64,000 nt of DNA from Pelagicoccus enzymogenes (GTDB taxonomy: Bacteria > Verrucomicrobiota > Verrucomicrobiia > Opitutales > Opitutaceae): positions 255,501 to 319,500 of the forward strand of contig NZ_JACYFG010000006.1 of assembly GCF_014803405.1 (NCBI RefSeq), read 5' to 3'. Below are positions 1-64,000 of the stretch, in pieces. The notes beneath the pieces were generated by a model, which was given only the letters and a program-made list of their open reading frames with translations, was not told the origin of the DNA and did no database searches. Numbering within the stretch: position 1 is the stretch's first letter; each line of letters starts with the position of its first letter. The translations under genes and the position numbers were made by a program.

Positions 1-242
1 AACTGCGGAGCTTCTTCGTGCGCATAATCGTCAAACCACAGCGGCAGAGCCTCTTTCCATTCGCCTTCGCCTTGCGCGCGATAGCGTACCGAGCACTCGA
101 TCTCGCTCGCCCCCTGTTCGGGAGCCCAACGTAAACCGATGCATTCGAAGGTCGCCACGGCCTGCACGGCAGAAGTCCTCGCGCAGGAGCTGCTACCAAA
201 ACAAGCAGCGGCGAGACATAGGATAAGGGCATAAAGTCTCAT
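1..242 (-). CDS. Partial secreted protein with FN3-like start (3' part outside window)
   Basis: About 80 residues are visible before the window edge. The start is the ATG at 240-242, preceded by a clear GGAGG ribosome binding site about 8 bases upstream. Residues 1-21 form a signal peptide: a short basic start, then a hydrophobic run ending in a Ser/Cys-rich stretch (GSSSCA). This could be a type I or a weak lipoprotein signal. The next residues (TFECIGLRW, then SVRYRAQGEGEWKEALPLW) resemble the first strands of a fibronectin-III-like domain that often precedes beta-helix or esterase domains in Verrucomicrobiota secreted proteins. It lies 57 bases downstream of the TPR gene on the same strand and is probably cotranscribed. 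Function cannot be assigned from this fragment. Confidence 0.72.
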   Translation of the reverse strand, partial: MRLYALILCLAAACFGSSSCARTSAVQAVATFECIGLRWAPEQGASEIECSVRYRAQGEGEWKEALPLWFDDYAHEEAPQ

Positions 243-299
243 AATAAAAACCTCCATTTAGCAACGCTTCGCATTCGCAAACAATCCCTCCTTGAATGA

Positions 300-2168
300 C
301 TAAACAGAACCGGCCTTCCCTGCCAATTTCGCGATCATGGCCGCCAAGCGTTGCGCTTCCTCCCAATCGCCGCTCGCGCTCGCCTTCGCCCGCGCCTGCC
401 GCAAGCAGCCAATTCCCTCTTCGATGCGACCGAGCTGCAACAGAGCAGCTCCTTCCATCTTGTACACGTGAAGGCTCTCGCTCAGATGCGCTCTGGCGTC
501 GCTGGCCAGTTGACTCAACTCCAGCCACTCCCCGTTTCCTGCCAAACGAGAGGCCACCTGCCGAAACAATGGCTCGCTCGCGGCATCGCTCTCATAGGCC
601 GACCGCAACGCCGACAGCCACGCCTCCCGCTCTTCCGATTCCTCGAACTCGAGGGCCCGGGCCAACCAGTATTGAGATTTCAAGCGCCGCAGCGACCCCT
701 CCTGCGGCATCCGGGCAGCCAGCAGCTGCAAACTTCGCTCCGCAGCCAGCCAAGCCCTCTCCGCAATCGCCGTCGCCAGCAGCTTCGCATAGAGCGCCGC
801 CGCCATCGGCCGCATTTGCAGGGCCGACTCGTAATGCCGCAAAGCCAGCTCAGCTCGCCCTTCTTCTCGGGCCAAGTCCCCGCTCGCTTCCAATAAATCC
901 GAATCGTAGCGAAAATCTGCCAAGCCGCGATCCAAGGCGTCTCGCGTCGCCTCCAAGTCTCCCAACTCCCGCCAGCACCGCGCTTCGAGCAACGCCGTTC
1001 GAGCGGTAAGCAATCCCGCCCCTCTCGCCGCGTCACAAATCTCCAAGGCACCTTGCCTGTCACCGTCCCGATAGCGTTCGTCGGCGAAAATAAAGTACGC
1101 CTGTCCCGTGGCATCCGGACTGGAAACGGCCCGCTGCAAAGCCGCGAAAGCCTCCCTTCGGCGATCCGAGGCGAACTCTAGCTTCGCCAATCCCAGCCAC
1201 AGGTCACCGCTTTTCGGATACAGTTTCAATCCCCGCTCAAAAACAGCCCTCGCCTCCTCGAACCGCAAAGCCGTGAAAAGCTCGTCCGCATCGCAAGCCA
1301 GTCGGTATTCGCCAAATCGATACTCTTGCAAGGCCTCCAACCATGGATCCCGGTCCGCGGTATGACGCGGATTGGCTTGCCCGATCTCTAAAAAACGTTC
1401 CGCTAGGGCTTGCTCTCCGTCCGCTGCGTAAATATTCGCCAAGAGCAAAGCCGCGTCCCCGCACTCCGGCTCTCGGCGCAGGCACTCCCGCAAGCGCCGC
1501 TTCGCAGCCTCCATGTCTCCGCCCCGCATCGCCCTTTTGGCCAAGGCAATCGAGGCCCCCGCAAAGCTCGCCTCTCGCGACAAGCATGCCTCGTACAACG
1601 CTTCCGCATCGCCACCGTTCGCCGCCCGCAGATCCGCCAAACGTAGGAGCCCCATCGGAGTCTCTACTCCCTCCTCCCGCAGCCGCTGTAAAATATCCTC
1701 CGCTTCCGCGAAATTTCCCCGAGCCTCTTCTACGACAGACAAGAGGTAGCGAGCCCGTGCCCCCAACTGGCCGCCTGCCGCGCCTGCGACCTGCCGATAG
1801 CAAGTCGCCGCCTCCTCCAGAAAAGCGTTGGCCTGATAGAATTGCCCCAGCCGAAAAACCTCCTCCAGCGAATCGAGCCCCGCCTCCCGCAGCTCCCTGT
1901 AGGCCTTCGCAAACGCAGCGTCCTCCAGCAGCTCGGCTTCACCCATTTCGGGAGCCACCCATTCCGCCGCATCCCCCCGAGCCGCGGCCTGACCCATGCC
2001 CGCCGCTAGCAGCCAAATTCCCAGCCGCAAGGAGGGACGGCTTCTCCGAAGACGTCCAAGTCCCCTTCCGAGGAAGCTATCCAACAACTCCCGCTTCAGG
2101 TACGCCCTCAGCCTTCCTTCAATAAGGAAGGAAGCGAAAAAACGCAGTCGGGATAACACGAAACTCAT
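300..2168 (-). CDS. Tetratricopeptide-repeat protein, probably membrane-anchored or exported
   Basis: This 622-residue protein is almost entirely alpha-helical TPR units. Repeating patterns such as LLRLADLRAANGDAEALYEACL, ALLLANIYAADGEQALAERFLE and LWLGLAKLEFASDRRREAFAAL run from about residue 100 to the C terminus, suggesting ten or more repeats. TPR arrays are protein-protein interaction scaffolds. A hydrophobic segment at about residues 48-62, after a basic stretch, looks like a signal peptide or anchor, so the true start may be an internal codon near residue 40. The annotated ATG would leave an unusually long basic leader. The gene is transcribed toward the partial secreted protein at the window edge and divergently from the FG-GAP gene. 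No specific partner can be named. Confidence 0.8.
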   Translation of the reverse strand: MSFVLSRLRFFASFLIEGRLRAYLKRELLDSFLGRGLGRLRRSRPSLRLGIWLLAAGMGQAAARGDAAEWVAPEMGEAELLEDAAFAKAYRELREAGLDSLEEVFRLGQFYQANAFLEEAATCYRQVAGAAGGQLGARARYLLSVVEEARGNFAEAEDILQRLREEGVETPMGLLRLADLRAANGGDAEALYEACLSREASFAGASIALAKRAMRGGDMEAAKRRLRECLRREPECGDAALLLANIYAADGEQALAERFLEIGQANPRHTADRDPWLEALQEYRFGEYRLACDADELFTALRFEEARAVFERGLKLYPKSGDLWLGLAKLEFASDRRREAFAALQRAVSSPDATGQAYFIFADERYRDGDRQGALEICDAARGAGLLTARTALLEARCWRELGDLEATRDALDRGLADFRYDSDLLEASGDLAREEGRAELALRHYESALQMRPMAAALYAKLLATAIAERAWLAAERSLQLLAARMPQEGSLRRLKSQYWLARALEFEESEEREAWLSALRSAYESDAASEPLFRQVASRLAGNGEWLELSQLASDARAHLSESLHVYKMEGAALLQLGRIEEGIGCLRQARAKASASGDWEEAQRLAAMIAKLAGKAGSV

Positions 2169-2332
2169 CTAAATCGGGGGTGAATGGGACGCAAAACCGA
2201 CTCTCTCACCTTTACACCGCACAGGCCTAGCGGAAAATCCGTCTCCCACGCTGATTCGCCATGACTAAATATTCATCGCTTTAAAAATCTCCGTAGTCCC
2301 AGCAGGCTGGCCGCACTCCTACGCACCCCGCG

Positions 2333-3610
2333 ATGCCCCGAATACCAAGCAAACTTCGACCTATTCCCTTCCTTGCCGCGGCTCTGGCATCCCAGCTGAC
2401 ACTTCCTGCCGCCCCATCCGCCGACAGCCCAACGCCCACCCGCACCTACACCCCACAGCCCATCGGCGAGCTAGCCCAAAGCGAGGCCTGGATCACCGAC
2501 CTCTGCATTGCCGACCTCGACGGGGACGGCCATCTCGACGTCATTTTCGCCGACGGCCGCCTGCACCGCATCTCCGCCCTCTTTGGCGACGGCGCCCTCG
2601 GCTTCACCGAGCGCTCCCTCAACGAGCAAACCGCCGGCCCCGCCCACGTGGAAGCCAGCGACTTCGACCAAGACGGCGACCTCGACATCCTTGTCGCCTG
2701 CATGGGCGTCATCTTTCCCAGCAATCAAAAAATCGGCTCCATCGAAATTCTCGAGCAGACCGACCCGCTCGTCTTCGAGCGACGCGTCATCGGCAGCCAG
2801 CTCGCCCGCGTCACCGATCTGCAAGCGGGAGACCTCGACGGCGACGGTGACCTCGACCTCGCCGTAGGGCAATTTGGATACGAGCAAGGCGAAGTGCGTT
2901 GGTTGGAAAACAAGGGCAACTGGCAATTCGCCAGCCACCCGCTGCTCGCGCTGCCCGGAGCCATCCACACCCCCATCGCCGACCTCGACGGCGACGGCCA
3001 TCTCGACATCGTCGCCCTTATTTCCCAACAGTGGGAAGAAGTCCACTTCTTCAAGGGCAACGGAAAAGGCGACTTCCGAAACCAAGTCATCTTCGCCTCC
3101 AGCAACCAAGACTTCGGCAGCAGTGGACTCTCCCTCGCTGACATCGACGCCGACGGCGATCTCGACGTTCTCTACACCAACGGCGACGGCTTCGACTACG
3201 CCCGCCCCGGCCCCCGCCCGCACCACGGCCTGCAAATCCTCTTCAACGAAAGCGGCCGCTTCCGCACCCGACGCATCGCCGACTTCCCCGGCGCTTTCAG
3301 CCCGCATGCCGCCGACCTCAACGACGACGGACGCCTCGACATTCTCCTTACCAGTTGCTTCAACCATTGGGAAAACAAGCCCACCTCGCTCGCCGCCTAC
3401 TTCGCCCAGCCGGACGGCAGCTACCAGCTTCATCCCCTCGCTCGGGAGCCCACCCACCTCGTCGTAGTCGATTCCGCCGACTTTGACCATGACGGCACCC
3501 TCGAGCTCGTCACCGGCGCCTTCCAAGCCTACCCACCCTTCGAGAATCTCAGCCGCATCACCCTTTGGACCCGCGATGACCACAACAAGATCAACTCAAA
3601 TTCCCCCTGA
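2333..3610 (+). CDS. Secreted FG-GAP/VCBS beta-propeller repeat protein
   Basis: The 425-residue protein has an N-terminal export signal (hydrophobic residues about 12-27, Ala-rich cleavage region) and then at least seven FG-GAP-type calcium-binding motifs. The clearest is DLDGDGHLD at residues 61-69, followed by DFDQDGDLD, DLDGDGDLD, DLDGDGHLD, DIDADGDLD, DLNDDGRLD and DFDHDGTLE. The spacing fits an integrin-like seven-bladed propeller. Such proteins are extracellular and bind ligands or polysaccharide; no catalytic domain is visible. The gene starts at the ATG, with a divergent TPR gene upstream and a CE7-type esterase 184 bases downstream. A copy of the ATGACTAA-type motif lies about 70 bases before the start. 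Confidence 0.85.
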   Translation: MPRIPSKLRPIPFLAAALASQLTLPAAPSADSPTPTRTYTPQPIGELAQSEAWITDLCIADLDGDGHLDVIFADGRLHRISALFGDGALGFTERSLNEQTAGPAHVEASDFDQDGDLDILVACMGVIFPSNQKIGSIEILEQTDPLVFERRVIGSQLARVTDLQAGDLDGDGDLDLAVGQFGYEQGEVRWLENKGNWQFASHPLLALPGAIHTPIADLDGDGHLDIVALISQQWEEVHFFKGNGKGDFRNQVIFASSNQDFGSSGLSLADIDADGDLDVLYTNGDGFDYARPGPRPHHGLQILFNESGRFRTRRIADFPGAFSPHAADLNDDGRLDILLTSCFNHWENKPTSLAAYFAQPDGSYQLHPLAREPTHLVVVDSADFDHDGTLELVTGAFQAYPPFENLSRITLWTRDDHNKINSNSP

Positions 3611-3794
3611 GAACTTCGATCTGATTTCTTAAACAAGCTGTAGGGCTGGCGCTCGTCATGGATCTTGAGCGAAGCCGAAAGGCGCCACGCCGCGTCCGTT
3701 CGATCCTAATTCTGCAGTGCTGCGATGAACGCCGCCCCTTCAACTTTAACCGACCCAATCATCAAATAAAGTAGAGTTAACCAACTGCACAAAT

Positions 3795-5102
3795 ATGAAA
3801 CACGCCCTGAACACACTCCTCTTCGCGTGCCTGAGCCTTGCATTCATTGCCAAAGCCCAAGCCGAGAACCCAACCTTCCTGCAAATTCCCGAGCTGACGG
3901 TCGCTCCCGACCGAGCCGACTGGACCTACGCCGTAGGCGACCCCATCTCATTCACCGTCTCCCTCAACGCCCACGGCAACCCGCTCAACGACGTCGAGCT
4001 CAGCTACCGCGTCGGACCAGAGTTCTACGAGGGCAACAGCCAAACCGCCACCTTGAGCGACGGGCGCTTCACTTTCCAAGCCGATCCCCTCGACCAGCCT
4101 GGCTTCCTCCGCTGCATCGCCACCGTGACGATCGACGGAAAAAGCTACTCCGCCAAGGCCACCGCGGCTTTCAGTCCCGAGAAGATCCGTCCCACTCAAA
4201 CCGAACCCGCCGACTTCGATTCCTTCTGGAACGGTCAACTAGAGTCCCTCAAAAAGATAGACCTGCGCCCCCTCAAAACCCCGTATTCGGAACTCAATAC
4301 ACCGGGAGCAAACGTCTACAAGGTCCGCTACCAATCATGGGGTAAGCTCAACGGTGAAGCTCCTTTCTACGGCGTGCTCACCGAACCGAACAAGGAAGGA
4401 AAATTCCCCGCCGTGCTGCAAGTCCCAGGAGCCGGCGTACGCTCCTACTCGGGAAATGTCGAACTCGCCGAAGCCGGCTTCATCGCCTTCCAAATCGGCA
4501 TCCACAGCATCCCCATCGACCTTGAAGGTGACGTGTATCCCAATCTCAGATACGCTGGTCTGCACAACTACTGGGCCTACAATCTCAACGACCGCGAGGA
4601 GTACTACTTCCGCCGCGTTTTCCTCGGCTGCGTCAAGGCCCTCGACGTGCTTACCTCGCATCCGAATTGGGACGGCGAAACCCTCATCGTCTACGGCGGT
4701 AGCCAAGGCGGATTCCTCAGTATCGTAACTGCTGCTCTCGACAAGCGGGTCACCGGACTCGTCGCCAACTACCCGGCCTACTGCGACGTCACTGGCACCC
4801 TGCACGACCGTGCCGGAGGCTGGCCCAAGATGTTCAACTACGAGCGCTACCGCCACGAGGACATGATCGCCACCACCGCCTACTACGACGGCGTAAATTT
4901 CGCCAAACGCCTCACCGTGCCCGGCAGCTTCGCCTTCGGCTACAACGACACCGTCTGCCCACCCACCAGCATGTATTCAGCTTACAACGTCATCACCGCG
5001 CCCAAGGACCTCACCATCCAAGTCGACATGGGCCACGGCCCCTCCGACGCATTCCGCGATGAGACATTCCAGCGCATCCTGCGGATCGCCGGACAAAAGT
5101 AG
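3795..5102 (+). CDS. Secreted acetyl xylan esterase / cephalosporin-C deacetylase-like esterase (CE7 type)
   Basis: This is a 435-residue alpha/beta hydrolase with a signal peptide at residues 1-23 (ending KAQA). An N-terminal beta-sandwich extension (about 30-115) precedes the AXE1-type hydrolase domain. The nucleophile is Ser303 in GGSQGG. The acid is the Asp of YNDTVCPPTSMYSAYN and the His that of DMGHGPSD near the C terminus. CE7 enzymes remove acetyl groups from xylan and xylo-oligosaccharides in the periplasm or outside the cell. The canonical CE7 RGQ motif is not obvious; the matching region reads AFQIGIHSIPID, so this is a divergent subfamily and the substrate is uncertain. It runs convergently into the oxidoreductase gene, with a REP-like pair between them. 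Confidence 0.87.
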   Translation: MKHALNTLLFACLSLAFIAKAQAENPTFLQIPELTVAPDRADWTYAVGDPISFTVSLNAHGNPLNDVELSYRVGPEFYEGNSQTATLSDGRFTFQADPLDQPGFLRCIATVTIDGKSYSAKATAAFSPEKIRPTQTEPADFDSFWNGQLESLKKIDLRPLKTPYSELNTPGANVYKVRYQSWGKLNGEAPFYGVLTEPNKEGKFPAVLQVPGAGVRSYSGNVELAEAGFIAFQIGIHSIPIDLEGDVYPNLRYAGLHNYWAYNLNDREEYYFRRVFLGCVKALDVLTSHPNWDGETLIVYGGSQGGFLSIVTAALDKRVTGLVANYPAYCDVTGTLHDRAGGWPKMFNYERYRHEDMIATTAYYDGVNFAKRLTVPGSFAFGYNDTVCPPTSMYSAYNVITAPKDLTIQVDMGHGPSDAFRDETFQRILRIAGQK

Positions 5103-5108
5103 CGGCTC

Positions 5109-5164
5109 GTAGGAAGCGGCCTTGCGCCGCCCCCTGTCAATCGCGACAGAAGATCGCTTCCCAC
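5109..5164. repeat. REP-like inverted pair between convergent genes
   Basis: Unit one (5109-5130, plus) starts GTAGGAAGCGG and forms the hairpin GCGGC-CTTGC-GCCGC. Unit two (5138-5164, inverted) reads GTGGGAAGCGATCTTCTGTC on the minus strand and forms GCGAT-CTTCT-GTCGC. The pair fills the 68-base gap between two convergent genes, as REP/BIME elements do. It belongs to a family also seen near 7784, 9456, 19498, 23000, 34880 and 63445. Confidence 0.75.
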
Positions 5165-5170
5165 GGATAC

Positions 5171-6355
5171 CTATTTCCGCAGCGGCAGTGGCTTGCCTGC
5201 ATCCCAGCGAACGCCGACTTCGCTGAACAGGGCGCCGCGCTCAAAGGCATTGACCGCAGCCTCTTCCAAGCCTTTCACAACTCGAAAGCGCCCCTCAGCG
5301 GTCTCAATCTCTTCGATAAACTCTTCGGCTACCGTTTGCGTTTCCACCTCGCGGTACAGCGTTTCCACCACTTCCGTGTGCGGAATGGCTTGCTCGGGCT
5401 CGCAGAGGTCGGCAGCCGTTCCCTCTATCCGACAAACGATCGCCTCGATCATAGCGCGAACCTCTTCCTCGTCGCCGCTCAGAGCGACCGTTCGCTCCGC
5501 TTCGCCATCGACGCGGTAGTAGGCTGCTTCGTCCTTGATCCACTCGATCTCGCCCTTGCTCCCCACAATGCGGATCGTCGGGTTTACCGTCTGCCGGCAC
5601 GCATGCGAGGCGACAAAGGTCACCGGTACGCCTTCCTTGGTGGTTCCGCGCAAACAGGCTGTATCGAAATTTTCAATATCGTTGGCCCGGAAGGTCTCGG
5701 CGCGCAGGGTTTCGGCGATGGAGGCGACTTCATTCAAATCCGCCCCCGCCCAATAGAGCATCAAATGCAAGAAATGGGCGGCCGCATTGCTCACTGGAGA
5801 ATCGAGCACAAGCGAGTCGCCCGCCCGAAGGCGTCCTGCCCAAGCGTTGCGGGAGAAATAGTCCAAGCCGCGAGGCCAGAGCGTAATACCGCGAATCTCC
5901 CGCAACTCGCCCAAGACGCCTGATAGAAGGTCTCGCTTGATGCGGCGAGTCGCCGGGCAATGCATCTTCTGGAAGCCGACCGCAACGAAACGCCCCCGTT
6001 TCTCCGCCCGCTCAGCGATCCTTCGGCAAGCGCTTAGCTCCGGAGCAAGCGGCTTCTCGATCAAAACGTTCGCGCCTGCGTCCAAAGCGTCCAGCGTCAT
6101 ATCCTCGTGCAAAAAGATCGGAGTCGGAATCATGCACAGGTCCAGACGCCCGTTCCACGCCGCCAGCATCTCCTTGTAATCCCGAAACAGCTGGCAACCG
6201 CCCGCCTCCAGCTTTGCGCAAAGTTCAGCCTCCTCCTCTTGGTTGATTACCGTAGCCGCTACCAGCTCGAGCCTTCCCTTCGCCACCATGTGGTCGATCA
6301 TTCTCAAGTGCACGCGACCGTAACTCGAGACGCCGATCAAAGCTGCTTTTATCAT
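5171..6355 (-). CDS. Gfo/Idh/MocA-family NAD(P)-dependent oxidoreductase
   Basis: The protein is 394 residues from the ATG at 6353-6355, which gives the standard family start MIKAALIGV. The longer open frame upstream has no domain support. The N-terminal Rossmann domain (about 1-125) contains the family EKP motif at residues 100-102. A C-terminal alpha/beta substrate domain follows, with the conserved region ending FDTACLRGT and VGSKGEIEW. Family members oxidise or reduce sugars, inositols or their derivatives in the cytoplasm. The usual glycine-rich nucleotide loop is replaced by IGVSSYGRVH. It sits beside a LacI regulator and a GPH transporter, so a role in a sugar pathway is likely. Substrate unknown. 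Confidence 0.88.
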   Translation of the reverse strand: MIKAALIGVSSYGRVHLRMIDHMVAKGRLELVAATVINQEEEAELCAKLEAGGCQLFRDYKEMLAAWNGRLDLCMIPTPIFLHEDMTLDALDAGANVLIEKPLAPELSACRRIAERAEKRGRFVAVGFQKMHCPATRRIKRDLLSGVLGELREIRGITLWPRGLDYFSRNAWAGRLRAGDSLVLDSPVSNAAAHFLHLMLYWAGADLNEVASIAETLRAETFRANDIENFDTACLRGTTKEGVPVTFVASHACRQTVNPTIRIVGSKGEIEWIKDEAAYYRVDGEAERTVALSGDEEEVRAMIEAIVCRIEGTAADLCEPEQAIPHTEVVETLYREVETQTVAEEFIEEIETAEGRFRVVKGLEEAAVNAFERGALFSEVGVRWDAGKPLPLRK

Positions 6356-6725
6356 GTAACTAGGACTCTTGTTGGTAGTTAAAGAAATTCGGGGTACCCT
6401 TGGCGAGGGCACGGAGCCAAGCGCGAGCGGCCTGTACCGGGTGAGAATCGCACGCAAAGCGACGACCGCTAACCAAAAGCCCATTTTGCCCCCCTTACTT
6501 CAACGCTCCCCCTGTGACTAAATAACCATAAAGCCAACGCTTGCTCCGCCAACCAGCCTCCCCAAGCTCGTACATCACCCTCCCGAAGGGACTTCGCCGC
6601 TCGCTGCCCCTTTGACCCCGACGCCCACTCGCGCATACTAGAACAAACGCCCAACCTCTCCAACAGCCATCACTCCCCCCTTCGCTTCGTCTCCCTTCCG
6701 TGCAAAATCTCCCCCCAATCGATCG
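6356..6725. other. Divergent intergenic region (370 bp)
   Basis: This region separates the oxidoreductase (minus) and the LacI regulator (plus) and must hold both promoters. It contains GTGACTAAATAACCA at 6514-6528, resembling motifs near 2261 and 11412. No convincing gene or -35/-10 pair was identified. Confidence 0.5.
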
Positions 6726-7781
6726 ATGAACCAGAACTTCCGCGTCACCCAAGCCGATATCGCCCGCAAAGTCGGCTGCAGCCAAGTCACCGTTTCCAGA
6801 GCCTTGAACGACGACCACCGCGTGGCCGAGGACCTGAAAAACACCATCAAGCAGACGGCTGACCAGTTGGGCTACCGCCCCGACCCCATGCTCCGCGCCT
6901 TGGTCACTTCCCGACGTTACCTCAACGCCAAAAGCGCCAACGCCAGCATCGCCTTCGTCTACGTCGGCAACAAGCCCGACCCCAACACCCCCTTCAGCAA
7001 CTTCGAGTACTACAAGGGCGTGAAGGACAAGTCCGAGGCCCTCGGCTTCAATCTCGAAGCCCTCAAGTTCGACTCTGGCGAGATCTCCTCCGAACGCTTT
7101 GCCAGCATCCTGCGCCATCGCGGCGTCAAGGGCGTCGTCTTCGCCCTAGCCAGCGGACACTGGATATTCACCCAACCCATCTTCGAACTGCCCGAATTCG
7201 CCTACGTATCACTCGGCTACAATTTCGCCCACACGCCGGTCAACTGCATCATGCCGGACAACTACCACTCCATCACTGTCGCCTTCCGTACCGCCCTCGA
7301 TCGCGGCCACAAGCGAATCGGCCTCGCCGTCTCCAAAACGCAAAACGAACGCATCGACTACGCCTTCACCGACAGCTTCCGCCGTATCGCTTTGGAAAAC
7401 GGAATCGATCCGGACGCAATGATCCACCTCTTCCGCCACGAAACCGAAGAAGAGCGTGCCTGTATCGACGAGAAAATGACCGCATGGATGCAGCAAGCCC
7501 AACCCGACGTCGTTATCGGCGAACTCGGAACCCGCCCGCACCTGCAAAAGATACTGGATCGCGAAGGCAAGACCATCGGCAAAGACCTCCCCTTCATCTG
7601 CCTCGACATCCGGGCCCGCCTCAACGGCGACGACAGCGGACTCATCGGCAACCGCGAACTCATGGGCCAACGGGCCGTGGAGAACATCGCTTCCCAAATC
7701 ACACGCAACCACGCCGGCCTCCCCCGCACCTACGAACGCCTGCTCGTGCAGTCCACCTGGCACGACGGAGAAACCTTCTAG
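6726..7781 (+). CDS. LacI/GalR-family transcriptional regulator
   Basis: The protein has 351 residues. Residues 5-55 form the LacI DNA-binding domain: helix-turn-helix VTQADIARKVGCSQVTVSRALN, then the hinge LGYRPDPML. The rest is a periplasmic-binding-protein-like effector domain (for example FEYYKGVKDKSEALGF and MPDNYHSITVAFRTALDRGHKRIGL). Family members bind palindromic operators and respond to a sugar or sugar phosphate. It is divergent from the oxidoreductase and followed by a GPH transporter, so these are plausible targets. The palindrome at 7910-7933 upstream of the transporter is a candidate operator. Confidence 0.92.
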   Translation: MNQNFRVTQADIARKVGCSQVTVSRALNDDHRVAEDLKNTIKQTADQLGYRPDPMLRALVTSRRYLNAKSANASIAFVYVGNKPDPNTPFSNFEYYKGVKDKSEALGFNLEALKFDSGEISSERFASILRHRGVKGVVFALASGHWIFTQPIFELPEFAYVSLGYNFAHTPVNCIMPDNYHSITVAFRTALDRGHKRIGLAVSKTQNERIDYAFTDSFRRIALENGIDPDAMIHLFRHETEEERACIDEKMTAWMQQAQPDVVIGELGTRPHLQKILDREGKTIGKDLPFICLDIRARLNGDDSGLIGNRELMGQRAVENIASQITRNHAGLPRTYERLLVQSTWHDGETF

Positions 7782-7783
7782 TT

Positions 7784-7845
7784 GTAGGAAGCGACCTCGT
7801 GTCGCGATTGCAGAGAGGCTGATCGCGACGCATGCTCGCTCCCCC
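7784..7845. repeat. REP-like inverted pair after LacI gene
   Basis: Three bases after the regulator stop codon, GTAGGAAGCGACCTCGTGTC begins a unit (7784-7810) with stem GCGAC/GTCGC. An inverted partner occupies 7821-7845, reading GGGGGAGCGAGCATGCGTCG on the minus strand. It has the same head, hairpin and tail order as the other REP-like copies. Confidence 0.72.
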
Positions 7846-7909
7846 AAAACAATTGCGGCCTAGAATTCTCCGGAGAACTTAGCTTACGGTAAACGAGAGC
7901 CGACGCCTC

Positions 7910-7933
7910 GATGCTTATGCATAATTAAGCATC
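7910..7933. promoter_or_regulatory. Perfect palindrome upstream of GPH transporter
   Basis: Eight-base arms GATGCTTA and TAAGCATC flank the 8-base spacer TGCATAAT, ending 57 bases before the transporter start. Its AT-rich core lies where a -10 element could be. It is a candidate operator for the adjacent LacI-family regulator; this is inferred from position and symmetry only. Confidence 0.45.
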
Positions 7934-7990
7934 CTTCCAACCGTTGCGAAACACCGCCCTTCCCGACTGTGCTGGGATCCTCCCAAAACC

Positions 7991-9448
7991 ATGAAGCCAG
8001 AAAACCCCGAGACACCCAGCGCCAACGCACCCGCGTCCTCAAGCGACGCCCAAACGCCCGCCAACGAGGGCGAGTACCGCACCTCCCTCAAGGAAAAGCT
8101 CTCCTACGCCATCGGGACCATCCCCTTCATGCTCGGCTCCAGCGGGGTCATGCAAATCGCCAACCCGCTCTACAACCTAACCCTCGGTCTCAGCCCCTCC
8201 TTCGTCGGAACCGTCATGGCCATCGTACGCCTATGGGACGGCTTCACCGACCCCCTCATGGGCTCCCTCAGCGACAACACCCGCACCCGCTGGGGACGCC
8301 GCCGCCCCTTCATCGCCCTCGGAGCCATCCTCTGCGCCATCACCTTTCCCGTGATGTGGCTCGTACCCGTCGACTGGGGACAAACCGCCACCTTCATCTA
8401 CTTCCTCGTCACCTGCCTGATGTTCTTCACCGCGTTCACGGTCTACGGCGTACCGTACTTGACGCTCGGATACGAACTCAGCTCCGACACCAACGAGCGC
8501 CTGCGGATCCAAACCTACCGGGCCATGTGTACGAAGATCATAAACTTCATCGCCCCCTGGATCTTCGTCATCGCCCAACTCGACTTCTTCGAAAGCACCA
8601 TCTCCGGCTTCCGCGCTGTAGGCCTCATCATCGGCGGACTCTTCATCCTACTCGCCATCCCCGCCGTGTTCAACACTCGCGAACGCTTCGAGAAACGAGC
8701 CGCCAAACAGCAAAAGGTAAAGCTCGTCAAAGCAGTCAAACTTACGCTCGTCAACCGCCCTTTCCGCTGCCTCGTCTCCATCGTGGTCGGCATGCTCATA
8801 GGCACCAGCATGGTCAACATTCTGGGCATCTACGTGAACAGCTACTACGTCTTCCCCGGAGACACCGAACAGGGCGCCAAGTACCACGCCCTCGCCATGA
8901 CCCTCTACGGCGTGGCCGGCCTCGTCGCCGTTCCCATCGTCAGCAAGATCGCCAACCGCGTGGGCAAGCTCAAGGTCCTGCAATGGTGCCTCTTCATCGG
9001 TATCATCGCCTCCGCCTCCAAGTTCTTCAGCTACACGCCCCACGCCCCTTGGCTGCAATTCGTGACCATGCTGGCCCTCTCGCCCGCATTCTCCGGCTTC
9101 TGGGTCCTGATCGATCCCATGAAGGCCGACACCGCCGACTACGACGAGCTCAGCACCGGCATGCGCCGCGAAGGCATGTACGCAGCCGTGGCCAACTGGA
9201 TCGAAAAGGTCGCCCTCACCGGCACCCTGCTCGTCTCCAACTCCATGCTCGATATCACCGGTTTCGACGTCTCCAAAGGCGCCGACCAAGGCGACGGAGC
9301 CATCCTCTCCATCCGCCTCTGCTACTCGCTCATTCCCGCCGCCCTGCTCACAGTCGCCTACATCATTGCCCGCAAGTATCCACTTACCGACGACGGCGTC
9401 ATAAAGCTCAAGAGCGACCTGGAAGACCGCCGCGGCAAAGTCGTCTAA
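7991..9448 (+). CDS. GPH-family (melibiose carrier-like) MFS sugar/cation symporter
   Basis: The protein is 485 residues with about twelve predicted membrane helices. A hydrophilic N-terminal leader of about 30 residues carries Pro/Ala/Ser. The signature of glycoside-pentoside-hexuronide symporters is at about residues 82-106: DGFTDPLMGSLSDNTRTRWG, then RRRP. A second characteristic region (FWVLIDPMKADTADYDELSTG) lies in the C-terminal half. These proteins import sugars or oligosaccharides with H+ or Na+ across the inner membrane. The gene follows a LacI regulator and a palindrome, suggesting substrate-induced control. A paralogue is at 29120-30577. Substrate not determinable. Confidence 0.92.
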   Translation: MKPENPETPSANAPASSSDAQTPANEGEYRTSLKEKLSYAIGTIPFMLGSSGVMQIANPLYNLTLGLSPSFVGTVMAIVRLWDGFTDPLMGSLSDNTRTRWGRRRPFIALGAILCAITFPVMWLVPVDWGQTATFIYFLVTCLMFFTAFTVYGVPYLTLGYELSSDTNERLRIQTYRAMCTKIINFIAPWIFVIAQLDFFESTISGFRAVGLIIGGLFILLAIPAVFNTRERFEKRAAKQQKVKLVKAVKLTLVNRPFRCLVSIVVGMLIGTSMVNILGIYVNSYYVFPGDTEQGAKYHALAMTLYGVAGLVAVPIVSKIANRVGKLKVLQWCLFIGIIASASKFFSYTPHAPWLQFVTMLALSPAFSGFWVLIDPMKADTADYDELSTGMRREGMYAAVANWIEKVALTGTLLVSNSMLDITGFDVSKGADQGDGAILSIRLCYSLIPAALLTVAYIIARKYPLTDDGVIKLKSDLEDRRGKVV

Positions 9449-9455
9449 GCGAAGA

Positions 9456-9556
9456 GTGGGAAGCGTGCTCTCGGCGAGGCGTAGCTCGATTGCCGAGCAA
9501 AGACTGTTGTCACGCGATTTCCAGCAACGCAATCGCGACACAAGGTCGCTTCCCAC
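9456..9556. repeat. REP-like units flanking a 101-bp segment
   Basis: A plus unit starts GTGGGAAGCGTGCTCTCGG at 9456. The inverted unit at 9530-9556 reads GTGGGAAGCGACCTTGTGTC on the minus strand with stem GCGAC/GTCGC. The inverted unit is nearly identical to the copy at 7784-7810. The segment between carries weak complementary runs such as CTCGGCGAG. Confidence 0.7.
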
Positions 9557-9855
9557 AAAGAGCACCTAACAAGCTGGCACCAACCAGGCCAAGCCAAGCA
9601 CCTCTGCACAGAGCTAGCCTAAACAAGGAGCAAGACAGGACCTCACTGCAGTACCAGCCACTCCCTCAAATCCAACCGTATCCAACATCTGTGACGATCC
9701 GCGGCATTTGTGGTTGTCTAAAGGCACACCCAATTATCCCATCCCCATTCCTGCTCATTGCTTCGCCATCTCCGCGTCGCTCCGTCGTGGGCAAAAGAAC
9801 ACAAGCCACCTATTCGGGCCTAACGCTTCGCCTCCCCTTTCACCCAAGCACGAAA

Positions 9856-9883
9856 AAGCCCACGCTCCCCCGAGCGTGGGCTT
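9856..9883 (-). terminator. Rho-independent terminator for the GH57-like gene
   Basis: A perfect 11-bp stem (AAGCCCACGCT / AGCGTGGGCTT) with a 6-base loop is followed on the minus strand by TTTTT. It lies 43 bases past the stop of the minus-strand GH57-like gene. Confidence 0.88.
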
Positions 9884-9926
9884 ACTCATCTAACTTAGAA
9901 CTACACTACAAACAAATGAAGAAACG

Positions 9927-11342
9927 CTAGGCCTTAACCGACACCACGCTTTCCTCGAAGTATTCCATCGCCATCAGCTCTTCCTCGATACTTGCGATCT
10001 GCGTACGAATCAGTTCCGGGCTATAAAGCGATTTCAGCTCCACGAGACCAACCGTTACGATAACATTCTCGAGAACCGTGTTCGCCTCCTTGAGATCGGC
10101 GATCGACTCCTTCACGTTAAAGCGGCCAGGGGTTGTCGGAAGCGGCGGCCAGCGGCTATCGGAAACCCACGCGTTCGTCAGCAAACGGCGAGCCTCTTGC
10201 AAGTCGTCACGCATGGTGCCGAAGTCCGTGCCCAAGCGCTGGCTCACGCGGCGCAAGCCGTCATGGATGTCGCGGCAAACCGGATCCATGATTCGGGAAT
10301 AAACCGTATTGGCCCAAGCCTTGGCAGTTCCCCCGTGCCAGGCGATCCCGTTGTCGACCTTGTACACTTGGTCAGACTTGATGATCTCTTGACTGGACTC
10401 GATGACCTCCGCGGGTGTTCCCAGCTCGTATCCAAGGTCCAGTGACACATCGAGAAGCTCCTTGAATCGGTCCACGCTCTCGGGCATCGGCTCGAAGAAG
10501 CGGGCTTCATTGAACTGCTTGACGTAAAAGTAAGCGCTGGTGCCGATGTATTCAGCATCCTCCGCGTAGGGCATGATAAAGCTGCCGGTCTCTTCGACAC
10601 GTTGGGACCAACGCTCGAGGCTTTCGCGAATTTCCTCTAGCTGAACTGGCGTCTCGCGATTGCCTTCCGTCGCTCCCATCAGGTACCAAAGCATTGGATT
10701 CGCCATCATGTCGGAACGGAAGATCAAGCGCAGTCCATTGGAAAGCTCCGTGGGGTTCGTCAACAGTCGCAGGAAGTCTGGCTTGTCCTTGATGTAGTCT
10801 TCGATGCGGAAGAGCTTGTTCTTGTTGCTGTGGCTGCGCACGTCGTAGCTCAGGCCCGTCGCCTCGCGGATCTCGTCGAAGGACAAGAAAAGGCTGTCCG
10901 CGTCGCCAATCAAATTCTTGAACCCCGCCTCGCGGTAGATCGACGGCAGGTACTCCGCCCAACTGCACTCGGGATTCCAACCCGTTTCCGGACGCACTCC
11001 CACATAGCGCTCCCAGGAATCCAGGCCATCGAGCAAGCTATGGAAACCGATCTCCGGATCGATATTGGACAGCATGATATGGGTGTGCGGCGAAGCGACA
11101 CCCTCGATACGGCCTTCTTTTACAAGGGCCTTCAGCTTGTCGAGAGACTTTGGATACTGTTCGGCCATGATCTCGAGCGTCTTTCCGCTCGCCTCGAATC
11201 CTATCCGATAGCGGTCGTCGGATGCCACGAGATCGAACAGCGGTTCGTACGACTGCTGAGCGACCCAACCACGCTTCTCGGGGTCGAGCTGGGAATATTG
11301 CAAGTTGCCGTGAGGCAAAAAGAGGATCTTACGTTTTTTCAT
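9927..11342 (-). CDS. GH57-like glycoside hydrolase (cytoplasmic)
   Basis: The 471-residue protein has no signal peptide and matches the N-terminal (beta/alpha)7 barrel of GH57 and related alpha-glucan enzymes. Region 1 is FLPHGNLQYS (residues 8-17), followed by IGFEASGKTLE (48-57) and GVASPHTHIMLSN (81-93). Region 3 carries the likely nucleophile, Glu125 in GWNPECSWAE. Region 4 carries the likely acid, Asp262 in PYAEDAEYIG. GH57 proteins act on alpha-glucans (amylase, branching, 4-alpha-glucanotransferase, alpha-galactosidase); the exact reaction is not evident. It is shorter than many GH57 branching enzymes. The gene ends in a strong terminator and is divergent from the giant surface protein gene. 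Confidence 0.78.
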   Translation of the reverse strand: MKKRKILFLPHGNLQYSQLDPEKRGWVAQQSYEPLFDLVASDDRYRIGFEASGKTLEIMAEQYPKSLDKLKALVKEGRIEGVASPHTHIMLSNIDPEIGFHSLLDGLDSWERYVGVRPETGWNPECSWAEYLPSIYREAGFKNLIGDADSLFLSFDEIREATGLSYDVRSHSNKNKLFRIEDYIKDKPDFLRLLTNPTELSNGLRLIFRSDMMANPMLWYLMGATEGNRETPVQLEEIRESLERWSQRVEETGSFIMPYAEDAEYIGTSAYFYVKQFNEARFFEPMPESVDRFKELLDVSLDLGYELGTPAEVIESSQEIIKSDQVYKVDNGIAWHGGTAKAWANTVYSRIMDPVCRDIHDGLRRVSQRLGTDFGTMRDDLQEARRLLTNAWVSDSRWPPLPTTPGRFNVKESIADLKEANTVLENVIVTVGLVELKSLYSPELIRTQIASIEEELMAMEYFEESVVSVKA

Positions 11343-11714
11343 AGGTTAAAATAGAGATTGGGGAGGCTAGCACTCTCGCTCGAATGCGGACTCGACGAAA
11401 GCCAAGCGACTATGACTAACTATTCACCCCCGTAGACTTAGTCACAGGTCCATGCCTCTCGCGCCATCAAGCTAAAGCCACGTGCCTCAAGTGCCTCGAT
11501 CCGAGCGAATAAGCAGCTTATTTATACATGAAGAGCGGGGTTGGCAGCCCCTATCACCGTAGGCAACACAAAGGGGTTCGACCGTGCCACATCTGGCTGT
11601 ACCGAAAGTGTTTCGCTAGATGAAACGGTCACGCTACCTCGCAATGCGTCCTTTTCGGGCGCCCTAGCAAACCTACCTGTGCTGCAAGCACCCAACCCCC
11701 TGACACCCAAAACT
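11343..11714. other. Divergent intergenic region (372 bp)
   Basis: It carries the promoters of the GH57-like gene (minus) and the 2054-residue protein (plus). The frame of the large protein stays open upstream to 11541, but that part has no signal peptide and no domain, so it is treated as leader. The paired TGACTAA motif is listed separately. Confidence 0.5.
11412..11444. promoter_or_regulatory. TGACTAA inverted repeat, candidate operator
   Basis: TGACTAA at 11413-11419 and its complement TTAGTCA at 11438-11444 are 18 bases apart. The left half, ATGACTAACTATTCA, differs by one base from ATGACTAAATATTCA at 2261-2275, which lies upstream of the FG-GAP gene. This may be a shared regulator site. 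Confidence 0.4.
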
Positions 11715-14700
11715 ATGAAAAGGTCGTCCCCGACGTTTCTACTAAAACTGCTGGCTGCGCTGTCGTTGCTGGCACTCCCGGCGCTTTTGCACGCCGTCGA
11801 CTACTATGTCACTCCCTCCGGCGCCGGAACCCAAGACGGTTCCGACTGGGCCAATGCCTACGATCAAAACCAAATCGACTCCCTGGTCGATTCCACCCTT
11901 CCCGGAGACCGAGTGCTCCTCGGCAGCGGCACCTACACTATCCCCTCTTTAAGCATCAACTCTAGCGGAACCGCCGGCAGCCCGAAAGGACTGATCGGGG
12001 TCGATACCGGAGGCGGGCTTCCGCTCTTCCAGGGAACCTTCGACGTCAACAACAACGCAAGCTCCCACTTTATAAGGATCCCCGGCGCCGCACACTACTG
12101 GGAGATCAAGAACCTGCGTTTCAAGGACCAGCCCTTCGTCATCACTTTGACTCGTAATGGAACTACCGATACGCTGCGCACAAATCTCGTTTTCGAAAAC
12201 CTCCACTTCGACACAATCGAGGACGCCATCCGGCTCTACAACGCTAGCGACATCCTCGTCAAGGATTGCACCGTAATCCGCCACACCAAGAAAGCTTTCC
12301 GTATCGGCGACCACTCCAGCTTCGTCACCTTCGATTCCTGCTTCACCGACTGTAACGGCGGCGACCTATCCTTCCCTTCTCGCTCCATTCCCAACGGATT
12401 CGCGGCAGACGACACAGACGGCGAGCCCATCATCCACGACATCACTTTCCGCGACTGCGTCGCCATCAACAACGGATACAGCCAATCCAGCGGTAGCTAC
12501 TGGAACGGTGACGGCTTCAGCACCGAACGCGGAGCCTACAACATTTTCTACATCCGCTGTAAAGCTTACGGCAACAACGACGCCGGCTTCGACAACAAGG
12601 CATCCTATATCACTTACCAAGACTGCGTATCCGCTGGCAACTCGCGCGGCTACCGCCACTGGGCCGACAACGGACAAATGTTCAACTGCGTGGCATCTTT
12701 CAACAGTAAGAAAGGTGGTACCGGCTCTTCCTACGGCCTCTGGGTGAGCGGCAACGGAGGAGAAATCACCGTCGACTTCTCCACCATGCACGGAGCCGGT
12801 CACGGCGTCACAGTGGAAAACGGTGGCACCGCTACAATCTCCGATTCGATCCTCTCTACCACCAGTTCAAGCTCGGTCTTCGCATCTTCCATCGCCAACT
12901 TGATCGACACCGCCACCTACCGCCCGGGCGAAGGAACCGATCCTCAATACATTGCCGCCGACCCCGCATGGCAGGGCGTCCCTCTCGACGCCATGGACAG
13001 CCTAACTTACGGCTTGACCAAGGGCTACAGCAGCGAACGAGTGGACGAAACGCCCAACGTCGCTCCTACCCTATCCATCACCTCTTCAAGCACAGGGGGA
13101 GTCTCACCGACCACAATCGACTTCACCTCGACTGCAGCCGACTCGGATGGAAACATCATAAGCACCCTTTGGGACTTCGGCGACGGAAACGTGACGAACG
13201 AGCCGAACCCCTCGCACACCTACAACGTACCCGGAAGCTACGAGGCCGAATGCACCGTTACCGACAACCGTGGAGCAAAGGCCTCGCAAAGTATCAACAT
13301 TGTCATTACGTTTCCCACCACACCGGTAGCTTCTCGTATCGAATCTGGCGGTACTGACGACTTCACCGATTCCAACGGAAACGTCTGGGCAGCCGACCAC
13401 AGCAGCGACACCGGCGGCGGACTCGCCGATCGCGGCGCCATCGAAATCGCCGGCACCGTCGACGACCGCATCTACCAAACCGAGCGCTGGGGCATCTCCG
13501 ACTACCGCATCATCCTGGCCAACGGCCTCTACGAAGTGAAACTCCACTTCGCCGAAACCTACTCCGGCATCACCGCATCTGGCCAACGCGTATTCACTGT
13601 CTCCGGTGAAGACAGCTACCCCGCTGGATGGGTCGACATCGACGTCTTTGCCGAAGCGGGCGGATCCAACGCTGCCCTCGTCAAAACCGGCTTCGTCGAA
13701 GTTGAAGACAATATCCTCGATCTCGTCTTCACTGCTTCCGCCGACAATCCTATGATCAGCGGCATCGAAATTTTGCCAGCCACTTCCGGCGATCTTCCGC
13801 CCGAACCATCGTCCAACTTCTACGCATCCAACATCCAGACCGAGGGCTTCACCGTCTCATGGGACGCGGCCACGGACGAAACAGGAGTAGCAAGCTACGA
13901 CGTGTACTTAAACGGTCAATACGAAGGTACCACCAGCGCCACCTCCTACACCTTCACCGGCTTGGCCCCCTATACCTCCTACTTCGTCAGCCTCCGCGCT
14001 CGCGACGTAAGCGGAAACCTCTCCGCCCTCAGCGAGGAAGCTATCGTTAAAACGCTCGACGACGGTACAGTCGGCAACGAAATCATCCTCGACAACGACG
14101 CCCCGCTCGGCGTGAGCTTCGTAGGAGAATGGCCCACCAGCAGCGCCACTTCCGGGTATTGGGGTGACAACTACCAGCACAACAACGATTCCGACCAAGG
14201 CAACAAGTCCGTCACCTATACGCCAGACCTGCCAGCCGCTCGGACCTACGATATCTACCTTCGCTGGACCAGCGCCAGCAATCGAGCCAGCAACCTACCG
14301 ATCGACATTGTTCACGCCAACGGCACCGACACCCTCAGCGTCAACCAACGCAGCGACGGCGGCCAATGGAACCTGCTCGGCACCTACGAGCTCGCAGCTG
14401 GCAGCGCCAACAGCGTAACGCTCCGCACCGACAGCGTAAACGGATACGTTATCGCCGACGCCGTGCGCTTCCTCGCCAACGACGGTCCCGCACCCGACAC
14501 GGAAGCCCCCAGCACACCTGCCAATCTCCAAAGCAACGCCATCGGTGAAAATAGTTTCTCCTTCTCTTGGGACGCTTCCACCGACAATGAAGGGGTCACA
14601 GGCTACGAAGTCTACCTCAATGGCTCACTCTACAACACAGCCACCGAGACTTCACAGACAATCACCGGACTCTCTCCAGAAACCGCCTACGACGTGCACG

Positions 14701-17700
14701 TGATCGCTTTCGATGCGGCAGGCAATAGCTCCGCAGCAAGCGATACCCTCACCGTTACGACTCTCACGGAGACCACCGGAGGCGGAGGCGGAACCTCAAG
14801 CGACGGCATCATCAGCTTCAACGTCACCAACCCAGGCCTCGAGCTCGCGGCTACGGACAGTCTCGGCGCCGTAGCGGCAACCAACTGGCACAACTCCACC
14901 GTGAACAACGAGTCCTTCACCGACGTTAGCGATAGCGAGGGCATCGCCACCACGCTCGACTTCCGTTTCTCGAACACGCCGTTCTTTTACCCGAACGACA
15001 CTCCGGAGTACCCAGCCCCGCTCGCCGACGATGCATCTATGATGCGTACCCAGCGAGCCAACAGCAGTTCAACCAGAACCGCCGCCTACGCAGAACAAAT
15101 CCCCTACGATAACTTCGACGTCTACATCTACTGGGGCGGTATTCGCTCTGCCGATACTCCTCCCGAGACGATGATGGTCGAGTACCAAGTCTTCGACGGC
15201 TCCAACTGGGTGACTCAAGAAACCAAATACATTCGCGACGACGATCGCATGTGGGACGGAAGCTACAACGAATCCTCCGCTCTTACGGCAGCCGACGCCA
15301 CCGACGGAAACGAATACGTCGTCTTCCGCGGACGCTCGGATGTGGAATTCAAGATCCTCACGACCTCGGGGCGCCGCGTCGGCATGAGCGGCCTGCAGAT
15401 CGTCTCTCGCGACATCACTCCACCAAGCGTACCCACGAACCTGCAAAGCAGCAACATCGTGACAGATAGCTTCACGCTCTCTTGGGATGCCTCGACCGAC
15501 AATGTAGCCGTCACCGCCTACGAAGTCTATCTCGACGGCACCCTCTACGGAACAGTCACCGACACGACCGCAGATATCACTGGCTTGTCGCCAGAATCCA
15601 CCTACAGCGTTACGGTCCTCGCCCTCGACGAAGCAGGCAACGCCTCGCTTGAGAGCGATGTTCTCTCCGTCACCACTGCCTCCGCCGGAGGAGGAACGTC
15701 GAGCAACGGGATCGTAAGCTTCAACGTCACCAACCCCGGGCTCGAGCTCGCGGCAACGGACAGTCTCGGAGCCGTACCGGCAAGCAACTGGCACAACTCC
15801 ACCGCGAACAACGAGTCCTTCACCGACGCGACCGATAGCGAGGGAGTCGCCACCACACTAGATCTCCGTTTCTCGAATACTCCCTTCTTCTACCCGAACG
15901 ACACGCCAGAGTACCCTGCTCCGCTCGCCGATGACGCATCCATGATGCGTACCCAGCGAGCCAACAGCAGCTCCAGCAAGGTCGCCGTTTACGCAGAGGA
16001 AGTCCCCTACAACACCTACGACGTCTACATCTACTGGGGCGGGGTCCGGACTTCCGATTCCACGCCAAAGACCATGAGCGTCGAATTCCAGCAATGGGAC
16101 GGTTCCGCCTGGGTAACGCAGGAAACGAAGTACATCCGCGACGACGATCGGGCTTGGGACGGCACCTACGACGAGTCCACCGCCCTCACCGCCGCGGACG
16201 CCGTTGACGGAAACGAGTACATTGTCTTCCGCTCCCGTTCGGACCTTGAGTTCAAGATCCTCGCCGACGCTGGCCGCCGCATCGGAATTAGCGGCATCCA
16301 AATCGTATCTCGCGATACGAACGGCAACTCCAACGGCTCAGGGGGAACCGGAGAGCCTGCCGGCTCCAGTCCGGAAATTACCAGCGATTCAACAACGGCT
16401 GGCACCTATGGCGACACCTTCAGCTACAGCATCCTCGCTTCGGATACGCCAAGCAGCTACGCCGCTACAGGCCTGCCAGCAGACTTGACGATCGACACTG
16501 CCACCGGAGAGATCACCGGTACGCTCATCGAAACAGGAAGCTTCAGCATCGAACTGACCGCGACCAACCAGTACGGCAGCGGTTCCGCTACGCTCGTTCT
16601 CGACGTTGCTCCCGCGAGCCAAGCGATCACCCTCGAAGCTATCGCCAACAAAACATTCGGCGACGCGGCCTTCCCTGTGAACGCGACCGCAAGCTCCGGC
16701 CTGCCAGTCGCCCTTGCGGTGATCAGCGGTCCCGCCGAAATCTCTGGCAACACCGTCACCCTCACCGGAGCCGGCACCGTAACCGTGGAGGCCACCCAAT
16801 CCGGCAACGCCAACTACACTGCAGCCCCCGCCCAGCAAGCAAGCTTCGAGGTCGCTCGCGCAACAGCCAACATCAGCCTCGACGGCCTCTGGCAAGTCTA
16901 CGACGGAGCCCCCGCGGACCTATCAGCTGCAGCGGATCCCGACTCGCTAGAGGTAAGCCTGCTCTTCGACGGATCCCCAGTCGCTCCCACGTATCCAGGA
17001 TCCTACGACGTCACCGCCATTATCGACGATGCGAACTACCAAGGCGAGACCAATGGCACGCTCACCATCGTCGCAACCGCGCTCGTCCGCTACGCCCCCA
17101 CTCTCAACGGCGGGGTTATCGGTTCCGTACAGGTGGCTGAGGCTGGATCCTTCAAACTAAATGGAGGGACCTCCCTCTCTGGGGACTTACTCCTTCCCGG
17201 TACTCCCCAAATTCGAGTGAACGGGCAACCGAGATTCTCCGGTGAAGTCACGGCCGACGGGGACGCCTCTCCGGAGGGCTACCGAATAACCCTAAATGGA
17301 GGTGCCTCGCTCCGCAACATCGTACGCAGAGTAAACGCTCCAGCATTCCCAGAGGCAGTATCAGAAGCCACTCCATCCGGAATCCGAAGCCTAAGCCTCA
17401 ATCTTCCCACCGATAGCATAGGAGATCCAACGACGCTTCTAGACCTGACGCTTAACAGCGAAGCCGGAGCTCATGCCTTGCCCGCTGGCACTTACGGCAA
17501 ACTGACCGCCAACGGTAGCAGCGGCTTTATCCTGGGAACTGCCGGAGCCACCGAGCCTGAAGTGTACAACCTGCAAGGCATCACCTTGAACGGCGCTGCA
17601 ACCAGTATCCAAATATTGGGGCCAGTCGTAATCAACATCGCAGGCGAGGTCGTTCTCAATGACGCGACCATCGGCGACGAAACGACTCCCGAGTCCCTCT

Positions 17701-17879
17701 GGCTCCGTTTCGCCGACGGTGACCTAACCCTCAACGGCTCCGCAAGCTTGCACGGCTTCGTGGAAGCTCCCCACAGCAAGATCACCCTCAACGGCTCCTC
17801 TACGCTGCAAGGCTGCATCGCTAGCGAACAGCTCGTCATCAACGGAAACGCCCTGCTCAGCTGGGACGACGCTCCGTAA
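11715..17879 (+). CDS. Giant secreted multidomain protein: beta-helix, PKD, malectin, FN3, golvesin-like and repeated lectin-like domains
   Basis: The protein is 2054 residues from the ATG at 11715, chosen because it begins a signal peptide (MKRSSPTFLLKLLAALSLLA, cleaved near residue 26). Approximate domains are: right-handed beta-helix with a DUF1565-like start (27-440); PKD (447-532, WDFGDGN); malectin (535-692); FN3 (696-785); golvesin C-terminal-like (787-925); FN3 (929-1018); a lectin-like beta-sandwich (1025-1233); FN3 (1234-1323); a second copy of that beta-sandwich (1326-1535); putative Ig/cadherin-like (1549-1635); MBG-like (1636-1789); and a C-terminal region with recurring LNG turns (1792-2054). 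It probably binds and perhaps cleaves polysaccharide at the cell surface. A beta-helix lyase activity is possible, but no catalytic residues could be assigned. Two terminators follow. Confidence 0.83.
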   Translation: MKRSSPTFLLKLLAALSLLALPALLHAVDYYVTPSGAGTQDGSDWANAYDQNQIDSLVDSTLPGDRVLLGSGTYTIPSLSINSSGTAGSPKGLIGVDTGGGLPLFQGTFDVNNNASSHFIRIPGAAHYWEIKNLRFKDQPFVITLTRNGTTDTLRTNLVFENLHFDTIEDAIRLYNASDILVKDCTVIRHTKKAFRIGDHSSFVTFDSCFTDCNGGDLSFPSRSIPNGFAADDTDGEPIIHDITFRDCVAINNGYSQSSGSYWNGDGFSTERGAYNIFYIRCKAYGNNDAGFDNKASYITYQDCVSAGNSRGYRHWADNGQMFNCVASFNSKKGGTGSSYGLWVSGNGGEITVDFSTMHGAGHGVTVENGGTATISDSILSTTSSSSVFASSIANLIDTATYRPGEGTDPQYIAADPAWQGVPLDAMDSLTYGLTKGYSSERVDETPNVAPTLSITSSSTGGVSPTTIDFTSTAADSDGNIISTLWDFGDGNVTNEPNPSHTYNVPGSYEAECTVTDNRGAKASQSINIVITFPTTPVASRIESGGTDDFTDSNGNVWAADHSSDTGGGLADRGAIEIAGTVDDRIYQTERWGISDYRIILANGLYEVKLHFAETYSGITASGQRVFTVSGEDSYPAGWVDIDVFAEAGGSNAALVKTGFVEVEDNILDLVFTASADNPMISGIEILPATSGDLPPEPSSNFYASNIQTEGFTVSWDAATDETGVASYDVYLNGQYEGTTSATSYTFTGLAPYTSYFVSLRARDVSGNLSALSEEAIVKTLDDGTVGNEIILDNDAPLGVSFVGEWPTSSATSGYWGDNYQHNNDSDQGNKSVTYTPDLPAARTYDIYLRWTSASNRASNLPIDIVHANGTDTLSVNQRSDGGQWNLLGTYELAAGSANSVTLRTDSVNGYVIADAVRFLANDGPAPDTEAPSTPANLQSNAIGENSFSFSWDASTDNEGVTGYEVYLNGSLYNTATETSQTITGLSPETAYDVHVIAFDAAGNSSAASDTLTVTTLTETTGGGGGTSSDGIISFNVTNPGLELAATDSLGAVAATNWHNSTVNNESFTDVSDSEGIATTLDFRFSNTPFFYPNDTPEYPAPLADDASMMRTQRANSSSTRTAAYAEQIPYDNFDVYIYWGGIRSADTPPETMMVEYQVFDGSNWVTQETKYIRDDDRMWDGSYNESSALTAADATDGNEYVVFRGRSDVEFKILTTSGRRVGMSGLQIVSRDITPPSVPTNLQSSNIVTDSFTLSWDASTDNVAVTAYEVYLDGTLYGTVTDTTADITGLSPESTYSVTVLALDEAGNASLESDVLSVTTASAGGGTSSNGIVSFNVTNPGLELAATDSLGAVPASNWHNSTANNESFTDATDSEGVATTLDLRFSNTPFFYPNDTPEYPAPLADDASMMRTQRANSSSSKVAVYAEEVPYNTYDVYIYWGGVRTSDSTPKTMSVEFQQWDGSAWVTQETKYIRDDDRAWDGTYDESTALTAADAVDGNEYIVFRSRSDLEFKILADAGRRIGISGIQIVSRDTNGNSNGSGGTGEPAGSSPEITSDSTTAGTYGDTFSYSILASDTPSSYAATGLPADLTIDTATGEITGTLIETGSFSIELTATNQYGSGSATLVLDVAPASQAITLEAIANKTFGDAAFPVNATASSGLPVALAVISGPAEISGNTVTLTGAGTVTVEATQSGNANYTAAPAQQASFEVARATANISLDGLWQVYDGAPADLSAAADPDSLEVSLLFDGSPVAPTYPGSYDVTAIIDDANYQGETNGTLTIVATALVRYAPTLNGGVIGSVQVAEAGSFKLNGGTSLSGDLLLPGTPQIRVNGQPRFSGEVTADGDASPEGYRITLNGGASLRNIVRRVNAPAFPEAVSEATPSGIRSLSLNLPTDSIGDPTTLLDLTLNSEAGAHALPAGTYGKLTANGSSGFILGTAGATEPEVYNLQGITLNGAATSIQILGPVVINIAGEVVLNDATIGDETTPESLWLRFADGDLTLNGSASLHGFVEAPHSKITLNGSSTLQGCIASEQLVINGNALLSWDDAP
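14511..16316 (+). repeat. In-frame tandem duplication (2 x 903 bp) inside the giant protein gene
   Basis: Copies 14511-15413 and 15414-16316 each encode one FN3 domain plus one lectin-like domain. The offset is exactly 903 bases (301 codons). The lectin-like halves are much more alike in DNA than the FN3 halves. For example, 14814 onward and 15717 onward share long identical blocks such as AGCTTCAACGTCACCAACCC. Confidence 0.85.
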
Positions 17880-17891
17880 GAAAATCCAAGC

Positions 17892-17923
17892 ACGGCGAAC
17901 GTGGACTCTCGATCGTTCGCCGT
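17892..17923 (+). terminator. Terminator hairpin after the giant gene
   Basis: A 10-bp stem ACGGCGAACG/CGTTCGCCGT with a 12-base loop is followed by ATTTTCC. It begins 13 bases after the stop codon. Confidence 0.65.
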
Positions 17924-17940
17924 ATTTTCCAACTAACTTT

Positions 17941-17968
17941 GGCGTGGCTCGCACTTTCGAGCCACGCC
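17941..17968 (+). terminator. Second terminator hairpin before the GH-A gene
   Basis: A perfect 11-bp stem GGCGTGGCTCG/CGAGCCACGCC with loop CACTTT is followed by TTTTCTCTTT. It lies just upstream of the next gene's start at 17999, so it could also act as a leader attenuator. Confidence 0.7.
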
Positions 17969-17998
17969 TTTTCTCTTTGCAATACCAACCATACGACA

Positions 17999-19501
17999 AT
18001 GCCAACTCTTAGCCGCTGTCTCACGTCAGCCATCCTTGTATCCGCAGCATACCTACAAGCTGAAACACCTCCCGACCTTTCAACCGATTTCGAGGAATGG
18101 CAGCTCGCCGAAAAGGGAATAATCGAAAGCATGCCGGACGACTATCAGCTCGTCGGACGACTCACTCCCCGCGACGCCACGCAAATAAGCAGTTCCCTGC
18201 TCGGCATCGGTGGCGAAACAATGGACCGCGACTTCACTCGCTTCGAAGCCTGGTCCCCCTACCTCGAGCCCCTCGGAGCCAAACGCATTCGCTTGCAAAG
18301 CGGCTGGGCCAAAACCGAAACCCAAAAGGGCAAATACGACTTCGCTTGGCTCGACCGCATCGTCAACGGCTGCCTCGCAGCCGGAGTCCAACCCTGGCTG
18401 AGCCTCAGCTACGGAAACCCCATTTACGAAGGCGCCGGCGGCACCGGCCTCGGTGGCGGACTACCTCATTCTGCGGAAGCCTTGCAAGCCTGGGAAAACT
18501 ACGTTCGCGCCTCCATCCAACACTTCGGCGACCGCGTCGAAACCTACGAAATCTGGAACGAGGCCGACCTGAAGCACAACCAGAGCCAAGCCGGCGCCTA
18601 CCCACGCCTCTACGAACGCACCGCCCGAATCATCCGCGAGGAACAACCCGACGCGACCATCCTTGCCCTCGCCCTCGCCTACGTACACGCCCGCCCCGAT
18701 TCCGGACTCGTCGACTTCGTTGAAACACTCGCTGCCCACGACACGCTTCACCTCGTCGACGGCATCACGGTGCACGGTTATCCCGCCAACCCCGACCACG
18801 GCTTCGAGCGCCACGCCGAGGTCCAAGCCTACCTTTCCCAACACCTTCCCCACGCCGTCATCTGGCAAGGCGAAACCGGAGCCCCCTCCGAACGCGCCCC
18901 AAAGTTCGCCCTCAAAAATCTCGATTGGACCGAACTCAGCCAGGCCAAGTGGGACCTCCGCCGCGCCCTTGCCCATTGGTCCCGCGAGATTCCCTTCTCC
19001 CTCTTTTCCATCTCCGAAATGAACTACGATCAGCAGCACTTCGACATTTTGAATACAAAAGGAAAACTCAAAATCCGCCCGAACGACCTCTCCATCGAAC
19101 GACCCAAAATCTCCTACTTCTCCTACCGCAACGCCTGCAGCCTATTCGCCGACCAGCGCGTCCCCCAAAAACGCGACACCGCCATCGCCAACCACAGCAG
19201 CCTCTACAGCTTCAAAATCCACGACCGAGCAAACGGCAAGCAAGGCTTCGTCTTCTGGGACGCCGCCAGCCAACCCGGCGACCGCTTCGAGGCCCAACGC
19301 ACCGATATCGTCGCCACCGACCTAAGCCTGCAAAACCCCGTCCTGCTTGACCTCCTAAGCGGACTCGTCTGGTCCCTCCCTGAGGCAACGCTCGCCCAGT
19401 TTGGTCCCAGCCTCAGCCTCTACGACATGCCCGTCTGGGACAGCCCCCGCGTCATCGCCGACGCCCAACTCTTCGACTGGACCCCACTAAACCAACCGTA
19501 G
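17999..19501 (+). CDS. Secreted clan GH-A glycoside hydrolase (GH39/GH5-like)
   Basis: The protein is 500 residues from the ATG at 17999, which starts a signal peptide (MPTLSRCLTSAILVSAAYLQ, cleaved near AE). A (beta/alpha)8 barrel of the GH-A clan follows. The likely acid/base is Glu188 in YEIWNEAD and the likely nucleophile Glu292 in IWQGETGAPS. A small C-terminal beta domain (about 390-500) follows the barrel. The N-terminal GGETMDRDF and GAKRIRLQSGWAKTE strands are typical of beta-xylosidase-like barrels. The family number and substrate are not certain. The stop codon overlaps a REP-like element, and a sulfatase gene follows on the same strand. Confidence 0.8.
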   Translation: MPTLSRCLTSAILVSAAYLQAETPPDLSTDFEEWQLAEKGIIESMPDDYQLVGRLTPRDATQISSSLLGIGGETMDRDFTRFEAWSPYLEPLGAKRIRLQSGWAKTETQKGKYDFAWLDRIVNGCLAAGVQPWLSLSYGNPIYEGAGGTGLGGGLPHSAEALQAWENYVRASIQHFGDRVETYEIWNEADLKHNQSQAGAYPRLYERTARIIREEQPDATILALALAYVHARPDSGLVDFVETLAAHDTLHLVDGITVHGYPANPDHGFERHAEVQAYLSQHLPHAVIWQGETGAPSERAPKFALKNLDWTELSQAKWDLRRALAHWSREIPFSLFSISEMNYDQQHFDILNTKGKLKIRPNDLSIERPKISYFSYRNACSLFADQRVPQKRDTAIANHSSLYSFKIHDRANGKQGFVFWDAASQPGDRFEAQRTDIVATDLSLQNPVLLDLLSGLVWSLPEATLAQFGPSLSLYDMPVWDSPRVIADAQLFDWTPLNQP

Positions 19502-19527
19502 GGCGCGGGCTTTACTGCCCGTCCCGC
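19498..19527 (+). repeat. REP-like element overlapping a stop codon
   Basis: GTAGGGCGCGGGCTTTACTG starts at 19498, and its TAG is the stop codon of the GH-A gene. CGGGC and GCCCG form the short stem. Only one unit is visible here. Confidence 0.5.
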
Positions 19528-19622
19528 ACTGCCCAACATCCCCCTCTCAGACCCTTTGACTATTTATAAACAGCGCCCACGCTTCTTCCCGCCACCCAGC
19601 GGTGTCTACACTTTACGCCCTC

Positions 19623-20942
19623 ATGCAATCGCGTCCTCCCAACATCCTGTACCTGCACTGCCACGACGCTGGCCGCTATATCCAGCCCTACGGCTACCCC
19701 GTAGTGACGCCAAACCTACAGCGACTCGCCGAGGAAGGCATCCTCTACCGCAACGCCCACTGCGCCAACCCGACCTGCTCGCCCAGCCGCGCCTGCCTGC
19801 TCACCGGACAATACGCCCACAACAACGGCATGCTCGGCCTCGCCCATCGCGGCTTCCGGCTCAACGACTACCAGCACCACCTGGCCAACCAACTGCGAGC
19901 CGCCGGCTACACTTCCGCCCTCGCCGGCACCCAGCACATCGCCGCCGCTCCCCTTTCCCGCATCGAAGACATCGGCTACGACCAGATCCTCACTACCGAG
20001 GAAGACTTCGAGACACCCACCGCCGCCGCCGAAAACTACTTCGCCAAGCCTCCGGAAAAACCTTTCTTCCTCTCCCTCGGCTACTTCGCGCCGCATCGCA
20101 CCGACGACGGGGCCTTCCCTCGCCAAGTCGATCCGCCCAACCCCGATTACCTGCGCCCCCCCGCTCCCATTCCAGACAGCCCGGAAACGCGAGCCGACTT
20201 CGCCAACTACGCCGCCAGTATCCAAAGCTTGGATATCAGCATCGGACGCGTCCTCGACGCCCTCGACCGCAGCGGTCTAGCGGACAACACGCTCGTCATC
20301 GCCACCACCGACCACGGTATCGCCTTCCCCGCCATGAAGTGCAACCTCACCGACCACGGCACCGGCGTCATGCTCATCCTGCGCGGCCCCGGAGGCTTCA
20401 GAGGCGGACAAGTCGTGGAATCGCTCGTCTCCCAAATCGACCTCGCCCCCACCGTGCTCGAATTGGCAGGCCTCCCCCTTCCCGAGCGCCTGCAAGGCCA
20501 GAGTCTCCTACCGAACGCCGAAGGCAAGGTAACCCAACGCGACTGCGTCTTCGCCGAGATCAACTACCACGCCACCGAGGAACCCTCCCGCTCCGTCCGC
20601 ACCCAGCGCTGGAAATACATCCGCCGCTTCAAGGACTACGGCTACCAGCCGCTGCCCAACTGCGACGACGGCCCCAGCAAGGATTATTGGATACAAAACG
20701 GTTGGCTCGAGAACGGCTACGAGCAAGAGCTGCTCTTCGACCTCACCTTTGACCCCAACGAGTCTCGCAACCTCGCCCCATCGCCCGCCCACGCGGAAGC
20801 CCTCCACGAAATGCGGGCCCGTCTCGACCAGTGGATGCGCGAAACGGACGACCCCCTCCTCAAAGGCCCTCTGCCCCGCAACGAGCACACCGTCATCACC
20901 GCCCCCACCGAACGCTCCCCCAAAGGCAAGCGACTCGGCTGA
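19623..20942 (+). CDS. Sulfatase, N-sulfoglucosamine sulfohydrolase-like
   Basis: The protein is 439 residues from the ATG at 19623; a GTG seven codons earlier is possible. The formylglycine motif is CSPSR at residues 52-56, in the context CANPTCSPSRACLLTGQYAH. The first metal-binding element is HCHDAGRYI instead of the usual Asp-Asp pair, as in SGSH/heparan N-sulfatase-like enzymes. A C-terminal metal site lies at TTDHGIAF. No signal peptide is present, so the enzyme is probably cytoplasmic or exported by another route. Sulfatases of this type remove sulfate from sulfated glycans after a maturase converts the Cys; no maturase is in the window. It follows the GH-A glycosidase and precedes ilvD. 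Confidence 0.9.
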   Translation: MQSRPPNILYLHCHDAGRYIQPYGYPVVTPNLQRLAEEGILYRNAHCANPTCSPSRACLLTGQYAHNNGMLGLAHRGFRLNDYQHHLANQLRAAGYTSALAGTQHIAAAPLSRIEDIGYDQILTTEEDFETPTAAAENYFAKPPEKPFFLSLGYFAPHRTDDGAFPRQVDPPNPDYLRPPAPIPDSPETRADFANYAASIQSLDISIGRVLDALDRSGLADNTLVIATTDHGIAFPAMKCNLTDHGTGVMLILRGPGGFRGGQVVESLVSQIDLAPTVLELAGLPLPERLQGQSLLPNAEGKVTQRDCVFAEINYHATEEPSRSVRTQRWKYIRRFKDYGYQPLPNCDDGPSKDYWIQNGWLENGYEQELLFDLTFDPNESRNLAPSPAHAEALHEMRARLDQWMRETDDPLLKGPLPRNEHTVITAPTERSPKGKRLG

Positions 20943-20953
20943 AGCTCTCCACT

Positions 20954-20974
20954 AGGGCGAAGCCTAGCCCTTTT
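20954..20974 (+). terminator. Short terminator-like hairpin after sulfatase
   Basis: A five-bp stem AGGGC/GCCCT with an 8-base loop is followed by TTTT, starting 12 bases after the stop. It is weak and listed at low confidence. Confidence 0.4.
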
Positions 20975-21014
20975 GCATCGACTTTCTCGGCAAGCGTGAA
21001 AATCTGCCTCCCCC

Positions 21015-21056
21015 GCGTGGGAAACCCGTCGGCTCGCCGACGCAGCTTCCCCACGC
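21015..21056. repeat. Nested palindrome in the ilvD leader
   Basis: The outer arms GCGTGGG/CCCACGC enclose a second hairpin CGTCGG-CTCG-CCGACG. It ends 32 bases before the ilvD start. The outer arms begin GTGGGAA and end TTCCCCAC, like the heads of paired REP-like units, so it may be a compact member of that family. Confidence 0.45.
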
Positions 21057-21088
21057 CCTAACTGCATATTTCACAACGAGAAAGAACC

Positions 21089-22933
21089 ATGCCACAGTAC
21101 CGATCAAAGACCTCCACCGCAGGCCGCAATATGGCGGGCGCTCGTGCCTTGTGGCGAGCGACCGGCATGAAGGACGAGGACTTCCGCAAGCCGATCATCG
21201 CCATCGCCAACTCCTTCACCCAATTCGTGCCCGGACACGTGCACCTCAAGGACCTCGGCCAACTGGTCGCTCGCGAAATCGAAAAGTCCGGCGGCGTGGC
21301 CAAGGAATTCAACACCATCGCCGTCGACGACGGCATCGCCATGGGACACGACGGCATGCTCTACAGCCTCCCCTCCCGCGACATCATCGCCGACTCCGTC
21401 GAGTACATGGTCAACGCCCACTGCGCCGACGCCCTCGTCTGCATTTCCAATTGCGACAAGATCACTCCCGGCATGCTCATGGCGGCCCTCCGCCTCAACA
21501 TCCCCGTTGTCTTCGTCTCCGGCGGCCCCATGGAAGCAGGCAAGACCAAGCTCATCGACCACGGACTCGACCTCGTTGACGCCATGGTCATGGCAGCCGA
21601 CGACAGCGTGGACGACGCCACCGTCGCCGAAGTCGAACGCAACGCGTGCCCGACCTGCGGCTCCTGCTCCGGCATGTTCACGGCCAACTCCATGAACTGC
21701 CTCACCGAAGCCCTCGGCCTTTCCCTGCCCGGCAACGGCACCGTACTCGCCACCCACGAGGACCGCAAGGAGCTCTTCCTGCAAGCCGGCCGCACCATCG
21801 TGGAAATCACCAAACGCTACTACGAGCAAGACGACGACAGCGTCCTGCCCCTCAGCATCGCCAGCTTCAAGGCCTTCGAAAACGCCATGACGCTCGACAT
21901 CGCCATGGGCGGTTCCACCAACACCATTCTTCACCTCCTGGCCGCCGCCCAGGAAGGCAAGGTCGACTTCACCATGGAAGACATCGACCGCCTCTCCCGC
22001 AAGGTTCCGCAGCTCTGCAAAGTCGCGCCCAATACCCAGAAGTACCACATGGAAGACGTGCACCGGGCCGGCGGCATCATGAGCATCCTCGCCGAGCTCA
22101 ACCGCGGCGGCCTGCTCCACAACGACATCCCCACCGTACACAGCAAGACCATGCAGGAAGCGCTGGACAAGTGGGATATCGCCACCAGCAACGACGAAGC
22201 GGTGCACACCTTCTACAAAGCTGGCCCGGGCGGCATCCCCACCCAAGTCGCCTTCAGCCAGGGAGCCCGCTGGCCAAGCCTCGACATCGACCGCGAAGAC
22301 GGTTGTATCCGCAGCGTGGAACATGCGTTCACCGTCGAAGGCGGCCTCGCCGTCCTCACTGGCAACATCGCTCCGCAAGGCTGTGTCGTCAAAACCTCAG
22401 GCGTCGACGAAAGCATTTGGGTCTTCGAAGGTCCTGCTCACGTCGTAGAGAGCCAAGAAGAAGCCGTATCCAATGTTCTGGGTGGCAAGGTCAAAGCCGG
22501 CGACGTCGTCATCGTCCGCTACGAAGGCCCACGCGGCGGCCCCGGCATGCAGGAGATGCTCTACCCGACCAGCTACATCAAGTCCAAGGGACTGGGCAAG
22601 GTCTGCGCCCTCGCCACAGACGGACGCTTCTCCGGCGGTACCTCCGGCCTCTCCATCGGTCACGTTTCTCCCGAAGCGGCAGCCGGCGGCCCCATCGGCC
22701 TCATCGAAAACGGCGACATCATCCGCATCGACATTCCCAACCGCAGCATCGACGTAAAGCTCAGCGACGAAGAGCTCGCCGCCCGTAGGGAAAAGATGGA
22801 TGCGCTGGGCGACGCCGCCTGGAAGCCCAAGGAGCCGCGCCCCCGCAAGGTCAGCGCCGCCCTCAAGGCCTACGCCCTGCTCGCCACCAGCGCCGACCAA
22901 GGAGCAGTCCGCGACCTCTCCAAGCTCGGCTAA
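21089..22933 (+). CDS. ilvD: Dihydroxy-acid dehydratase
   Basis: This 614-residue protein is full length compared with E. coli IlvD (616). It converts 2,3-dihydroxy-isovalerate and -methylvalerate to the 2-keto acids in valine and isoleucine synthesis. Fe-S and metal motifs are visible: [12 protein letters not shown] near residue 122, [13 protein letters not shown] near 192, and the active-site region [15 protein letters not shown] near 515. The start is the ATG that gives the conserved [20 protein letters not shown] opening. It is monocistronic here, apart from other ilv genes, and is followed by a strong terminator. No leader peptide with branched-chain codons was seen. Confidence 0.98.
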
Positions 22934-22959
22934 CAAGCAAACACAGCTTTCAAAAACCC

Positions 22960-22991
22960 AAAAGACCATTGCCCAACGGCAATGGTCTTTT
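22960..22991 (+). terminator. Strong rho-independent terminator of ilvD
   Basis: A perfect 14-bp stem AAAAGACCATTGCC / GGCAATGGTCTTTT with loop CAAC runs into a T-rich tail (TTTTTGTTTT) 26 bases after the ilvD stop. Confidence 0.93.
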
Positions 22992-22999
22992 TGTTTTCC

Positions 23000-23075
23000 G
23001 TAGCGCTGAGCTTTAGCCAGCGTCAACTTTGCAAGATCAATCCATAGAAAAACGCTGGCTAAAGCTCAGACCTAC
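23000..23075. repeat. REP-like inverted pair with 18-bp perfect arms
   Basis: The plus unit GTAGCGCTGAGCTTTAGCCA (23000-23023) is mirrored by the minus unit GTAGGTCTGAGCTTTAGCCA (23075-23052). The arms CTGAGCTTTAGCCAGCGT at 23006-23023 and their exact complement at 23052-23069 are 28 bases apart. Each arm is itself a small hairpin. Confidence 0.78.
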
Positions 23076-23079
23076 CTCC

Positions 23080-24453
23080 CTACACCAGCGCTCGATACCG
23101 GAAATCGCTCAATCGCACCGTCCCCGTACCCAAAGAACAAATACCGATCCGCAAACTCAAGAATCCGCCAAACACGTTGTGGTGCATGCCCGAAACTTCC
23201 ATACGCGTCGGATGCAGCCTCCATGTTTTCCCGCCATCGATCGAGTAATGGTAGGTGATCACGTTTCGATCGTTCGTTAGCCGCGCCCGGACCTTGCGCC
23301 CTCCAGCGGCGCGCTCGCCCAGTCGTGGGATTCGGCGTACTGGTAGGTCCTCACCTTTTCCCCTGTGAATCCAAGTCCCACGTAAGCCTTCGGGTTGTAG
23401 AACAAGAAAATCCCGCCCTCCGCGTCGCCTTCCATCTCCAGGCTGAGCTCCACCTCGTACGCCTGATCGACCACGATGCAGGTCAAGGGCGAGCTGTTCG
23501 CCGGAGAGCTGCCCGAGCCTGCCAACTCCAAGAACGCCTTTCCATAGCGCACCCGTTCCATCTCCTTGGGCCCCGGGTTGTCGAAGGACCACTGCACGCC
23601 AAACTTGTTGCTTGTGAAATCGTCGGACAACGGAAATCCATGCGGCACCGCTTCTCCGCCCCTAGGCATCGGCAAAGGCTTTCTCAGCTCTCCGCCTTTG
23701 GCCACAAACCAGCCGTCGTCCGTCCACTCGATCGGTTCCAGCAAGGTCTGCCGCCCGAGCGTGCGGAACCCGTTTTCGTAACCATGGTAAATCATCCGCC
23801 AGTCTCCGCTGGGGCCTTCCACCAGCGTGGCATGCCCTTTCGCCCACCACGTGGCCGGGGTCGATGCAACCGTCGATCTTTAGATCGATCGGGTCACTCC
23901 AGGGTCCCTCGATATTGTCCGCCCAGATCACGTAGGTGCCGAACGGCTTGCCCGGAGCAAAAGCCGGAATGTAGACATAGTAGCGGTCCCCGTGCTTGCA
24001 GAGGTCGAGCGCCCATACGGTGCCGATGCTCTTGCGCAAGGCCGGCCCCACCGGTCTCCAGTTCACCAAATCCCGCGAGTGCCAAATCACGATGCCGGGA
24101 TAGGAATTGAAGGACGAAAAGGTCATGTAGTAGTCCTCTCCATCCTTCAGCACCGTCGGGTCCGGGTGGTCTCCCGACAGGATGGGATTCAAGAAAGTCC
24201 CGTTGCCCAAATCCGCCTTGCGCTGTCCCTCGATCCCTCGCGCCCAAGGCGAAGCAGCACGGGCCGGCCCCTGTCCTCCCTGGGCCAAGCTGCTAGCCAT
24301 CGGAGCGAGCATCGCGCCGGCGAGGCAGCCTTTGATTAGATTGCGGCGAGACTGGCTTGTGGGACCATCGGATTCTGAACAAGGACGGGGCAACTGTGAA
24401 TCATCCAAAAGTAATCGAGAACCTACCCTAAAATCGAAAAGCGTCACTGGCAA
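23080..24453 (-). pseudogene. Broken GH43 glycoside hydrolase gene (internal deletion plus a second frameshift)
   Basis: Three consecutive minus-strand frames together make one GH43 protein. From 24453: a Tat-type leader (SRRNLIKGCLAGAMLAP), then the barrel start GDHPDPTVLKDGEDYYMT with the catalytic base Asp and WALDLCKHGDRYYVY with the modulator Asp, up to IDPGHVVGE near 23843. The reading then jumps to another frame at WWAKGHATLVEGP, continuing through IYHGYENGFRTLGRQTLLEP and a GH43_C2-like beta-sandwich to about 23300. It then returns to the first frame for KVRARLTNDRNVITYHYS, ending at 23080. The segment normally between the DPG region and the WW-KGH region, roughly 100 codons with the catalytic Glu, is absent. 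An intact product is not possible. Confidence 0.88.
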
Positions 24454-24909
24454 TCCGCTCAGCCAAGTGGGTGAAAGCTTTTATTCCAAATAAGAACCGC
24501 GAAGCGTAGTATTCTCCCATTTTCCGATGCCTGAAAATAGTAATTGCAGGCCAACTACAGGCGACAAGCCGTAAGATTACGACATCAGGAGGCTGCAGCC
24601 GCGACTCTCCATACGTATCGATCAATTATCCGAATGGGTTCCACGATCGCCTCCGCCCCCGCCCACTGCAGTGGTCGCACTCCACCGGCAATGCACGCCC
24701 CGACGGAAACAGGCATTCGGGAAAACGGAAAGCCGAATCCGACGCCCGAACATAGCTCGCCCCAATGCTTTACTGTCAACAATTCAACCCGGCGCCATCT
24801 GCGAATTGCCGTTGAGTTCTCTCGCAAGAGCGCTTCTTTGTCTAACGCGACGGATAACTCCGTCTTATACAACGCCTAACCCCTACCTTGGAACCTCCCC
24901 CTTCCGCTC
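24454..24909. other. Intergenic region upstream of pyc (456 bp)
   Basis: It separates the GH43 pseudogene (minus) from pyc (plus). The only structure seen is a small palindrome GACGGA-TAAC-TCCGTC at 24849-24864, followed by TTATAC, 45 bases before the pyc start; this may be promoter or leader. Open frames here show no domain or start support. Confidence 0.5.
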
Positions 24910-27900
24910 GTGAAAAAAATACTTGTTGCTAATCGTAGCGAGATTGCCGTGCGCATCTTCCGCTCCGCCACCGAACTTGGACTCCGTACCGTAGCCATCT
25001 ACTCCCATGACGACCGCTTCGGCGTACACCGCTTCAAGGCGGACGAGGCTTACCTCGTGGGAGAGGGCAAAGGCCCCGTCGCCGCTTACCTCGACATCGA
25101 CTCCATTATCAAGGTCGCCAAGGAAGCGGGAGCCGACGCCATCCACCCCGGATACGGTTTCCTCTCCGAAAACCCAACTTTCGCTCGGGCCTGCCGCGAC
25201 GCTGGCATCACCTTCATCGGCCCCGACGCCGAGCTCATCGACAAGATGGGCGATAAGGTCGCCGCCCGCGCCGCTGCGGAGGCCGCTAAGGTCCCCACCC
25301 TGCCCGGCACCCAAGACGCCATCTCCAATCCCAAGGAAGCCGCCCGCCTCGCCAAGAAGATCGGCTTCCCTCTCATCATAAAAGCTGCCTTCGGCGGCGG
25401 CGGCCGCGGCATGCGCGTCGTCAAGAAGGAGAAAGACCTCCTGCCCTTGCTCGAAGAAGCCCAGAACGAAGCCCAGATCGCCTTCGGCAACAACGCCGTC
25501 TTCCTCGAGCGCTACATCGAACGCGCCAAGCACATCGAAGTGCAAGTGCTCGGCGACCGCCACGGCAACGTAGTCCACCTCTACGAACGCGATTGTTCCG
25601 TGCAACGCCGCCATCAAAAGGTGGTTGAGATCGCCCCCTCCATCGGCCTCGACCCAAAGATGCGCCAAGCTCTCTGCGACGCCGCCGTACGCCTTGCCAC
25701 CGAGATCGGCTACCAAAACGCGGGCACCGTGGAGTACCTCTACGATTGCGATACTGACGACTGGTTCTTCATCGAGATGAACCCGCGTATCCAAGTTGAA
25801 CATACGGTCACCGAAATCGTCACCAGTGTCGATATCGTGCGCTCCCAAATCCTCGTCGCCCAAGGCAAGAAACTGCACGGGCCGGAGATCCACATTCCCG
25901 AGCAAGACAAGATTCCTTGCCACGGCTTCGCCATCCAAAGCCGCATCACCACCGAGGACCCAGCAAACGGCTTTACTCCTGACTATGGGCGTATCGTCAA
26001 CTACCGTTCCGCGGCCGGCTTCGGCGTGCGTCTCGACGGCGCCATGGGCGACACCGGAGCCGTCATCACGCCTTTCTTCGACTCGCTCCTCGTCAAAGTG
26101 ACCGCCTTCGCGTCCACCTTCGAGAACGCGATCGCCCGTATGGACCGGGCCCTGCGCGAATTCCGTATCCGCGGAGTAAAGACGAACATTCCGTTTATCG
26201 AGAACGTCATCCACCACCAGCAGTTCAAGTCGGGGCAAGCCACCACGACCATGATCGACACCTCGCCCGAGCTGTTCGAGTTCAAGCCGCGCAAGGACCG
26301 GGCCACCAAGCTGCTCAACTTCCTGGGCGACACCATCGTCAACGGAAACGAACAGGTCAAAGGTCGCCCCGTTCCCGCGATGCAGCTGCCCTTGCTCCGT
26401 CCCGCTTACGATCCCAGCAAGCCCAAGCCGAAAGGCACTCGCGACCGCTTGCTGGAGCTCGGAGCCGACGGATTCTCCCAATGGCTGCTCAAGCAAAAGC
26501 GACTCATGGTCACGGATACCACTTTCCGCGACGCCCATCAGTCGCTCTTCGCCGCCCGCATGCGCACCGCCGACATGCTCAACTGCGCCGATGCGGTTTC
26601 GCAAAACCTCTCCAACCTCTTCTCCTTGGAAATGTGGGGCGGCGCCACCTACGACACCTCCATGCGCTTCCTCAAGGAGTGCCCCTACGAGCGCCTCCGC
26701 GCCTTCCGAGAAAAGACGCCTAACATCCTTTTCCAGATGCTTCTGCGCGGAGCCAACGCCGTCGGGTATTCAAATTACCCTGACAACGTCGTCAGCTCCT
26801 TCGTCAAGCACGCCGCCGAGGCAGGCATGGACGTATTTCGCGTCTTCGACTCGCTCAACTACCTGCCCAACCTCAAGGTTGCCATGCAGGCGGTGCGCAA
26901 GACCCACGCGCTCTGCGAGGGCACCCTTTGCTACACCGGCGACATCGACGACCCCAAGCGCGACAAGTATTCACTCAAATACTACGTCGAGCTCGCCAAG
27001 GAACTCGAGAAAATGGGAGCTCATATGCTCGCGATCAAGGACATGGCTGGGCTCTGCAAGCCCTTCGCCATTCCCAAACTGGTCAAGGCCCTCAAGCAGG
27101 AAGTCGGCATCCCTATCCACTTCCACACGCACGATTCCTCAGGCATCGCCTCCGCCTCCGTCATCAAGGCCGCCGAAGCAGGCGTGGACGTAGTCGACCT
27201 CGCCGTCTCTTCCATGTCGGGGCTCACCTCCCAACCCAACCTCAACTCTATCGTGGCCGCCCTTGCAGGCCACCCACGTGACACCAAGCTGGACCAAAGC
27301 GTGCTCAACGAGCTTTCCCTCTATTGGGAAGCCGTTCGCCAGTACTACGAACCCTTCGACACCGGTCCTAAGTTCGGTTCCGCCGAAGTCTACGAACACG
27401 AGATGCCGGGCGGACAATACACCAACCTACGCGAGCAAGCCTTCTCGCTGGGCCTCGGCAAACGCTGGCCGGAAGTCGTACACGCCTACGAGGAAGTCAA
27501 CCAACTCCTAGGAGACATCGTGAAAGTGACGCCGTCCAGCAAGTGCGTGGGCGACCTCGCCATCTTCCTCGTCACCCGCGGCATCAAGGTTTCCGACGTG
27601 GTTAACCTCGAGCCCGGCTCCAGCTTCCCCGCCTCTATCGTCGACATGCTTTCCGGCGGACTGGGCCAACCGAAAGGCGGCTGGCCCAAGGCGGTACAAA
27701 AAGTGGTGCTCGGCGACGTCAAGCCACGCAAGGGGCGACCCGGAAGCTACGCGAAGAAGATCGACCTCACCCAGGAACAAGCCGCTCTCGGCAAAAAGCT
27801 CGGACGGAAGGCGACAGAGGACGACCTCTTCCGCCACCTCATGTATCCCGACGTCTTCGCGCAATTCTGCGAATTCGAAAAGAGCTACGGCGACGTATCC

Positions 27901-28344
27901 GTCCTGCCTACCCCCGCCTACTTCTACGGCCTCAAACCAAACGAGGAAATCGAAGTCGAAATCGAGAAAGGCAAGGTCCTCTACATAAAGTTGATCAACG
28001 TGGGCGACGCCAACGACGAAGGCTACCGTCACATTACCTTCGAGCTCAACGGCCGGGCCCGCGACATCTCTGTACTGGACAAGTCGATACAGTCTACCGC
28101 TCAACCCAAAGAACAGGCCGACCCCAACAACGAGAAACAAGTGGGCGCCCCGATTCCGGGAATGATCTGCAACATCTCGACCAGCGTCGGCACTAAGGTG
28201 AAGAAGGGAGACAAGCTCCTCGCCATCGAAGCCATGAAGATGCAAACCACCGTCTACGCTCCCGCGAACGGCACCGTGGATCGCATCACAGTGGACGTCG
28301 GCGAAAGCATCGAGGCGAAGGACTTGCTCGTCGTCCTCCGCTAA
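24910..28344 (+). CDS. pyc: Pyruvate carboxylase
   Basis: The protein is 1144 residues from a GTG start (GTG AAA AAA ATA), matching the usual single-chain length. Biotin carboxylase domain: residues 1-455, opening KKILVANRSEIAVRIFRSA, with ATP-grasp loop FGGGGRGMR and IEMNPRIQVEHTVTE. Carboxyltransferase domain: about 530-800, with VTDTTFRDAHQSLFAARMRT and metal-site HFHTHDSSG. A PYC-type allosteric domain follows to about 1060, and the biotin carrier domain ends with AIEAMKMQ, biotinylated at Lys1110. It makes oxaloacetate from pyruvate and bicarbonate with ATP to refill the TCA cycle. It is monocistronic, with a hairpin after the stop. Confidence 0.98.
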   Translation: MKKILVANRSEIAVRIFRSATELGLRTVAIYSHDDRFGVHRFKADEAYLVGEGKGPVAAYLDIDSIIKVAKEAGADAIHPGYGFLSENPTFARACRDAGITFIGPDAELIDKMGDKVAARAAAEAAKVPTLPGTQDAISNPKEAARLAKKIGFPLIIKAAFGGGGRGMRVVKKEKDLLPLLEEAQNEAQIAFGNNAVFLERYIERAKHIEVQVLGDRHGNVVHLYERDCSVQRRHQKVVEIAPSIGLDPKMRQALCDAAVRLATEIGYQNAGTVEYLYDCDTDDWFFIEMNPRIQVEHTVTEIVTSVDIVRSQILVAQGKKLHGPEIHIPEQDKIPCHGFAIQSRITTEDPANGFTPDYGRIVNYRSAAGFGVRLDGAMGDTGAVITPFFDSLLVKVTAFASTFENAIARMDRALREFRIRGVKTNIPFIENVIHHQQFKSGQATTTMIDTSPELFEFKPRKDRATKLLNFLGDTIVNGNEQVKGRPVPAMQLPLLRPAYDPSKPKPKGTRDRLLELGADGFSQWLLKQKRLMVTDTTFRDAHQSLFAARMRTADMLNCADAVSQNLSNLFSLEMWGGATYDTSMRFLKECPYERLRAFREKTPNILFQMLLRGANAVGYSNYPDNVVSSFVKHAAEAGMDVFRVFDSLNYLPNLKVAMQAVRKTHALCEGTLCYTGDIDDPKRDKYSLKYYVELAKELEKMGAHMLAIKDMAGLCKPFAIPKLVKALKQEVGIPIHFHTHDSSGIASASVIKAAEAGVDVVDLAVSSMSGLTSQPNLNSIVAALAGHPRDTKLDQSVLNELSLYWEAVRQYYEPFDTGPKFGSAEVYEHEMPGGQYTNLREQAFSLGLGKRWPEVVHAYEEVNQLLGDIVKVTPSSKCVGDLAIFLVTRGIKVSDVVNLEPGSSFPASIVDMLSGGLGQPKGGWPKAVQKVVLGDVKPRKGRPGSYAKKIDLTQEQAALGKKLGRKATEDDLFRHLMYPDVFAQFCEFEKSYGDVSVLPTPAYFYGLKPNEEIEVEIEKGKVLYIKLINVGDANDEGYRHITFELNGRARDISVLDKSIQSTAQPKEQADPNNEKQVGAPIPGMICNISTSVGTKVKKGDKLLAIEAMKMQTTVYAPANGTVDRITVDVGESIEAKDLLVVLR

Positions 28345-28374
28345 CAATGGCCGCCAAGCTCTGAGCTCTCATTC

Positions 28375-28406
28375 TGCTGAGCCCGTGACTCATAGCGGGC
28401 TCAGCA
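28375..28406. terminator. Large hairpin between convergent genes, without T-tract
   Basis: A perfect 11-bp stem TGCTGAGCCCG/CGGGCTCAGCA with a 10-base loop lies 30 bases after the pyc stop and overlaps the end of the minus-strand gene at 28390. Neither side has a T-run, so it may work as a bidirectional block or RNA-stabilising structure. Confidence 0.5.
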
Positions 28407-29031
28407 AGGCATCGGAAAACGAATCGTATGATATCTTCTTTCCGTTGGCGCGAATCTGCCCATCCATCACCGGAAAGACCAAGCGCCCTACCGAGAAATA
28501 TTCCATGAAGAGCAGTTTCTCGGGGCGCATTTTGCTGGACCTAAGACGCTCGACCATCGCGTCGATCGCTGCGTCGTGCTCCACCAAAACCTCCCCGTCC
28601 GGCAAAGCCTTTTTGGGGCTGTAACGCTTGCGAAATCGGACCGGTTCCTCGCTCTCCCAATCGAGCTCGACTACCGTGGCGAATCGCGAACGGCGAAACA
28701 GCGTCTTCATGTCCATCACCGTACTAGCTCTCGCAACCAGTGACTGGTCCCGCAAGTGAGACTCGTAGGAATCATGGTTGTAGACCCTTAAGTTGTAGGC
28801 ATTCCCCAAGGCCTTGAGGTCAGGATCGCTACCGCTTCGCTCCACATCGCTCACCTCGATCCATATCCGCGGGATGTCGACAAGCGAGCCGACGATCACG
28901 CAGAGAAAAGGCTTTTCGTAGCGGACATCCTTTACCCCTTCTAACGCGCGCAGTCGCGGGAAGTCCTCCGCCTTTCCAATGGGGCAGAAAATCGTTAAAA
29001 GAAGCAGGAAGACAAGAGCGGGGCGGAACAT
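28390..29031 (-). CDS. Secreted protein of unknown function
   Basis: The protein has 213 residues with a clear signal peptide (FRPALVFLLLLTIFCPIGKA). The mature part has an alternating beta/alpha look (PFLCVIVGSLVDIPRIWIEV; RFATVVELDWESEEPVRFRK) and a C-terminal FMEYFSVGRLVFPVMDG-type segment. I do not recognise a family. It is the last gene of a probable minus-strand run GH17, transporter, unknown; the gap to the transporter is 88 bases. This context hints at a periplasmic role in glucan use, without direct evidence. Confidence 0.75.
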   Translation of the reverse strand: MFRPALVFLLLLTIFCPIGKAEDFPRLRALEGVKDVRYEKPFLCVIVGSLVDIPRIWIEVSDVERSGSDPDLKALGNAYNLRVYNHDSYESHLRDQSLVARASTVMDMKTLFRRSRFATVVELDWESEEPVRFRKRYSPKKALPDGEVLVEHDAAIDAMVERLRSSKMRPEKLLFMEYFSVGRLVFPVMDGQIRANGKKISYDSFSDALLSPL

Positions 29032-29119
29032 AACCTGAAATCAAAATGCGAACGAGTTCTAGAGGCGAACACTCTTTTTCTCACACAATTGACAAGCGCT
29101 CTTGCCCCTCCCGTTCTGG

Positions 29120-30577
29120 CTAGGTTTCCTGACCCACTCTGCCGCGACGTCGCTCCAGCTCCCTGCGAACTTCCAACGCTCGAGCCTCTGTAAGACGATA
29201 GCTGGCCATGATCCAAATCGCGATCCCCGAGGTAAGCATCGGTACCAGAATATCGAATACACGCAGCAGAAACAAGGTCCGCTCCGCCTGCCCGCCCCCC
29301 AGCTCCGCGTCGAAGCCAGTCACGTTCAACAGGAAGCCCGAAAGGGCCAAAGCCAAAGCCATGCCGAGCTTGACCACCCACCAGAAGATGGAGCCAAACA
29401 TCCCCTCTCTCCTCTCCCCAGTCTCCAGCTCGTCCAAATCGCAAACGTCCGCTACCATAGACCCCATCAAGGTAAACAAGGCGCCTAGGCCAAATGCGAT
29501 CAAGGGAGCAGGCAGGAGCAACAACTGAGGCTGCTGCGGATCGTAGCAAAACCACTTCAGGCCGTAGCCGACGATCGAAATCCCCGTCGCGACAAAAAAA
29601 GTACGCCGCTTGCCCAGCCTCGCCGAAACCCAAGTCACGAGGAGGATGACGCAGAAAGTGCTCACCGACGATACGGTGCCGAACCAGCCGATGTAGCGCG
29701 CGCCGCCATCCTGATCCCCTCCGAAAACGTAGTAAATGATCACGAAGGACGAAAAGGAGGACACCAGCATGAAGCCGTTGAAGACCAGGAACGTCGCCCC
29801 ACACAATTTAAGGAACGGGAGAAAACGAATCGTCGCCCAGAACCCTTTGGCGAAACCGACCGCGTTGCGCTTCAAGCCTTCGAGGAAAGAAGAAGCCCCT
29901 TCGTATCCAGCCTCTGGCGACAAGTCGCTCTCCGAGAACCGTTCCCGACAAAAAACAGCTGGAACGATTCCGACCAAGGCAACGAATATGCCGATCGCGA
30001 TCGCCAATCCACGAGCTCCCGCCACCGAATCCTCGAACAAAGCGTCGTTTTCCATGATCGCGTAAAACCAGGGGACTGCCACCCAAGCGAATTGCCCGAT
30101 GAAATTCGCCACCCCCATCAGCCGCGTCCGCTCGTTGTAGTCAGGCGTCAGCTCGTAGCCCATCGCCACCCAAGGGGTGGCAAACACCGTGTAAGCAAGA
30201 TAGAACACGATCGACCCCAGCAAGAAATACCAAAAATAGAAGCTATCGCTGTATCCAGCCGGCAATTGCCAAAGAAAGGCGAAAACCACTCCCGCAACCA
30301 GTGCTCCCACAAAGATGTAGGGCCGACGGCGGCCCCATCTCGATCGCGTGTGATCCGAAACATATCCCATCATCGGATCCGTCAACGCGTCCGTAAGTCG
30401 CGGTATCGCCATCAACAATCCAACCACCGCCGGATTCAGCTTCAGCCCCGTCACCAGCACGATCGACATCATCCCGATCGCCGCTCCCAGCAAGTTGTTG
30501 GCTAGAGCGCCCGCCCCGTAAGCGAGCTTGCGCGGGAACGGAATACGCTCTTGGGAAGCAGTTGAATACTCGGGCAT
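29120..30577 (-). CDS. GPH-family MFS sugar symporter (second copy)
   Basis: The 485-residue inner-membrane protein has about twelve helices. The GPH signature is RLTDALTDPMMGYVSDHTRS, then RWGRRRP, at about residues 60-86. The C-terminal half has VADVCDLDELETGERREGMF, equivalent to the first transporter's DTADYDELSTGMRREGMY. It is a paralogue of the transporter at 7991-9448, equal in length but clearly divergent in sequence. The gene lies 169 bases downstream of GH17 on the same strand and is probably in its operon. It would import glucose, laminaribiose or another beta-glucan product with a cation; the substrate is inferred from context only. Confidence 0.92.
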   Translation of the reverse strand: MPEYSTASQERIPFPRKLAYGAGALANNLLGAAIGMMSIVLVTGLKLNPAVVGLLMAIPRLTDALTDPMMGYVSDHTRSRWGRRRPYIFVGALVAGVVFAFLWQLPAGYSDSFYFWYFLLGSIVFYLAYTVFATPWVAMGYELTPDYNERTRLMGVANFIGQFAWVAVPWFYAIMENDALFEDSVAGARGLAIAIGIFVALVGIVPAVFCRERFSESDLSPEAGYEGASSFLEGLKRNAVGFAKGFWATIRFLPFLKLCGATFLVFNGFMLVSSFSSFVIIYYVFGGDQDGGARYIGWFGTVSSVSTFCVILLVTWVSARLGKRRTFFVATGISIVGYGLKWFCYDPQQPQLLLLPAPLIAFGLGALFTLMGSMVADVCDLDELETGERREGMFGSIFWWVVKLGMALALALSGFLLNVTGFDAELGGGQAERTLFLLRVFDILVPMLTSGIAIWIMASYRLTEARALEVRRELERRRGRVGQET

Positions 30578-30746
30578 GGGGTGGATAGCAAAAAGCGGAA
30601 GGCGCGAAAGTCCAACGAAAGCTCAACTTGGCAAGAACCTCGTTTCGGGACGACGTGACAGGTCGCCACCTCACTGCTACCTGCCAAAAGGCCGCGGAAA
30701 AGACAAGCCGCGATACCAGTTCAAGCGATCGTTCGCAAGCTTCAGC

Positions 30747-31778
30747 TCATTCTTTCTGCACCGCTCGTTTGGGCTCCCTGTCGATTGTATAGAGCCCCCA
30801 GTGCTTCTCGGCCCCCAACGGATCGGCATTGCCCTTCCAATCTTCGTCGAAGGCTTCGAACCAAAAGATCGTGATATTGTTGGCCCTGCCAAACTCCATC
30901 AATTCTCGATAGTGGCGGGCTTGCGATTCCTCGCTTGCCCGATCGCCGAACTCAGACGCCACGCTAGCCCAGCCAGCTTCCGACACCACTATCGGCATAT
31001 CCGGCAAAACCGCCCGAATTTCCTGCAAGTTCTCGATCGTGTAAGGCAGCGCTTCATCTATCGTCTTTTCCTCCCAAGCTGGGTAAGTATGCACGGCCAG
31101 AAAATCGAGATGGTCCGCCAATTCCGCTCCATACTGGGAAAAAACCTTGTAATTGTCAGCTGTTGTAACCGGCTGCTGGATACGGCTTCGAACGGATTTC
31201 AGGTGGCGGATCATCGACTCGAGAGAGACAAGATGGTCATTCCAAGTGACCAACGACTCGTTTCCCACGTTCACAGCGACAACGATATCTGAATACTCGT
31301 TCGCCAAGCGTACACCGGCTTCAATTTCCCGCAAATTTTTGGCAGCCTTTCGCTCTAGTTCCGCTTCCGGCACCGGTTCCAAAACCCACGCGCAGCCTTC
31401 GTGATTACTCAATTCTCCATCCAGCCAGATTCCCAACATGACTTTGAGAGGAATACCGTGCTCACGGATGATACGCAGCACATCCTCCGAATTCCGCTGG
31501 CTGTCATAAAGCCGGATCAGCTCAAACCCTTCTTCGAAAGCGATAATCTTCAGGTCCTCCAAAATCTGCTCATCGGTCGGAAGCACCGCTCCCTCCCCTC
31601 GATCCGGATGCTGGCCGTGGCGAAATCCCGAATAGGCGACGCCCCGTTGCATGCCTGCCAGCAAAGATTCCTGCGGCTGCCGCAAATCCTCGCCAGACAC
31701 GTGTCCGCCACAGGCGAGTGACAGGACCGATAGAACAAATGTGATCGCTCGGGGTAAGTGATTCATACTGCAGTGCAT
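30747..31778 (-). CDS. GH17 beta-1,3-glucanase-like hydrolase (secreted)
   Basis: The protein is 343 residues with an N-terminal signal segment (about 8-28); an alternative ATG lies at 31766. The barrel shows GH17 features: GVAYSGFRHGQHPD, FELIRLYDSQ, acid/base Glu174 in VVAVNVGNESLVTWND, AVHTYPAW, nucleophile Glu267 in PIVVSEAGWAS, and the C-terminal ITIFWFEAFDEDWKG, then EKHWGLY. GH17 enzymes cleave or rearrange beta-1,3-glucans such as laminarin, a major algal store. It heads a run with a GPH transporter and an unknown exported protein. A palindrome covers the start region, consistent with repressor control. Confidence 0.9.
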   Translation of the reverse strand: MHCSMNHLPRAITFVLSVLSLACGGHVSGEDLRQPQESLLAGMQRGVAYSGFRHGQHPDRGEGAVLPTDEQILEDLKIIAFEEGFELIRLYDSQRNSEDVLRIIREHGIPLKVMLGIWLDGELSNHEGCAWVLEPVPEAELERKAAKNLREIEAGVRLANEYSDIVVAVNVGNESLVTWNDHLVSLESMIRHLKSVRSRIQQPVTTADNYKVFSQYGAELADHLDFLAVHTYPAWEEKTIDEALPYTIENLQEIRAVLPDMPIVVSEAGWASVASEFGDRASEESQARHYRELMEFGRANNITIFWFEAFDEDWKGNADPLGAEKHWGLYTIDREPKRAVQKE

Positions 31779-31784
31779 GAATCA
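31759..31784. promoter_or_regulatory. Palindrome over the GH17 start codons
   Basis: TGATTCAT and ATGAATCA (perfect 8-base arms) enclose the 10-base spacer ACTGCAGTGC. Both candidate ATG codons of GH17 lie within it. It could be an operator for a LacI-type protein or a leader hairpin. Confidence 0.45.
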
Positions 31785-31910
31785 TTAAGATGCACTTTAA
31801 TGCAATGCTTTATTTGTTTCGCGACGGTTTTTCCGCGATTCCGGGCCATCAGCACCCGAGACCGCTCTTGACCCTTACAACGGGCCACAAATAGTCCCTC
31901 CAAAAGAGAA

Positions 31911-32558
31911 ATGCGACTTCCCCAGCACACAAAGCTCCTTTTCATCGGCGACTCGATCACCGACGCCGGACGCGACCCCTCCGGCGAGCCCACGCCTTGG
32001 ACCAACGACATCGGTCTCGGCCGCGGCTACGTGAATCTCGTCAACGCCCTGCTGCATATAAGCACTCCCGAATCCAAAATCCGGATACTCAACCAAGGGA
32101 TCAGCGGCAATACCATCCGAGACCTATCCCAACGATGGCAGGAGGACGTCTTGGACCATAAGCCCGATTGGCTCTCGATCAAAATCGGCATCAACGACGT
32201 CTGGAGACAATTCGACCAACCTCACCGCAAGGAGACCCATGTCAGTCCGGAGGAATTCGCGGCGACCTACCGCCAACTCCTCGACCAAACCCGCCCCCAA
32301 CTGCAGGGGCTGGTGCTTATCTCCCCGTACTTCATCGAACCCAATCGTGACGATCCCATGCGAGCGCTCATGGATCGCTACGGAGCCATCGCCCATAAAA
32401 TCGCTCAGGAGTACGACGCGGTCTTCGTGGACGCCCAGGCCGCCATGGACCGCCTCACCCAACACACCCACCCCGCCGAAATCGCATGGGACCGCATCCA
32501 CCCCTCGTCCGTGGGGCACATGGCCATCGCCCAAGCCTTCGTCGATGCCATCTCATAA
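31911..32558 (+). CDS. SGNH/GDSL-family hydrolase
   Basis: The 215-residue protein has no signal peptide. Block I is FIGDSITDAG with the nucleophile at Ser15. Block II is ILNQGISGNT, block III is SIKIGINDVWR, and block V is DRIHPSSVGHMAI with the Asp-x-x-His pair. Enzymes of this type deacetylate or de-esterify sugars and lipids; the short cytoplasmic form fits a carbohydrate esterase such as a rhamnogalacturonan- or xylan-acetylesterase relative. It is divergent from GH17 with 132 bases between and is followed by a VOC protein 20 bases later. Confidence 0.88.
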   Translation: MRLPQHTKLLFIGDSITDAGRDPSGEPTPWTNDIGLGRGYVNLVNALLHISTPESKIRILNQGISGNTIRDLSQRWQEDVLDHKPDWLSIKIGINDVWRQFDQPHRKETHVSPEEFAATYRQLLDQTRPQLQGLVLISPYFIEPNRDDPMRALMDRYGAIAHKIAQEYDAVFVDAQAAMDRLTQHTHPAEIAWDRIHPSSVGHMAIAQAFVDAIS

Positions 32559-32578
32559 TTCGGCTTACCCTAATTCCT

Positions 32579-32962
32579 ATGAAAATCGAACACTTCGCAA
32601 TCAACGTCAGCGACCCCAACGCCTTCGCTGACTGGTACGTCAAAAACTGCGGCATGAGCGTCGCCCGTAAATTGGAGAAAGCTCCCTTCACCCACTTCCT
32701 CGCCGACTCCAGCGGATCCGTCATGGTTGAGGTCTACAACAATCCCGTCGACCAGGTTCCAGACTACGCCAGCATGAATCCGCTCATCCTGCACCTCGCC
32801 TTCGTCTCTAAGGATCCGGATGCTGACCGCTCCCGCCTCGAAGCAGCAGGAGCCAGCTTCGTGGTCGACGAGACCACGCCTTTGGGCGACCGCTTGGTCA
32901 TGCTGCGCGACCCCTGGGGCTTCGCCATCCAACTCTGCCAGCGCGGCACCCCGATGCTCTAG
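32579..32962 (+). CDS. VOC-superfamily (glyoxalase/bleomycin resistance-like) protein
   Basis: The protein is 127 residues from the ATG at 32579, which gives the typical opening MKIEHFAINVSDPNAFADWY. Two beta-alpha-beta-beta-beta modules follow; putative metal ligands are His5, the Glu in SVMVEVYNN, and His/Asp residues in ILHLAFVSKD and RDPWGFAIQLCQ. The superfamily includes lyases, dioxygenases and binding proteins, so the reaction is open. The start is 20 bases after the SGNH hydrolase stop, suggesting cotranscription. Its stop codon overlaps the end of the convergent GDPD gene by four bases. Confidence 0.87.
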   Translation: MKIEHFAINVSDPNAFADWYVKNCGMSVARKLEKAPFTHFLADSSGSVMVEVYNNPVDQVPDYASMNPLILHLAFVSKDPDADRSRLEAAGASFVVDETTPLGDRLVMLRDPWGFAIQLCQRGTPML

Positions 32963-33756
32963 CGCGTCAAGGCATCCAAGATCGTGTCTGGCCGATTGGT
33001 GGTAATCGAATCAACCCCGCGGCCGACAAGGGCCAAGGCGAACTCAGGATCGTCGACGGTCCAGACATGATAGCCCCAGCCTTTCTCCTTGAAGCGGGCC
33101 ACGAATGACGAATCGACCACTTCGTTGGCTCGCGTGCTGATGCCGTCGGCCTTACTTTTCCGCAAGACGCGCATCAGCTTTCCCGTGTGCGGCCGCAATC
33201 GCCCCTTTTCGTCCTGCTTGACGGAGACGAGCCAGTTCGCCCGATAACGAGGCGCCTCCCGCTTCAATCGGCGAACCACCTTTTCGTTGAAGGAGATGAA
33301 AGTCAGCTGTTCATCCTTCAACTCCGAGGCCTCGACCTGCTTCAACAGTTCAGGAACGATCTCCGGCCCGCACTTGATCTCCACGAACATGGTCTTGCCC
33401 TCTGGGACCGTCCCCAAGACCTCACGCAAAGTCGGAATCGCAGTTCCCACCCACTGTTCGCCAACCCAACGCCCAAAGTCATAAGCGCGCAATTCCTCTA
33501 GCGTCAGATCCTCAACTCTCTTGTCTACCCCCGTGTATTTCTGGATCGAGAAGTCGTGCACGCAGACAATCTCACCATCAGCTGTGAGGTGAAAATCGCC
33601 TTCGATCGCGTCGGCATCGAGCTCCCAAGCAAGTTCGAACGCGGGCAGCGTATTTTCGGGGGCGTAAGCCGATGCCCCACGATGCGCGATCACAAAGCTT
33701 TCGCGGGCGCTCGCGTTCGCCGCGAACAGCAGTAACAAAAAAATTCCATATTTCAT
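32959..33756 (-). CDS. Secreted glycerophosphodiester phosphodiesterase family protein
   Basis: The protein is 265 residues from the ATG at 33756, the start of a signal peptide (MKYGIFLLLLFAANASA). The GDPD barrel shows FVIAHRGASAYAPENT (catalytic His25, Arg26, Glu34), AIEGDFHLTADGEIVCVHD (metal Glu/Asp and second catalytic His67), FVEIKCG and the C-terminal HVWTVDDPEFALALVGRGVDSITTNRPD. It hydrolyses glycerophosphodiesters to glycerol-3-phosphate and an alcohol in the periplasm. A LacI-type regulator lies 40 bases upstream on the same strand, so the two may be cotranscribed. Confidence 0.92.
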   Translation of the reverse strand: MKYGIFLLLLFAANASARESFVIAHRGASAYAPENTLPAFELAWELDADAIEGDFHLTADGEIVCVHDFSIQKYTGVDKRVEDLTLEELRAYDFGRWVGEQWVGTAIPTLREVLGTVPEGKTMFVEIKCGPEIVPELLKQVEASELKDEQLTFISFNEKVVRRLKREAPRYRANWLVSVKQDEKGRLRPHTGKLMRVLRKSKADGISTRANEVVDSSFVARFKEKGWGYHVWTVDDPEFALALVGRGVDSITTNRPDTILDALTR

Positions 33757-33796
33757 AAGCAAAAAGTGTTTAGGCCCTCGCCATAGGCATCTCGCC

Positions 33797-34804
33797 TCAG
33801 GAGCAGGAACCACAATGCCGGTCCCCCGCCTCGACCGGCGCTCTCCAATCGGGGACGATATGGTGCAGTTCCATCCTGCTTTCCGAACCGGGCAGTTTTT
33901 CCAATCTTAGAAGCTGTATCGCCCTTTCAATGACAAGGCGGTCTCCGCAACAGAAACCCACGATTTCATCGCATTGCGATTCGTCGTCCGATTTCAAAGT
34001 TAAAAAGCTGCTTCGGTCGGCGACTCGTCCCTCCAGCGTCTGGAAAACGCTGTAACTGTCGCTCACTATAGACTCAGGCTCGTATTCGTCATACCAAGAC
34101 AAGAGCACATTATCATCCGTCCCTAAGTTACCCGAGAAAACAGGCAACACTTGATACTTGAACGAGAAAAGCTCCTCGAAACGATCCTTCAGAATTCGAG
34201 ATTCCCGATTTTCGGAAGCAGTAAGCACCAGCCCTATCTTGCGTATGCCGCGTCGTTGAAAGTGGTCCACTCCCAGTCCGAGCATGCGCCTCCAGTCCAA
34301 GTCGACCGAGCAAACAGATTGCTCAAGGATAGAGCAACAGTTGACGATCTGGAAACGCTTGAGCAAGAGCGGATCCAAGCGATCACCCTCCAGCAAGCCA
34401 AGGGATAGGATCTTCTCGGCCCCTCTGAACTCGAGGCTACGGCGCAACGATTCCGCGCTCACGAAATCAGACGCGTAGACAATGTCGGCATCGTATCCAT
34501 ACTTCTCGCACAACTGACGACTCAATGCGACGAGACGCAGTACCCGCTTTGTTCGCCGCCACAAAAGAAGCGTTAGGACTTCGCGACTTCGTCCACCTCC
34601 ACTTCGCCACCGTTGGGCCGCCAAGCGGGAAATGGTCGGGTCCGGGCGGTAGCCGAGCGCCTCTGCTGCCTTCAACACTTTGGCACGAGTGGCGTGGCCC
34701 ACGTGCGAGCAATCCCTCAGAGCCCGCGAAACGGTTGACTTGTTGACTCCCGCTAGCTGAGCCACATCTGCCAATGTCACGATTCTCCGATTCGTCTTTT
34801 CCAT
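33797..34804 (-). CDS. LacI/GalR-family transcriptional regulator (second)
   Basis: The protein has 335 residues. The DNA-binding part is residues 8-62: VTLADVAQLAGVNKSTVSRA, then LGYRPDPTISRLA. The effector domain is divergent but keeps the PBP-like layout (LGVDHFQRRGIRKIGLVLTASENRES). An odd C terminus is rich in Cys and His (GDRHCGSCS). It is upstream of the GDPD gene; targets could be that gene, the nearby SGNH/VOC pair, or GH17 with its palindrome. Confidence 0.88.
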   Translation of the reverse strand: MEKTNRRIVTLADVAQLAGVNKSTVSRALRDCSHVGHATRAKVLKAAEALGYRPDPTISRLAAQRWRSGGGRSREVLTLLLWRRTKRVLRLVALSRQLCEKYGYDADIVYASDFVSAESLRRSLEFRGAEKILSLGLLEGDRLDPLLLKRFQIVNCCSILEQSVCSVDLDWRRMLGLGVDHFQRRGIRKIGLVLTASENRESRILKDRFEELFSFKYQVLPVFSGNLGTDDNVLLSWYDEYEPESIVSDSYSVFQTLEGRVADRSSFLTLKSDDESQCDEIVGFCCGDRLVIERAIQLLRLEKLPGSESRMELHHIVPDWRAPVEAGDRHCGSCS

Positions 34805-34879
34805 TTACGCTTCAGCGTCGAAACTGAAGGAGCCCTTCCGGCATATCCAGAAGAAGAAGAGCCCGTAAACAGAACGTAA

Positions 34880-34904
34880 CAGGGCCATCGGTAGGCCCTG
34901 CTAC
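34880..34904 (-). repeat. REP-like single unit downstream of the metallophosphoesterase gene
   Basis: On the minus strand the element starts GTAG followed by stem CAGGGCC / GGCCCTG with loop TACCGAT. It lies between the metallophosphoesterase stop and the LacI start and has no T-run. Its head and stem layout match the other copies. Confidence 0.5.
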
Positions 34905-34999
34905 GCCGCTTAAAATCTTCCCCTAGAACTGGGGCGATGCTCCTAGCCAGGTCAAAGCTTTGCCCTAAAAATACGGGGCAAGCGAAGCGAGGTCGCTGC

Positions 35000-36883
35000 T
35001 CACTCCCGTTCGACGCGATAAAAACTGCCTGCGCCGGGAACCGCGTCGTCCCGATTCCAGCTTGGCTTCCAGAAAATTCTGGCAACCGCGTCTTTCTCCA
35101 AGTCCTTGTCGTTCAATGTAACATTCAAACGGATACCGTCCCAATCGCCGCCTCCCTGCTCGTCCAGATAAGCGAAGGGCACCGAGATTTCGAGCGCATA
35201 CCCGAGAGCGGTCTTGCGAGCGACGTAAGTCGATCCCTCCGGATAGGATCCAGCTCCTCGAGCGCGGGTGTCACCGTTCGGACCGGGCGCGATATTGAAA
35301 AAGAGAGGACGGCGATCCGCCTTGTTGGAGCCACGCACCCGTTGCGGTCTGGCGTCGATCAGAACTCCTACACTGTCCTGCGCCCAAAGGGCGTCTTCCT
35401 CGGACAGGGCAAGGCTGTCGTCGAAAACCTTTACCGCCACGAGCAAGTTCTCCCCGTCCTCAGCGACGTCGAATTCGAAACGGCTGTCTTTCTCGCCCTC
35501 CCATCGACGATGGTAGTGCCAGTCCGCGACCTCGGGGGATCGATAGGACAAGGATCCCCACTCCTTCAGATCTCCATCCACGAGAAAGTCTGCTTCGGTT
35601 CTGATCGGAAGTTCGCGCACCACGGACAGCGATTCCGAATCCTCGAACCGGATTGCCTCCCCATCGCGATCAAAGGCAAGTTTCCACTGCATCTCCGCAG
35701 CGATTCCCTCGCTGAAATCGTCGCTGGCGTTGGCGACGTCGAAATCAAGCGTCAACACCTCGTTGGGCGGCAATCTCCAGCTGCCCGAGCGTTTCCCCTT
35801 GATGACGACGTTTTCCAGTTGCTTGAACTGCATCTCGAAGTCTACCGGATAATCGGAATCGTTGGTAAACCTGAATGCCAGCTGACCGCGATCGAAACGT
35901 CCTTCTCGAAACAGGATCGGCTGCAGGGCGAGCGATCCGTCATCGATCAACGCGCTTTGCACCTGGCGAACCTCTTCATCCCTCACGTTCTCGTCCCAGA
36001 TTCCTTCAAGAATGAGGTTGGCGAGAATCGGCCCCTCGTCCGTCATCGTCACCCAAACGACATGGTCGAATTCGCCGAATCGCGGACCGCGCAAACCGCT
36101 ATTCCCCCCGGTAGTCGCCAAGGTGAAGAATTCCTTCCCCTTGCGGCTATGCTTGACGTAACGATGATGATGCCCCGCGAAGACAGTGAAATCCCGCCCC
36201 TGCAAGGCCTCCTCGATTTGCGGCCACTTCCCCGTCGGGTCATTGCGATCCCAAAGCGGCGTGTGGATAAATACCATGGTCCAGCGCGGGTCGGGATGCT
36301 TCTCGATTTCCGCCACGGCCCAATCCACTTGCTCCTGCGTCATCGCATGCGGGCGCGCTTCGTCATTGGAATTCAAGACCAGGCAAAACACGTCGTGATA
36401 AACGAACGAGTAGTAGCTGGCTCCGTAACGCTCCTTCCACACCTCGGCCATCACTGGATTCGTGTAGTCGTGATTCCCCGCCACGTAGAAGAACGGCATC
36501 TCCAGCTTCTCCACGAAGCCCTCAAATTCGTCCCATTCATATTCCAGCTGCTTGCGGTCCGTCGTGTAGCCTTGGATGAGGTCACCCACCGACATTACGA
36601 ATTCAGGCTGCAGCCAATTCAACTTGCAGAAGGCGTCCTCCAGCACTCCCTCCCGACCTCCCGTCGTGTTGTCGGTAATAATGGCAAACTGGAAATTGCT
36701 GGGATCATTGTTTAGATCCAAGCCGGTCCAAGGATTTACCGTATCCGATTCTTGGATAACTACACGGGGCAAGTCCTTCACGTTGCTCGCGGAAGAATGG
36801 TCGTGACCCGAATGAGCGCTAACGCTGCTCGCCATGGAGAAAGCTCCTATAGCGAAGGCGAAAATTGGTTTCGATAACTTCAT
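35000..36883 (-). CDS. Secreted calcineurin-like metallophosphoesterase fused to a CBM9-like domain
   Basis: The protein is 627 residues from the ATG at 36883, starting a signal peptide (MKLSKPIFAFAIGAFSMASS, then VSAHSG). The phosphoesterase domain spans about 55-290 with FVMSVGDLIQGYT, VAGNHDYTN, MVFIHTPLWD and FAGHHHRYVKH. The usual first metal motif Asp-x-His reads ITDNTTGG. A linker beta domain (about 290-440) is followed by a CBM9-like domain (about 445-620) beginning VDGDLKEWGSL and ending with VERE. It likely cleaves a phosphoester or phosphodiester outside the cytoplasm while bound to a carbohydrate. It is the last gene of the receptor / lamin-tail operon, separated by a strong hairpin. 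Confidence 0.86.
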   Translation of the reverse strand: MKLSKPIFAFAIGAFSMASSVSAHSGHDHSSASNVKDLPRVVIQESDTVNPWTGLDLNNDPSNFQFAIITDNTTGGREGVLEDAFCKLNWLQPEFVMSVGDLIQGYTTDRKQLEYEWDEFEGFVEKLEMPFFYVAGNHDYTNPVMAEVWKERYGASYYSFVYHDVFCLVLNSNDEARPHAMTQEQVDWAVAEIEKHPDPRWTMVFIHTPLWDRNDPTGKWPQIEEALQGRDFTVFAGHHHRYVKHSRKGKEFFTLATTGGNSGLRGPRFGEFDHVVWVTMTDEGPILANLILEGIWDENVRDEEVRQVQSALIDDGSLALQPILFREGRFDRGQLAFRFTNDSDYPVDFEMQFKQLENVVIKGKRSGSWRLPPNEVLTLDFDVANASDDFSEGIAAEMQWKLAFDRDGEAIRFEDSESLSVVRELPIRTEADFLVDGDLKEWGSLSYRSPEVADWHYHRRWEGEKDSRFEFDVAEDGENLLVAVKVFDDSLALSEEDALWAQDSVGVLIDARPQRVRGSNKADRRPLFFNIAPGPNGDTRARGAGSYPEGSTYVARKTALGYALEISVPFAYLDEQGGGDWDGIRLNVTLNDKDLEKDAVARIFWKPSWNRDDAVPGAGSFYRVERE

Positions 36884-36911
36884 TATTCTCGTAATTGATA
36901 TTCTTATACAA

Positions 36912-36941
36912 GGCAACCGGCGGATATCCCCGCCGGTTGCC
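36912..36941. promoter_or_regulatory. 12-bp hairpin between the last two operon genes
   Basis: A perfect stem GGCAACCGGCGG/CCGCCGGTTGCC with loop ATATCC is flanked by CCCTTTTTAA on the plus side. On the transcribed (minus) strand the tail is TTGTATAAG, not a full T-run. It may partly terminate, or shield the upstream mRNA so that downstream expression is lower. Confidence 0.55.
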
Positions 36942-36968
36942 CCCTTTTTAATTCATCCAGCGAAAGGC

Positions 36969-39900
36969 TTAGTTCGCCGATTCCGGATCGCTCTCCAAGA
37001 ACTGGTTAAGATCGAAGAGTTCGAGCAATACGCTGCCGCCAGCATCTCCCTCGGCTTCGGCTGTGAACGCGCCCTCTGCCGCATCGACGAAAAGCGCCGC
37101 ATCCAAACTGCCTGCTGAGAGAGCACCACTGCCAACCATGGCAGAATACGCAGCAGCATCGCCGCTTTGCCAATCGTCGTTGCGAGCGATCTCCTTGTCA
37201 GACTCGTCGTAAACGACGAGCTGCGGATCAGCGGCGACCGGATTGACGCGCCAAGCCGCGAGGCCTGGACCAATCGCCCTCACAAGGGAGCGGCTGCGGT
37301 TTCCGTCTGCAGCTACGAATCCGAGCTTAGCGGTTTCTCCATTCGGACCGATACGGGTCAAGCTGGATACGTTCGCAAGCGCTGCAAGCTGGTCCGCCGA
37401 CGCGGAGAGATAGACTTCGCCGACAACCTGACCAGCGCCCGATTGGGAAGCGACGACCGCCGTGTAAACGCCGGGCTCTAGGGTGACGATCAACGCTGCG
37501 TCCAATCCTGACTCAGCGTTCACCTCAGCACCAAAAGCCTCAATCGCCTGAGCCGAATCGAGATCCCAATTGTCGTTCGACCCGACGCTCTCGTAGGTTC
37601 CGTACTCAGTCTGTCGATACAGGTCAATCTTCGCATCGCGTTCGCTGGAAGCCCTCAGCAGCGTCGTTACGCCCTGCTCGCCGAGCAACTCGAAACCGAG
37701 TACGAGCGAGCTGGCTATCGACTCCGATACATAGCCCTCCGCCGCAGCATAGACGAGACGCGTTGGCAATGGAGCCCCTACCTCGCTCGGCGTGCTTTGA
37801 GCCTGAGCTTCGCTGGCCTTGGCCGCTTCCGTGACAGCTTCCGTGGGCAGTTCCGCATCCCCGTTGCCCGCATAGGCTTCGCCCAAGAAGGTCAATCCCG
37901 GAGAGTAAACGATGAACTCCCCTTGAGTCGCCTCGAGGTGCAAGGTAAGCTCACCGCTCAATTCAGGAGCGCGGGTGATCGCCATTGCCTGGTTCGCGAT
38001 GTCGGACTCGTACACGGCTACCGCCACTTGGAAGCCTTCGGCGTTAAGAAGCTCAATCGTCGTGTCCTGATTTCTCTGGATAGACAATCCGTTGGCTCGG
38101 TTCGAACCATCAGGATTCAAGGCGCCTTGGATGACAGCGTTTCCAAACGCAGTTTCCCGAGCTGCCAAGGTTTCTTCGGTCACACGTCCGAAAACAACCA
38201 AAGCGCCTTGGTCGTTTAGATGAGTGTCGGCCGGGAAGGTATGAACGATTTCCGGAGCAGAGGCTCCACCGGTTTCAGACACGCGGATCTGCCACCCCGA
38301 CATGTCCGTTACGAACCCGGACAGGTTTACGAATTCGATGAACTTGTCTCCAACGGCCTCTTCCAGAACTCCATTGCGGTTAATGTCCGCTCCGGTTCCC
38401 AAGATCATAGGCATAACCTCGCTGATAACGATATTGTACGGATTCGGCTCGATATCCTCTACCTTCAAAATCGCCAGCGCGGGCAAGATGTCGGGACCGG
38501 ACCGGACCACGATCCGCACGTCTCTGGTTCCATCCAGCAGTTCGTCGTCGTATCCACTTATTGGAAACGTGACTTGAGTTTGCCCTTCGGGAATCGTAAC
38601 CGTCGTGGACTCGAGCGTGATTTCGTCAGGCTCGATCGCCCCTTCGCTGTCGAGCGTGTAACCGTTGCTTTCGATCGTCACCTCCAGGCCACCGGCAGGA
38701 GCTGGCGACTCAAGCCCGACCGTCGCGATCGTAGCGGCCCCTGATTCGTCTTCCCGAATCGAGCTTTTGCTCAAGGAGAGAGACAGCACGTTCTCAGGAG
38801 TGAAGTATGGTTGGCCATTCGGCAAAGTACCTGGCGAATAAAGCGAGCCGCCAGAGCCGTTGATCTGAGAGTGGATCGTGAAGTCCGCACCCGCAACGCC
38901 TTGGCTACGGTGGATGGAGCCTCCGTTTGGCTCCACCGGATAGATGTCGCCGTCGATCAGAAGATCTACCGTTTCGACCAAGCCACCCAGTCGAGCCACC
39001 AAGCTCGCGATTTCAGGACGGTTCGAGTTGAAGGCCAAAAGTCCAGATGACGACTTCTGGATGGTCGCCCCGCCGAATACACCAGTTGGATTTCCTCCGC
39101 CGAATACCACGATCGCTCGGCCTGCCCCGATGACGGAGCCTTCTTCAAATTCGTGGCGAATGCCCAAATCGTCCGAAATCGTCCAACCGCTGATGTCGAC
39201 CGGGAAATCCTCGAAGTTCACGATTTCCACGAAATCGTCCGCGCTTCCATTGCGAATTCCGTCGCCGTTCGAATCTCCAATCAAGTCGAGTTCCGTAACG
39301 CCGGGATTCACGTTCAGCAGTTCCATCATGACGACGCGTGGTTGAGGCGTCGAATTCTCCACCCGAAAGCGAAGGCGCTCCGTAGAATAGCCCTCCGCCT
39401 CGAAATCGATCTCGATCACCTTGACGCCGGTGAACTGTCCATCTTGGCGGATCTCGAAGGGGACCTCCAATCGTGTCTGCCCCGCGGGCACTTGCAGCGT
39501 TGCAGGCAGGTTTACGGTGTTGAGGGCAATGTCCGTCAAGCCGAGAGCGACGTCCAATCCTCCAACAGGCGCGGGAGTGGACAAATCGATCACCAAGCTC
39601 GTGCCCAAGGCCGCGTCAGCTGGCTCCTGGAAGACCTCTTGCTCCAGGTTCAATCCGAAGAAGGACACCGCATCGTCACCCGTTACCCGAACGTTATCGA
39701 GGTAGTAGTCTTCGGCCGAGGCGTTGGAGTTGAAGGTGACCCGCAGGTCCAAGCTCGATCCCGACATGTTGATCGGCCAATCGAAGTCCACGAACTCGGG
39801 TACCAGTCGTGGGCTGTCGACCCCCGTCAAGGTAGAGGCGCCGCCCACGAAGTAGCGAGCCGGCGCGTTCGTTCCACGGCTGCGGAAACCGCCGATGTTT

Positions 39901-40358
39901 ATCCACTCGCCCGAATCAACGCGCACTTCGATCAAGAGCGTGTTGTTCGGCTCGAACCCTTCGCCGCCTTCGGCGACCGCCATGGTAAGCTGCAAATTCC
40001 CCAAGCCGGAGATATCGATTCCACTCCAAGTCAGGCGTCCTTCCTGGGCCAACAGGTCTTCCGTGCTGGAGGTGAAATTGGTCGCGTTATCGATGTCGCG
40101 AGCTCCAAACAACCAGTCGCCGTCGATGGTACCCCCGGCCGCCACCGTTCCGTTGGAAAATTCCTGACGGCGAGCAAAGAAGTCCGCCTCCCCGTCGTCG
40201 GCACCGTTCTCCACTAGGTAACGAGTGCCCGCTCCATCTGTTTCAAAACTTTCCTGCAAGGCCGACACGGTAGCGCCGCACGCCGCACTCGCGGCAGCGA
40301 GAATCGCCGCGCCCATGAAACAGCGGCGAAAATATGAAGATTGTATTCTATTTTTCAT
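36969..40358 (-). CDS. Large secreted lamin-tail-domain protein
   Basis: The protein is 1129 residues from the ATG at 40358; a TTG five codons earlier is less likely. A signal peptide covers residues 1-28 (CFMGAAILAAASAACGA). A jelly-roll-like domain (about 35-230, ending LDNVRVTGDD) is followed by Calx-beta-like strands and two lamin-tail domains, one around 343-423 (MMELLNVNPG, then DDFVEIVNFEDFPVDISGWT) and one around 643-729 (VISEVMPMILG, then DKFIEFVNLSGFVTDMSGWQ). The C terminus has pre-peptidase-like beta repeats (SSLVLGFELLGEQGVTTLLR; LARNDDWQSGDAAAYSAMV). Lamin-tail domains in bacteria often accompany extracellular nucleases or phosphatases. It lies 23 bases after the TonB receptor stop, so cotranslation in one operon is likely. 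Confidence 0.82.
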   Translation of the reverse strand: MKNRIQSSYFRRCFMGAAILAAASAACGATVSALQESFETDGAGTRYLVENGADDGEADFFARRQEFSNGTVAAGGTIDGDWLFGARDIDNATNFTSSTEDLLAQEGRLTWSGIDISGLGNLQLTMAVAEGGEGFEPNNTLLIEVRVDSGEWINIGGFRSRGTNAPARYFVGGASTLTGVDSPRLVPEFVDFDWPINMSGSSLDLRVTFNSNASAEDYYLDNVRVTGDDAVSFFGLNLEQEVFQEPADAALGTSLVIDLSTPAPVGGLDVALGLTDIALNTVNLPATLQVPAGQTRLEVPFEIRQDGQFTGVKVIEIDFEAEGYSTERLRFRVENSTPQPRVVMMELLNVNPGVTELDLIGDSNGDGIRNGSADDFVEIVNFEDFPVDISGWTISDDLGIRHEFEEGSVIGAGRAIVVFGGGNPTGVFGGATIQKSSSGLLAFNSNRPEIASLVARLGGLVETVDLLIDGDIYPVEPNGGSIHRSQGVAGADFTIHSQINGSGGSLYSPGTLPNGQPYFTPENVLSLSLSKSSIREDESGAATIATVGLESPAPAGGLEVTIESNGYTLDSEGAIEPDEITLESTTVTIPEGQTQVTFPISGYDDELLDGTRDVRIVVRSGPDILPALAILKVEDIEPNPYNIVISEVMPMILGTGADINRNGVLEEAVGDKFIEFVNLSGFVTDMSGWQIRVSETGGASAPEIVHTFPADTHLNDQGALVVFGRVTEETLAARETAFGNAVIQGALNPDGSNRANGLSIQRNQDTTIELLNAEGFQVAVAVYESDIANQAMAITRAPELSGELTLHLEATQGEFIVYSPGLTFLGEAYAGNGDAELPTEAVTEAAKASEAQAQSTPSEVGAPLPTRLVYAAAEGYVSESIASSLVLGFELLGEQGVTTLLRASSERDAKIDLYRQTEYGTYESVGSNDNWDLDSAQAIEAFGAEVNAESGLDAALIVTLEPGVYTAVVASQSGAGQVVGEVYLSASADQLAALANVSSLTRIGPNGETAKLGFVAADGNRSRSLVRAIGPGLAAWRVNPVAADPQLVVYDESDKEIARNDDWQSGDAAAYSAMVGSGALSAGSLDAALFVDAAEGAFTAEAEGDAGGSVLLELFDLNQFLESDPESAN

Positions 40359-40381
40359 GACAAATATTTTCAAAACTCAGG

Positions 40382-43300
40382 TTAGTAGTTCAGCTTGAGG
40401 CCAAGCGTATAGATCGGGTTCGAGTAGCGAACCGAGGTGGCCCGCGTCTCGTCGCCTTGGTACTGAACAAGCGGCTCGTTGGTCAGGTTGGTCCCCTCGA
40501 AGAAGAGGTTCAGCCCATCCCGCAGCTTGTAGCGGGCGATCAAGTCAACCCGCTCGCTCTCGCCCACGTAGGTGTCCAGGGCATTGGCCGGCTCATCGAG
40601 CAGGGCAAGCTCGTCGATCACTCCCCCGCCGCGAACGCTGTTCAGGTAAGCTCCACGCAAGTTGTAACTGGCGCGAACGAACAGGCGGTCGTCTTCGTAG
40701 GAGAGCGAGAAGTTGGCAGTCTCGTCAGGCTGGCGGAACAGGGGAACCTCTTCCCCCAATCGTTCGTAAGTCACAAGCTCGACGCTGGAATCGAAGGTAG
40801 CGTAGTTCGCGTCGATCGCCATCTTCTCGAAGAAGCCCGGAAGCATGTTCAAGCTGCGGTTGAAGGAAAACTCGATTCCACTCAACTCCCCTTCGCCTCC
40901 GTTCACGCGGCGCGTGAAGGTGTAGGGAGAAACGTTGCGGCCGGTGCTGTTGTAGATTTCCGCGTAGTAGGCAGTCTCCTCGTTCGGCCCCACATCGTCG
41001 CGGCGCTCAACGTAGATCGGACCGTCCAGCTCTTTCTCGAAGATACCGATCGATGCCGTTCCCAAGGGCTCAAAGTAGTACTCGACCGAAAGGTCGTAGT
41101 TGCGCGATTCCCAGGGACGCAGCTCGAAATTCGGCAGCTCCATCACGTTCGTAAAGAGCGCCCCGCTGATCCCTGGAACCTCGCGGGGGACAAGGTCCGT
41201 AAACGTAGGCCGGGAAATCGTCTCCGTTACCGACGCCCTGAGCACTAAGGAATCGTTGACATCGTAGCGGGCGTGCACAGCTGGCAGCCAGTAATCGTAT
41301 TCCCGCTCGGTCCGGACCAAGCTCGAGTAGACGCCCTCGTCGAGGAAGCGCCAGTAGGCGGGGGAGATGAATTGCCCATCGCCGGTACGCGTCGTAATGG
41401 ACAAGTTCTCGAAGCTGTTCTCCGTGTTTTCATAGCGAACTCCAGCGATCACCTGCAAGTTTCCGCGCCGAGCGGTTTGCATGAAGTATCCGCCCAGAAT
41501 GTCTTCGGTGGCGACGTAGTCAGTGGTCACAGACGCGGTGAAGTTCGCGTTGATCTCACTTGGGAGCTGTCCAAATTCCGCTCCGTAGGAGCTGGGGTCC
41601 CTCAGGAAGGCGAGCGTGCTGTCTACGTTAAAAGTAGGACCATAGAGAAAGTCCGACCCGAAGTTTTCCACGAAACTGTCGCTGTCTCCTCCATAGAATA
41701 CGTCGTCCGAGAGACGTATCCGGTTCAGTGGATACAAGGTGTCGTCGAAGGCGCCTAGCGGACTGCTGTAGTTGTTGTTGTTAACCTTGAACGTCTTGTC
41801 TCGGAAATCGAAAGAACCTCCGACTTCCGTTTCCATCCGGAACCCGAACAAGTCGTAGTTTTTGGTCGCTTTCAGCTCAAATCCGTCGCGCTTGTCCTCG
41901 CTGTCCGCTAGGTTGTGGTAAGGACCCGCAGCAGTGTCTTCCGAAATTTGGAAAAGCGTGGGATCGTAAAACGCCCCCACGGAAAGCGATTCGATGATCG
42001 GCCGGTTTGGGTCGCCACCAGAAAGGGATTCGACCTGCACCCCCGAGCCCGCCAGAACCATTCCCCGCGAAACTCGATTCTGCTCCGCGTCCGATTGGTA
42101 GTACTTCCACTCCAAATCGACATCGTCAAAGAAGCGATGGTCCCCACCGAACTGGAAGGTGAAGATCTTGTCTTCCGTAATGATGTTTCGAAACTCGTTC
42201 GAAACGGTGCCGCCCCAGCGCGAGTAAGTGTACTGCTTCAAATCCGCATCATAGACCAAGTCGCCGAGCTGTATCGCTTCCGCATAAGTCAACGAACCTT
42301 GCGTGGGGTCGATGGTGTTGATTCTGTCGATGTTGAAGGGATCGCTCAGGTCCAAGCCCAACTGCCCGGCAATTTCGGGAGTCAATCGACGGGCTCCCGC
42401 ATAGGTGTTGCTGTCTCCGGTGCGGGCTCCTCGTCCCGACTCGCGATTCGTTTCCTCGTCGTCAAACTCGTTATGGGAAAACGAGAGAAACACTTCTTGA
42501 TCCTCGGCCAGCTCCAGCTCCAAGCGACCGCTGAAGCCCTTACGTTCGCGTACAATCTTGAAGTCGCGAAAGTTCGTCTCGTTCAGCACGTATCCAAGAA
42601 TCGGATCGCCCTGCAAAAGAGGCGCCGGCGACGGGTCCCAACCCGCGGTCAAAGTTTCAGTCGCTCGCTGGTCTTCAGACATGTTAACCGAAAACTGCAC
42701 CCCTAAGCGCTTGTTTCCGAGAAAGGACAACTCCTTGTCAGTCAGTACGTCGCCAAAAGTCAGGTTGAGACGATGGCTTGAATCGTCAGCGAGATCGTAC
42801 TGGGTAAACGCCGCCTCCACTGAGCCAAACATCCTGCCGCGGTCCAAGGCGCTACGCGTAATCAGGTTAACCGTACCACCGATAACGCCGCCCTTCTGAT
42901 TGGGTAGCCAGGTTTTGGATACCTCCAATCTTTCAAGTTGGTCAACCGTCACGATATTCAATCCGGTTTGGCGACCGTTTTCCTCGGGCGTAGCGACCTC
43001 GATGCCATCCAGCATGATGTTACTGAGCTGAGGATCAGCCCCTCGGATAATCACGAACTTACCTTCCCCCTGGCTGTCCTGCACCGTGACCCCCGGAACT
43101 CGCTGCAGAGCTTCCGCGGCATTCCTGTCCACAAATTGGCCGAGAGCGTCCGACGATACCGCGTTCACCAGATTCTGAGCGGACTTCTGGATATTTTGCG
43201 CCTTCGCTTCTCCAATCAGCGAACCTTTGACCGTAAAGCCCTCAAGCTCCACCACGTCGGTGCTTAAGATAAAGTTCGCCGTGGCTACGTCCGCTGCCGA

Positions 43301-43576
43301 ATCCACCGAGACGCTCAACGCCTGCACCGGATACCCCTGGGCCTTCATTACCAGCGTGTAGTTTCCTTCGGCAATATCGTTAAGGACATAGCGCCCACCG
43401 CGTTCGGTGTAGACGGACGCGCCTGTCTCCTGCACGACCACGCTCGCTCCTTCGATAAAAAGGGATTGATCGTCATCCCGCACGTGACCTTCAATCGTCG
43501 CTGCATGGACCTGTCCCCCGAGTAGGGAGAGCATCCCGGCTCCTGCAAACGACGCGAATAGATTCTGTAAGTTCAT
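40382..43576 (-). CDS. TonB-dependent outer-membrane receptor with carboxypeptidase-D-like N domain
   Basis: The protein has 1064 residues. It starts at an ATG with an AAGGAG ribosome site about 11 bases before it, and a signal peptide at 1-26 (GGQVHAA). A CarboxypepD_reg-like domain (about 27-105) is followed by the TonB-box-like VELEGFTVKGSLI, a plug (about 125-250, VPGVTVQDSQGEGKFVIIRG) and a long beta-barrel ending YTLGLKLNY. It imports an unknown large substrate using TonB energy. No SusD-like lipoprotein is adjacent. The operon continues with the lamin-tail protein and the metallophosphoesterase. The 187-base gap to the divergent unknown gene contains a perfect small palindrome GATCCG-GT-CGGATC (43624-43637). 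Confidence 0.92.
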   Translation of the reverse strand: MNLQNLFASFAGAGMLSLLGGQVHAATIEGHVRDDDQSLFIEGASVVVQETGASVYTERGGRYVLNDIAEGNYTLVMKAQGYPVQALSVSVDSAADVATANFILSTDVVELEGFTVKGSLIGEAKAQNIQKSAQNLVNAVSSDALGQFVDRNAAEALQRVPGVTVQDSQGEGKFVIIRGADPQLSNIMLDGIEVATPEENGRQTGLNIVTVDQLERLEVSKTWLPNQKGGVIGGTVNLITRSALDRGRMFGSVEAAFTQYDLADDSSHRLNLTFGDVLTDKELSFLGNKRLGVQFSVNMSEDQRATETLTAGWDPSPAPLLQGDPILGYVLNETNFRDFKIVRERKGFSGRLELELAEDQEVFLSFSHNEFDDEETNRESGRGARTGDSNTYAGARRLTPEIAGQLGLDLSDPFNIDRINTIDPTQGSLTYAEAIQLGDLVYDADLKQYTYSRWGGTVSNEFRNIITEDKIFTFQFGGDHRFFDDVDLEWKYYQSDAEQNRVSRGMVLAGSGVQVESLSGGDPNRPIIESLSVGAFYDPTLFQISEDTAAGPYHNLADSEDKRDGFELKATKNYDLFGFRMETEVGGSFDFRDKTFKVNNNNYSSPLGAFDDTLYPLNRIRLSDDVFYGGDSDSFVENFGSDFLYGPTFNVDSTLAFLRDPSSYGAEFGQLPSEINANFTASVTTDYVATEDILGGYFMQTARRGNLQVIAGVRYENTENSFENLSITTRTGDGQFISPAYWRFLDEGVYSSLVRTEREYDYWLPAVHARYDVNDSLVLRASVTETISRPTFTDLVPREVPGISGALFTNVMELPNFELRPWESRNYDLSVEYYFEPLGTASIGIFEKELDGPIYVERRDDVGPNEETAYYAEIYNSTGRNVSPYTFTRRVNGGEGELSGIEFSFNRSLNMLPGFFEKMAIDANYATFDSSVELVTYERLGEEVPLFRQPDETANFSLSYEDDRLFVRASYNLRGAYLNSVRGGGVIDELALLDEPANALDTYVGESERVDLIARYKLRDGLNLFFEGTNLTNEPLVQYQGDETRATSVRYSNPIYTLGLKLNY

Positions 43577-43763
43577 AGTTGTTTAGGCTCCTTCTCAAAA
43601 AAATTGAAGGCCGCAAAGTTCGCGATCCGGTCGGATCTGACGAGAGGCGATGTCCACAACACGTTGCAGTAACGAACTTGTCACAAAAGGCGCAAACCTG
43701 TATCCTTCTAACAACTACATTATCGTTGAAATCAGATCCAGACGCCAAAAGCCTGCAAGGTTC

Positions 43764-45515
43764 ATGCGTATCGATTTTCTAACTTCACTGAGAGGACTCA
43801 CCGTCATAGCGGCTGTCATTTTTCAAAGCGCCCTATTCGCCGCATCAAACAATGAGCACTGGTACCGGCTCCCTTCTTCAGCCGAGCTTCCCCTCTCAGC
43901 AGGAAACCTATCCCCGGAGGCATCTGGATACTCGCTTTCAGGATTAAGTGCTTTCAAGACCTCGGAGAGTAACCTCGTCGAAACGCAAAGCTACGGACGC
44001 GTCGATCCATCCGGTTCTCTGCAGTGGGCCTTTTCCACCGAGGATGCCACCTTTCAGCTCCACTCCGACCCTTCCAGCCAAGATCACGCCTTCGCATACC
44101 GAATCGGCGAGGCCTACCTGGACGTCCTCCGCATCAACGGAAACAATCGCTCAAAAACCTTTTCCTTCCGCTATCCCCTCGCGCCCTCGAACATCGGCTC
44201 CGATCTGAGCTTCCTAGCAAACTCGCGCATCGGCTTCCTACAAAACGTGGGGACGTCCCAGCGGCTCGCCGTTTTTGACGCGAACGGGTCCCCAGTCTTC
44301 GAAAACAGTTATTCCTCGGCCGGCTTCATGCCAACTAGCCCAACCGAAGATGTCACCCAATCGACTAGGATTCACCGAATCAGCGGAAGTCCAGAAATCT
44401 ACCTGACAGTCCTCAAATCGATACGCAACCAAAGCAAGTCCACCTTCAACAACACCTTCTTCGTTCTCCGCATCAACGCCAACGGGCAACTGCAATGGTC
44501 GAGATCCTTTGCGATCGAAACCGTTAGCCGCACTAGCGACCAGGCAGGCGTCGTCGACGGCAAGCTCCTCATCGCGCTTCCGGATACCACCGTGGGAATC
44601 CCCGGACAGCCTTTCAGCAGCGTTCCCTCCACCCATCTGGCGCTCGTCGACAGCAACGGCGCCCTAAACTTCGCCAGAACTCTGGAGAATTTCACCTATA
44701 ACGGCACCTCCGCGCTGACGGACGAGAACGCCTACTACATCGCCGGCTCAACCCCCAATCCAAACACCCTCTTCGCTACCAATCCTGCTTTGCTCAGCAT
44801 ATCGTCCACGAGCGGAACCATCGAATTCCAAACAAGCTTCGCTTCAGATAAAACCGCGACCCTCCAGCTGGCAGGAATAGCAGGGGCCAATATCTTCGCC
44901 TCAATTCCCCAAGACTCCCAGAATCTGTTGCTGAGTCTCAACAAGCGCCTGCAAGTCATCGCCTCAAAGCGATCATCAAATACGAACCTGCGGGTCGATT
45001 CCCAATCGACTCCCTACTTCAGTTCCTACCTGCCCTCCAAAGCCGCAATAGGATTTCTCGAGACTGATTCCGAACTCACTGTCTCGCTCGATAGCTCGAT
45101 CAAACTGGTCGAGGAGCAACAGACGGTCGTCGCCCCCCAAGTATCCGCCCCCACCCTTGACTTGAATCTGCTCGGTCTGAGCGTAAGCACTTCCCCCGCG
45201 AGCAACGACAAAAGCTCCATCGACATCGACTACGAATTCGTCAGCATCGAGCGCTACAAGGCTTCCTCGCAAAAGATAGCGGACCCGATTCCCGCAAGCC
45301 TGTCCGTCAAGAGTAGCGGTATTGCAACCCTGTCTTTCGATTCCGAATACGGATGGGATTACCAGCTCCAAAAAAGCCATCCCACAACAGGCGAGTTCAG
45401 CACCATCGACTCCCTCTCCGGAACCGGCCAAACCACAAGCTTCAGTTTGACAGTGTCTCACGGCAGTGCTGCCCTCTTCCGCATCGTAAAAGTCACGGCG
45501 GCGACACAAGAGTGA
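43764..45515 (+). CDS. Secreted protein of unknown function, beta-rich repeat
   Basis: The protein is 583 residues from the ATG at 43764, where a signal peptide begins (MRIDFLTSLRGLTVIAAVIF, cleaved after LFAA). The mature protein resembles PQQ-like or WD-type propeller strands, with recurring DxSGSLQWAF, DANGSPVFEN and NANGQLQWSRSF motifs and short linking turns. The C-terminal 60 residues (GWDYQLQKSHPTTGEF, then GSAALFRIVKV) look like the small beta domain often found at the ends of verrucomicrobial secreted proteins. No catalytic motif was found. It is transcribed divergently from the TonB receptor operon and so may share regulation. Function unknown. Confidence 0.8.
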   Translation: MRIDFLTSLRGLTVIAAVIFQSALFAASNNEHWYRLPSSAELPLSAGNLSPEASGYSLSGLSAFKTSESNLVETQSYGRVDPSGSLQWAFSTEDATFQLHSDPSSQDHAFAYRIGEAYLDVLRINGNNRSKTFSFRYPLAPSNIGSDLSFLANSRIGFLQNVGTSQRLAVFDANGSPVFENSYSSAGFMPTSPTEDVTQSTRIHRISGSPEIYLTVLKSIRNQSKSTFNNTFFVLRINANGQLQWSRSFAIETVSRTSDQAGVVDGKLLIALPDTTVGIPGQPFSSVPSTHLALVDSNGALNFARTLENFTYNGTSALTDENAYYIAGSTPNPNTLFATNPALLSISSTSGTIEFQTSFASDKTATLQLAGIAGANIFASIPQDSQNLLLSLNKRLQVIASKRSSNTNLRVDSQSTPYFSSYLPSKAAIGFLETDSELTVSLDSSIKLVEEQQTVVAPQVSAPTLDLNLLGLSVSTSPASNDKSSIDIDYEFVSIERYKASSQKIADPIPASLSVKSSGIATLSFDSEYGWDYQLQKSHPTTGEFSTIDSLSGTGQTTSFSLTVSHGSAALFRIVKVTAATQE

Positions 45516-45656
45516 GGGCTCCGTCTAAAATGCGACCAAACAGGGCGCGCGCCCCAGCATGAACGGGTTGCGCCAAGCGGAAGTCCCTGCCACAGTCTAG
45601 CTTTACTCGTGAAGGTCGCCCTTTTGGCGACCCACCTCAATTTGACCGACCAGTCC

Positions 45657-47603
45657 ATGCCCCTGAGAACCCTCACGCTTATATCCCTTCTGGCAGCTTC
45701 ACTTTGCCCGAGTTTGCCCGCAGACGTCACCCTTCCCAGCATCGTCAGCGACGGCATGATTTTGCAACGGGACAGCGACCTGACCGTCTGGGGTTGGGCA
45801 GATCCCGACGAAAAGGTCAGCGTCCACTTCCTCGGCAAATCGCTATCCACCACCGCCGACGCAGCGGGCAATTGGCAGGTATCGCTTCCGCCCTCCCCTG
45901 CCGGCGGTCCTCATCAGATGCGAATTGCGGGCAAAAACGAGATCACCCTGCGAAACATCCTCATGGGAGACGTCTGGCTCTGCTCCGGCCAGTCGAACAT
46001 GACCCATGCCTTCGACCGCTGGCAGGAAGAGTACGCCGCCGAAATCGCCGCGTCCAAAAACGCCCAAATCCGCCAATTTCGCGTACCCACAAATCCGATA
46101 CTCACCGGACCGCAAAAAGACTTCCCAGGCCTCAGCTGGCAAGAGGCCGATCCTCAGTCCCTGCTCGAGTTCACCGTCGTCGGCTACTTCCACGCAAAGA
46201 AACTCTTCGACAAGTACCAAGTGCCTCAGGGCATTATCATGTCTTGCGTCGGCGGCACCCGCATCGAAGCCTGGACCAGCGAAGCAGGATTCAAAAACTT
46301 TCCTGACATTCTGGATACAATCGAACGCAACAAAGACACCGAATACGTCAACCGCATCAACGCGGAAGCCAAAGCCGACCGCGAATCCGATACGCCGCCT
46401 CCTAGCGAGGATCGCGGCCTCGCCAGCGCTCCCAAGTGGTACGACCCCGCCCACCAGCCCCTCAATTGGAAATCCATCAACATTCCCGGCTACTGGGAAG
46501 ACCAAGGCCTACGCAATCTCGACGGCGTCGTCTGGTACCGACGCGAGATCGAAATCCCCGCCGCCCTCGCCGGACAGGAAATAAAGGTCAAGCTCGGCCG
46601 CATCCGCAACGCCGACGAACTCTACGTGAACGGACAAAAAGTAGGGAACACCACCTATGAGTACCCACAACGTCGATACACGATCCCCACAGACCTGACC
46701 AAGCCCGGCAAGAACCTCTTCGTTATCCGCGTGACCAACTACGCCGGCAGCGGCGGCTTCATCCACGACAAGCCCTACCAACTCGAAGTCGCCGGCCAGA
46801 CCATCGACCTCAAGGGCACCTGGCACTACAAGGTAGGCGAAGTCTACCGCCCAACTCGCTCCTACAAGCAAGGGATCTCCGCCCAATCACAGCCCAGCGG
46901 CTTGTACAACGGCATGATCGCGCCCTTCACCCGCTACGGCCTACGCGGGATGCTCTGGTACCAAGGCGAAAGCAACGCCGGCAACCCAGCGAGCTACCGG
47001 GAGTTCCTACCAAACCTCATCGCCGATTGGCGCCAGCAATGGAACGCCCCCAACGCCACATTCCTCATCGCCCAATTGCCAAACTTCATGGACATCGACT
47101 TCCTACCGCCGTCCCATAGCAACTGGGCAGAGATGCGCGAAGTCCAACTTCAGACCGCTCTCGAGACACCCAATACCGGTCTCGGTATCGCCATCGATCT
47201 GGGCGAATGGAACGACATCCACCCCGGCAACAAGAAGCAGGTCGGCGAACGTCTCGCCCTGCAAGCCATGCAGCACGCCTACGGCGAAACCGACCTCGTC
47301 ACCTCCGGGCCCCTTTTCCGCTCCCAGGAAATCGTCGACGATACGATCGTGCTCCACTTCGACCATACCGGCAGCGGCCTCGTATCCAGCAACGGCGAAC
47401 AACTCGCCCACTTCGCCATAGCGGGGGAGGACAAAAAATTCGTCTGGGGCGACGCCGTCATCAAAGGCGACGCCGTCGTTGTATCCAGCGACGAAGTCCC
47501 GGCGCCCCGCTATGTCCGCTACGCTTGGGCCGACAACCCCGACTTCGCCAACCTCGGCAACGCCGAAGGCCTCCCCGCAAGCCCCTTCCGCACCGATCGG
47601 TAA
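45657..47603 (+). CDS. Secreted sialate O-acetylesterase-type carbohydrate esterase
   Basis: The protein is 648 residues from the ATG at 45657, with a signal peptide (MPLRTLTLISLLAASLCPSL, then PA). The SASA-type SGNH domain is split: nucleophile Ser113 in WLCSGQSNMTHAF, oxyanion region LWYQGESNAGNP and the Asp/His pair in NDIHPGNKKQVGERL. A galactose-binding-like beta-sandwich (about 265-390, NIPGYWEDQGLRNLDGVVWY) is inserted, as is common in this family. It removes O-acetyl groups from sialic acid or acetylated polysaccharide outside the cytoplasm. Neighbouring sialic-acid genes are absent, so acetylated plant or algal glycans are an equally likely target. Confidence 0.92.
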   Translation: MPLRTLTLISLLAASLCPSLPADVTLPSIVSDGMILQRDSDLTVWGWADPDEKVSVHFLGKSLSTTADAAGNWQVSLPPSPAGGPHQMRIAGKNEITLRNILMGDVWLCSGQSNMTHAFDRWQEEYAAEIAASKNAQIRQFRVPTNPILTGPQKDFPGLSWQEADPQSLLEFTVVGYFHAKKLFDKYQVPQGIIMSCVGGTRIEAWTSEAGFKNFPDILDTIERNKDTEYVNRINAEAKADRESDTPPPSEDRGLASAPKWYDPAHQPLNWKSINIPGYWEDQGLRNLDGVVWYRREIEIPAALAGQEIKVKLGRIRNADELYVNGQKVGNTTYEYPQRRYTIPTDLTKPGKNLFVIRVTNYAGSGGFIHDKPYQLEVAGQTIDLKGTWHYKVGEVYRPTRSYKQGISAQSQPSGLYNGMIAPFTRYGLRGMLWYQGESNAGNPASYREFLPNLIADWRQQWNAPNATFLIAQLPNFMDIDFLPPSHSNWAEMREVQLQTALETPNTGLGIAIDLGEWNDIHPGNKKQVGERLALQAMQHAYGETDLVTSGPLFRSQEIVDDTIVLHFDHTGSGLVSSNGEQLAHFAIAGEDKKFVWGDAVIKGDAVVVSSDEVPAPRYVRYAWADNPDFANLGNAEGLPASPFRTDR

Positions 47604-47835
47604 AACGCGAAAGCCAGCTTTCTGGCCGCGCCCCATCAGCCGCACCAGCACTTCAGCAATACCACTTAATAAATCTTGCGTGTGCCTCCCTGCGAAGCAA
47701 ACTCACGGCCGCACCTCCGACGCTGGAGGCAATCAATCCAAATTCGGAACCCTAAACGCTCTCTCTCGCAAGGCACTCAACGCAACCCGATTCCGGAACA
47801 AGCTAGGCTGCTCTTGTGAATCCCTCGATCAATCC

Positions 47836-48402
47836 ATGAACTTAAGATCCTTCTCGATCCTCACCTCACTCGCAGCAATCGTCTTCCTATCGGGTTGCGC
47901 AACCCCGAGCCGCGTAAGCCAAATGACTATTCTGGCAACCGATGCGATCGGCTACACCGGCGAAACGCCCCTAAAGGAAAACGTCTCCGTGGACGAGTCG
48001 ACTGGAGGACACAATACCAATCCGCTCTGGACCTCCCAAGTGAGCAGCGACGACTTCAAGCAAGCGCTGGAGGACTCGCTCGCTTCCGCGCAACTGCTAC
48101 ATCCACAAAAAAGCGGCAAGTACCGCCTCTCCCTCGAGCTCCAAAAGCTGAAGCAACCCTTCGTCGGTATCAACATGACGGTTACAGCTAGCGTGAACTA
48201 CAAGCTAACGCATTCCGAGACCAACCAAGTCCTCTTCGAGGAAACGATTGAGACGCCCTTCACCGCAACCGTATCCGATGCCTTCATTGGCGTCGAAAGA
48301 CTGAAAATCGCCAACGAAGGAGCCGTGAGGGAAAACATCAAGATGCTCATCGGCAAGCTCTACGAACTGGAGGTTTCAGAGTCCCAAGTTACGGTAGAGT
48401 AA
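47836..48402 (+). CDS. Putative lipoprotein of unknown function
   Basis: The 188-residue protein starts at the ATG at 47836. It has a lipoprotein signal with lipobox LSGC (lipidated Cys21, context AAIVFLSGCATPS). The mature part contains QMTILATDAIGYTG, ENVSVDESTGGH and repeated amphipathic beta-strands (YRLSLELQKLKQPFVGINMT). This resembles small periplasmic proteins that adopt a beta-sandwich, but no family is recognised. The absence of Asp at position +2 suggests outer-membrane sorting. The 232-base gap before it holds nothing recognisable. It precedes sbcD by 133 bases and is unlikely to be related to it. Confidence 0.83.
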   Translation: MNLRSFSILTSLAAIVFLSGCATPSRVSQMTILATDAIGYTGETPLKENVSVDESTGGHNTNPLWTSQVSSDDFKQALEDSLASAQLLHPQKSGKYRLSLELQKLKQPFVGINMTVTASVNYKLTHSETNQVLFEETIETPFTATVSDAFIGVERLKIANEGAVRENIKMLIGKLYELEVSESQVTVE

Positions 48403-48535
48403 GTCCCCGCCTCGCCTTGCACACGCTCCCTCGCCTTCAGGAGCGCGCGCCCAGCAACCTCAAGGCGACTTCGTCCTACCAATCCGCGGTTGAAATCCGT
48501 CAGCGCTGTTCCATGCTGCCGGACTTTCACCGCCT

Positions 48536-49690
48536 ATGAAGTTTCTCCACACCGCTGACTGGCACCTCGGCCGCATCTTCCACCAACTCCATCTCACCGA
48601 GGAACAATCGTTCGTTCTCGATCAGATAGTGGAGATCGCCGCCAAAGAGGAGGTGGACGCAGTGGTGGTCGCCGGAGATCTATACGACCGTGCGGTGCCT
48701 CCACCGGAAGCAGTCGCTCTGCTAGATCGCACCTGGCAACGAATCATCGAAGAACTCAGCGTACCCATAATCACCATACCGGGTAACCACGACAGCGCCA
48801 CACGTATCGGTTACGGCTCCCACCTCCTGGAAAAGGCTGGACTGCACATCGTAGCAAACTTCGATCGAGCCCTCCGCCCCATCCCCGTCGGCGGCGTCGA
48901 CTTTTTTGCCCTCCCTTTCGCCGAACCGGCCGAAGTACGAGCGTGGTCGGGCGATCCTAAAGTGCGAGATCATGACACAGCCATGATTCGCTGCATCGAG
49001 CGCATGCGAGAAAACTTCACTCCCGATCGCCCGAGGGTACTTGTCGCCCACGCCTTCGTAGCAGGGGCCCGCACCGAGTCCGATTCCGAGCGCCCGCTTT
49101 CCGTGGGTGGAGCGGGCACCGTACCAGTGGATACCTTTGACGACTTCCATTACACGGCTCTCGGCCATCTTCACGCCGCCCAAAGCGTTTCCGACCGCTG
49201 CCTCTATTCTGGATCCCCCATGAAATACTCTTTCTCGGAAGCGAAACACCAAAAGTCAGTTACTATCGTAGAGGTCGAAGATTCGGGTTCCGTATCGACA
49301 TTCCAGATACCGATCGCCGCCCGACGCGATGTGCGAAATGTAGAGGGCAAACTAGCTGAGCTGGTGGCCGCCGCTCCTGTCGACCCCAAGCGGGACGACT
49401 ACCTGAGAGTTGTCCTGACCGACGAAGGGGCGCTCTTGAACGCGATCGGGCGTCTACGCGAGGTTTACCCAAATGTGCTGCAACTGGAGCGACGTTTCCT
49501 GACCTCCGGTTCAAACAAACAAGCCTCCCAAGTCGCCCAGCGCCAGCAAGCCACCGAGACTGAACTCTTCGCCAGCTTTTTCGGCGAAGTTCTGGAGAGC
49601 GATCCCAGCCTCGCTGAGACAAGCCTTTTCCAAGAGACGCTGGAGGAACTTCGCCGCTTTGAATCCGAAAAAGAGGCGGCTTCCCAATGA
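48536..49690 (+). CDS. sbcD: Exonuclease subunit SbcD (Mre11-like nuclease)
   Basis: The 384-residue protein carries all metallophosphoesterase motifs of the Mre11 family: FLHTADWHLGR (residues 3-13), VVVAGDLYDRAVPP (about 41-54), TIPGNHDSATR (about 80-90) and TALGHLHAAQ (about 203-212). SbcD is the nuclease of SbcCD, which opens hairpins and protein-blocked DNA ends. The stop codon overlaps the start of sbcC by four bases (ATGA), giving translational coupling. The length fits the family. Confidence 0.97.
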   Translation: MKFLHTADWHLGRIFHQLHLTEEQSFVLDQIVEIAAKEEVDAVVVAGDLYDRAVPPPEAVALLDRTWQRIIEELSVPIITIPGNHDSATRIGYGSHLLEKAGLHIVANFDRALRPIPVGGVDFFALPFAEPAEVRAWSGDPKVRDHDTAMIRCIERMRENFTPDRPRVLVAHAFVAGARTESDSERPLSVGGAGTVPVDTFDDFHYTALGHLHAAQSVSDRCLYSGSPMKYSFSEAKHQKSVTIVEVEDSGSVSTFQIPIAARRDVRNVEGKLAELVAAAPVDPKRDDYLRVVLTDEGALLNAIGRLREVYPNVLQLERRFLTSGSNKQASQVAQRQQATETELFASFFGEVLESDPSLAETSLFQETLEELRRFESEKEAASQ

Positions 49691-52600
49691 GACCGCTACG
49701 CCTCACCCTCGAAGCATTTGGCCCCTACGCCCAAGGCCAAACCCTCGACTTCACGGAACTCGGGCAGCACGAGTTCTTCCTCATCCATGGCACCACCGGT
49801 TCGGGCAAGACAACCTTGCTCGACGCCATCACTTACGCGCTCTACGGGGAAACCTCCGGAGCCGGCCGTACCGCCGCCCAAATGCGTAGCCAACAAGCAA
49901 GCCCCGAGTCTGACACGCGGGTCCGCTTCGATTTCCGCATCGGATCTGCTTGCTACCGCGTAGAGCGCCTACCCGAGCAAGAGGTCGCCAAAAAGCGAGG
50001 CACCGGCACCACCAAGCGTCCTGCCGAAGCTAGGCTGTGGCGTTCCCAAATTACGGATACAGATGCCGGACCAAGCGAGGACGGATGGACTCCCATCGCC
50101 ACCAAGGCTGGACAAGTCAACAGCGAGGTATCTCGCCTGCTCGGCTTCTCCGCAGAGCAATTCCGCCAAGTCATCCTCATCCCTCAAGGCCGCTTTCGCG
50201 AGGTGCTGGAAGCCGACTCCAAGAAGCGCGAGGAGATTCTCGAAACCTTATTCGGAACAGGCCTCTACTCCCAACTCGCCGAACGCCTAAAAAGTAAGGC
50301 CAGGGGGATCGAGGAAGCAGCAAAAGAAGGAGAGCGCAAAAAGGAAGCGCTGCTGCAGGCCCAGCAGGTCGAGTCGACCGAGGCGCTGCACGAAAGGCGT
50401 GAGGACTTAAACAAACGATGCTCCGACCTAGCCTCAGCCCTCAAGCCCCTCCAAGAGCAAAGGGATAAGGCTGCTGAAGGACTTGCAACAGCGAGACGCT
50501 TGAACGAACAGTTCCAAGAAGCGGATGCGGCAAGCAAAGAACTCAAATCGCTTGTCGCTCGAAAGAACGAGATCGATCAGTCTAGGCAGCAACTCACCTC
50601 CGCACGAAAAGCGTCTTCAATTCGTTCTGAAAGGGAAATTTGGATACGTTCTCAAAAGCAGGTTTCGGATATAAAATCTGATCTAGCGAGGGAGCAGAAA
50701 CGAGTTCCTGAACTGGAGAAATCCCTAAACCAGGCTAAGGCGCAACGGGAAGAACAAGACCAACGTGCCAAGCGAAAGGAAACGCTGCAACGCGAGCAGT
50801 CGCAACTCCAACCGCTCGTTGCAAAACTTGCCACCTGGACAAAAACGAAAAGCGAGCTCGAAGCAAAATCCAAGGAACTGAGAGAGCAAACCTCCGAAGC
50901 GGAACGACTCAAAAACGCAGCAAACGAGAGTTCAAAACAGTTACCTGAGGTTGAAAAACACCGCGACGAAGCCATGCAGGCAAAAGCGGCCCTACCTGCA
51001 CTTGAGGCAACCCAGAAGACCGTCCAAGAGCAGCTTGAAACCCTAGGGAGGAAAAAGACGCTCGAAAAGCAGCTGCAACCCAAGCAAACCGATCTCGCCA
51101 AGAAGGAAGCAACTGGCCGACAGCTCGCTGAGGAGCTAAAAGCGAAACAAAAGAGACTGCAAGAGGAGCAGGCCCTCTGGGACTCGGGGCAAGCCGCCCT
51201 ACTTGCCAGTCAACTTACTGAGGACACTCCGTGCCCGGTCTGCGGCTCTCTCCACCACCCCGCTCCTCACCAAAGCCTGAAGGACACGCTTCCTTCGCAA
51301 GAAAAGCTCAAGGCCGCTCGCGAGGCTGTCGCAAACATCGAGAAGAAACTCGAAACCGCTCGCGAAGAGTGGCAGGCCGCCAAAGCGGAGGTCGTAGAGC
51401 TCAACTCCCAACTCAAAGCCCTGGACAAAGTCGAAACCACAACGGAAGCTCTCGCGAAACAAGCCAGTACGCTTGCCGAGAAAATCGAAGCAACCAGGAA
51501 GCTCGTCGCCGCCTATCCAGAAACCGCACTCGAAAAAGCCAAGAGGCGAAACGAAGAAACACGAAAGGCTTTCGAAACAGCAGACGCTAAACGCATAGCC
51601 ACCCAGAACCAGCTGACCCAAATTCAGACATCTCTCGAGCACCTCGCCCGCGACATTCCAGATGCCTTGCGAGCACCGCAAGCCCTTCCCAATCGACTCG
51701 ATCAGCTCGAAAAAGAAATCGAAAAGATCGACCACGAGATGAAGCGTATCGAAGCATCGTATCAGAAATCCCTGACAGACTACCAAAACGCGCAAACTCG
51801 CATCGAGTCGCTCAACAAACAACTCCTTCAATCCGAGAAGAACCTGCAAGAATCCACCCAAACATGGCAGTCCGCGCTTCAACGAGAGGCTTTCCGAGAC
51901 GACTCAGCCTGGCAAGCGGCCCAACTCCCGCCCGAGGAACTGCAAAGCCTCCTGACACAAATCGAAGCGTACGATAAGCAGCTAGCCGCCGCCACCGACC
52001 GGCACGAGCGAGCGCGCGAGACGCTCGCCAAATCGAAAGCCGACAAACCACCCGAGCTCGAGACCTACGCCACCAAAGCCCGCGCAGCAGACGAGGCACT
52101 CCAAGAGAAGCGAGACGAGCGAACCGGAATCGCCAAGGAACTGGAGGGCGTCGAAACCGCCCTGAGAAATTTAGCGAAGCTCGAGAAGGAGTTCGGGGTC
52201 CTGCAACAAACCTACGCCGTCGCCGGTCGGGTTGCCGACGCCGTCAACGGCAAGAATCCGCTCGGCATGACCCTGCAACGCTTCGTGCTCACCGCCTTCC
52301 TCGACGACACCCTCATCGCCGCCACCGCCCGCCTCGAACGCATGAGCCGGGGGCGTTACCGCCTCGAGCGACGTCGCGAACGCGACGACATGCGGCGCGC
52401 CTCCGGACTGGACCTAGACGTCTTCGACGAATTCACCGGCCAAGCTCGCAGCGTCAATACGCTCTCCGGCGGCGAGTCCTTCCTCGCCTCCCTCTCGCTC
52501 GCCCTTGGCCTGGCGGACGTGGTGCAAAGCTACGCCGGCGGCATTCGCATGGAAGCGCTTTTCATCGACGAAGGATTTGGCACGCTCGACCAAGAAGCCC

Positions 52601-52761
52601 TCGACGAAGCCCTAAAAGCCCTCATGGACCTGCGCGAAAAAGGCCGCCTCGTAGGAATCATTTCTCATGTTCCCGAGCTGAAAGAGCGTATCGACGTCCG
52701 CCTCGAGGTAACCGCAACAAGAGAAGGTTCCCGGGCAAAGTTCCATATAGTCGGCGAATAG
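49687..52761 (+). CDS. sbcC: Exonuclease subunit SbcC (Rad50-like ATPase)
   Basis: The protein has 1024 residues. Walker A is HGTTGSGKTTLLDAI near residues 35-49. Long coiled coils follow, interrupted by the zinc hook CPVCGS at residues 516-519. Near the C terminus come the ABC signature NTLSGGESFLASLSLALGL and Walker B MEALFIDEGFGTLDQEAL. It dimerises through the hook, holds DNA ends and drives SbcD nuclease with ATP. Besides repair it processes palindromes, relevant here because the window is rich in inverted repeats; this link is speculative. It is coupled to sbcD and runs convergently with the TonB receptor gene. Confidence 0.97.
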   Translation: MRPLRLTLEAFGPYAQGQTLDFTELGQHEFFLIHGTTGSGKTTLLDAITYALYGETSGAGRTAAQMRSQQASPESDTRVRFDFRIGSACYRVERLPEQEVAKKRGTGTTKRPAEARLWRSQITDTDAGPSEDGWTPIATKAGQVNSEVSRLLGFSAEQFRQVILIPQGRFREVLEADSKKREEILETLFGTGLYSQLAERLKSKARGIEEAAKEGERKKEALLQAQQVESTEALHERREDLNKRCSDLASALKPLQEQRDKAAEGLATARRLNEQFQEADAASKELKSLVARKNEIDQSRQQLTSARKASSIRSEREIWIRSQKQVSDIKSDLAREQKRVPELEKSLNQAKAQREEQDQRAKRKETLQREQSQLQPLVAKLATWTKTKSELEAKSKELREQTSEAERLKNAANESSKQLPEVEKHRDEAMQAKAALPALEATQKTVQEQLETLGRKKTLEKQLQPKQTDLAKKEATGRQLAEELKAKQKRLQEEQALWDSGQAALLASQLTEDTPCPVCGSLHHPAPHQSLKDTLPSQEKLKAAREAVANIEKKLETAREEWQAAKAEVVELNSQLKALDKVETTTEALAKQASTLAEKIEATRKLVAAYPETALEKAKRRNEETRKAFETADAKRIATQNQLTQIQTSLEHLARDIPDALRAPQALPNRLDQLEKEIEKIDHEMKRIEASYQKSLTDYQNAQTRIESLNKQLLQSEKNLQESTQTWQSALQREAFRDDSAWQAAQLPPEELQSLLTQIEAYDKQLAAATDRHERARETLAKSKADKPPELETYATKARAADEALQEKRDERTGIAKELEGVETALRNLAKLEKEFGVLQQTYAVAGRVADAVNGKNPLGMTLQRFVLTAFLDDTLIAATARLERMSRGRYRLERRRERDDMRRASGLDLDVFDEFTGQARSVNTLSGGESFLASLSLALGLADVVQSYAGGIRMEALFIDEGFGTLDQEALDEALKALMDLREKGRLVGIISHVPELKERIDVRLEVTATREGSRAKFHIVGE

Positions 52762-52787
52762 AGCGAGGCGCACCCAGCGAACAAAAA

Positions 52788-52814
52788 GCGCTCCCCCCTT
52801 AACAAGGAGAGCGC
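52788..52814 (-). terminator. Terminator of the second TonB receptor
   Basis: The stem GCGCTCCCC / GGAGAGCGC (one mismatch) is followed on the minus strand by CTTTTTGTT. It lies 25 bases past the receptor's stop codon and could also stop sbcC transcription weakly. Confidence 0.7.
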
Positions 52815-52838
52815 CAAACTCAGATATGAAACAAACGA

Positions 52839-55799
52839 CTAAAATGTGCCTTTGACTCCGAGCTTCCAAATGGTACCGGTTTTAAGGATACGCACAAAAT
52901 TAGATTCGTGCCCGCGGTAGGTGTATTGCGAATCTTCGTTGGTCAAATTGCGGGCATCGAGGAAGAGGCGAAGCTTGTCGGACAACTTGTAGTCTAGGTT
53001 CAAGTCGAAGAACATGCGTTCCTTCTGGAACTCGTCGGGCTGAGCCGAATCGGACCAAACACCAGTTGACTCGTTGTAGGATGAAGAAGTGCCCGTGAGG
53101 ATGGTTCCGATGTAGTTCATATTCAAACGAGCGCTGAAACGATCGATACTAGCGTTCACTCCAGCATTCGCCGTACGCTTCGGGGAACCACGGAAGAATC
53201 GATCGTCCTCGTAGTCGAGCATCGTGTAGTTGCCAAACACTCCAAGTCCCGTCAAAGGTTTCGGCAAGTTCTTGAATTGCTTGGAGAAGTCAATTTCAAG
53301 ACCGCTGAGATCTACATCACGCGTTGCGTTTGTGCGAGTGAGCAGCGTGTATCCAGCGAAAGAGGAGTCTCCACCATATCCATCCGGACCGAGTACCGTT
53401 TCGCCACCTGTAATCTGGCGATCCGACCAAATACGATGAAACGCCGAAACCGACAGCAAGCCCACCGGCTCGAAGTACTTTTCCAAAGTGAAGTAATAGG
53501 TTTTGGCATTCTCCTCGCTTAGGTTCGGGTTATTCGCGCTCATCTCGCGATCAGTTTCATTTATACTGGAGATTCCTGGAACCAAGTTGGCAATGTCAGC
53601 ACGCGTGATCGACTCGTGGTACGAAAAACGACCGACGAGATCGTAAGCAAACTCGTAGTTGGCGTGTAGATACGGCAACAAGACTTCAGTCCAATCGCCT
53701 TCTGCGGTAACGGGGCGACCGTTCACCGAATCCCACCCGGTGCCCTGAGGCTTGGAGCGTTCGTATCTTAAACCGGGAGCAATGTCTAACTTCCCGATCT
53801 TGATCTGGTCGGTCACGTAGGCCGACATGATCTCCTCTTCGAAGTACCAATTGTTGCGGCGACGCTGATCACCGTTGCGATCTGTGTTCTCTACAAACTC
53901 GCCGGGATTCTCGAGATAATAATCCCAAATTTTCCACGGGCTGTACGGCCGAATTCCGTTGAGGTTGCTCCCGCTGTCGTAGTCCATCACGAAATTGCTG
54001 TCCACGAAGTCGCCGGGATTTGGATCGTCATCAGTCCCCAGTACTCCATCCGGTCCCGTAAACGTAGTCCACATCGAACCATAACGGTGCACTTCCAGGT
54101 CTCGAGTGTTGAACATAACACCAAACTTCAGGAGGTGAGTCTGGTCCTTCTGCTTCAGGTCTCGGGTGAAGTCCACACGAAGCGTCGTTTGCTCGTCTCG
54201 AGAATTTCTCTCGTACCACTTCATCGCATTATCCACAAAGCTGTAATTGCTCGGGTTTCTCCAATCAGGCCCGGACAGCTGGGTGAACTGCAAATCCGTA
54301 GATCCTTCAGATGGGCGTGTCCAATTCCAGGATACATCACTGATATCAGCCCGATAATCGGCGAAGTGGTTATTTTCCAGGTTCTCGTACCAATTTCGAG
54401 CGACACCACGGTTTAAACGAGTGGAAATAGTCAAGTCACCCATTTGATAATCGCTTCCCATCGTGTAGATAGTAGTATCTCCGAGCTTCTCCATGAACTG
54501 GTTAGATTCATTGGACACCGTACCGCTCGCCACGGTCTGGTTGGTCTTAGAAACTTCCTTAGTCAGGTCCAAGCTACTTGGACGCAGGCTCATGGTTCTA
54601 TTGTAGAACTTTGCTTTGTAGGTACTATGGTCCACACGAGCAAAGAGCTTGAGATTGTCATTCGCCAAGAAATCCACCCGAGCGAAGTAGTTTTCGCGGG
54701 TAGTCGGCTTGGGGCCATCCTGAAACCACATCCACCAGTAAGTCGGCACTTCCGTGTCGTTGTTGTCAGGATTATCATCGTAGCCGTTGTGCCACAGCCA
54801 TGTGTGCTTCTGAGCTGCGATCGTCTCGTGGTGCGACAAGCCAAAGATAACGCCTACCTTCCCTTCATTGAAGACATTCGAGTACTTGAAGGTATAATTC
54901 GGATACAGTTTTCTGCCTTCCTGGTCATCCCACCCGGGTGACTTGTGAAGTCCCGCATAGTAAGAATTCGTCGCCAAACCGAAAGAATAGTCGATGTTCT
55001 GACCATCGTGATCGAGGGCGCTTTCCGTCACCAAGTCCACGGTTCCGGACAAGGCCGAAGGTTGGTCCGGAGTTGGGGTTTTCGTCAATTGGACTAGTTC
55101 GACGCTGTCCATAGACAACTGCTCGAACTCAAAAGTTCTCCCCGTACCGATGTTGGAAGACCCTGCGCTAGGAACGAAGAGCCCTTCCAGCAGCACGTTA
55201 CCGTACTGAGGTGCCAATCCGCTGATACGCACTGAACGGGCATCCGCTTCTACGTAATCTAGAGATACGCCAGGCATCAGCTTAAGAAATTCGCCCGCGT
55301 TTCCTTCTGAAACGTTTCCAAGCGAGTCAGCAGCAACGACCTTTACAGGATTTATGGCGACCTTCTGCTCATTAACCGCGCGCGAAGCTGCGTTATAAGA
55401 CTCAGCCTGAACTTCAAAGGCACCCAAGGTATATACATTACCTTCGTCCATGAAGGAGCTACGTAGCTTGATCGTAGGGCGAACAGTCCCGTCTTCCGGT
55501 ACGGTAACGGTCTGTTCGATAGTGTCGTAACCACTAAAACTCACGCGTAAGGTCACTTCGCCCGCGGATACATCCGGAAAATAAAAGCTCCCCCCTTGTT
55601 CGGTCAGCACGCGGTTGCTAGATCCGGCTATCGTTACCTGGGCGTTTCGCAGGTTATTGCCTAAATCAGAGTCAACGACTCGCCCTCGAATCTCGCCTGC
55701 CCAGGATTGCGTGGCAACGCTCAGCGCTAAAACGGGAAGAGCTAGGCCCAAGAGCCCCCTCCCCAATGAGTTGCATCGTATCTTATTTGTTTTTTTCAT
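52839..55799 (-). CDS. TonB-dependent outer-membrane receptor, Opitutae-type
   Basis: The protein is 986 residues from the ATG at 55799, which begins a basic leader and hydrophobic signal (LGRGLLGLALPVLALSVATQ, then SWA). A carboxypeptidase-D-like domain (about 33-110) is followed by the lead-in TLGAFEVQAESYN, a plug (MPGVSLDYVEADARSVRISG) and a barrel ending in WKLGVKGTF with terminal Phe. The plug contains LLEGLFVPSAGSSNIG. No partner transporter or SusD is adjacent. A TATAAT-type element is noted in the long upstream gap. Its substrate is unknown; receptors like this in Opitutae import siderophores or large sugars. Confidence 0.92.
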   Translation of the reverse strand: MKKTNKIRCNSLGRGLLGLALPVLALSVATQSWAGEIRGRVVDSDLGNNLRNAQVTIAGSSNRVLTEQGGSFYFPDVSAGEVTLRVSFSGYDTIEQTVTVPEDGTVRPTIKLRSSFMDEGNVYTLGAFEVQAESYNAASRAVNEQKVAINPVKVVAADSLGNVSEGNAGEFLKLMPGVSLDYVEADARSVRISGLAPQYGNVLLEGLFVPSAGSSNIGTGRTFEFEQLSMDSVELVQLTKTPTPDQPSALSGTVDLVTESALDHDGQNIDYSFGLATNSYYAGLHKSPGWDDQEGRKLYPNYTFKYSNVFNEGKVGVIFGLSHHETIAAQKHTWLWHNGYDDNPDNNDTEVPTYWWMWFQDGPKPTTRENYFARVDFLANDNLKLFARVDHSTYKAKFYNRTMSLRPSSLDLTKEVSKTNQTVASGTVSNESNQFMEKLGDTTIYTMGSDYQMGDLTISTRLNRGVARNWYENLENNHFADYRADISDVSWNWTRPSEGSTDLQFTQLSGPDWRNPSNYSFVDNAMKWYERNSRDEQTTLRVDFTRDLKQKDQTHLLKFGVMFNTRDLEVHRYGSMWTTFTGPDGVLGTDDDPNPGDFVDSNFVMDYDSGSNLNGIRPYSPWKIWDYYLENPGEFVENTDRNGDQRRRNNWYFEEEIMSAYVTDQIKIGKLDIAPGLRYERSKPQGTGWDSVNGRPVTAEGDWTEVLLPYLHANYEFAYDLVGRFSYHESITRADIANLVPGISSINETDREMSANNPNLSEENAKTYYFTLEKYFEPVGLLSVSAFHRIWSDRQITGGETVLGPDGYGGDSSFAGYTLLTRTNATRDVDLSGLEIDFSKQFKNLPKPLTGLGVFGNYTMLDYEDDRFFRGSPKRTANAGVNASIDRFSARLNMNYIGTILTGTSSSYNESTGVWSDSAQPDEFQKERMFFDLNLDYKLSDKLRLFLDARNLTNEDSQYTYRGHESNFVRILKTGTIWKLGVKGTF

Positions 55800-56346
55800 A
55801 TTTAGCTTTGGAGTTTTGACAAAAAGTCTTCCTGCATTCGTTTTACGGATACATTCCATATTGACCTGAAACGCCGCTTCCCAATCGCAGGCACGCAAGC
55901 TCCGCCAAACGGCTCTCAAGCCGTTCAAATAATGGAGCACGAAGGCCTCATAAAGACCCTCTCAGCATATGGGTTTCTCAGAAACGAACCGCTGGCAAAC
56001 AAGGCTCAGCCGGACCGTCTTCGATAAAGTGTCGTCTCAATCATTGTGGGGTAATTCAGAAGCATTATATAATTCTCCCATGCAAGAAACGGGAAACAGG
56101 TGCATTCAACGCCAAGACACCTATCACCATATTTCTGTCTAAAAGAATTTCGTTCTTTTTCTAAAAGACTGCCCAATGAAACATACTAGCCCCTACTGCA
56201 TTGGGTTACAGTTGGCTGCAGACCGCAGTGCAATTCCGTTTCACAGCACGACAAGGTCTGGCCCTCGGTCCAGACCCACAAAAAATCGATTTATTGGACA
56301 GGATCTGAGAGGATCCTGAAGCGATTCACTCGTACGAGCAGCAGCA
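55800..56346. other. Long leader/intergenic region before the TonB receptor (547 bp)
   Basis: No gene is visible. A perfect TATAAT lies on the minus strand at 56069-56064, 265 bases before the receptor start, but no good -35 was found. Hairpins CAGGATC/GATCCTG (56299-56318) and GGTCTGG/CCAGACC near 56252 may terminate the upstream FecA-type gene. Confidence 0.4.
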
Positions 56347-59300
56347 CTAAAAAGAAAGAGTAGTCGTAAAGTAGAACTGTCGTGGATCGATGATGCGGAA
56401 TGCAGACTCTTCACCATCAGGATTAACAGCAATCGCCTCCAAGCCTCCGCTTTCAAAAGCGTCTCGAATGTTAAGCTGAAACTTGAGCTCTAACTTGTCC
56501 TTAAATGCCGGCATCGTGTAGCTGGCCCAAAAATCGACGTGAAAGTCTTCACTGTTGTACACTGGCTTGTCCGCATCCAGCTTGCGTACAATCCCATCTT
56601 CATCAGGTAAACCAGCGAGATAGCCGATGATCGCTGAATCCTCCCACCGTACACTGCCCCCTATTCCGAGGCCCTTCAGGGCGCCGTCCGTAATGAGATA
56701 ATTTGAGATAGCATTCCAACGCCACTCCCGCTGCCCTGAGGTTTTCTTTCCCGACAAGGTTTGCTGCAGCCCCATGTTCGCATCGATATTTATTTCGAAC
56801 CACTTTTCAGGTGTATTCAAAGTTCCATGCAAAACGTTGCGCTTGGCTCCAATGTCGAAAGGGGCCTTATCGTTGTCGTAGTCCCAAAAACGCTGAAACC
56901 CTTCCGGCAAAGCCTCTGAATACGCCGCTTGCCAGACGGGAAGACGCACCGCTTTCCACGCCGTGTACTCAGGGGCAATCTCACTAAAAACAGTCTTTTG
57001 TTGGGCTAGGTTAAATTTGAAGTTCCAGTTCCTCGACGGATTGAAGACCATCTGAAATTCGATTCCTTCCCCCTTTAAGGTACTGGTTCCGAGGACTGAA
57101 TTATTGTAGGTGGCGAAGTTCTCCGGAAATTGCGTAATTTCCGCGACTCGGGCTTCGGCTGCTGCCCCTGTCAAGCCTTCGGCGCTTGCAGCATATCTGG
57201 CCCAATCACCAAAGAAATCCTCATCGAAGTAACCCATCCGCCAAATAGAAGTTCCGGTGCCACCCACCCGAGAATTCAACTGAGCTACATCGAAGAAATT
57301 CAATTTCGCATAAAGTTTCCCGTCAAACAGATGAAGGCCCATCCCCCAATCTCTACCTTCGCCGGTGGGCAATGGCAACGGCTCACCTGTTCCAATATCA
57401 TAGACGACTCCTGCTGGCGTGAAATTGTCAGATTCGTTGTAGTGGAAATTCAACCACTCCATCGGCTTCAGGACAATGCCAGCAGTGCTGGTCATTCCTG
57501 AAACCCGTTGCCAATCCTCAAACTCTTTCGCTACGTCCGATGGATCAGCGATGCCCGTCTCCGGATCGATCTCCGGATTGAGACCTTGACGCCCCAGGTT
57601 ACGATCCTCCCGCAAGCCAAGAGTCGTCACGACCTTCTCCTTTAAGAAGCTGCTCTGCAGCACAAAGGCTAGCGAATCCGTCTCCTGTTGCTCGCCTGAA
57701 GAAACGATATGCAGCGTACGCCCCAGGTCGACCGTTTCTTCCTCCCAGGCAAACGAATCCAAACTCGCATCAGACGCTACCACGCTCGTTGGATACCCCA
57801 CGGACATTGTCACCGATTCCGCTCCGTTGAAGACATACCCGGGATCGTTAACCACGAGGCCATCTTGGCCGCCGAGATAAATCCTTTTGTATACCGCCCC
57901 GCCAACACCGCCAATCCGCCGCCTTTGGTTCACCCAAGCATTATCGGAAAGCACAACCTGCCTCCACCGATAAAACGCGCTGTCATATTCTCGCGAACTC
58001 ACCAAGGCCATCGCCCGATGCCTTCCGAGCGACCGCATCCAGCCATCGCTATTATCGAAATCCAGTTCATAGGCTAGAGTCGCGCGAAAACTGGAATTGT
58101 TCTCAAACTGATCAAAATCGTCTGGCTCCCTGATCTCAATAAAAGGGCGTCCAAAATACGGATTGGGACTGCCATCTAGCAGATGCGTATTCGGATCGAT
58201 CTCGATGGTAGCCCCAGTCTGCTGGCCAATGAAGTAACTGTTTTCCGCCTCGTAACTCTCATCTATGTATCCTATATTAAGATACAGGTTCGAGAGAATT
58301 CTCTGATCCCACTCAAACGTTTCGATTTTGGCGGCGGAGCTCCCAACGTTACTGGACAAGATATTCAGATGTTCCCAGTCGTACGAATCGGAGTCGGAGA
58401 CCCCTGGGTAAATAAAAAGCGGATCCAGATTCTCGCCGTTAGTCTTCATCATGCGATAAACGGTTCCGCCCGCAACAAGCCCCGGAGCATTGCCCAAACT
58501 CCTCTGGGTCCCACCGAGAAACTCGCCCTGATCGAAATGAAACACCGGTCCAAACGCTCGGGCGGCCAAGCCAGAAGGCAGGTCGCTGTCGGAATCTACG
58601 GGACCAAAGACCTGGCCATTTAAGGCATACCTTCTAGTCGATGGATTCCATGTAGGGCTCCCAGCAGCTTTCCAGGGGGTGATCAGATCTCGAGGAGTCA
58701 CATTGTTGGGGCGACGATTTTTGTTTTCGTAGTTTTCAAAGGTCCCTCTAAACGTTGTGTTATCCGAAGGCTTGTAGGTGAGAGCCAAATACTGCCGCTT
58801 GGTTTCATCATAGGAGGGTTTTCGGCGGAACCCCTTCTCCTCTCTTAGCACCGAGACGTTCACCGCAAGCACATCTTCAACCAATGTTCTATTGAAGCTT
58901 CCACTCGCGCGAAAATCGTCCCAACTGCCCCACCGTACCTTAACCTCTCCGGACTCTGCTCCAACCACCGCCTTTTCCAAACTTTGGTTTACGATTCCCG
59001 CGGCGCTTCCAAGTCCAAACAAGATCGAATTCGGCCCCCTATTGATCTCGACCGAGCGAGTATTATAAGTGTCAAACGGAATACGGGCAATACTCGGGAA
59101 ATAATCCCTCGCCGTATCCGCTGGAGCAATACCGCGAACCCGGTTCACAGTGGAAGGACCATTGGCAACCAATCCATTGCTCCAACCTGCAGGATTGTCG
59201 CGAACGGCTCCATCCTTATCGATTTCGTAGGAAGTGTAGTTGCCCAAGCCTTCAGTGTTAGCCTCGTAAAGAAAGACATCGTTGATGTCGACCGCAGCCG

Positions 59301-59949
59301 TATCTTCCAGTTGTCGGCTCGTGACAACCGTAATGGAAGAAGCAAGGTCTGAAATGTTACTATTCAAACGACTCCCCGCCAAAGTGTTTTCCGCGTAGTA
59401 GCCAATGTCGTTATCGGAACTCGACACCTCGAAAGGAGAAAGTTCGTAGATGTCGGCATCCTCGATACGACTCGCCGACGAGGCAGGAGTCCGCGCATCG
59501 GGGACCGCAATCGCCAACACTCCCCTTAAAAACCGATTGAGCTTCCGCCTGTCCCCCGGTTCTTCATTCTGCGGTTTCGATTCCGTCGCGATACCAGCCC
59601 CTCCAGGTTCGGAAGTAGCTCCGTCGCCGCCCCTCTTTAAGATGCCAAAAGCTCTACCGTCACTGACGGAGACCGCCGTGAGAGGCGTGCCATCCAACAT
59701 TTTCGCAAGGGCTTGAGCGACTTGGAAGCGCCCTCGTATCGGGTTTGTAACCACTTCCGAAGAAGACCCAACAGAAATCAAGATCTCTACATTGGCTTGA
59801 AGGGCCGCAACTTTAAGCGTTTCGCCCGCTGGACCTGCTTCTACATCAAAGAAGAACTCGTTTGAATTAGCCCGCAGAATACAAGTCCACGTAAGCGCAA
59901 GCGTTACGCAGATCAACCAAGCGTTGCGATGGCAACGATAGAAAATCAT
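56347..59949 (-). CDS. FecA-type TonB-dependent receptor with N-terminal signalling (STN) domain
   Basis: The protein is 1200 residues with a signal peptide (about 1-28). An STN/secretin-TonB N domain (about 32-110, FDVEAGPAGETLKVAALQAN and GRFQVAQALAKMLDGTPLTA) is followed by a disordered Gly/Ser/Glu linker. The lead-in IYELSPFEVSSSDNDIGYYA then precedes the plug (ITVVTSRQLEDTAAVDINDV) and the barrel ending in FYFTTTLSF. Receptors of this kind bind an outside ligand and pass a signal through the STN domain to a FecR protein. The gene follows the fecR-like and sigma genes, the classic order. The ligand could be a siderophore or a glycan and is not determinable here. Confidence 0.93.
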   Translation of the reverse strand: MIFYRCHRNAWLICVTLALTWTCILRANSNEFFFDVEAGPAGETLKVAALQANVEILISVGSSSEVVTNPIRGRFQVAQALAKMLDGTPLTAVSVSDGRAFGILKRGGDGATSEPGGAGIATESKPQNEEPGDRRKLNRFLRGVLAIAVPDARTPASSASRIEDADIYELSPFEVSSSDNDIGYYAENTLAGSRLNSNISDLASSITVVTSRQLEDTAAVDINDVFLYEANTEGLGNYTSYEIDKDGAVRDNPAGWSNGLVANGPSTVNRVRGIAPADTARDYFPSIARIPFDTYNTRSVEINRGPNSILFGLGSAAGIVNQSLEKAVVGAESGEVKVRWGSWDDFRASGSFNRTLVEDVLAVNVSVLREEKGFRRKPSYDETKRQYLALTYKPSDNTTFRGTFENYENKNRRPNNVTPRDLITPWKAAGSPTWNPSTRRYALNGQVFGPVDSDSDLPSGLAARAFGPVFHFDQGEFLGGTQRSLGNAPGLVAGGTVYRMMKTNGENLDPLFIYPGVSDSDSYDWEHLNILSSNVGSSAAKIETFEWDQRILSNLYLNIGYIDESYEAENSYFIGQQTGATIEIDPNTHLLDGSPNPYFGRPFIEIREPDDFDQFENNSSFRATLAYELDFDNSDGWMRSLGRHRAMALVSSREYDSAFYRWRQVVLSDNAWVNQRRRIGGVGGAVYKRIYLGGQDGLVVNDPGYVFNGAESVTMSVGYPTSVVASDASLDSFAWEEETVDLGRTLHIVSSGEQQETDSLAFVLQSSFLKEKVVTTLGLREDRNLGRQGLNPEIDPETGIADPSDVAKEFEDWQRVSGMTSTAGIVLKPMEWLNFHYNESDNFTPAGVVYDIGTGEPLPLPTGEGRDWGMGLHLFDGKLYAKLNFFDVAQLNSRVGGTGTSIWRMGYFDEDFFGDWARYAASAEGLTGAAAEARVAEITQFPENFATYNNSVLGTSTLKGEGIEFQMVFNPSRNWNFKFNLAQQKTVFSEIAPEYTAWKAVRLPVWQAAYSEALPEGFQRFWDYDNDKAPFDIGAKRNVLHGTLNTPEKWFEINIDANMGLQQTLSGKKTSGQREWRWNAISNYLITDGALKGLGIGGSVRWEDSAIIGYLAGLPDEDGIVRKLDADKPVYNSEDFHVDFWASYTMPAFKDKLELKFQLNIRDAFESGGLEAIAVNPDGEESAFRIIDPRQFYFTTTLSF

Positions 59950-60070
59950 GCAGACAAAAACGAGGTAATTGGGACGAAGGCATACTAGTCAGTATTTACA
60001 CCTTCTTAGACACACGATGCAGTTATATTAACTAAAAATAAAGTTAGAGACAGGCAATATATCGCTCCTT

Positions 60071-61126
60071 TCACTTTTCTTTATGGAGAATGATCTTCGA
60101 ACCATCCACACGCTCCACTCGTACGTTATTAGTCAAAGCAAGGAGCTCCACAAACTCACCCAGGCGGTTCGGGCGAAACGCAGCGGTTATGGGCAAAGCG
60201 TTAAGTTCCGCGTCGGCGATGACCAGCTGCGTGTGATTGCGACGATTGAATTCGAGGATCACTTCAGAAAGCGGTGCATTCGTGAAGTCTAAGGTTTCGT
60301 TTTTCCAAGCCAAACGACTTTCGATCACCTCGGGAGTCACTAACTCGACCACGGGGAGCGCCAAAGCAGCGTTGAGGTTTACCACGGTTCGTTGTCCTGC
60401 GATCAACTTCTGCACGAGCGGCTCCAACTCTTCGACGACACTGTCGCGCGTGGTCGCGATGGAAGGATTCATGAGGACCTTTCCTTCAGTCACCAAAACC
60501 TCTACCTCGTCGGGATTCAAAGACACATTGAACGCAGTGCCAACCGCCTGAACCACGGTGCCTCGAGCCCGAACGACAAAAGGCCTATCGGGATCTTTGG
60601 ATACCGTGAAATAGGCTTCGCCAGAGAGAAGGTCGATCAAGCGCTTGTCCTGAGAAAAACGAACCGAAACCTGCGCCCCTCGGTTGAGCTCCACCACCGA
60701 GCCATCTTGCAAGACATGGTGCTCGTAGAAACGCGCCGACTCGCCCGAGGCAAGCAAAGTGACAGACGCCCCCTCCTCTTTCCCCAGAAGTATCCACAGC
60801 GCCAATCCCAAGACCAACAAAGCAGCCAAGCTAGAGTAGCGTTTCACCCACCCAATCCATGAGTGGCCGGCGGAAACAGCCAGCAAGTCGGGGTTGGGCT
60901 CCACACTGTGCTCAGGCCTCCACTCCGCGAGTAGATCCATAGAACGCCAGACCCGTTCCCGCGTCGCGTAAGACTCGGAGTGCTCAGGATCTTTGGCCAA
61001 CCAATCGAAAAAAGCATCCTGCTCCTCCGCGGTAAGACCTCGATCATGCCTTGCCAGCCAATCAGAAGCTTCTCTGCTTATACGCTCTTCCCGCGAAGAA
61101 TCACTTGGTTCCATATGCTCGCTCAT
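60071..61126 (-). CDS. FecR-family anti-sigma / sigma-regulating membrane protein
   Basis: The 351-residue protein has a cytoplasmic N-terminal domain with EASDWLARHDRGLTAEEQDA and FFDWLAKDPEHSESY (about 19-55). A single membrane helix spans about 97-115 (YSSLAALLVLGLALWILLGK). A periplasmic FecR domain (about 130-225, VELNRGAQVSVRFS and GEAYFTVSKDPDRPFVVRA) precedes a C-terminal STN-like DUF4974 domain (about 275-345, LDFTNAPLSEVILEFNRRN and LELLALTNNVRVER). It would hold the ECF sigma factor inactive until the receptor signals. The start codon overlaps the sigma stop (ATGA). Confidence 0.94.
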   Translation of the reverse strand: MSEHMEPSDSSREERISREASDWLARHDRGLTAEEQDAFFDWLAKDPEHSESYATRERVWRSMDLLAEWRPEHSVEPNPDLLAVSAGHSWIGWVKRYSSLAALLVLGLALWILLGKEEGASVTLLASGESARFYEHHVLQDGSVVELNRGAQVSVRFSQDKRLIDLLSGEAYFTVSKDPDRPFVVRARGTVVQAVGTAFNVSLNPDEVEVLVTEGKVLMNPSIATTRDSVVEELEPLVQKLIAGQRTVVNLNAALALPVVELVTPEVIESRLAWKNETLDFTNAPLSEVILEFNRRNHTQLVIADAELNALPITAAFRPNRLGEFVELLALTNNVRVERVDGSKIILHKEK

Positions 61127-61659
61127 GACTCACCGGTCTCACAAAATCGTCCCACAAACTCAGCGCACTTGTTAACGCCAATTGATATCTGGGCGTTCAC
61201 CGTACTAGAGGAAATATTCAGCTTTTTGGCAATTTCCCGCTGCGGCATCCCATAGACCTTGCGCAGAGTAAATATCTGGCGGCACCGGTCTGGCAGGGAT
61301 TGGATCGCCTTGGTTAAAATTTCCAGCTCCTGATTCCGAGCCACCGTCTCGTGGACCCCCTCGCTTTCGTCCAAATAGTCCACGTCATCGGAAACGAACT
61401 CGAGATTCTCTCCACGAACCTTGGCATGGCGCACTGCGTTGAGCGCCAGGTTCCGGGCCGTGGCAAAAAGAAAAGCTTTCGGCGCATGCACTGGCTTCTC
61501 GGAATGCGCTCGCATAACCTTGAGGTAAGACTCCTGGACCACGTCGTCCACGTCGATGCCAGAGGAGAACCTGCTCTTCAGCCAAGCTCGCAACATGCCT
61601 TCGTGCGGCAGCAAGCGTTCTTTGAACCAACGACTCTCGTCTTTTTCGTCTCGGGGCAT
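61123..61659 (-). CDS. ECF-type sigma-70 factor (FecI-like)
   Basis: The 178-residue factor starts at the ATG at 61659; a TTG one codon earlier is unlikely. Region 2 is WLKSRFSSGIDVDDVVQESY and KVMRAHSE. Region 4 is LPDRCRQIFTLRKVYGMPQR, then EIAKKLNISSSTVNAQISIG, a helix-turn-helix binding the -35 element. It directs RNA polymerase to genes controlled by the adjacent FecR, probably including the downstream receptor. The stop overlaps the fecR-like start by four bases. No obvious target promoter consensus could be assigned. Confidence 0.94.
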   Translation of the reverse strand: MPRDEKDESRWFKERLLPHEGMLRAWLKSRFSSGIDVDDVVQESYLKVMRAHSEKPVHAPKAFLFATARNLALNAVRHAKVRGENLEFVSDDVDYLDESEGVHETVARNQELEILTKAIQSLPDRCRQIFTLRKVYGMPQREIAKKLNISSSTVNAQISIGVNKCAEFVGRFCETGES

Positions 61660-61981
61660 CAAGGGGTAGCTTTTCGTTTACGGAATTACGAGGCAGAGAC
61701 ACGTGAGCGGAGCTAATTAACTAAGAGAAAAGCCGATTTAGCTTCAAGTCGGTCACCACGCCTCAAGCCACCAGAGTGCCTCTCGCAGCGAACCTCGCCA
61801 AAACCGCATCCATCGGACAGTAAGACGCCGTGACTGAAAGTGCCCCGGAGGCACCGTGTTCCTTGGCCAAGCCGACATGCGGGCAAAGCGAAGCATCAAT
61901 ACCAATCGATGGCAGGGTCGAGCGGGAAACAGGCAAGCTGACCCGCCCAGCAAATCGAAACACCTCCCCGAATCCATCCAC
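61660..61981. other. Intergenic region between sigma gene and tRNA (322 bp)
   Basis: It contains the sigma gene's promoter region. Apparent small open frames overlap the tRNA and have no support. No terminator or known RNA motif was seen. Confidence 0.5.
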
Positions 61982-62053
61982 TAGGGCCACCGGGAATCGA
62001 ACCCAGATCTAAGGTTTAGGAAACCCTTGTTCTATCCGTTGAACTATGACCCC
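61982..62053 (-). tRNA. tRNA-Arg (anticodon CCT)
   Basis: The 72-nt gene folds into a full cloverleaf on the minus strand. The acceptor stem is GGGGTCA/TGGCCCT with two G-T wobbles. The D stem is GTTC/GAAC, the anticodon stem AGGGT/ACCTT with loop TTCCTAA (anticodon CCT), and the T stem CTGGG/CCCGG with loop TTCGATT. The discriminator is A. CCA is not encoded. It reads AGG codons. Confidence 0.95.
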
Positions 62054-62152
62054 AGGAATGCCAGCCGTCAAAATGGCTGGAGAGGCAAATTTCTGCAGGA
62101 AGCCCCTCTCGCTGTAAAGAAATAGCTGCCTAGAAATTCTCGCTTTCCGTTG

Positions 62153-62180
62153 TTGACAAGGGGTACCGAAGGCCTAGTTT
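62153..62180 (+). promoter_or_regulatory. Promoter of rpsR (sigma-70 type)
   Basis: TTGACA at 62153-62158 and TAGTTT at 62175-62180 are spaced by 16 bases. The -10 ends 12 bases before the rpsR ATG, so the mRNA leader would be only about five bases and has no Shine-Dalgarno site. Confidence 0.6.
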
Positions 62181-62192
62181 CCGCCGTTCCTT

Positions 62193-62384
62193 ATGAGCAC
62201 AGAGAAAAAATCACAAAGCCTCACGCCACAAGAGCTGGACCACAACCATGCTCACATCCTTGCACGCTACGTAACAGAAACTGGCAAGATCATCCCAGGC
62301 AAGATGAACCGCATCAACTCGAAGCAGCAGCGTAAGATCACCAAGGCAATCAAGCGCGCTCGCAACTTGCGCTTGATGAAGTAG
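62193..62384 (+). CDS. rpsR: 30S ribosomal protein S18
   Basis: The 63-residue product matches the core of S18: HILARYVTETGKIIPGKMNR, then SKQQRKITKAIKRARNLRLM. S18 binds S6 and 16S rRNA in the small-subunit platform. It is shorter than the usual ~75 residues and lacks the N-terminal zinc-binding Cys residues of some versions. The gene stands alone, away from rpsF, ssb and rplI with which it usually forms an operon, between tRNA-Arg and the Sua5-type gene. Confidence 0.96.
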   Translation: MSTEKKSQSLTPQELDHNHAHILARYVTETGKIIPGKMNRINSKQQRKITKAIKRARNLRLMK

Positions 62385-62453
62385 TCGACGCCTCGAGCGT
62401 TTATACTGCCACACACACGCGGGACCTGGTTGGCCCGCTCGCTCCACACGCAC

Positions 62454-63437
62454 ATGGCGAACATACTCCAACCTACCGAGGAAAACTTACGCGATCTGCG
62501 TAAGTTTTTGCTTTTTGGGGGACTGGTCGGCGTCCCCACCGAGACTGTCTACGGACTGGCCGCCAACGCCTTTGACGCTCAAGCCTGCGCCAAGATCTTC
62601 GAAGCGAAGCAACGTCCGGCCAACGACCCCTTGATCTGCCACATCTCCGGCGTCGAGGCGCTCGAACAAATTTGCTACGCCAACCCGCTGGCAATCCGCC
62701 TTGCGGAACGCTTCTGGCCCGGCCCCCTCACCTTCGTCCTGCCCAAGAAGGACAAGATACCCGGCATCGTCACAGCAGGACTTGACTCAGTGGGCGTGCG
62801 CTGCTCCGCCCACCCGGAATTCCAGAGACTAGTCGCCCAGTGCGACTTTCCTCTCGCCGCCCCCAGCGCCAACCCCTTCGCCTACATCAGCCCCACCACC
62901 GCCCAGCACGTGGAAGCAGGTCTCGGCTCGAAAATCCAATTCATCCTCGACGGCGGCCCCTGCGCCTTCGGCGTGGAGTCGACCATCCTCGACCTGCGCG
63001 ACGAGTCCCAGCCGCGCATCCTGCGCTACGGAGCCCTGCCCGCCGAGGAAATCGAGGCGGAGCTGGGCCGCTCCATCGAAAAGCCGGCCGCCACTTCCGC
63101 CGACGAATCCGTGCAGCACCTCGCCCCCGGCTCCCTGCCCAAGCACTACAGCCCCCGCACGCCGCTCGACCTGCGAGGCGGAATCGCAACGAGCGAGCTT
63201 GAAACGCTGCCACCCAAAACCGCCGCACTGCTGCTGGCCAAGCCGCAGCAAGATCGCGGCAAAAACGTGCATTGGCTCTCCGAAGACGGAAAACTCTCCG
63301 AAATCGCGGCCAACCTCTTCGCCAAGCTGCGAGAGCTCGACGAAGCCGGCTACTCGCGAATCATCGCCGAAGAAGCCCCCGAACTGGGACTCGGACTGGC
63401 CATCAACGACCGCCTGCGCCGCGCTTCGTTTCGGTAG
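62454..63437 (+). CDS. tsaC: L-threonylcarbamoyladenylate synthase (Sua5/YrdC/TsaC family)
   Basis: The protein is 327 residues from the ATG at 62454. The YrdC domain (about 1-200) shows GVPTETVYGLAANAFDAQAC, IFEAKQRPANDPLICHI, FWPGPLTFVLPKKDKI, GVRCSAHPEFQRL and PSANPFAYISPTTAQHV. The C-terminal Sua5 domain (about 220-327) starts after LAPGSLPKHYSPRTPLDL. It makes threonylcarbamoyl-AMP from Thr, bicarbonate and ATP for tRNA t6A37. The two-domain length fits the Sua5 subtype. It follows rpsR by 69 bases and may be cotranscribed. Confidence 0.95.
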   Translation: MANILQPTEENLRDLRKFLLFGGLVGVPTETVYGLAANAFDAQACAKIFEAKQRPANDPLICHISGVEALEQICYANPLAIRLAERFWPGPLTFVLPKKDKIPGIVTAGLDSVGVRCSAHPEFQRLVAQCDFPLAAPSANPFAYISPTTAQHVEAGLGSKIQFILDGGPCAFGVESTILDLRDESQPRILRYGALPAEEIEAELGRSIEKPAATSADESVQHLAPGSLPKHYSPRTPLDLRGGIATSELETLPPKTAALLLAKPQQDRGKNVHWLSEDGKLSEIAANLFAKLRELDEAGYSRIIAEEAPELGLGLAINDRLRRASFR

Positions 63438-63444
63438 GAAAGAG

Positions 63445-63533
63445 GTAGGAGCGAGCTTGCTCGCGATCATCCAAGAGGCCACGCCAGATTGAACTGGCGC
63501 AATTTCAAATCGTGCCACAAGGGCACTTCCCAC
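63445..63533. repeat. REP-like inverted pair after tsaC, Pseudomonas-REP-like unit
   Basis: The plus unit (63445-63468) starts GTAGGAGCGAGCTTGCTCGC, a perfect 6-bp GCGAGC/GCTCGC stem. The inverted unit (63533-63506) reads GTGGGAAGTGCCCTTGTGGC with stem GTGCC/GGCAC. Between them sits a third hairpin CGCCAG-ATTGAA-CTGGCG (63482-63499). The pair fills the gap between convergent genes. Confidence 0.78.
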
Positions 63534-63546
63534 GCAGGATTTGGAA

Positions 63547-64000
63547 CTACTTCTCCAGCTCCACGTTCCAGTAGGCGATATCGAGGAAGTGCTTCCAGGC
63601 CTCCTGCTTCTTTCCGCGGGCCACGAGATTGATGACCGGGCGCCACTTGGGAGCGGACGGCTTGCGGATCAGGCGCATCTTCGCCTCGTGCGGCAAACGG
63701 TTGGCCTTCCGCGAATTACAGTCGATGCAGGAGCAAACGATATTCTGCCAGGTCGTCTTGCCGCCGTAGTGACGCGGGATCACATGATCCAGATTCAGGT
63801 CCTCCGACGGCAGCTTCTTCGAGCAGTACTGGCAAGTGTACTTGTCGCGCTCGAAAACATTGTGACGCGTGAGCTTCACTTCCTTGCGCGGCATGCGATC
63901 GAAGACCGAAAGCAGGATCACTCGAGGGACGCGGATCGGATACTTCACGGTATGCACGAGCTCCAGCTCGCCTGCAGGTGGATTGTGCCGAGAAAAATCG
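63547..64000 (-). CDS. HNH endonuclease family protein (5' end outside window)
   Basis: The frame is open from the window end (first complete codon at 63999), so the start is not visible; the internal GTG at 63957 is unlikely to be the true start. An HNH domain is clear: FERDKYTCQYCSKK, DLNLDHVIPRHYGGKTTWQN, then IVCSCIDCNSRKANRLPHEA with two Cys pairs for zinc and the His of LDHV. The C terminus (RPVINLVARGKKQEAWKHFL) is typical of a common stand-alone HNH protein in soil and marine bacteria. Its role (DNA repair or defence) is unknown. It is convergent with tsaC. Confidence 0.9.
   Translation of the reverse strand, partial: DFSRHNPPAGELELVHTVKYPIRVPRVILLSVFDRMPRKEVKLTRHNVFERDKYTCQYCSKKLPSEDLNLDHVIPRHYGGKTTWQNIVCSCIDCNSRKANRLPHEAKMRLIRKPSAPKWRPVINLVARGKKQEAWKHFLDIAYWNVELEK

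Follow-up and report, generated by a model that had tools for sequence, protein, structure and literature searches.

Hairpin units of the window

The question raised by this stretch of the Pelagicoccus enzymogenes genome is what its short, recurring hairpins are and how they came to lie where they do. The window, as we call the whole stretch of 64,000 nucleotides, spans G000:C5:255501-319500 in a genome (G000) of 6,225,872 bases and 60 contigs. The hairpins are very probably REPs of several families, mostly arranged as REPINs, which were spread by RAYTs encoded elsewhere in the genome, each amid its cognate REPs.

Classes D, I, B and J are present in the window together with a long-loop unit, ML; the class letters are labels of this analysis. 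The class D unit at 5109..5133 (+ strand; stem GCGGC/GCCGC; tail decayed, as judged by eye) starts 6 bp past the stop of the gene at 3795-5102 and is the left member of an inverted pair, with the class D unit GTGGGAAGCGATCTTCTGTCGCGAT at 5140..5164 (− strand; pattern match C5:260640-260664) as its right member. Another class D unit, at 7784..7808 (+; stem GCGAC/GTCGC), lies 2 bp past the stop of the gene at 6726-7781 and pairs with a decayed D-like unit at 7821..7845 (−), assigned by eye, whose head reads GGGGG. The ML unit, a long-loop REP-like element at 9456..9519 (+), has the head GTGGGAA and the stem GCGTG/CACGC around ~40 nt with an inner hairpin, and its partner is the class D unit at 9532..9556 (−; stem GCGAC/GTCGC; match C5:265032-265056). 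At 19498..19526 (+), the GTAG head of a class B unit gives the TAG stop of the gene at 17939-19501. Two class J units, at 23000..23020 (+; bulged stem, loop TTTA; C5:278500-278520) and 23055..23075 (−; C5:278555-278575), are the left and right members of an inverted pair. Finally, the class I unit at 63445..63467 (+; stem GCGAG/CTCGC; C5:318945-318967), 7 bp past the stop of the gene at 62430-63437, forms a mixed I/D inverted pair with the class D unit at 63509..63533 (−; stem GTGCC/GGCAC; C5:319009-319033). Searched against Rfam at gathering scores, the whole window returned nothing but one tRNA.

The original prediction had read twelve places as units of one dispersed family. Eleven of them are family units, some decayed as judged by eye; the twelfth, a hairpin at 34880..34904 (−; GTAGCAGGGCC-TACCGAT-GGCCCTG), occurs once in a 1.08-Mb sample of the genome and is ruled out as a REP. 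The repeats are multicopy as proposed, but they fall into several families (D, I, B, J and ML), and a single family with covarying stems is ruled out, since the stems brought together in the prediction derive from several families. The unit at 9456 proved to be not a plain REP but a long-loop variant with at least seven copies in the genome. The proposed common head, GTAGG or GTGGG, is absent at 23000 and 34880 (both GTAGC) and at 7821 (GGGGG). Units do lie just after stops at 5109, 7784, 9456 and 63445 (2–7 bp), as had been claimed for most; the one at 19498 overlaps its stop and the one at 23000 lies 66 bp downstream. The claimed inverted pairs are seen at 5109/5164, 7784/7845, 9456/9556, 23000/23075 and 63445/63533.

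Long-loop units and extended class D repeats

Seven ML copies, a lower bound for the genome, share the frame GCGTGCTC - ~38 nt with an inner hairpin - GTCACGCGA, of which the first part varies (window 9456-9519; L031:4128; L253, L259, L312, L313; G000:C16:21495). Six of the seven follow a frame of 100 codons or more, 9–44 bp downstream of its stop. Their consensus fold has 16 pairs, 2 of them changed on both sides, with a covariation term of just -0.16. The head and outer stem match those of class M (GTRGGAGCGTGCTTGTCACGCGAT; 14 frame matches in the 1.08-Mb sample), so that ML looks like a class M unit carrying a structured insert in its loop. An open-access literature search that was not aimed at this point met no report of long-loop units.

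In a separate group, inverted pairs of class D are embedded in a ~150-bp non-coding repeat with conserved outer arms (L322:952-1106, L323:962-1112, L324:1010-1140, L325:1032-1166, L326:1287-1441 and L327:1314-1464), and the 7784 locus carries part of the right arm of this repeat in the flank right of 7821..7845. Units of classes D, H and E/F also recur in mixed clusters (G000:C9:13352-13664, C16:21576-21792, C35:584340-584917 and C38:3600-4120), which look as though REPs had inserted into or next to other REPs. A repeat of a different kind was seen in L037 from ~2650 (G000:C5:842650), where ~19–20 copies of GTCGCTCCCTCACGGGAGCGCGGATTGAAAC, assembled by eye, form a CRISPR-like array.

REP classes and copy numbers in the genome

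Genome-wide, the class patterns matched 136 times for D, 56 for I, 90 for A/C, 74 for E/F, 63 for J, 19 for H and 9 for B, against 0, 2, 0, 0, 3, 0 and 0 matches, respectively, of the reversed patterns used as controls. The class D pattern reads GTRGGAA-stem-CTYNY-stem-GAT and that of class I GTRGGA-stem-CTYG-stem-GAT. Only the D, I and A/C patterns left the whole stem unspecified; it was partly fixed for E/F and H, mostly fixed for B, and fixed with at most 3 mismatches for J. Conservation of head, loop and tail lies outside what these patterns test, because they fix those parts. A short palindrome with a terminal GTRG head characterizes classes A–F, I, J and M, and the heads of classes G (8 matches in the 1.08-Mb sample) and H are GGTGGG or GGAGGG rather than GTRG.

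A search for any GTRGG-headed hairpin gave a modest excess in the window alone, with 11 matches against a mean of 4.65 and a maximum of 8 in 20 shuffles, and 81 matches in a 464-kb sample against 26–33 in three shuffles. The genome-wide excess over chance is decisive.

Stem covariation within classes

The prediction that stems vary and yet stay paired is correct, partly as a result of pooling several families and partly as a real property inside families. Among the 100 class D units listed of the 136 found, all five pairs are Watson-Crick in 87, and the most variable position is paired in 98 against 44.4 expected for independent columns; the main stems in the same 100 are GCGGC/GCCGC (43), GCGAC/GTCGC (31), GTGCC/GGCAC (8) and GTGGC/GCCAC (4). 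Class A/C is fully paired in 81 of 90 units, with 87 paired against 31.3 expected at the most variable position, and has nine fully paired stem types that each occur at least twice. For class I the figures are 52 of 56 units, and 54 against 29.3. The outer pair of class J is T-A in 41, C-G in 11 and G-C in 5 of 63 units (57 seen, 32.6 expected), and 11 of 15 class E/F strings are fully paired (the 15, of which 11 are distinct, come from 74 units). Several other stem positions are nearly invariant and thus uninformative on covariation. Based on the patterns in which the stem was left free, the stems of D, I and A/C covary strongly, even though the counts overstate the number of changes because near-identical copies are related rather than independent events.

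Pairing of this kind could also come from template switching at quasi-palindromes, which corrects one arm after the other and needs no selection by a RAYT. Quasi-palindrome correction is a known replication error, and half-changed stems between the common paired types are few, only 9 of 90 A/C units being unpaired somewhere. We consider this origin of the pairing unlikely: mismatches in the stem impaired or nearly abolished in vitro cutting by a related enzyme in the experiments described in the consulted part of PMC8266576. The two processes are compatible with each other. In the S. maltophilia pair of the same report (Corneloup et al. 2021), which treats TnpAREP/REP pairs of E. coli, S. maltophilia and Marinomonas, stem sequence is tolerated and pairing is needed, and loop and head are critical for cutting; as far as that part of the paper goes, these requirements fit the free stems with fixed heads and loops found here.

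Inverted pairs and gene context

In a map of 1.08 Mb, made of 98 pieces that are a non-random choice, many having been selected for containing a unit, same-class neighbours at most 70 bp apart are arranged tail-to-tail in 40 of 42 pairs. Mixed-class pairs occur as well, such as I with D at 63445/63533 in the window. Of the 15 E/F pairs on this map, 11 are copies of one pair type with a 23-nt spacing.

On first lists, the two members of a pair had unlike stems in 15 of 17 D, 12 of 13 A/C and 23 of 23 E/F pairs; when stems were redealt within each class, the excess had p = 0.03 (D), 0.25 (A/C) and 0.00017 (E/F). A rule of unlike stems nevertheless fails. Further D pairs beyond the 100 of 136 units listed have like stems, J pairs (4 of 5) and I pairs (2 of 3) are mostly alike, and the E/F signal is mostly one pair type copied repeatedly. 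In the accessible text of PMC3733652, the preference for like or unlike stems is described as varying from family to family. Folding shows in the model that unlike stems would weaken a single long hairpin: the predicted mean gain over two separate hairpins is -14.0 kcal/mol for unlike against -24.1 for like stems in D, -11.6 against -27.7 in A/C, and -6.6 against -18.2 in E/F.

Of 247 units placed on the map, 145 are intergenic (66 in convergent gaps, 72 in tandem gaps and 7 in divergent ones), 100 fall within called ORFs and 2 at edges; the count of 100 is affected by a crude ORF caller, which called 91% of bases coding. The background of gaps of at least 40 bp, to be set against the 145 intergenic units, comprises 130 convergent, 306 tandem and 123 divergent ones. 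With many units right behind stops and few in divergent gaps, this placement would suit ordinary intrinsic terminators or stabilizers of mRNA 3' ends that arose independently after genes and came to look alike by convergence. Such an origin is very improbable, given that heads, loops and tails are shared by tens to more than 100 copies against 0–3 matches of the reversed patterns, that like units flank RAYT genes, and that congeners have empty sites. It is possible that REPs acquired a terminator role after insertion.

Stop codons supplied by REP heads

The TAG of the head ends a frame of at least 100 codons in 43 of 168 GTAG-headed units, compared with 608 of the 7017 GTAGs in the sample. By class, such heads number 18 of 37 in I, 7 of 9 in B, 8 of 37 in A/C, 5 of 24 in J, 4 of 46 in E/F and 1 of 15 in D, so that I and B show a clear excess and A/C and J a moderate one, with no excess in E/F and D. 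Several of these frames compete with another stop, and some do not correspond to the real gene. Five of the RAYTs themselves (A, B, C, E and F) end at the TAG of a REP head.

The unit at 19498 bears on how this comes about. The empty site in congener G001 reads ...LN-TGA and the occupied site in G000 ...LNQP-TAG(REP); since the empty site ends in a TGA of its own, the stop at 19498 arrived with the element. A GTAG already present in the host as the target is disfavoured by this empty site. The RAYT B locus shows the same ending, ...ALLP-stop, in both species, as judged by eye. In these cases, which are small in number, the REP carries the stop and is tolerated at gene ends, and a GTAG head that acts as a ready-made stop offers a simple reason for that tolerance.

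RAYT genes and their cognate repeats

Eight RAYT genes are encoded in the genome. A PF01797 search found eight loci, seven of them above the curated cut-off, and a profile of the eight RAYTs found the same eight and two N-terminal fragments adjoining RAYT A. All eight loci lie elsewhere than in the window, from which a RAYT gene had rightly been stated to be absent. Their frames are open, with no internal stops in any of the eight, and MPDHxH, a Tyr and NP are invariant in 8/8. Among solved structures, the profile matches TnpArep 4er8 best (E 8.8e-19), and NF047646 REP_Tyr_transpos matches all eight at E values up to 1e-3, the D protein scoring 86.3 (cut-off 80). Each gene lies between units of its own class (A at L001, B at L002, C at L003, D at L004, E at L005, F at L006, G at L007 and H at L008); the upstream flanking unit of RAYT C is truncated. 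Cognate units are also dispersed for all eight loci. Many copies together with RAYTs flanked by like units, the combination that was predicted to mark a REP/RAYT system, are thus found for window classes D and B and for classes outside the window. The matches of 8/8 proteins to the NCBIfam family and the covariation of stems inside families support this reading, in which the RAYTs would be what mobilized the units.

Two features of individual loci were noted. RAYT E (L005:1351-1926) has no start codon before the point where the domain of its relatives starts, the first being the TTG at 1662, and differs from these relatives at the N-terminus; the gene may be decayed. The fragments beside RAYT A (L001:1018-1149 and 1904-2035) contain stops, lie each between class A REPs, and represent a partial tandem duplication of the REP/RAYT unit.

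By analogy with TnpAREP, a Y1/HUH enzyme, a RAYT would bind the folded, single-stranded hairpin and read its GTRG head and loop; its tyrosine would cut, and the element would then be pasted elsewhere. Copies landing at gene 3' ends would survive. With stem pairing outweighing stem sequence, new stem types would arise and remain paired. The RAYTs of this genome would have cut and copied their units in this manner, and may still do so. Units of classes I and J flank none of the genome's eight RAYTs, and they would owe their copies to an enzyme of this type; a RAYT flanked by a class-I-like unit is present in an Opitutae MAG (L056).

REP head type is clustered on a RAYT tree of 43 proteins, drawn from the best 80 of 390 relatives plus the eight of this genome and the gene of G004. 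Heads of the flanking repeats were labelled by eye at 37 loci, of which L049, L057 and L111 were dropped for frames that are short or broken. Repeats are also present at L046 and L081, with heads of other types, and at L109, and these three did not enter the tree; the remainder of the 80 had no clear repeat. Head type changes 8 times on this tree against a mean of 18.8 after shuffling, and 0 of 200 shuffles were as low; L052 had been labelled as lacking GTAG though its repeats start GTGGGA/GTAGGG, and relabelling it gives 7 changes. Of the RAYTs of this genome, D falls on one branch, A, B and C on a second, and E, F and G on a third, next to which H is placed, in a tree where 13 of 40 inner branches are unresolved and some terminal branches are long.

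Empty sites and REP families in congeners

Comparison with congeners shows sites with and without the element. At the 7784 site, the flanking aligned blocks are separated by 36 bp in G001 and by 18 bp in G003, where G000 has 140 and 135 bp, and both congeners lack a REP there; the 19498 site of G001 is likewise without one. It is the empty sites alone that show past movement; mobilization by a RAYT is inferred. Other sites are occupied differently. The 5109 site holds a different GTAGGG unit in G001, with 5 copies in its contig, and ~1.9 kb of other sequence in G003; the 9456 site holds GTAGG-headed, hairpin-like sequence of other kinds in both. Facing window position 5109, G001:C96 (L250) also has, enclosing a REP of a different class, a short MITE-like element whose inverted ends read AGAGCATTTTTCGTTT ... 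AAACGAAAAACGCTCT.

Across 57 genomes, the D pattern matched 136 times in G000, 36 in G004 (one listed match is not REP-like), 5 in G007 and once in G003, and five further genomes had 1–2 matches each that are not REP-like in appearance. The best match to RAYT D outside G000, in G004, is 52% identical, and no match in any other genome exceeds 40% identity. Both of the two genomes that encode RAYT D or a RAYT at least 50% identical to it have more than 10 D-pattern copies, as do 0 of the 55 others; the D-like RAYT of G004 is flanked by class M and not D, so the link of the D copies to that enzyme is indirect.

Classes D, M, I, A/C and E/F have no match in 277 kb of G001 contig C96, which contains 1 J unit and 5 of the other GTAGGG class. 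A 98-kb stretch of G003 has one D match and none of the other patterns, and a 400-kb sample of G004, with contigs picked for D matches, has 1 D, 3 M, 3 A/C, 2 E/F and 2 J. Near-complete turnover of REP families between congeners would be too strong a description, as the G001 counterpart of RAYT C keeps its C units; complete turnover is contradicted also by the A/C, E/F, J and M units of the G004 sample.

These comparisons bear on whether the REPs, copied in the distant past, could instead be static relics that the host keeps for a role at RNA 3' ends or in the topology of its DNA, while the RAYTs serve some other function. Classes I and J without a RAYT of their own, five D-pattern units in G007 with no D-type RAYT, the A/C, E/F, J and M units common to G000 and G004, and the RAYT E frame that lacks a start codon before its relatives' domain region would all suit such relics. 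We regard this as improbable in view of the empty sites in congeners and the eight open RAYT frames, of the single E/F pair type with 23-nt spacing that makes up 11 of the 15 E/F pairs in the sample, and of the absence of D, M, I, A/C and E/F from 277 kb of one G001 contig. REPs spread by RAYTs remain the preferred explanation.

Divergence of syntenic RAYTs

Four RAYTs have syntenic counterparts, supported within the sequence compared on both sides for B in G003, upstream for D in G004 and F in G006, and downstream for C in G001. All four are less conserved than all the neighbours compared. Protein identity is 52.4% for D against 93.2 and 93.5 for its neighbours, 62.8% for B against 94.8 and 86.9, 61.1% for C against 87.5 and 91.4, and 69.5% for F against 82.5. 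Synonymous differences per site (pS) are likewise higher, at 0.774 against 0.246 and 0.344 (D), 0.395 against 0.192 and 0.237 (B), 0.763 against 0.524 and 0.374 (C), and 0.578 against 0.503 (F). The pN/pS ratio is 0.34–0.60 for the RAYTs and 0.12–0.31 for seven neighbours. Window genes compared as controls with G001 and G003 only gave pS of 0.247–0.638, pN/pS of 0.10–0.31 and protein identity of 70.0–94.2%; the pS excess of RAYT F is small, and the pS values of B and F lie inside this control range. The flanking REPs at these homes differ between the genomes at D (class M in G004), B and F and are nearly alike at C.

Genus-wide, the RAYT/REP pairs may be specificity modules that are rapidly rewritten at fixed homes, with RAYTs outpacing their neighbours, some REPs changing too, and REP families rising, switching and fading between congeneric species. 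We put this forward tentatively, the alternative being replacement by a diverged allele. In the open-access literature search, which was not aimed at this question, no report of RAYTs diverging faster than their syntenic neighbours was met.

Relation to known systems

These are genuine REP/REPIN–RAYT systems of a kind already known and reported in Opitutus terrae; less expected here are the fast-changing RAYTs at fixed sites, the stop-supplying REP heads and ML. Di Nocera et al. 2013 (PMC3733652) describe GTAG REP families and family-specific REPtrons in O. terrae, a member of the same phylum. According to the accessible parts of that report, several GTAG families share one genome there and form inverted dimers with family-specific REPtrons, GTGG heads are in the majority in family GTAG-20, and REPs occur inside genes and in flanks that overlap RAYT genes (figure legend), all as here, the likeness being one of description. 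Those same parts contain no comparison of divergence between RAYTs and their neighbours and no long-loop units. In the passage of PMC6006769 consulted, the word Verrucomicrobi is absent.

RAYTs of Stenotrophomonas and P. fluorescens offer further likenesses. In the sections consulted of Nunvar et al. (2010, PMC2817692; 2013, PMC3686654), whose Stenotrophomonas case study has six rayt genes, RAYT and REP diverge together and orthologous RAYTs have different REPs. Inverted flanking REPs, hybrid BIMEs and palindromes kept by complementary mutations are described there as they are found here, and the layout of class I is that of the P. fluorescens REPs in the Table 1 passage. In contrast to those systems, the present one belongs to Verrucomicrobiota, and its eight RAYTs, all in a single genome, represent at least three lineages; two of them, G and H, have heads that read GGTGGG or GGAGGG and lack GTAG. 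In the latter respect they resemble the TIRYT/TIRtron of PMC3733652, where, in the text available, a RAYT-like gene lies between inverted repeats that lack GTAG. Unlike those of a TIRtron, the repeats of G and H are palindromes found dispersed (19 of H genome-wide, 8 of G in 1.08 Mb), but TIRs that are self-complementary and dispersed also appear in the same text, which may leave little difference. The TnpAREP of PMC8266576 is, in the part consulted, an HUH and Tyr protein paired with a GTAG-headed hairpin, as here; that work is biochemical, whereas the proteins here are known from sequence.

Implications for RAYT biology

If true, rewriting at fixed homes runs opposite to a picture in which RAYTs are domesticated, housekeeping-like transposases that change slowly, and should fast divergence be general here, limits would have to be set to that picture. 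At D (G000/G004) and B (G000/G003), the syntenic pairs present enzyme and substrate before and after a REP change at one locus. Eight RAYTs with REP classes of their own, together with congeners at varied distances, make a natural test bed for the specificity of REP recognition and its changes.
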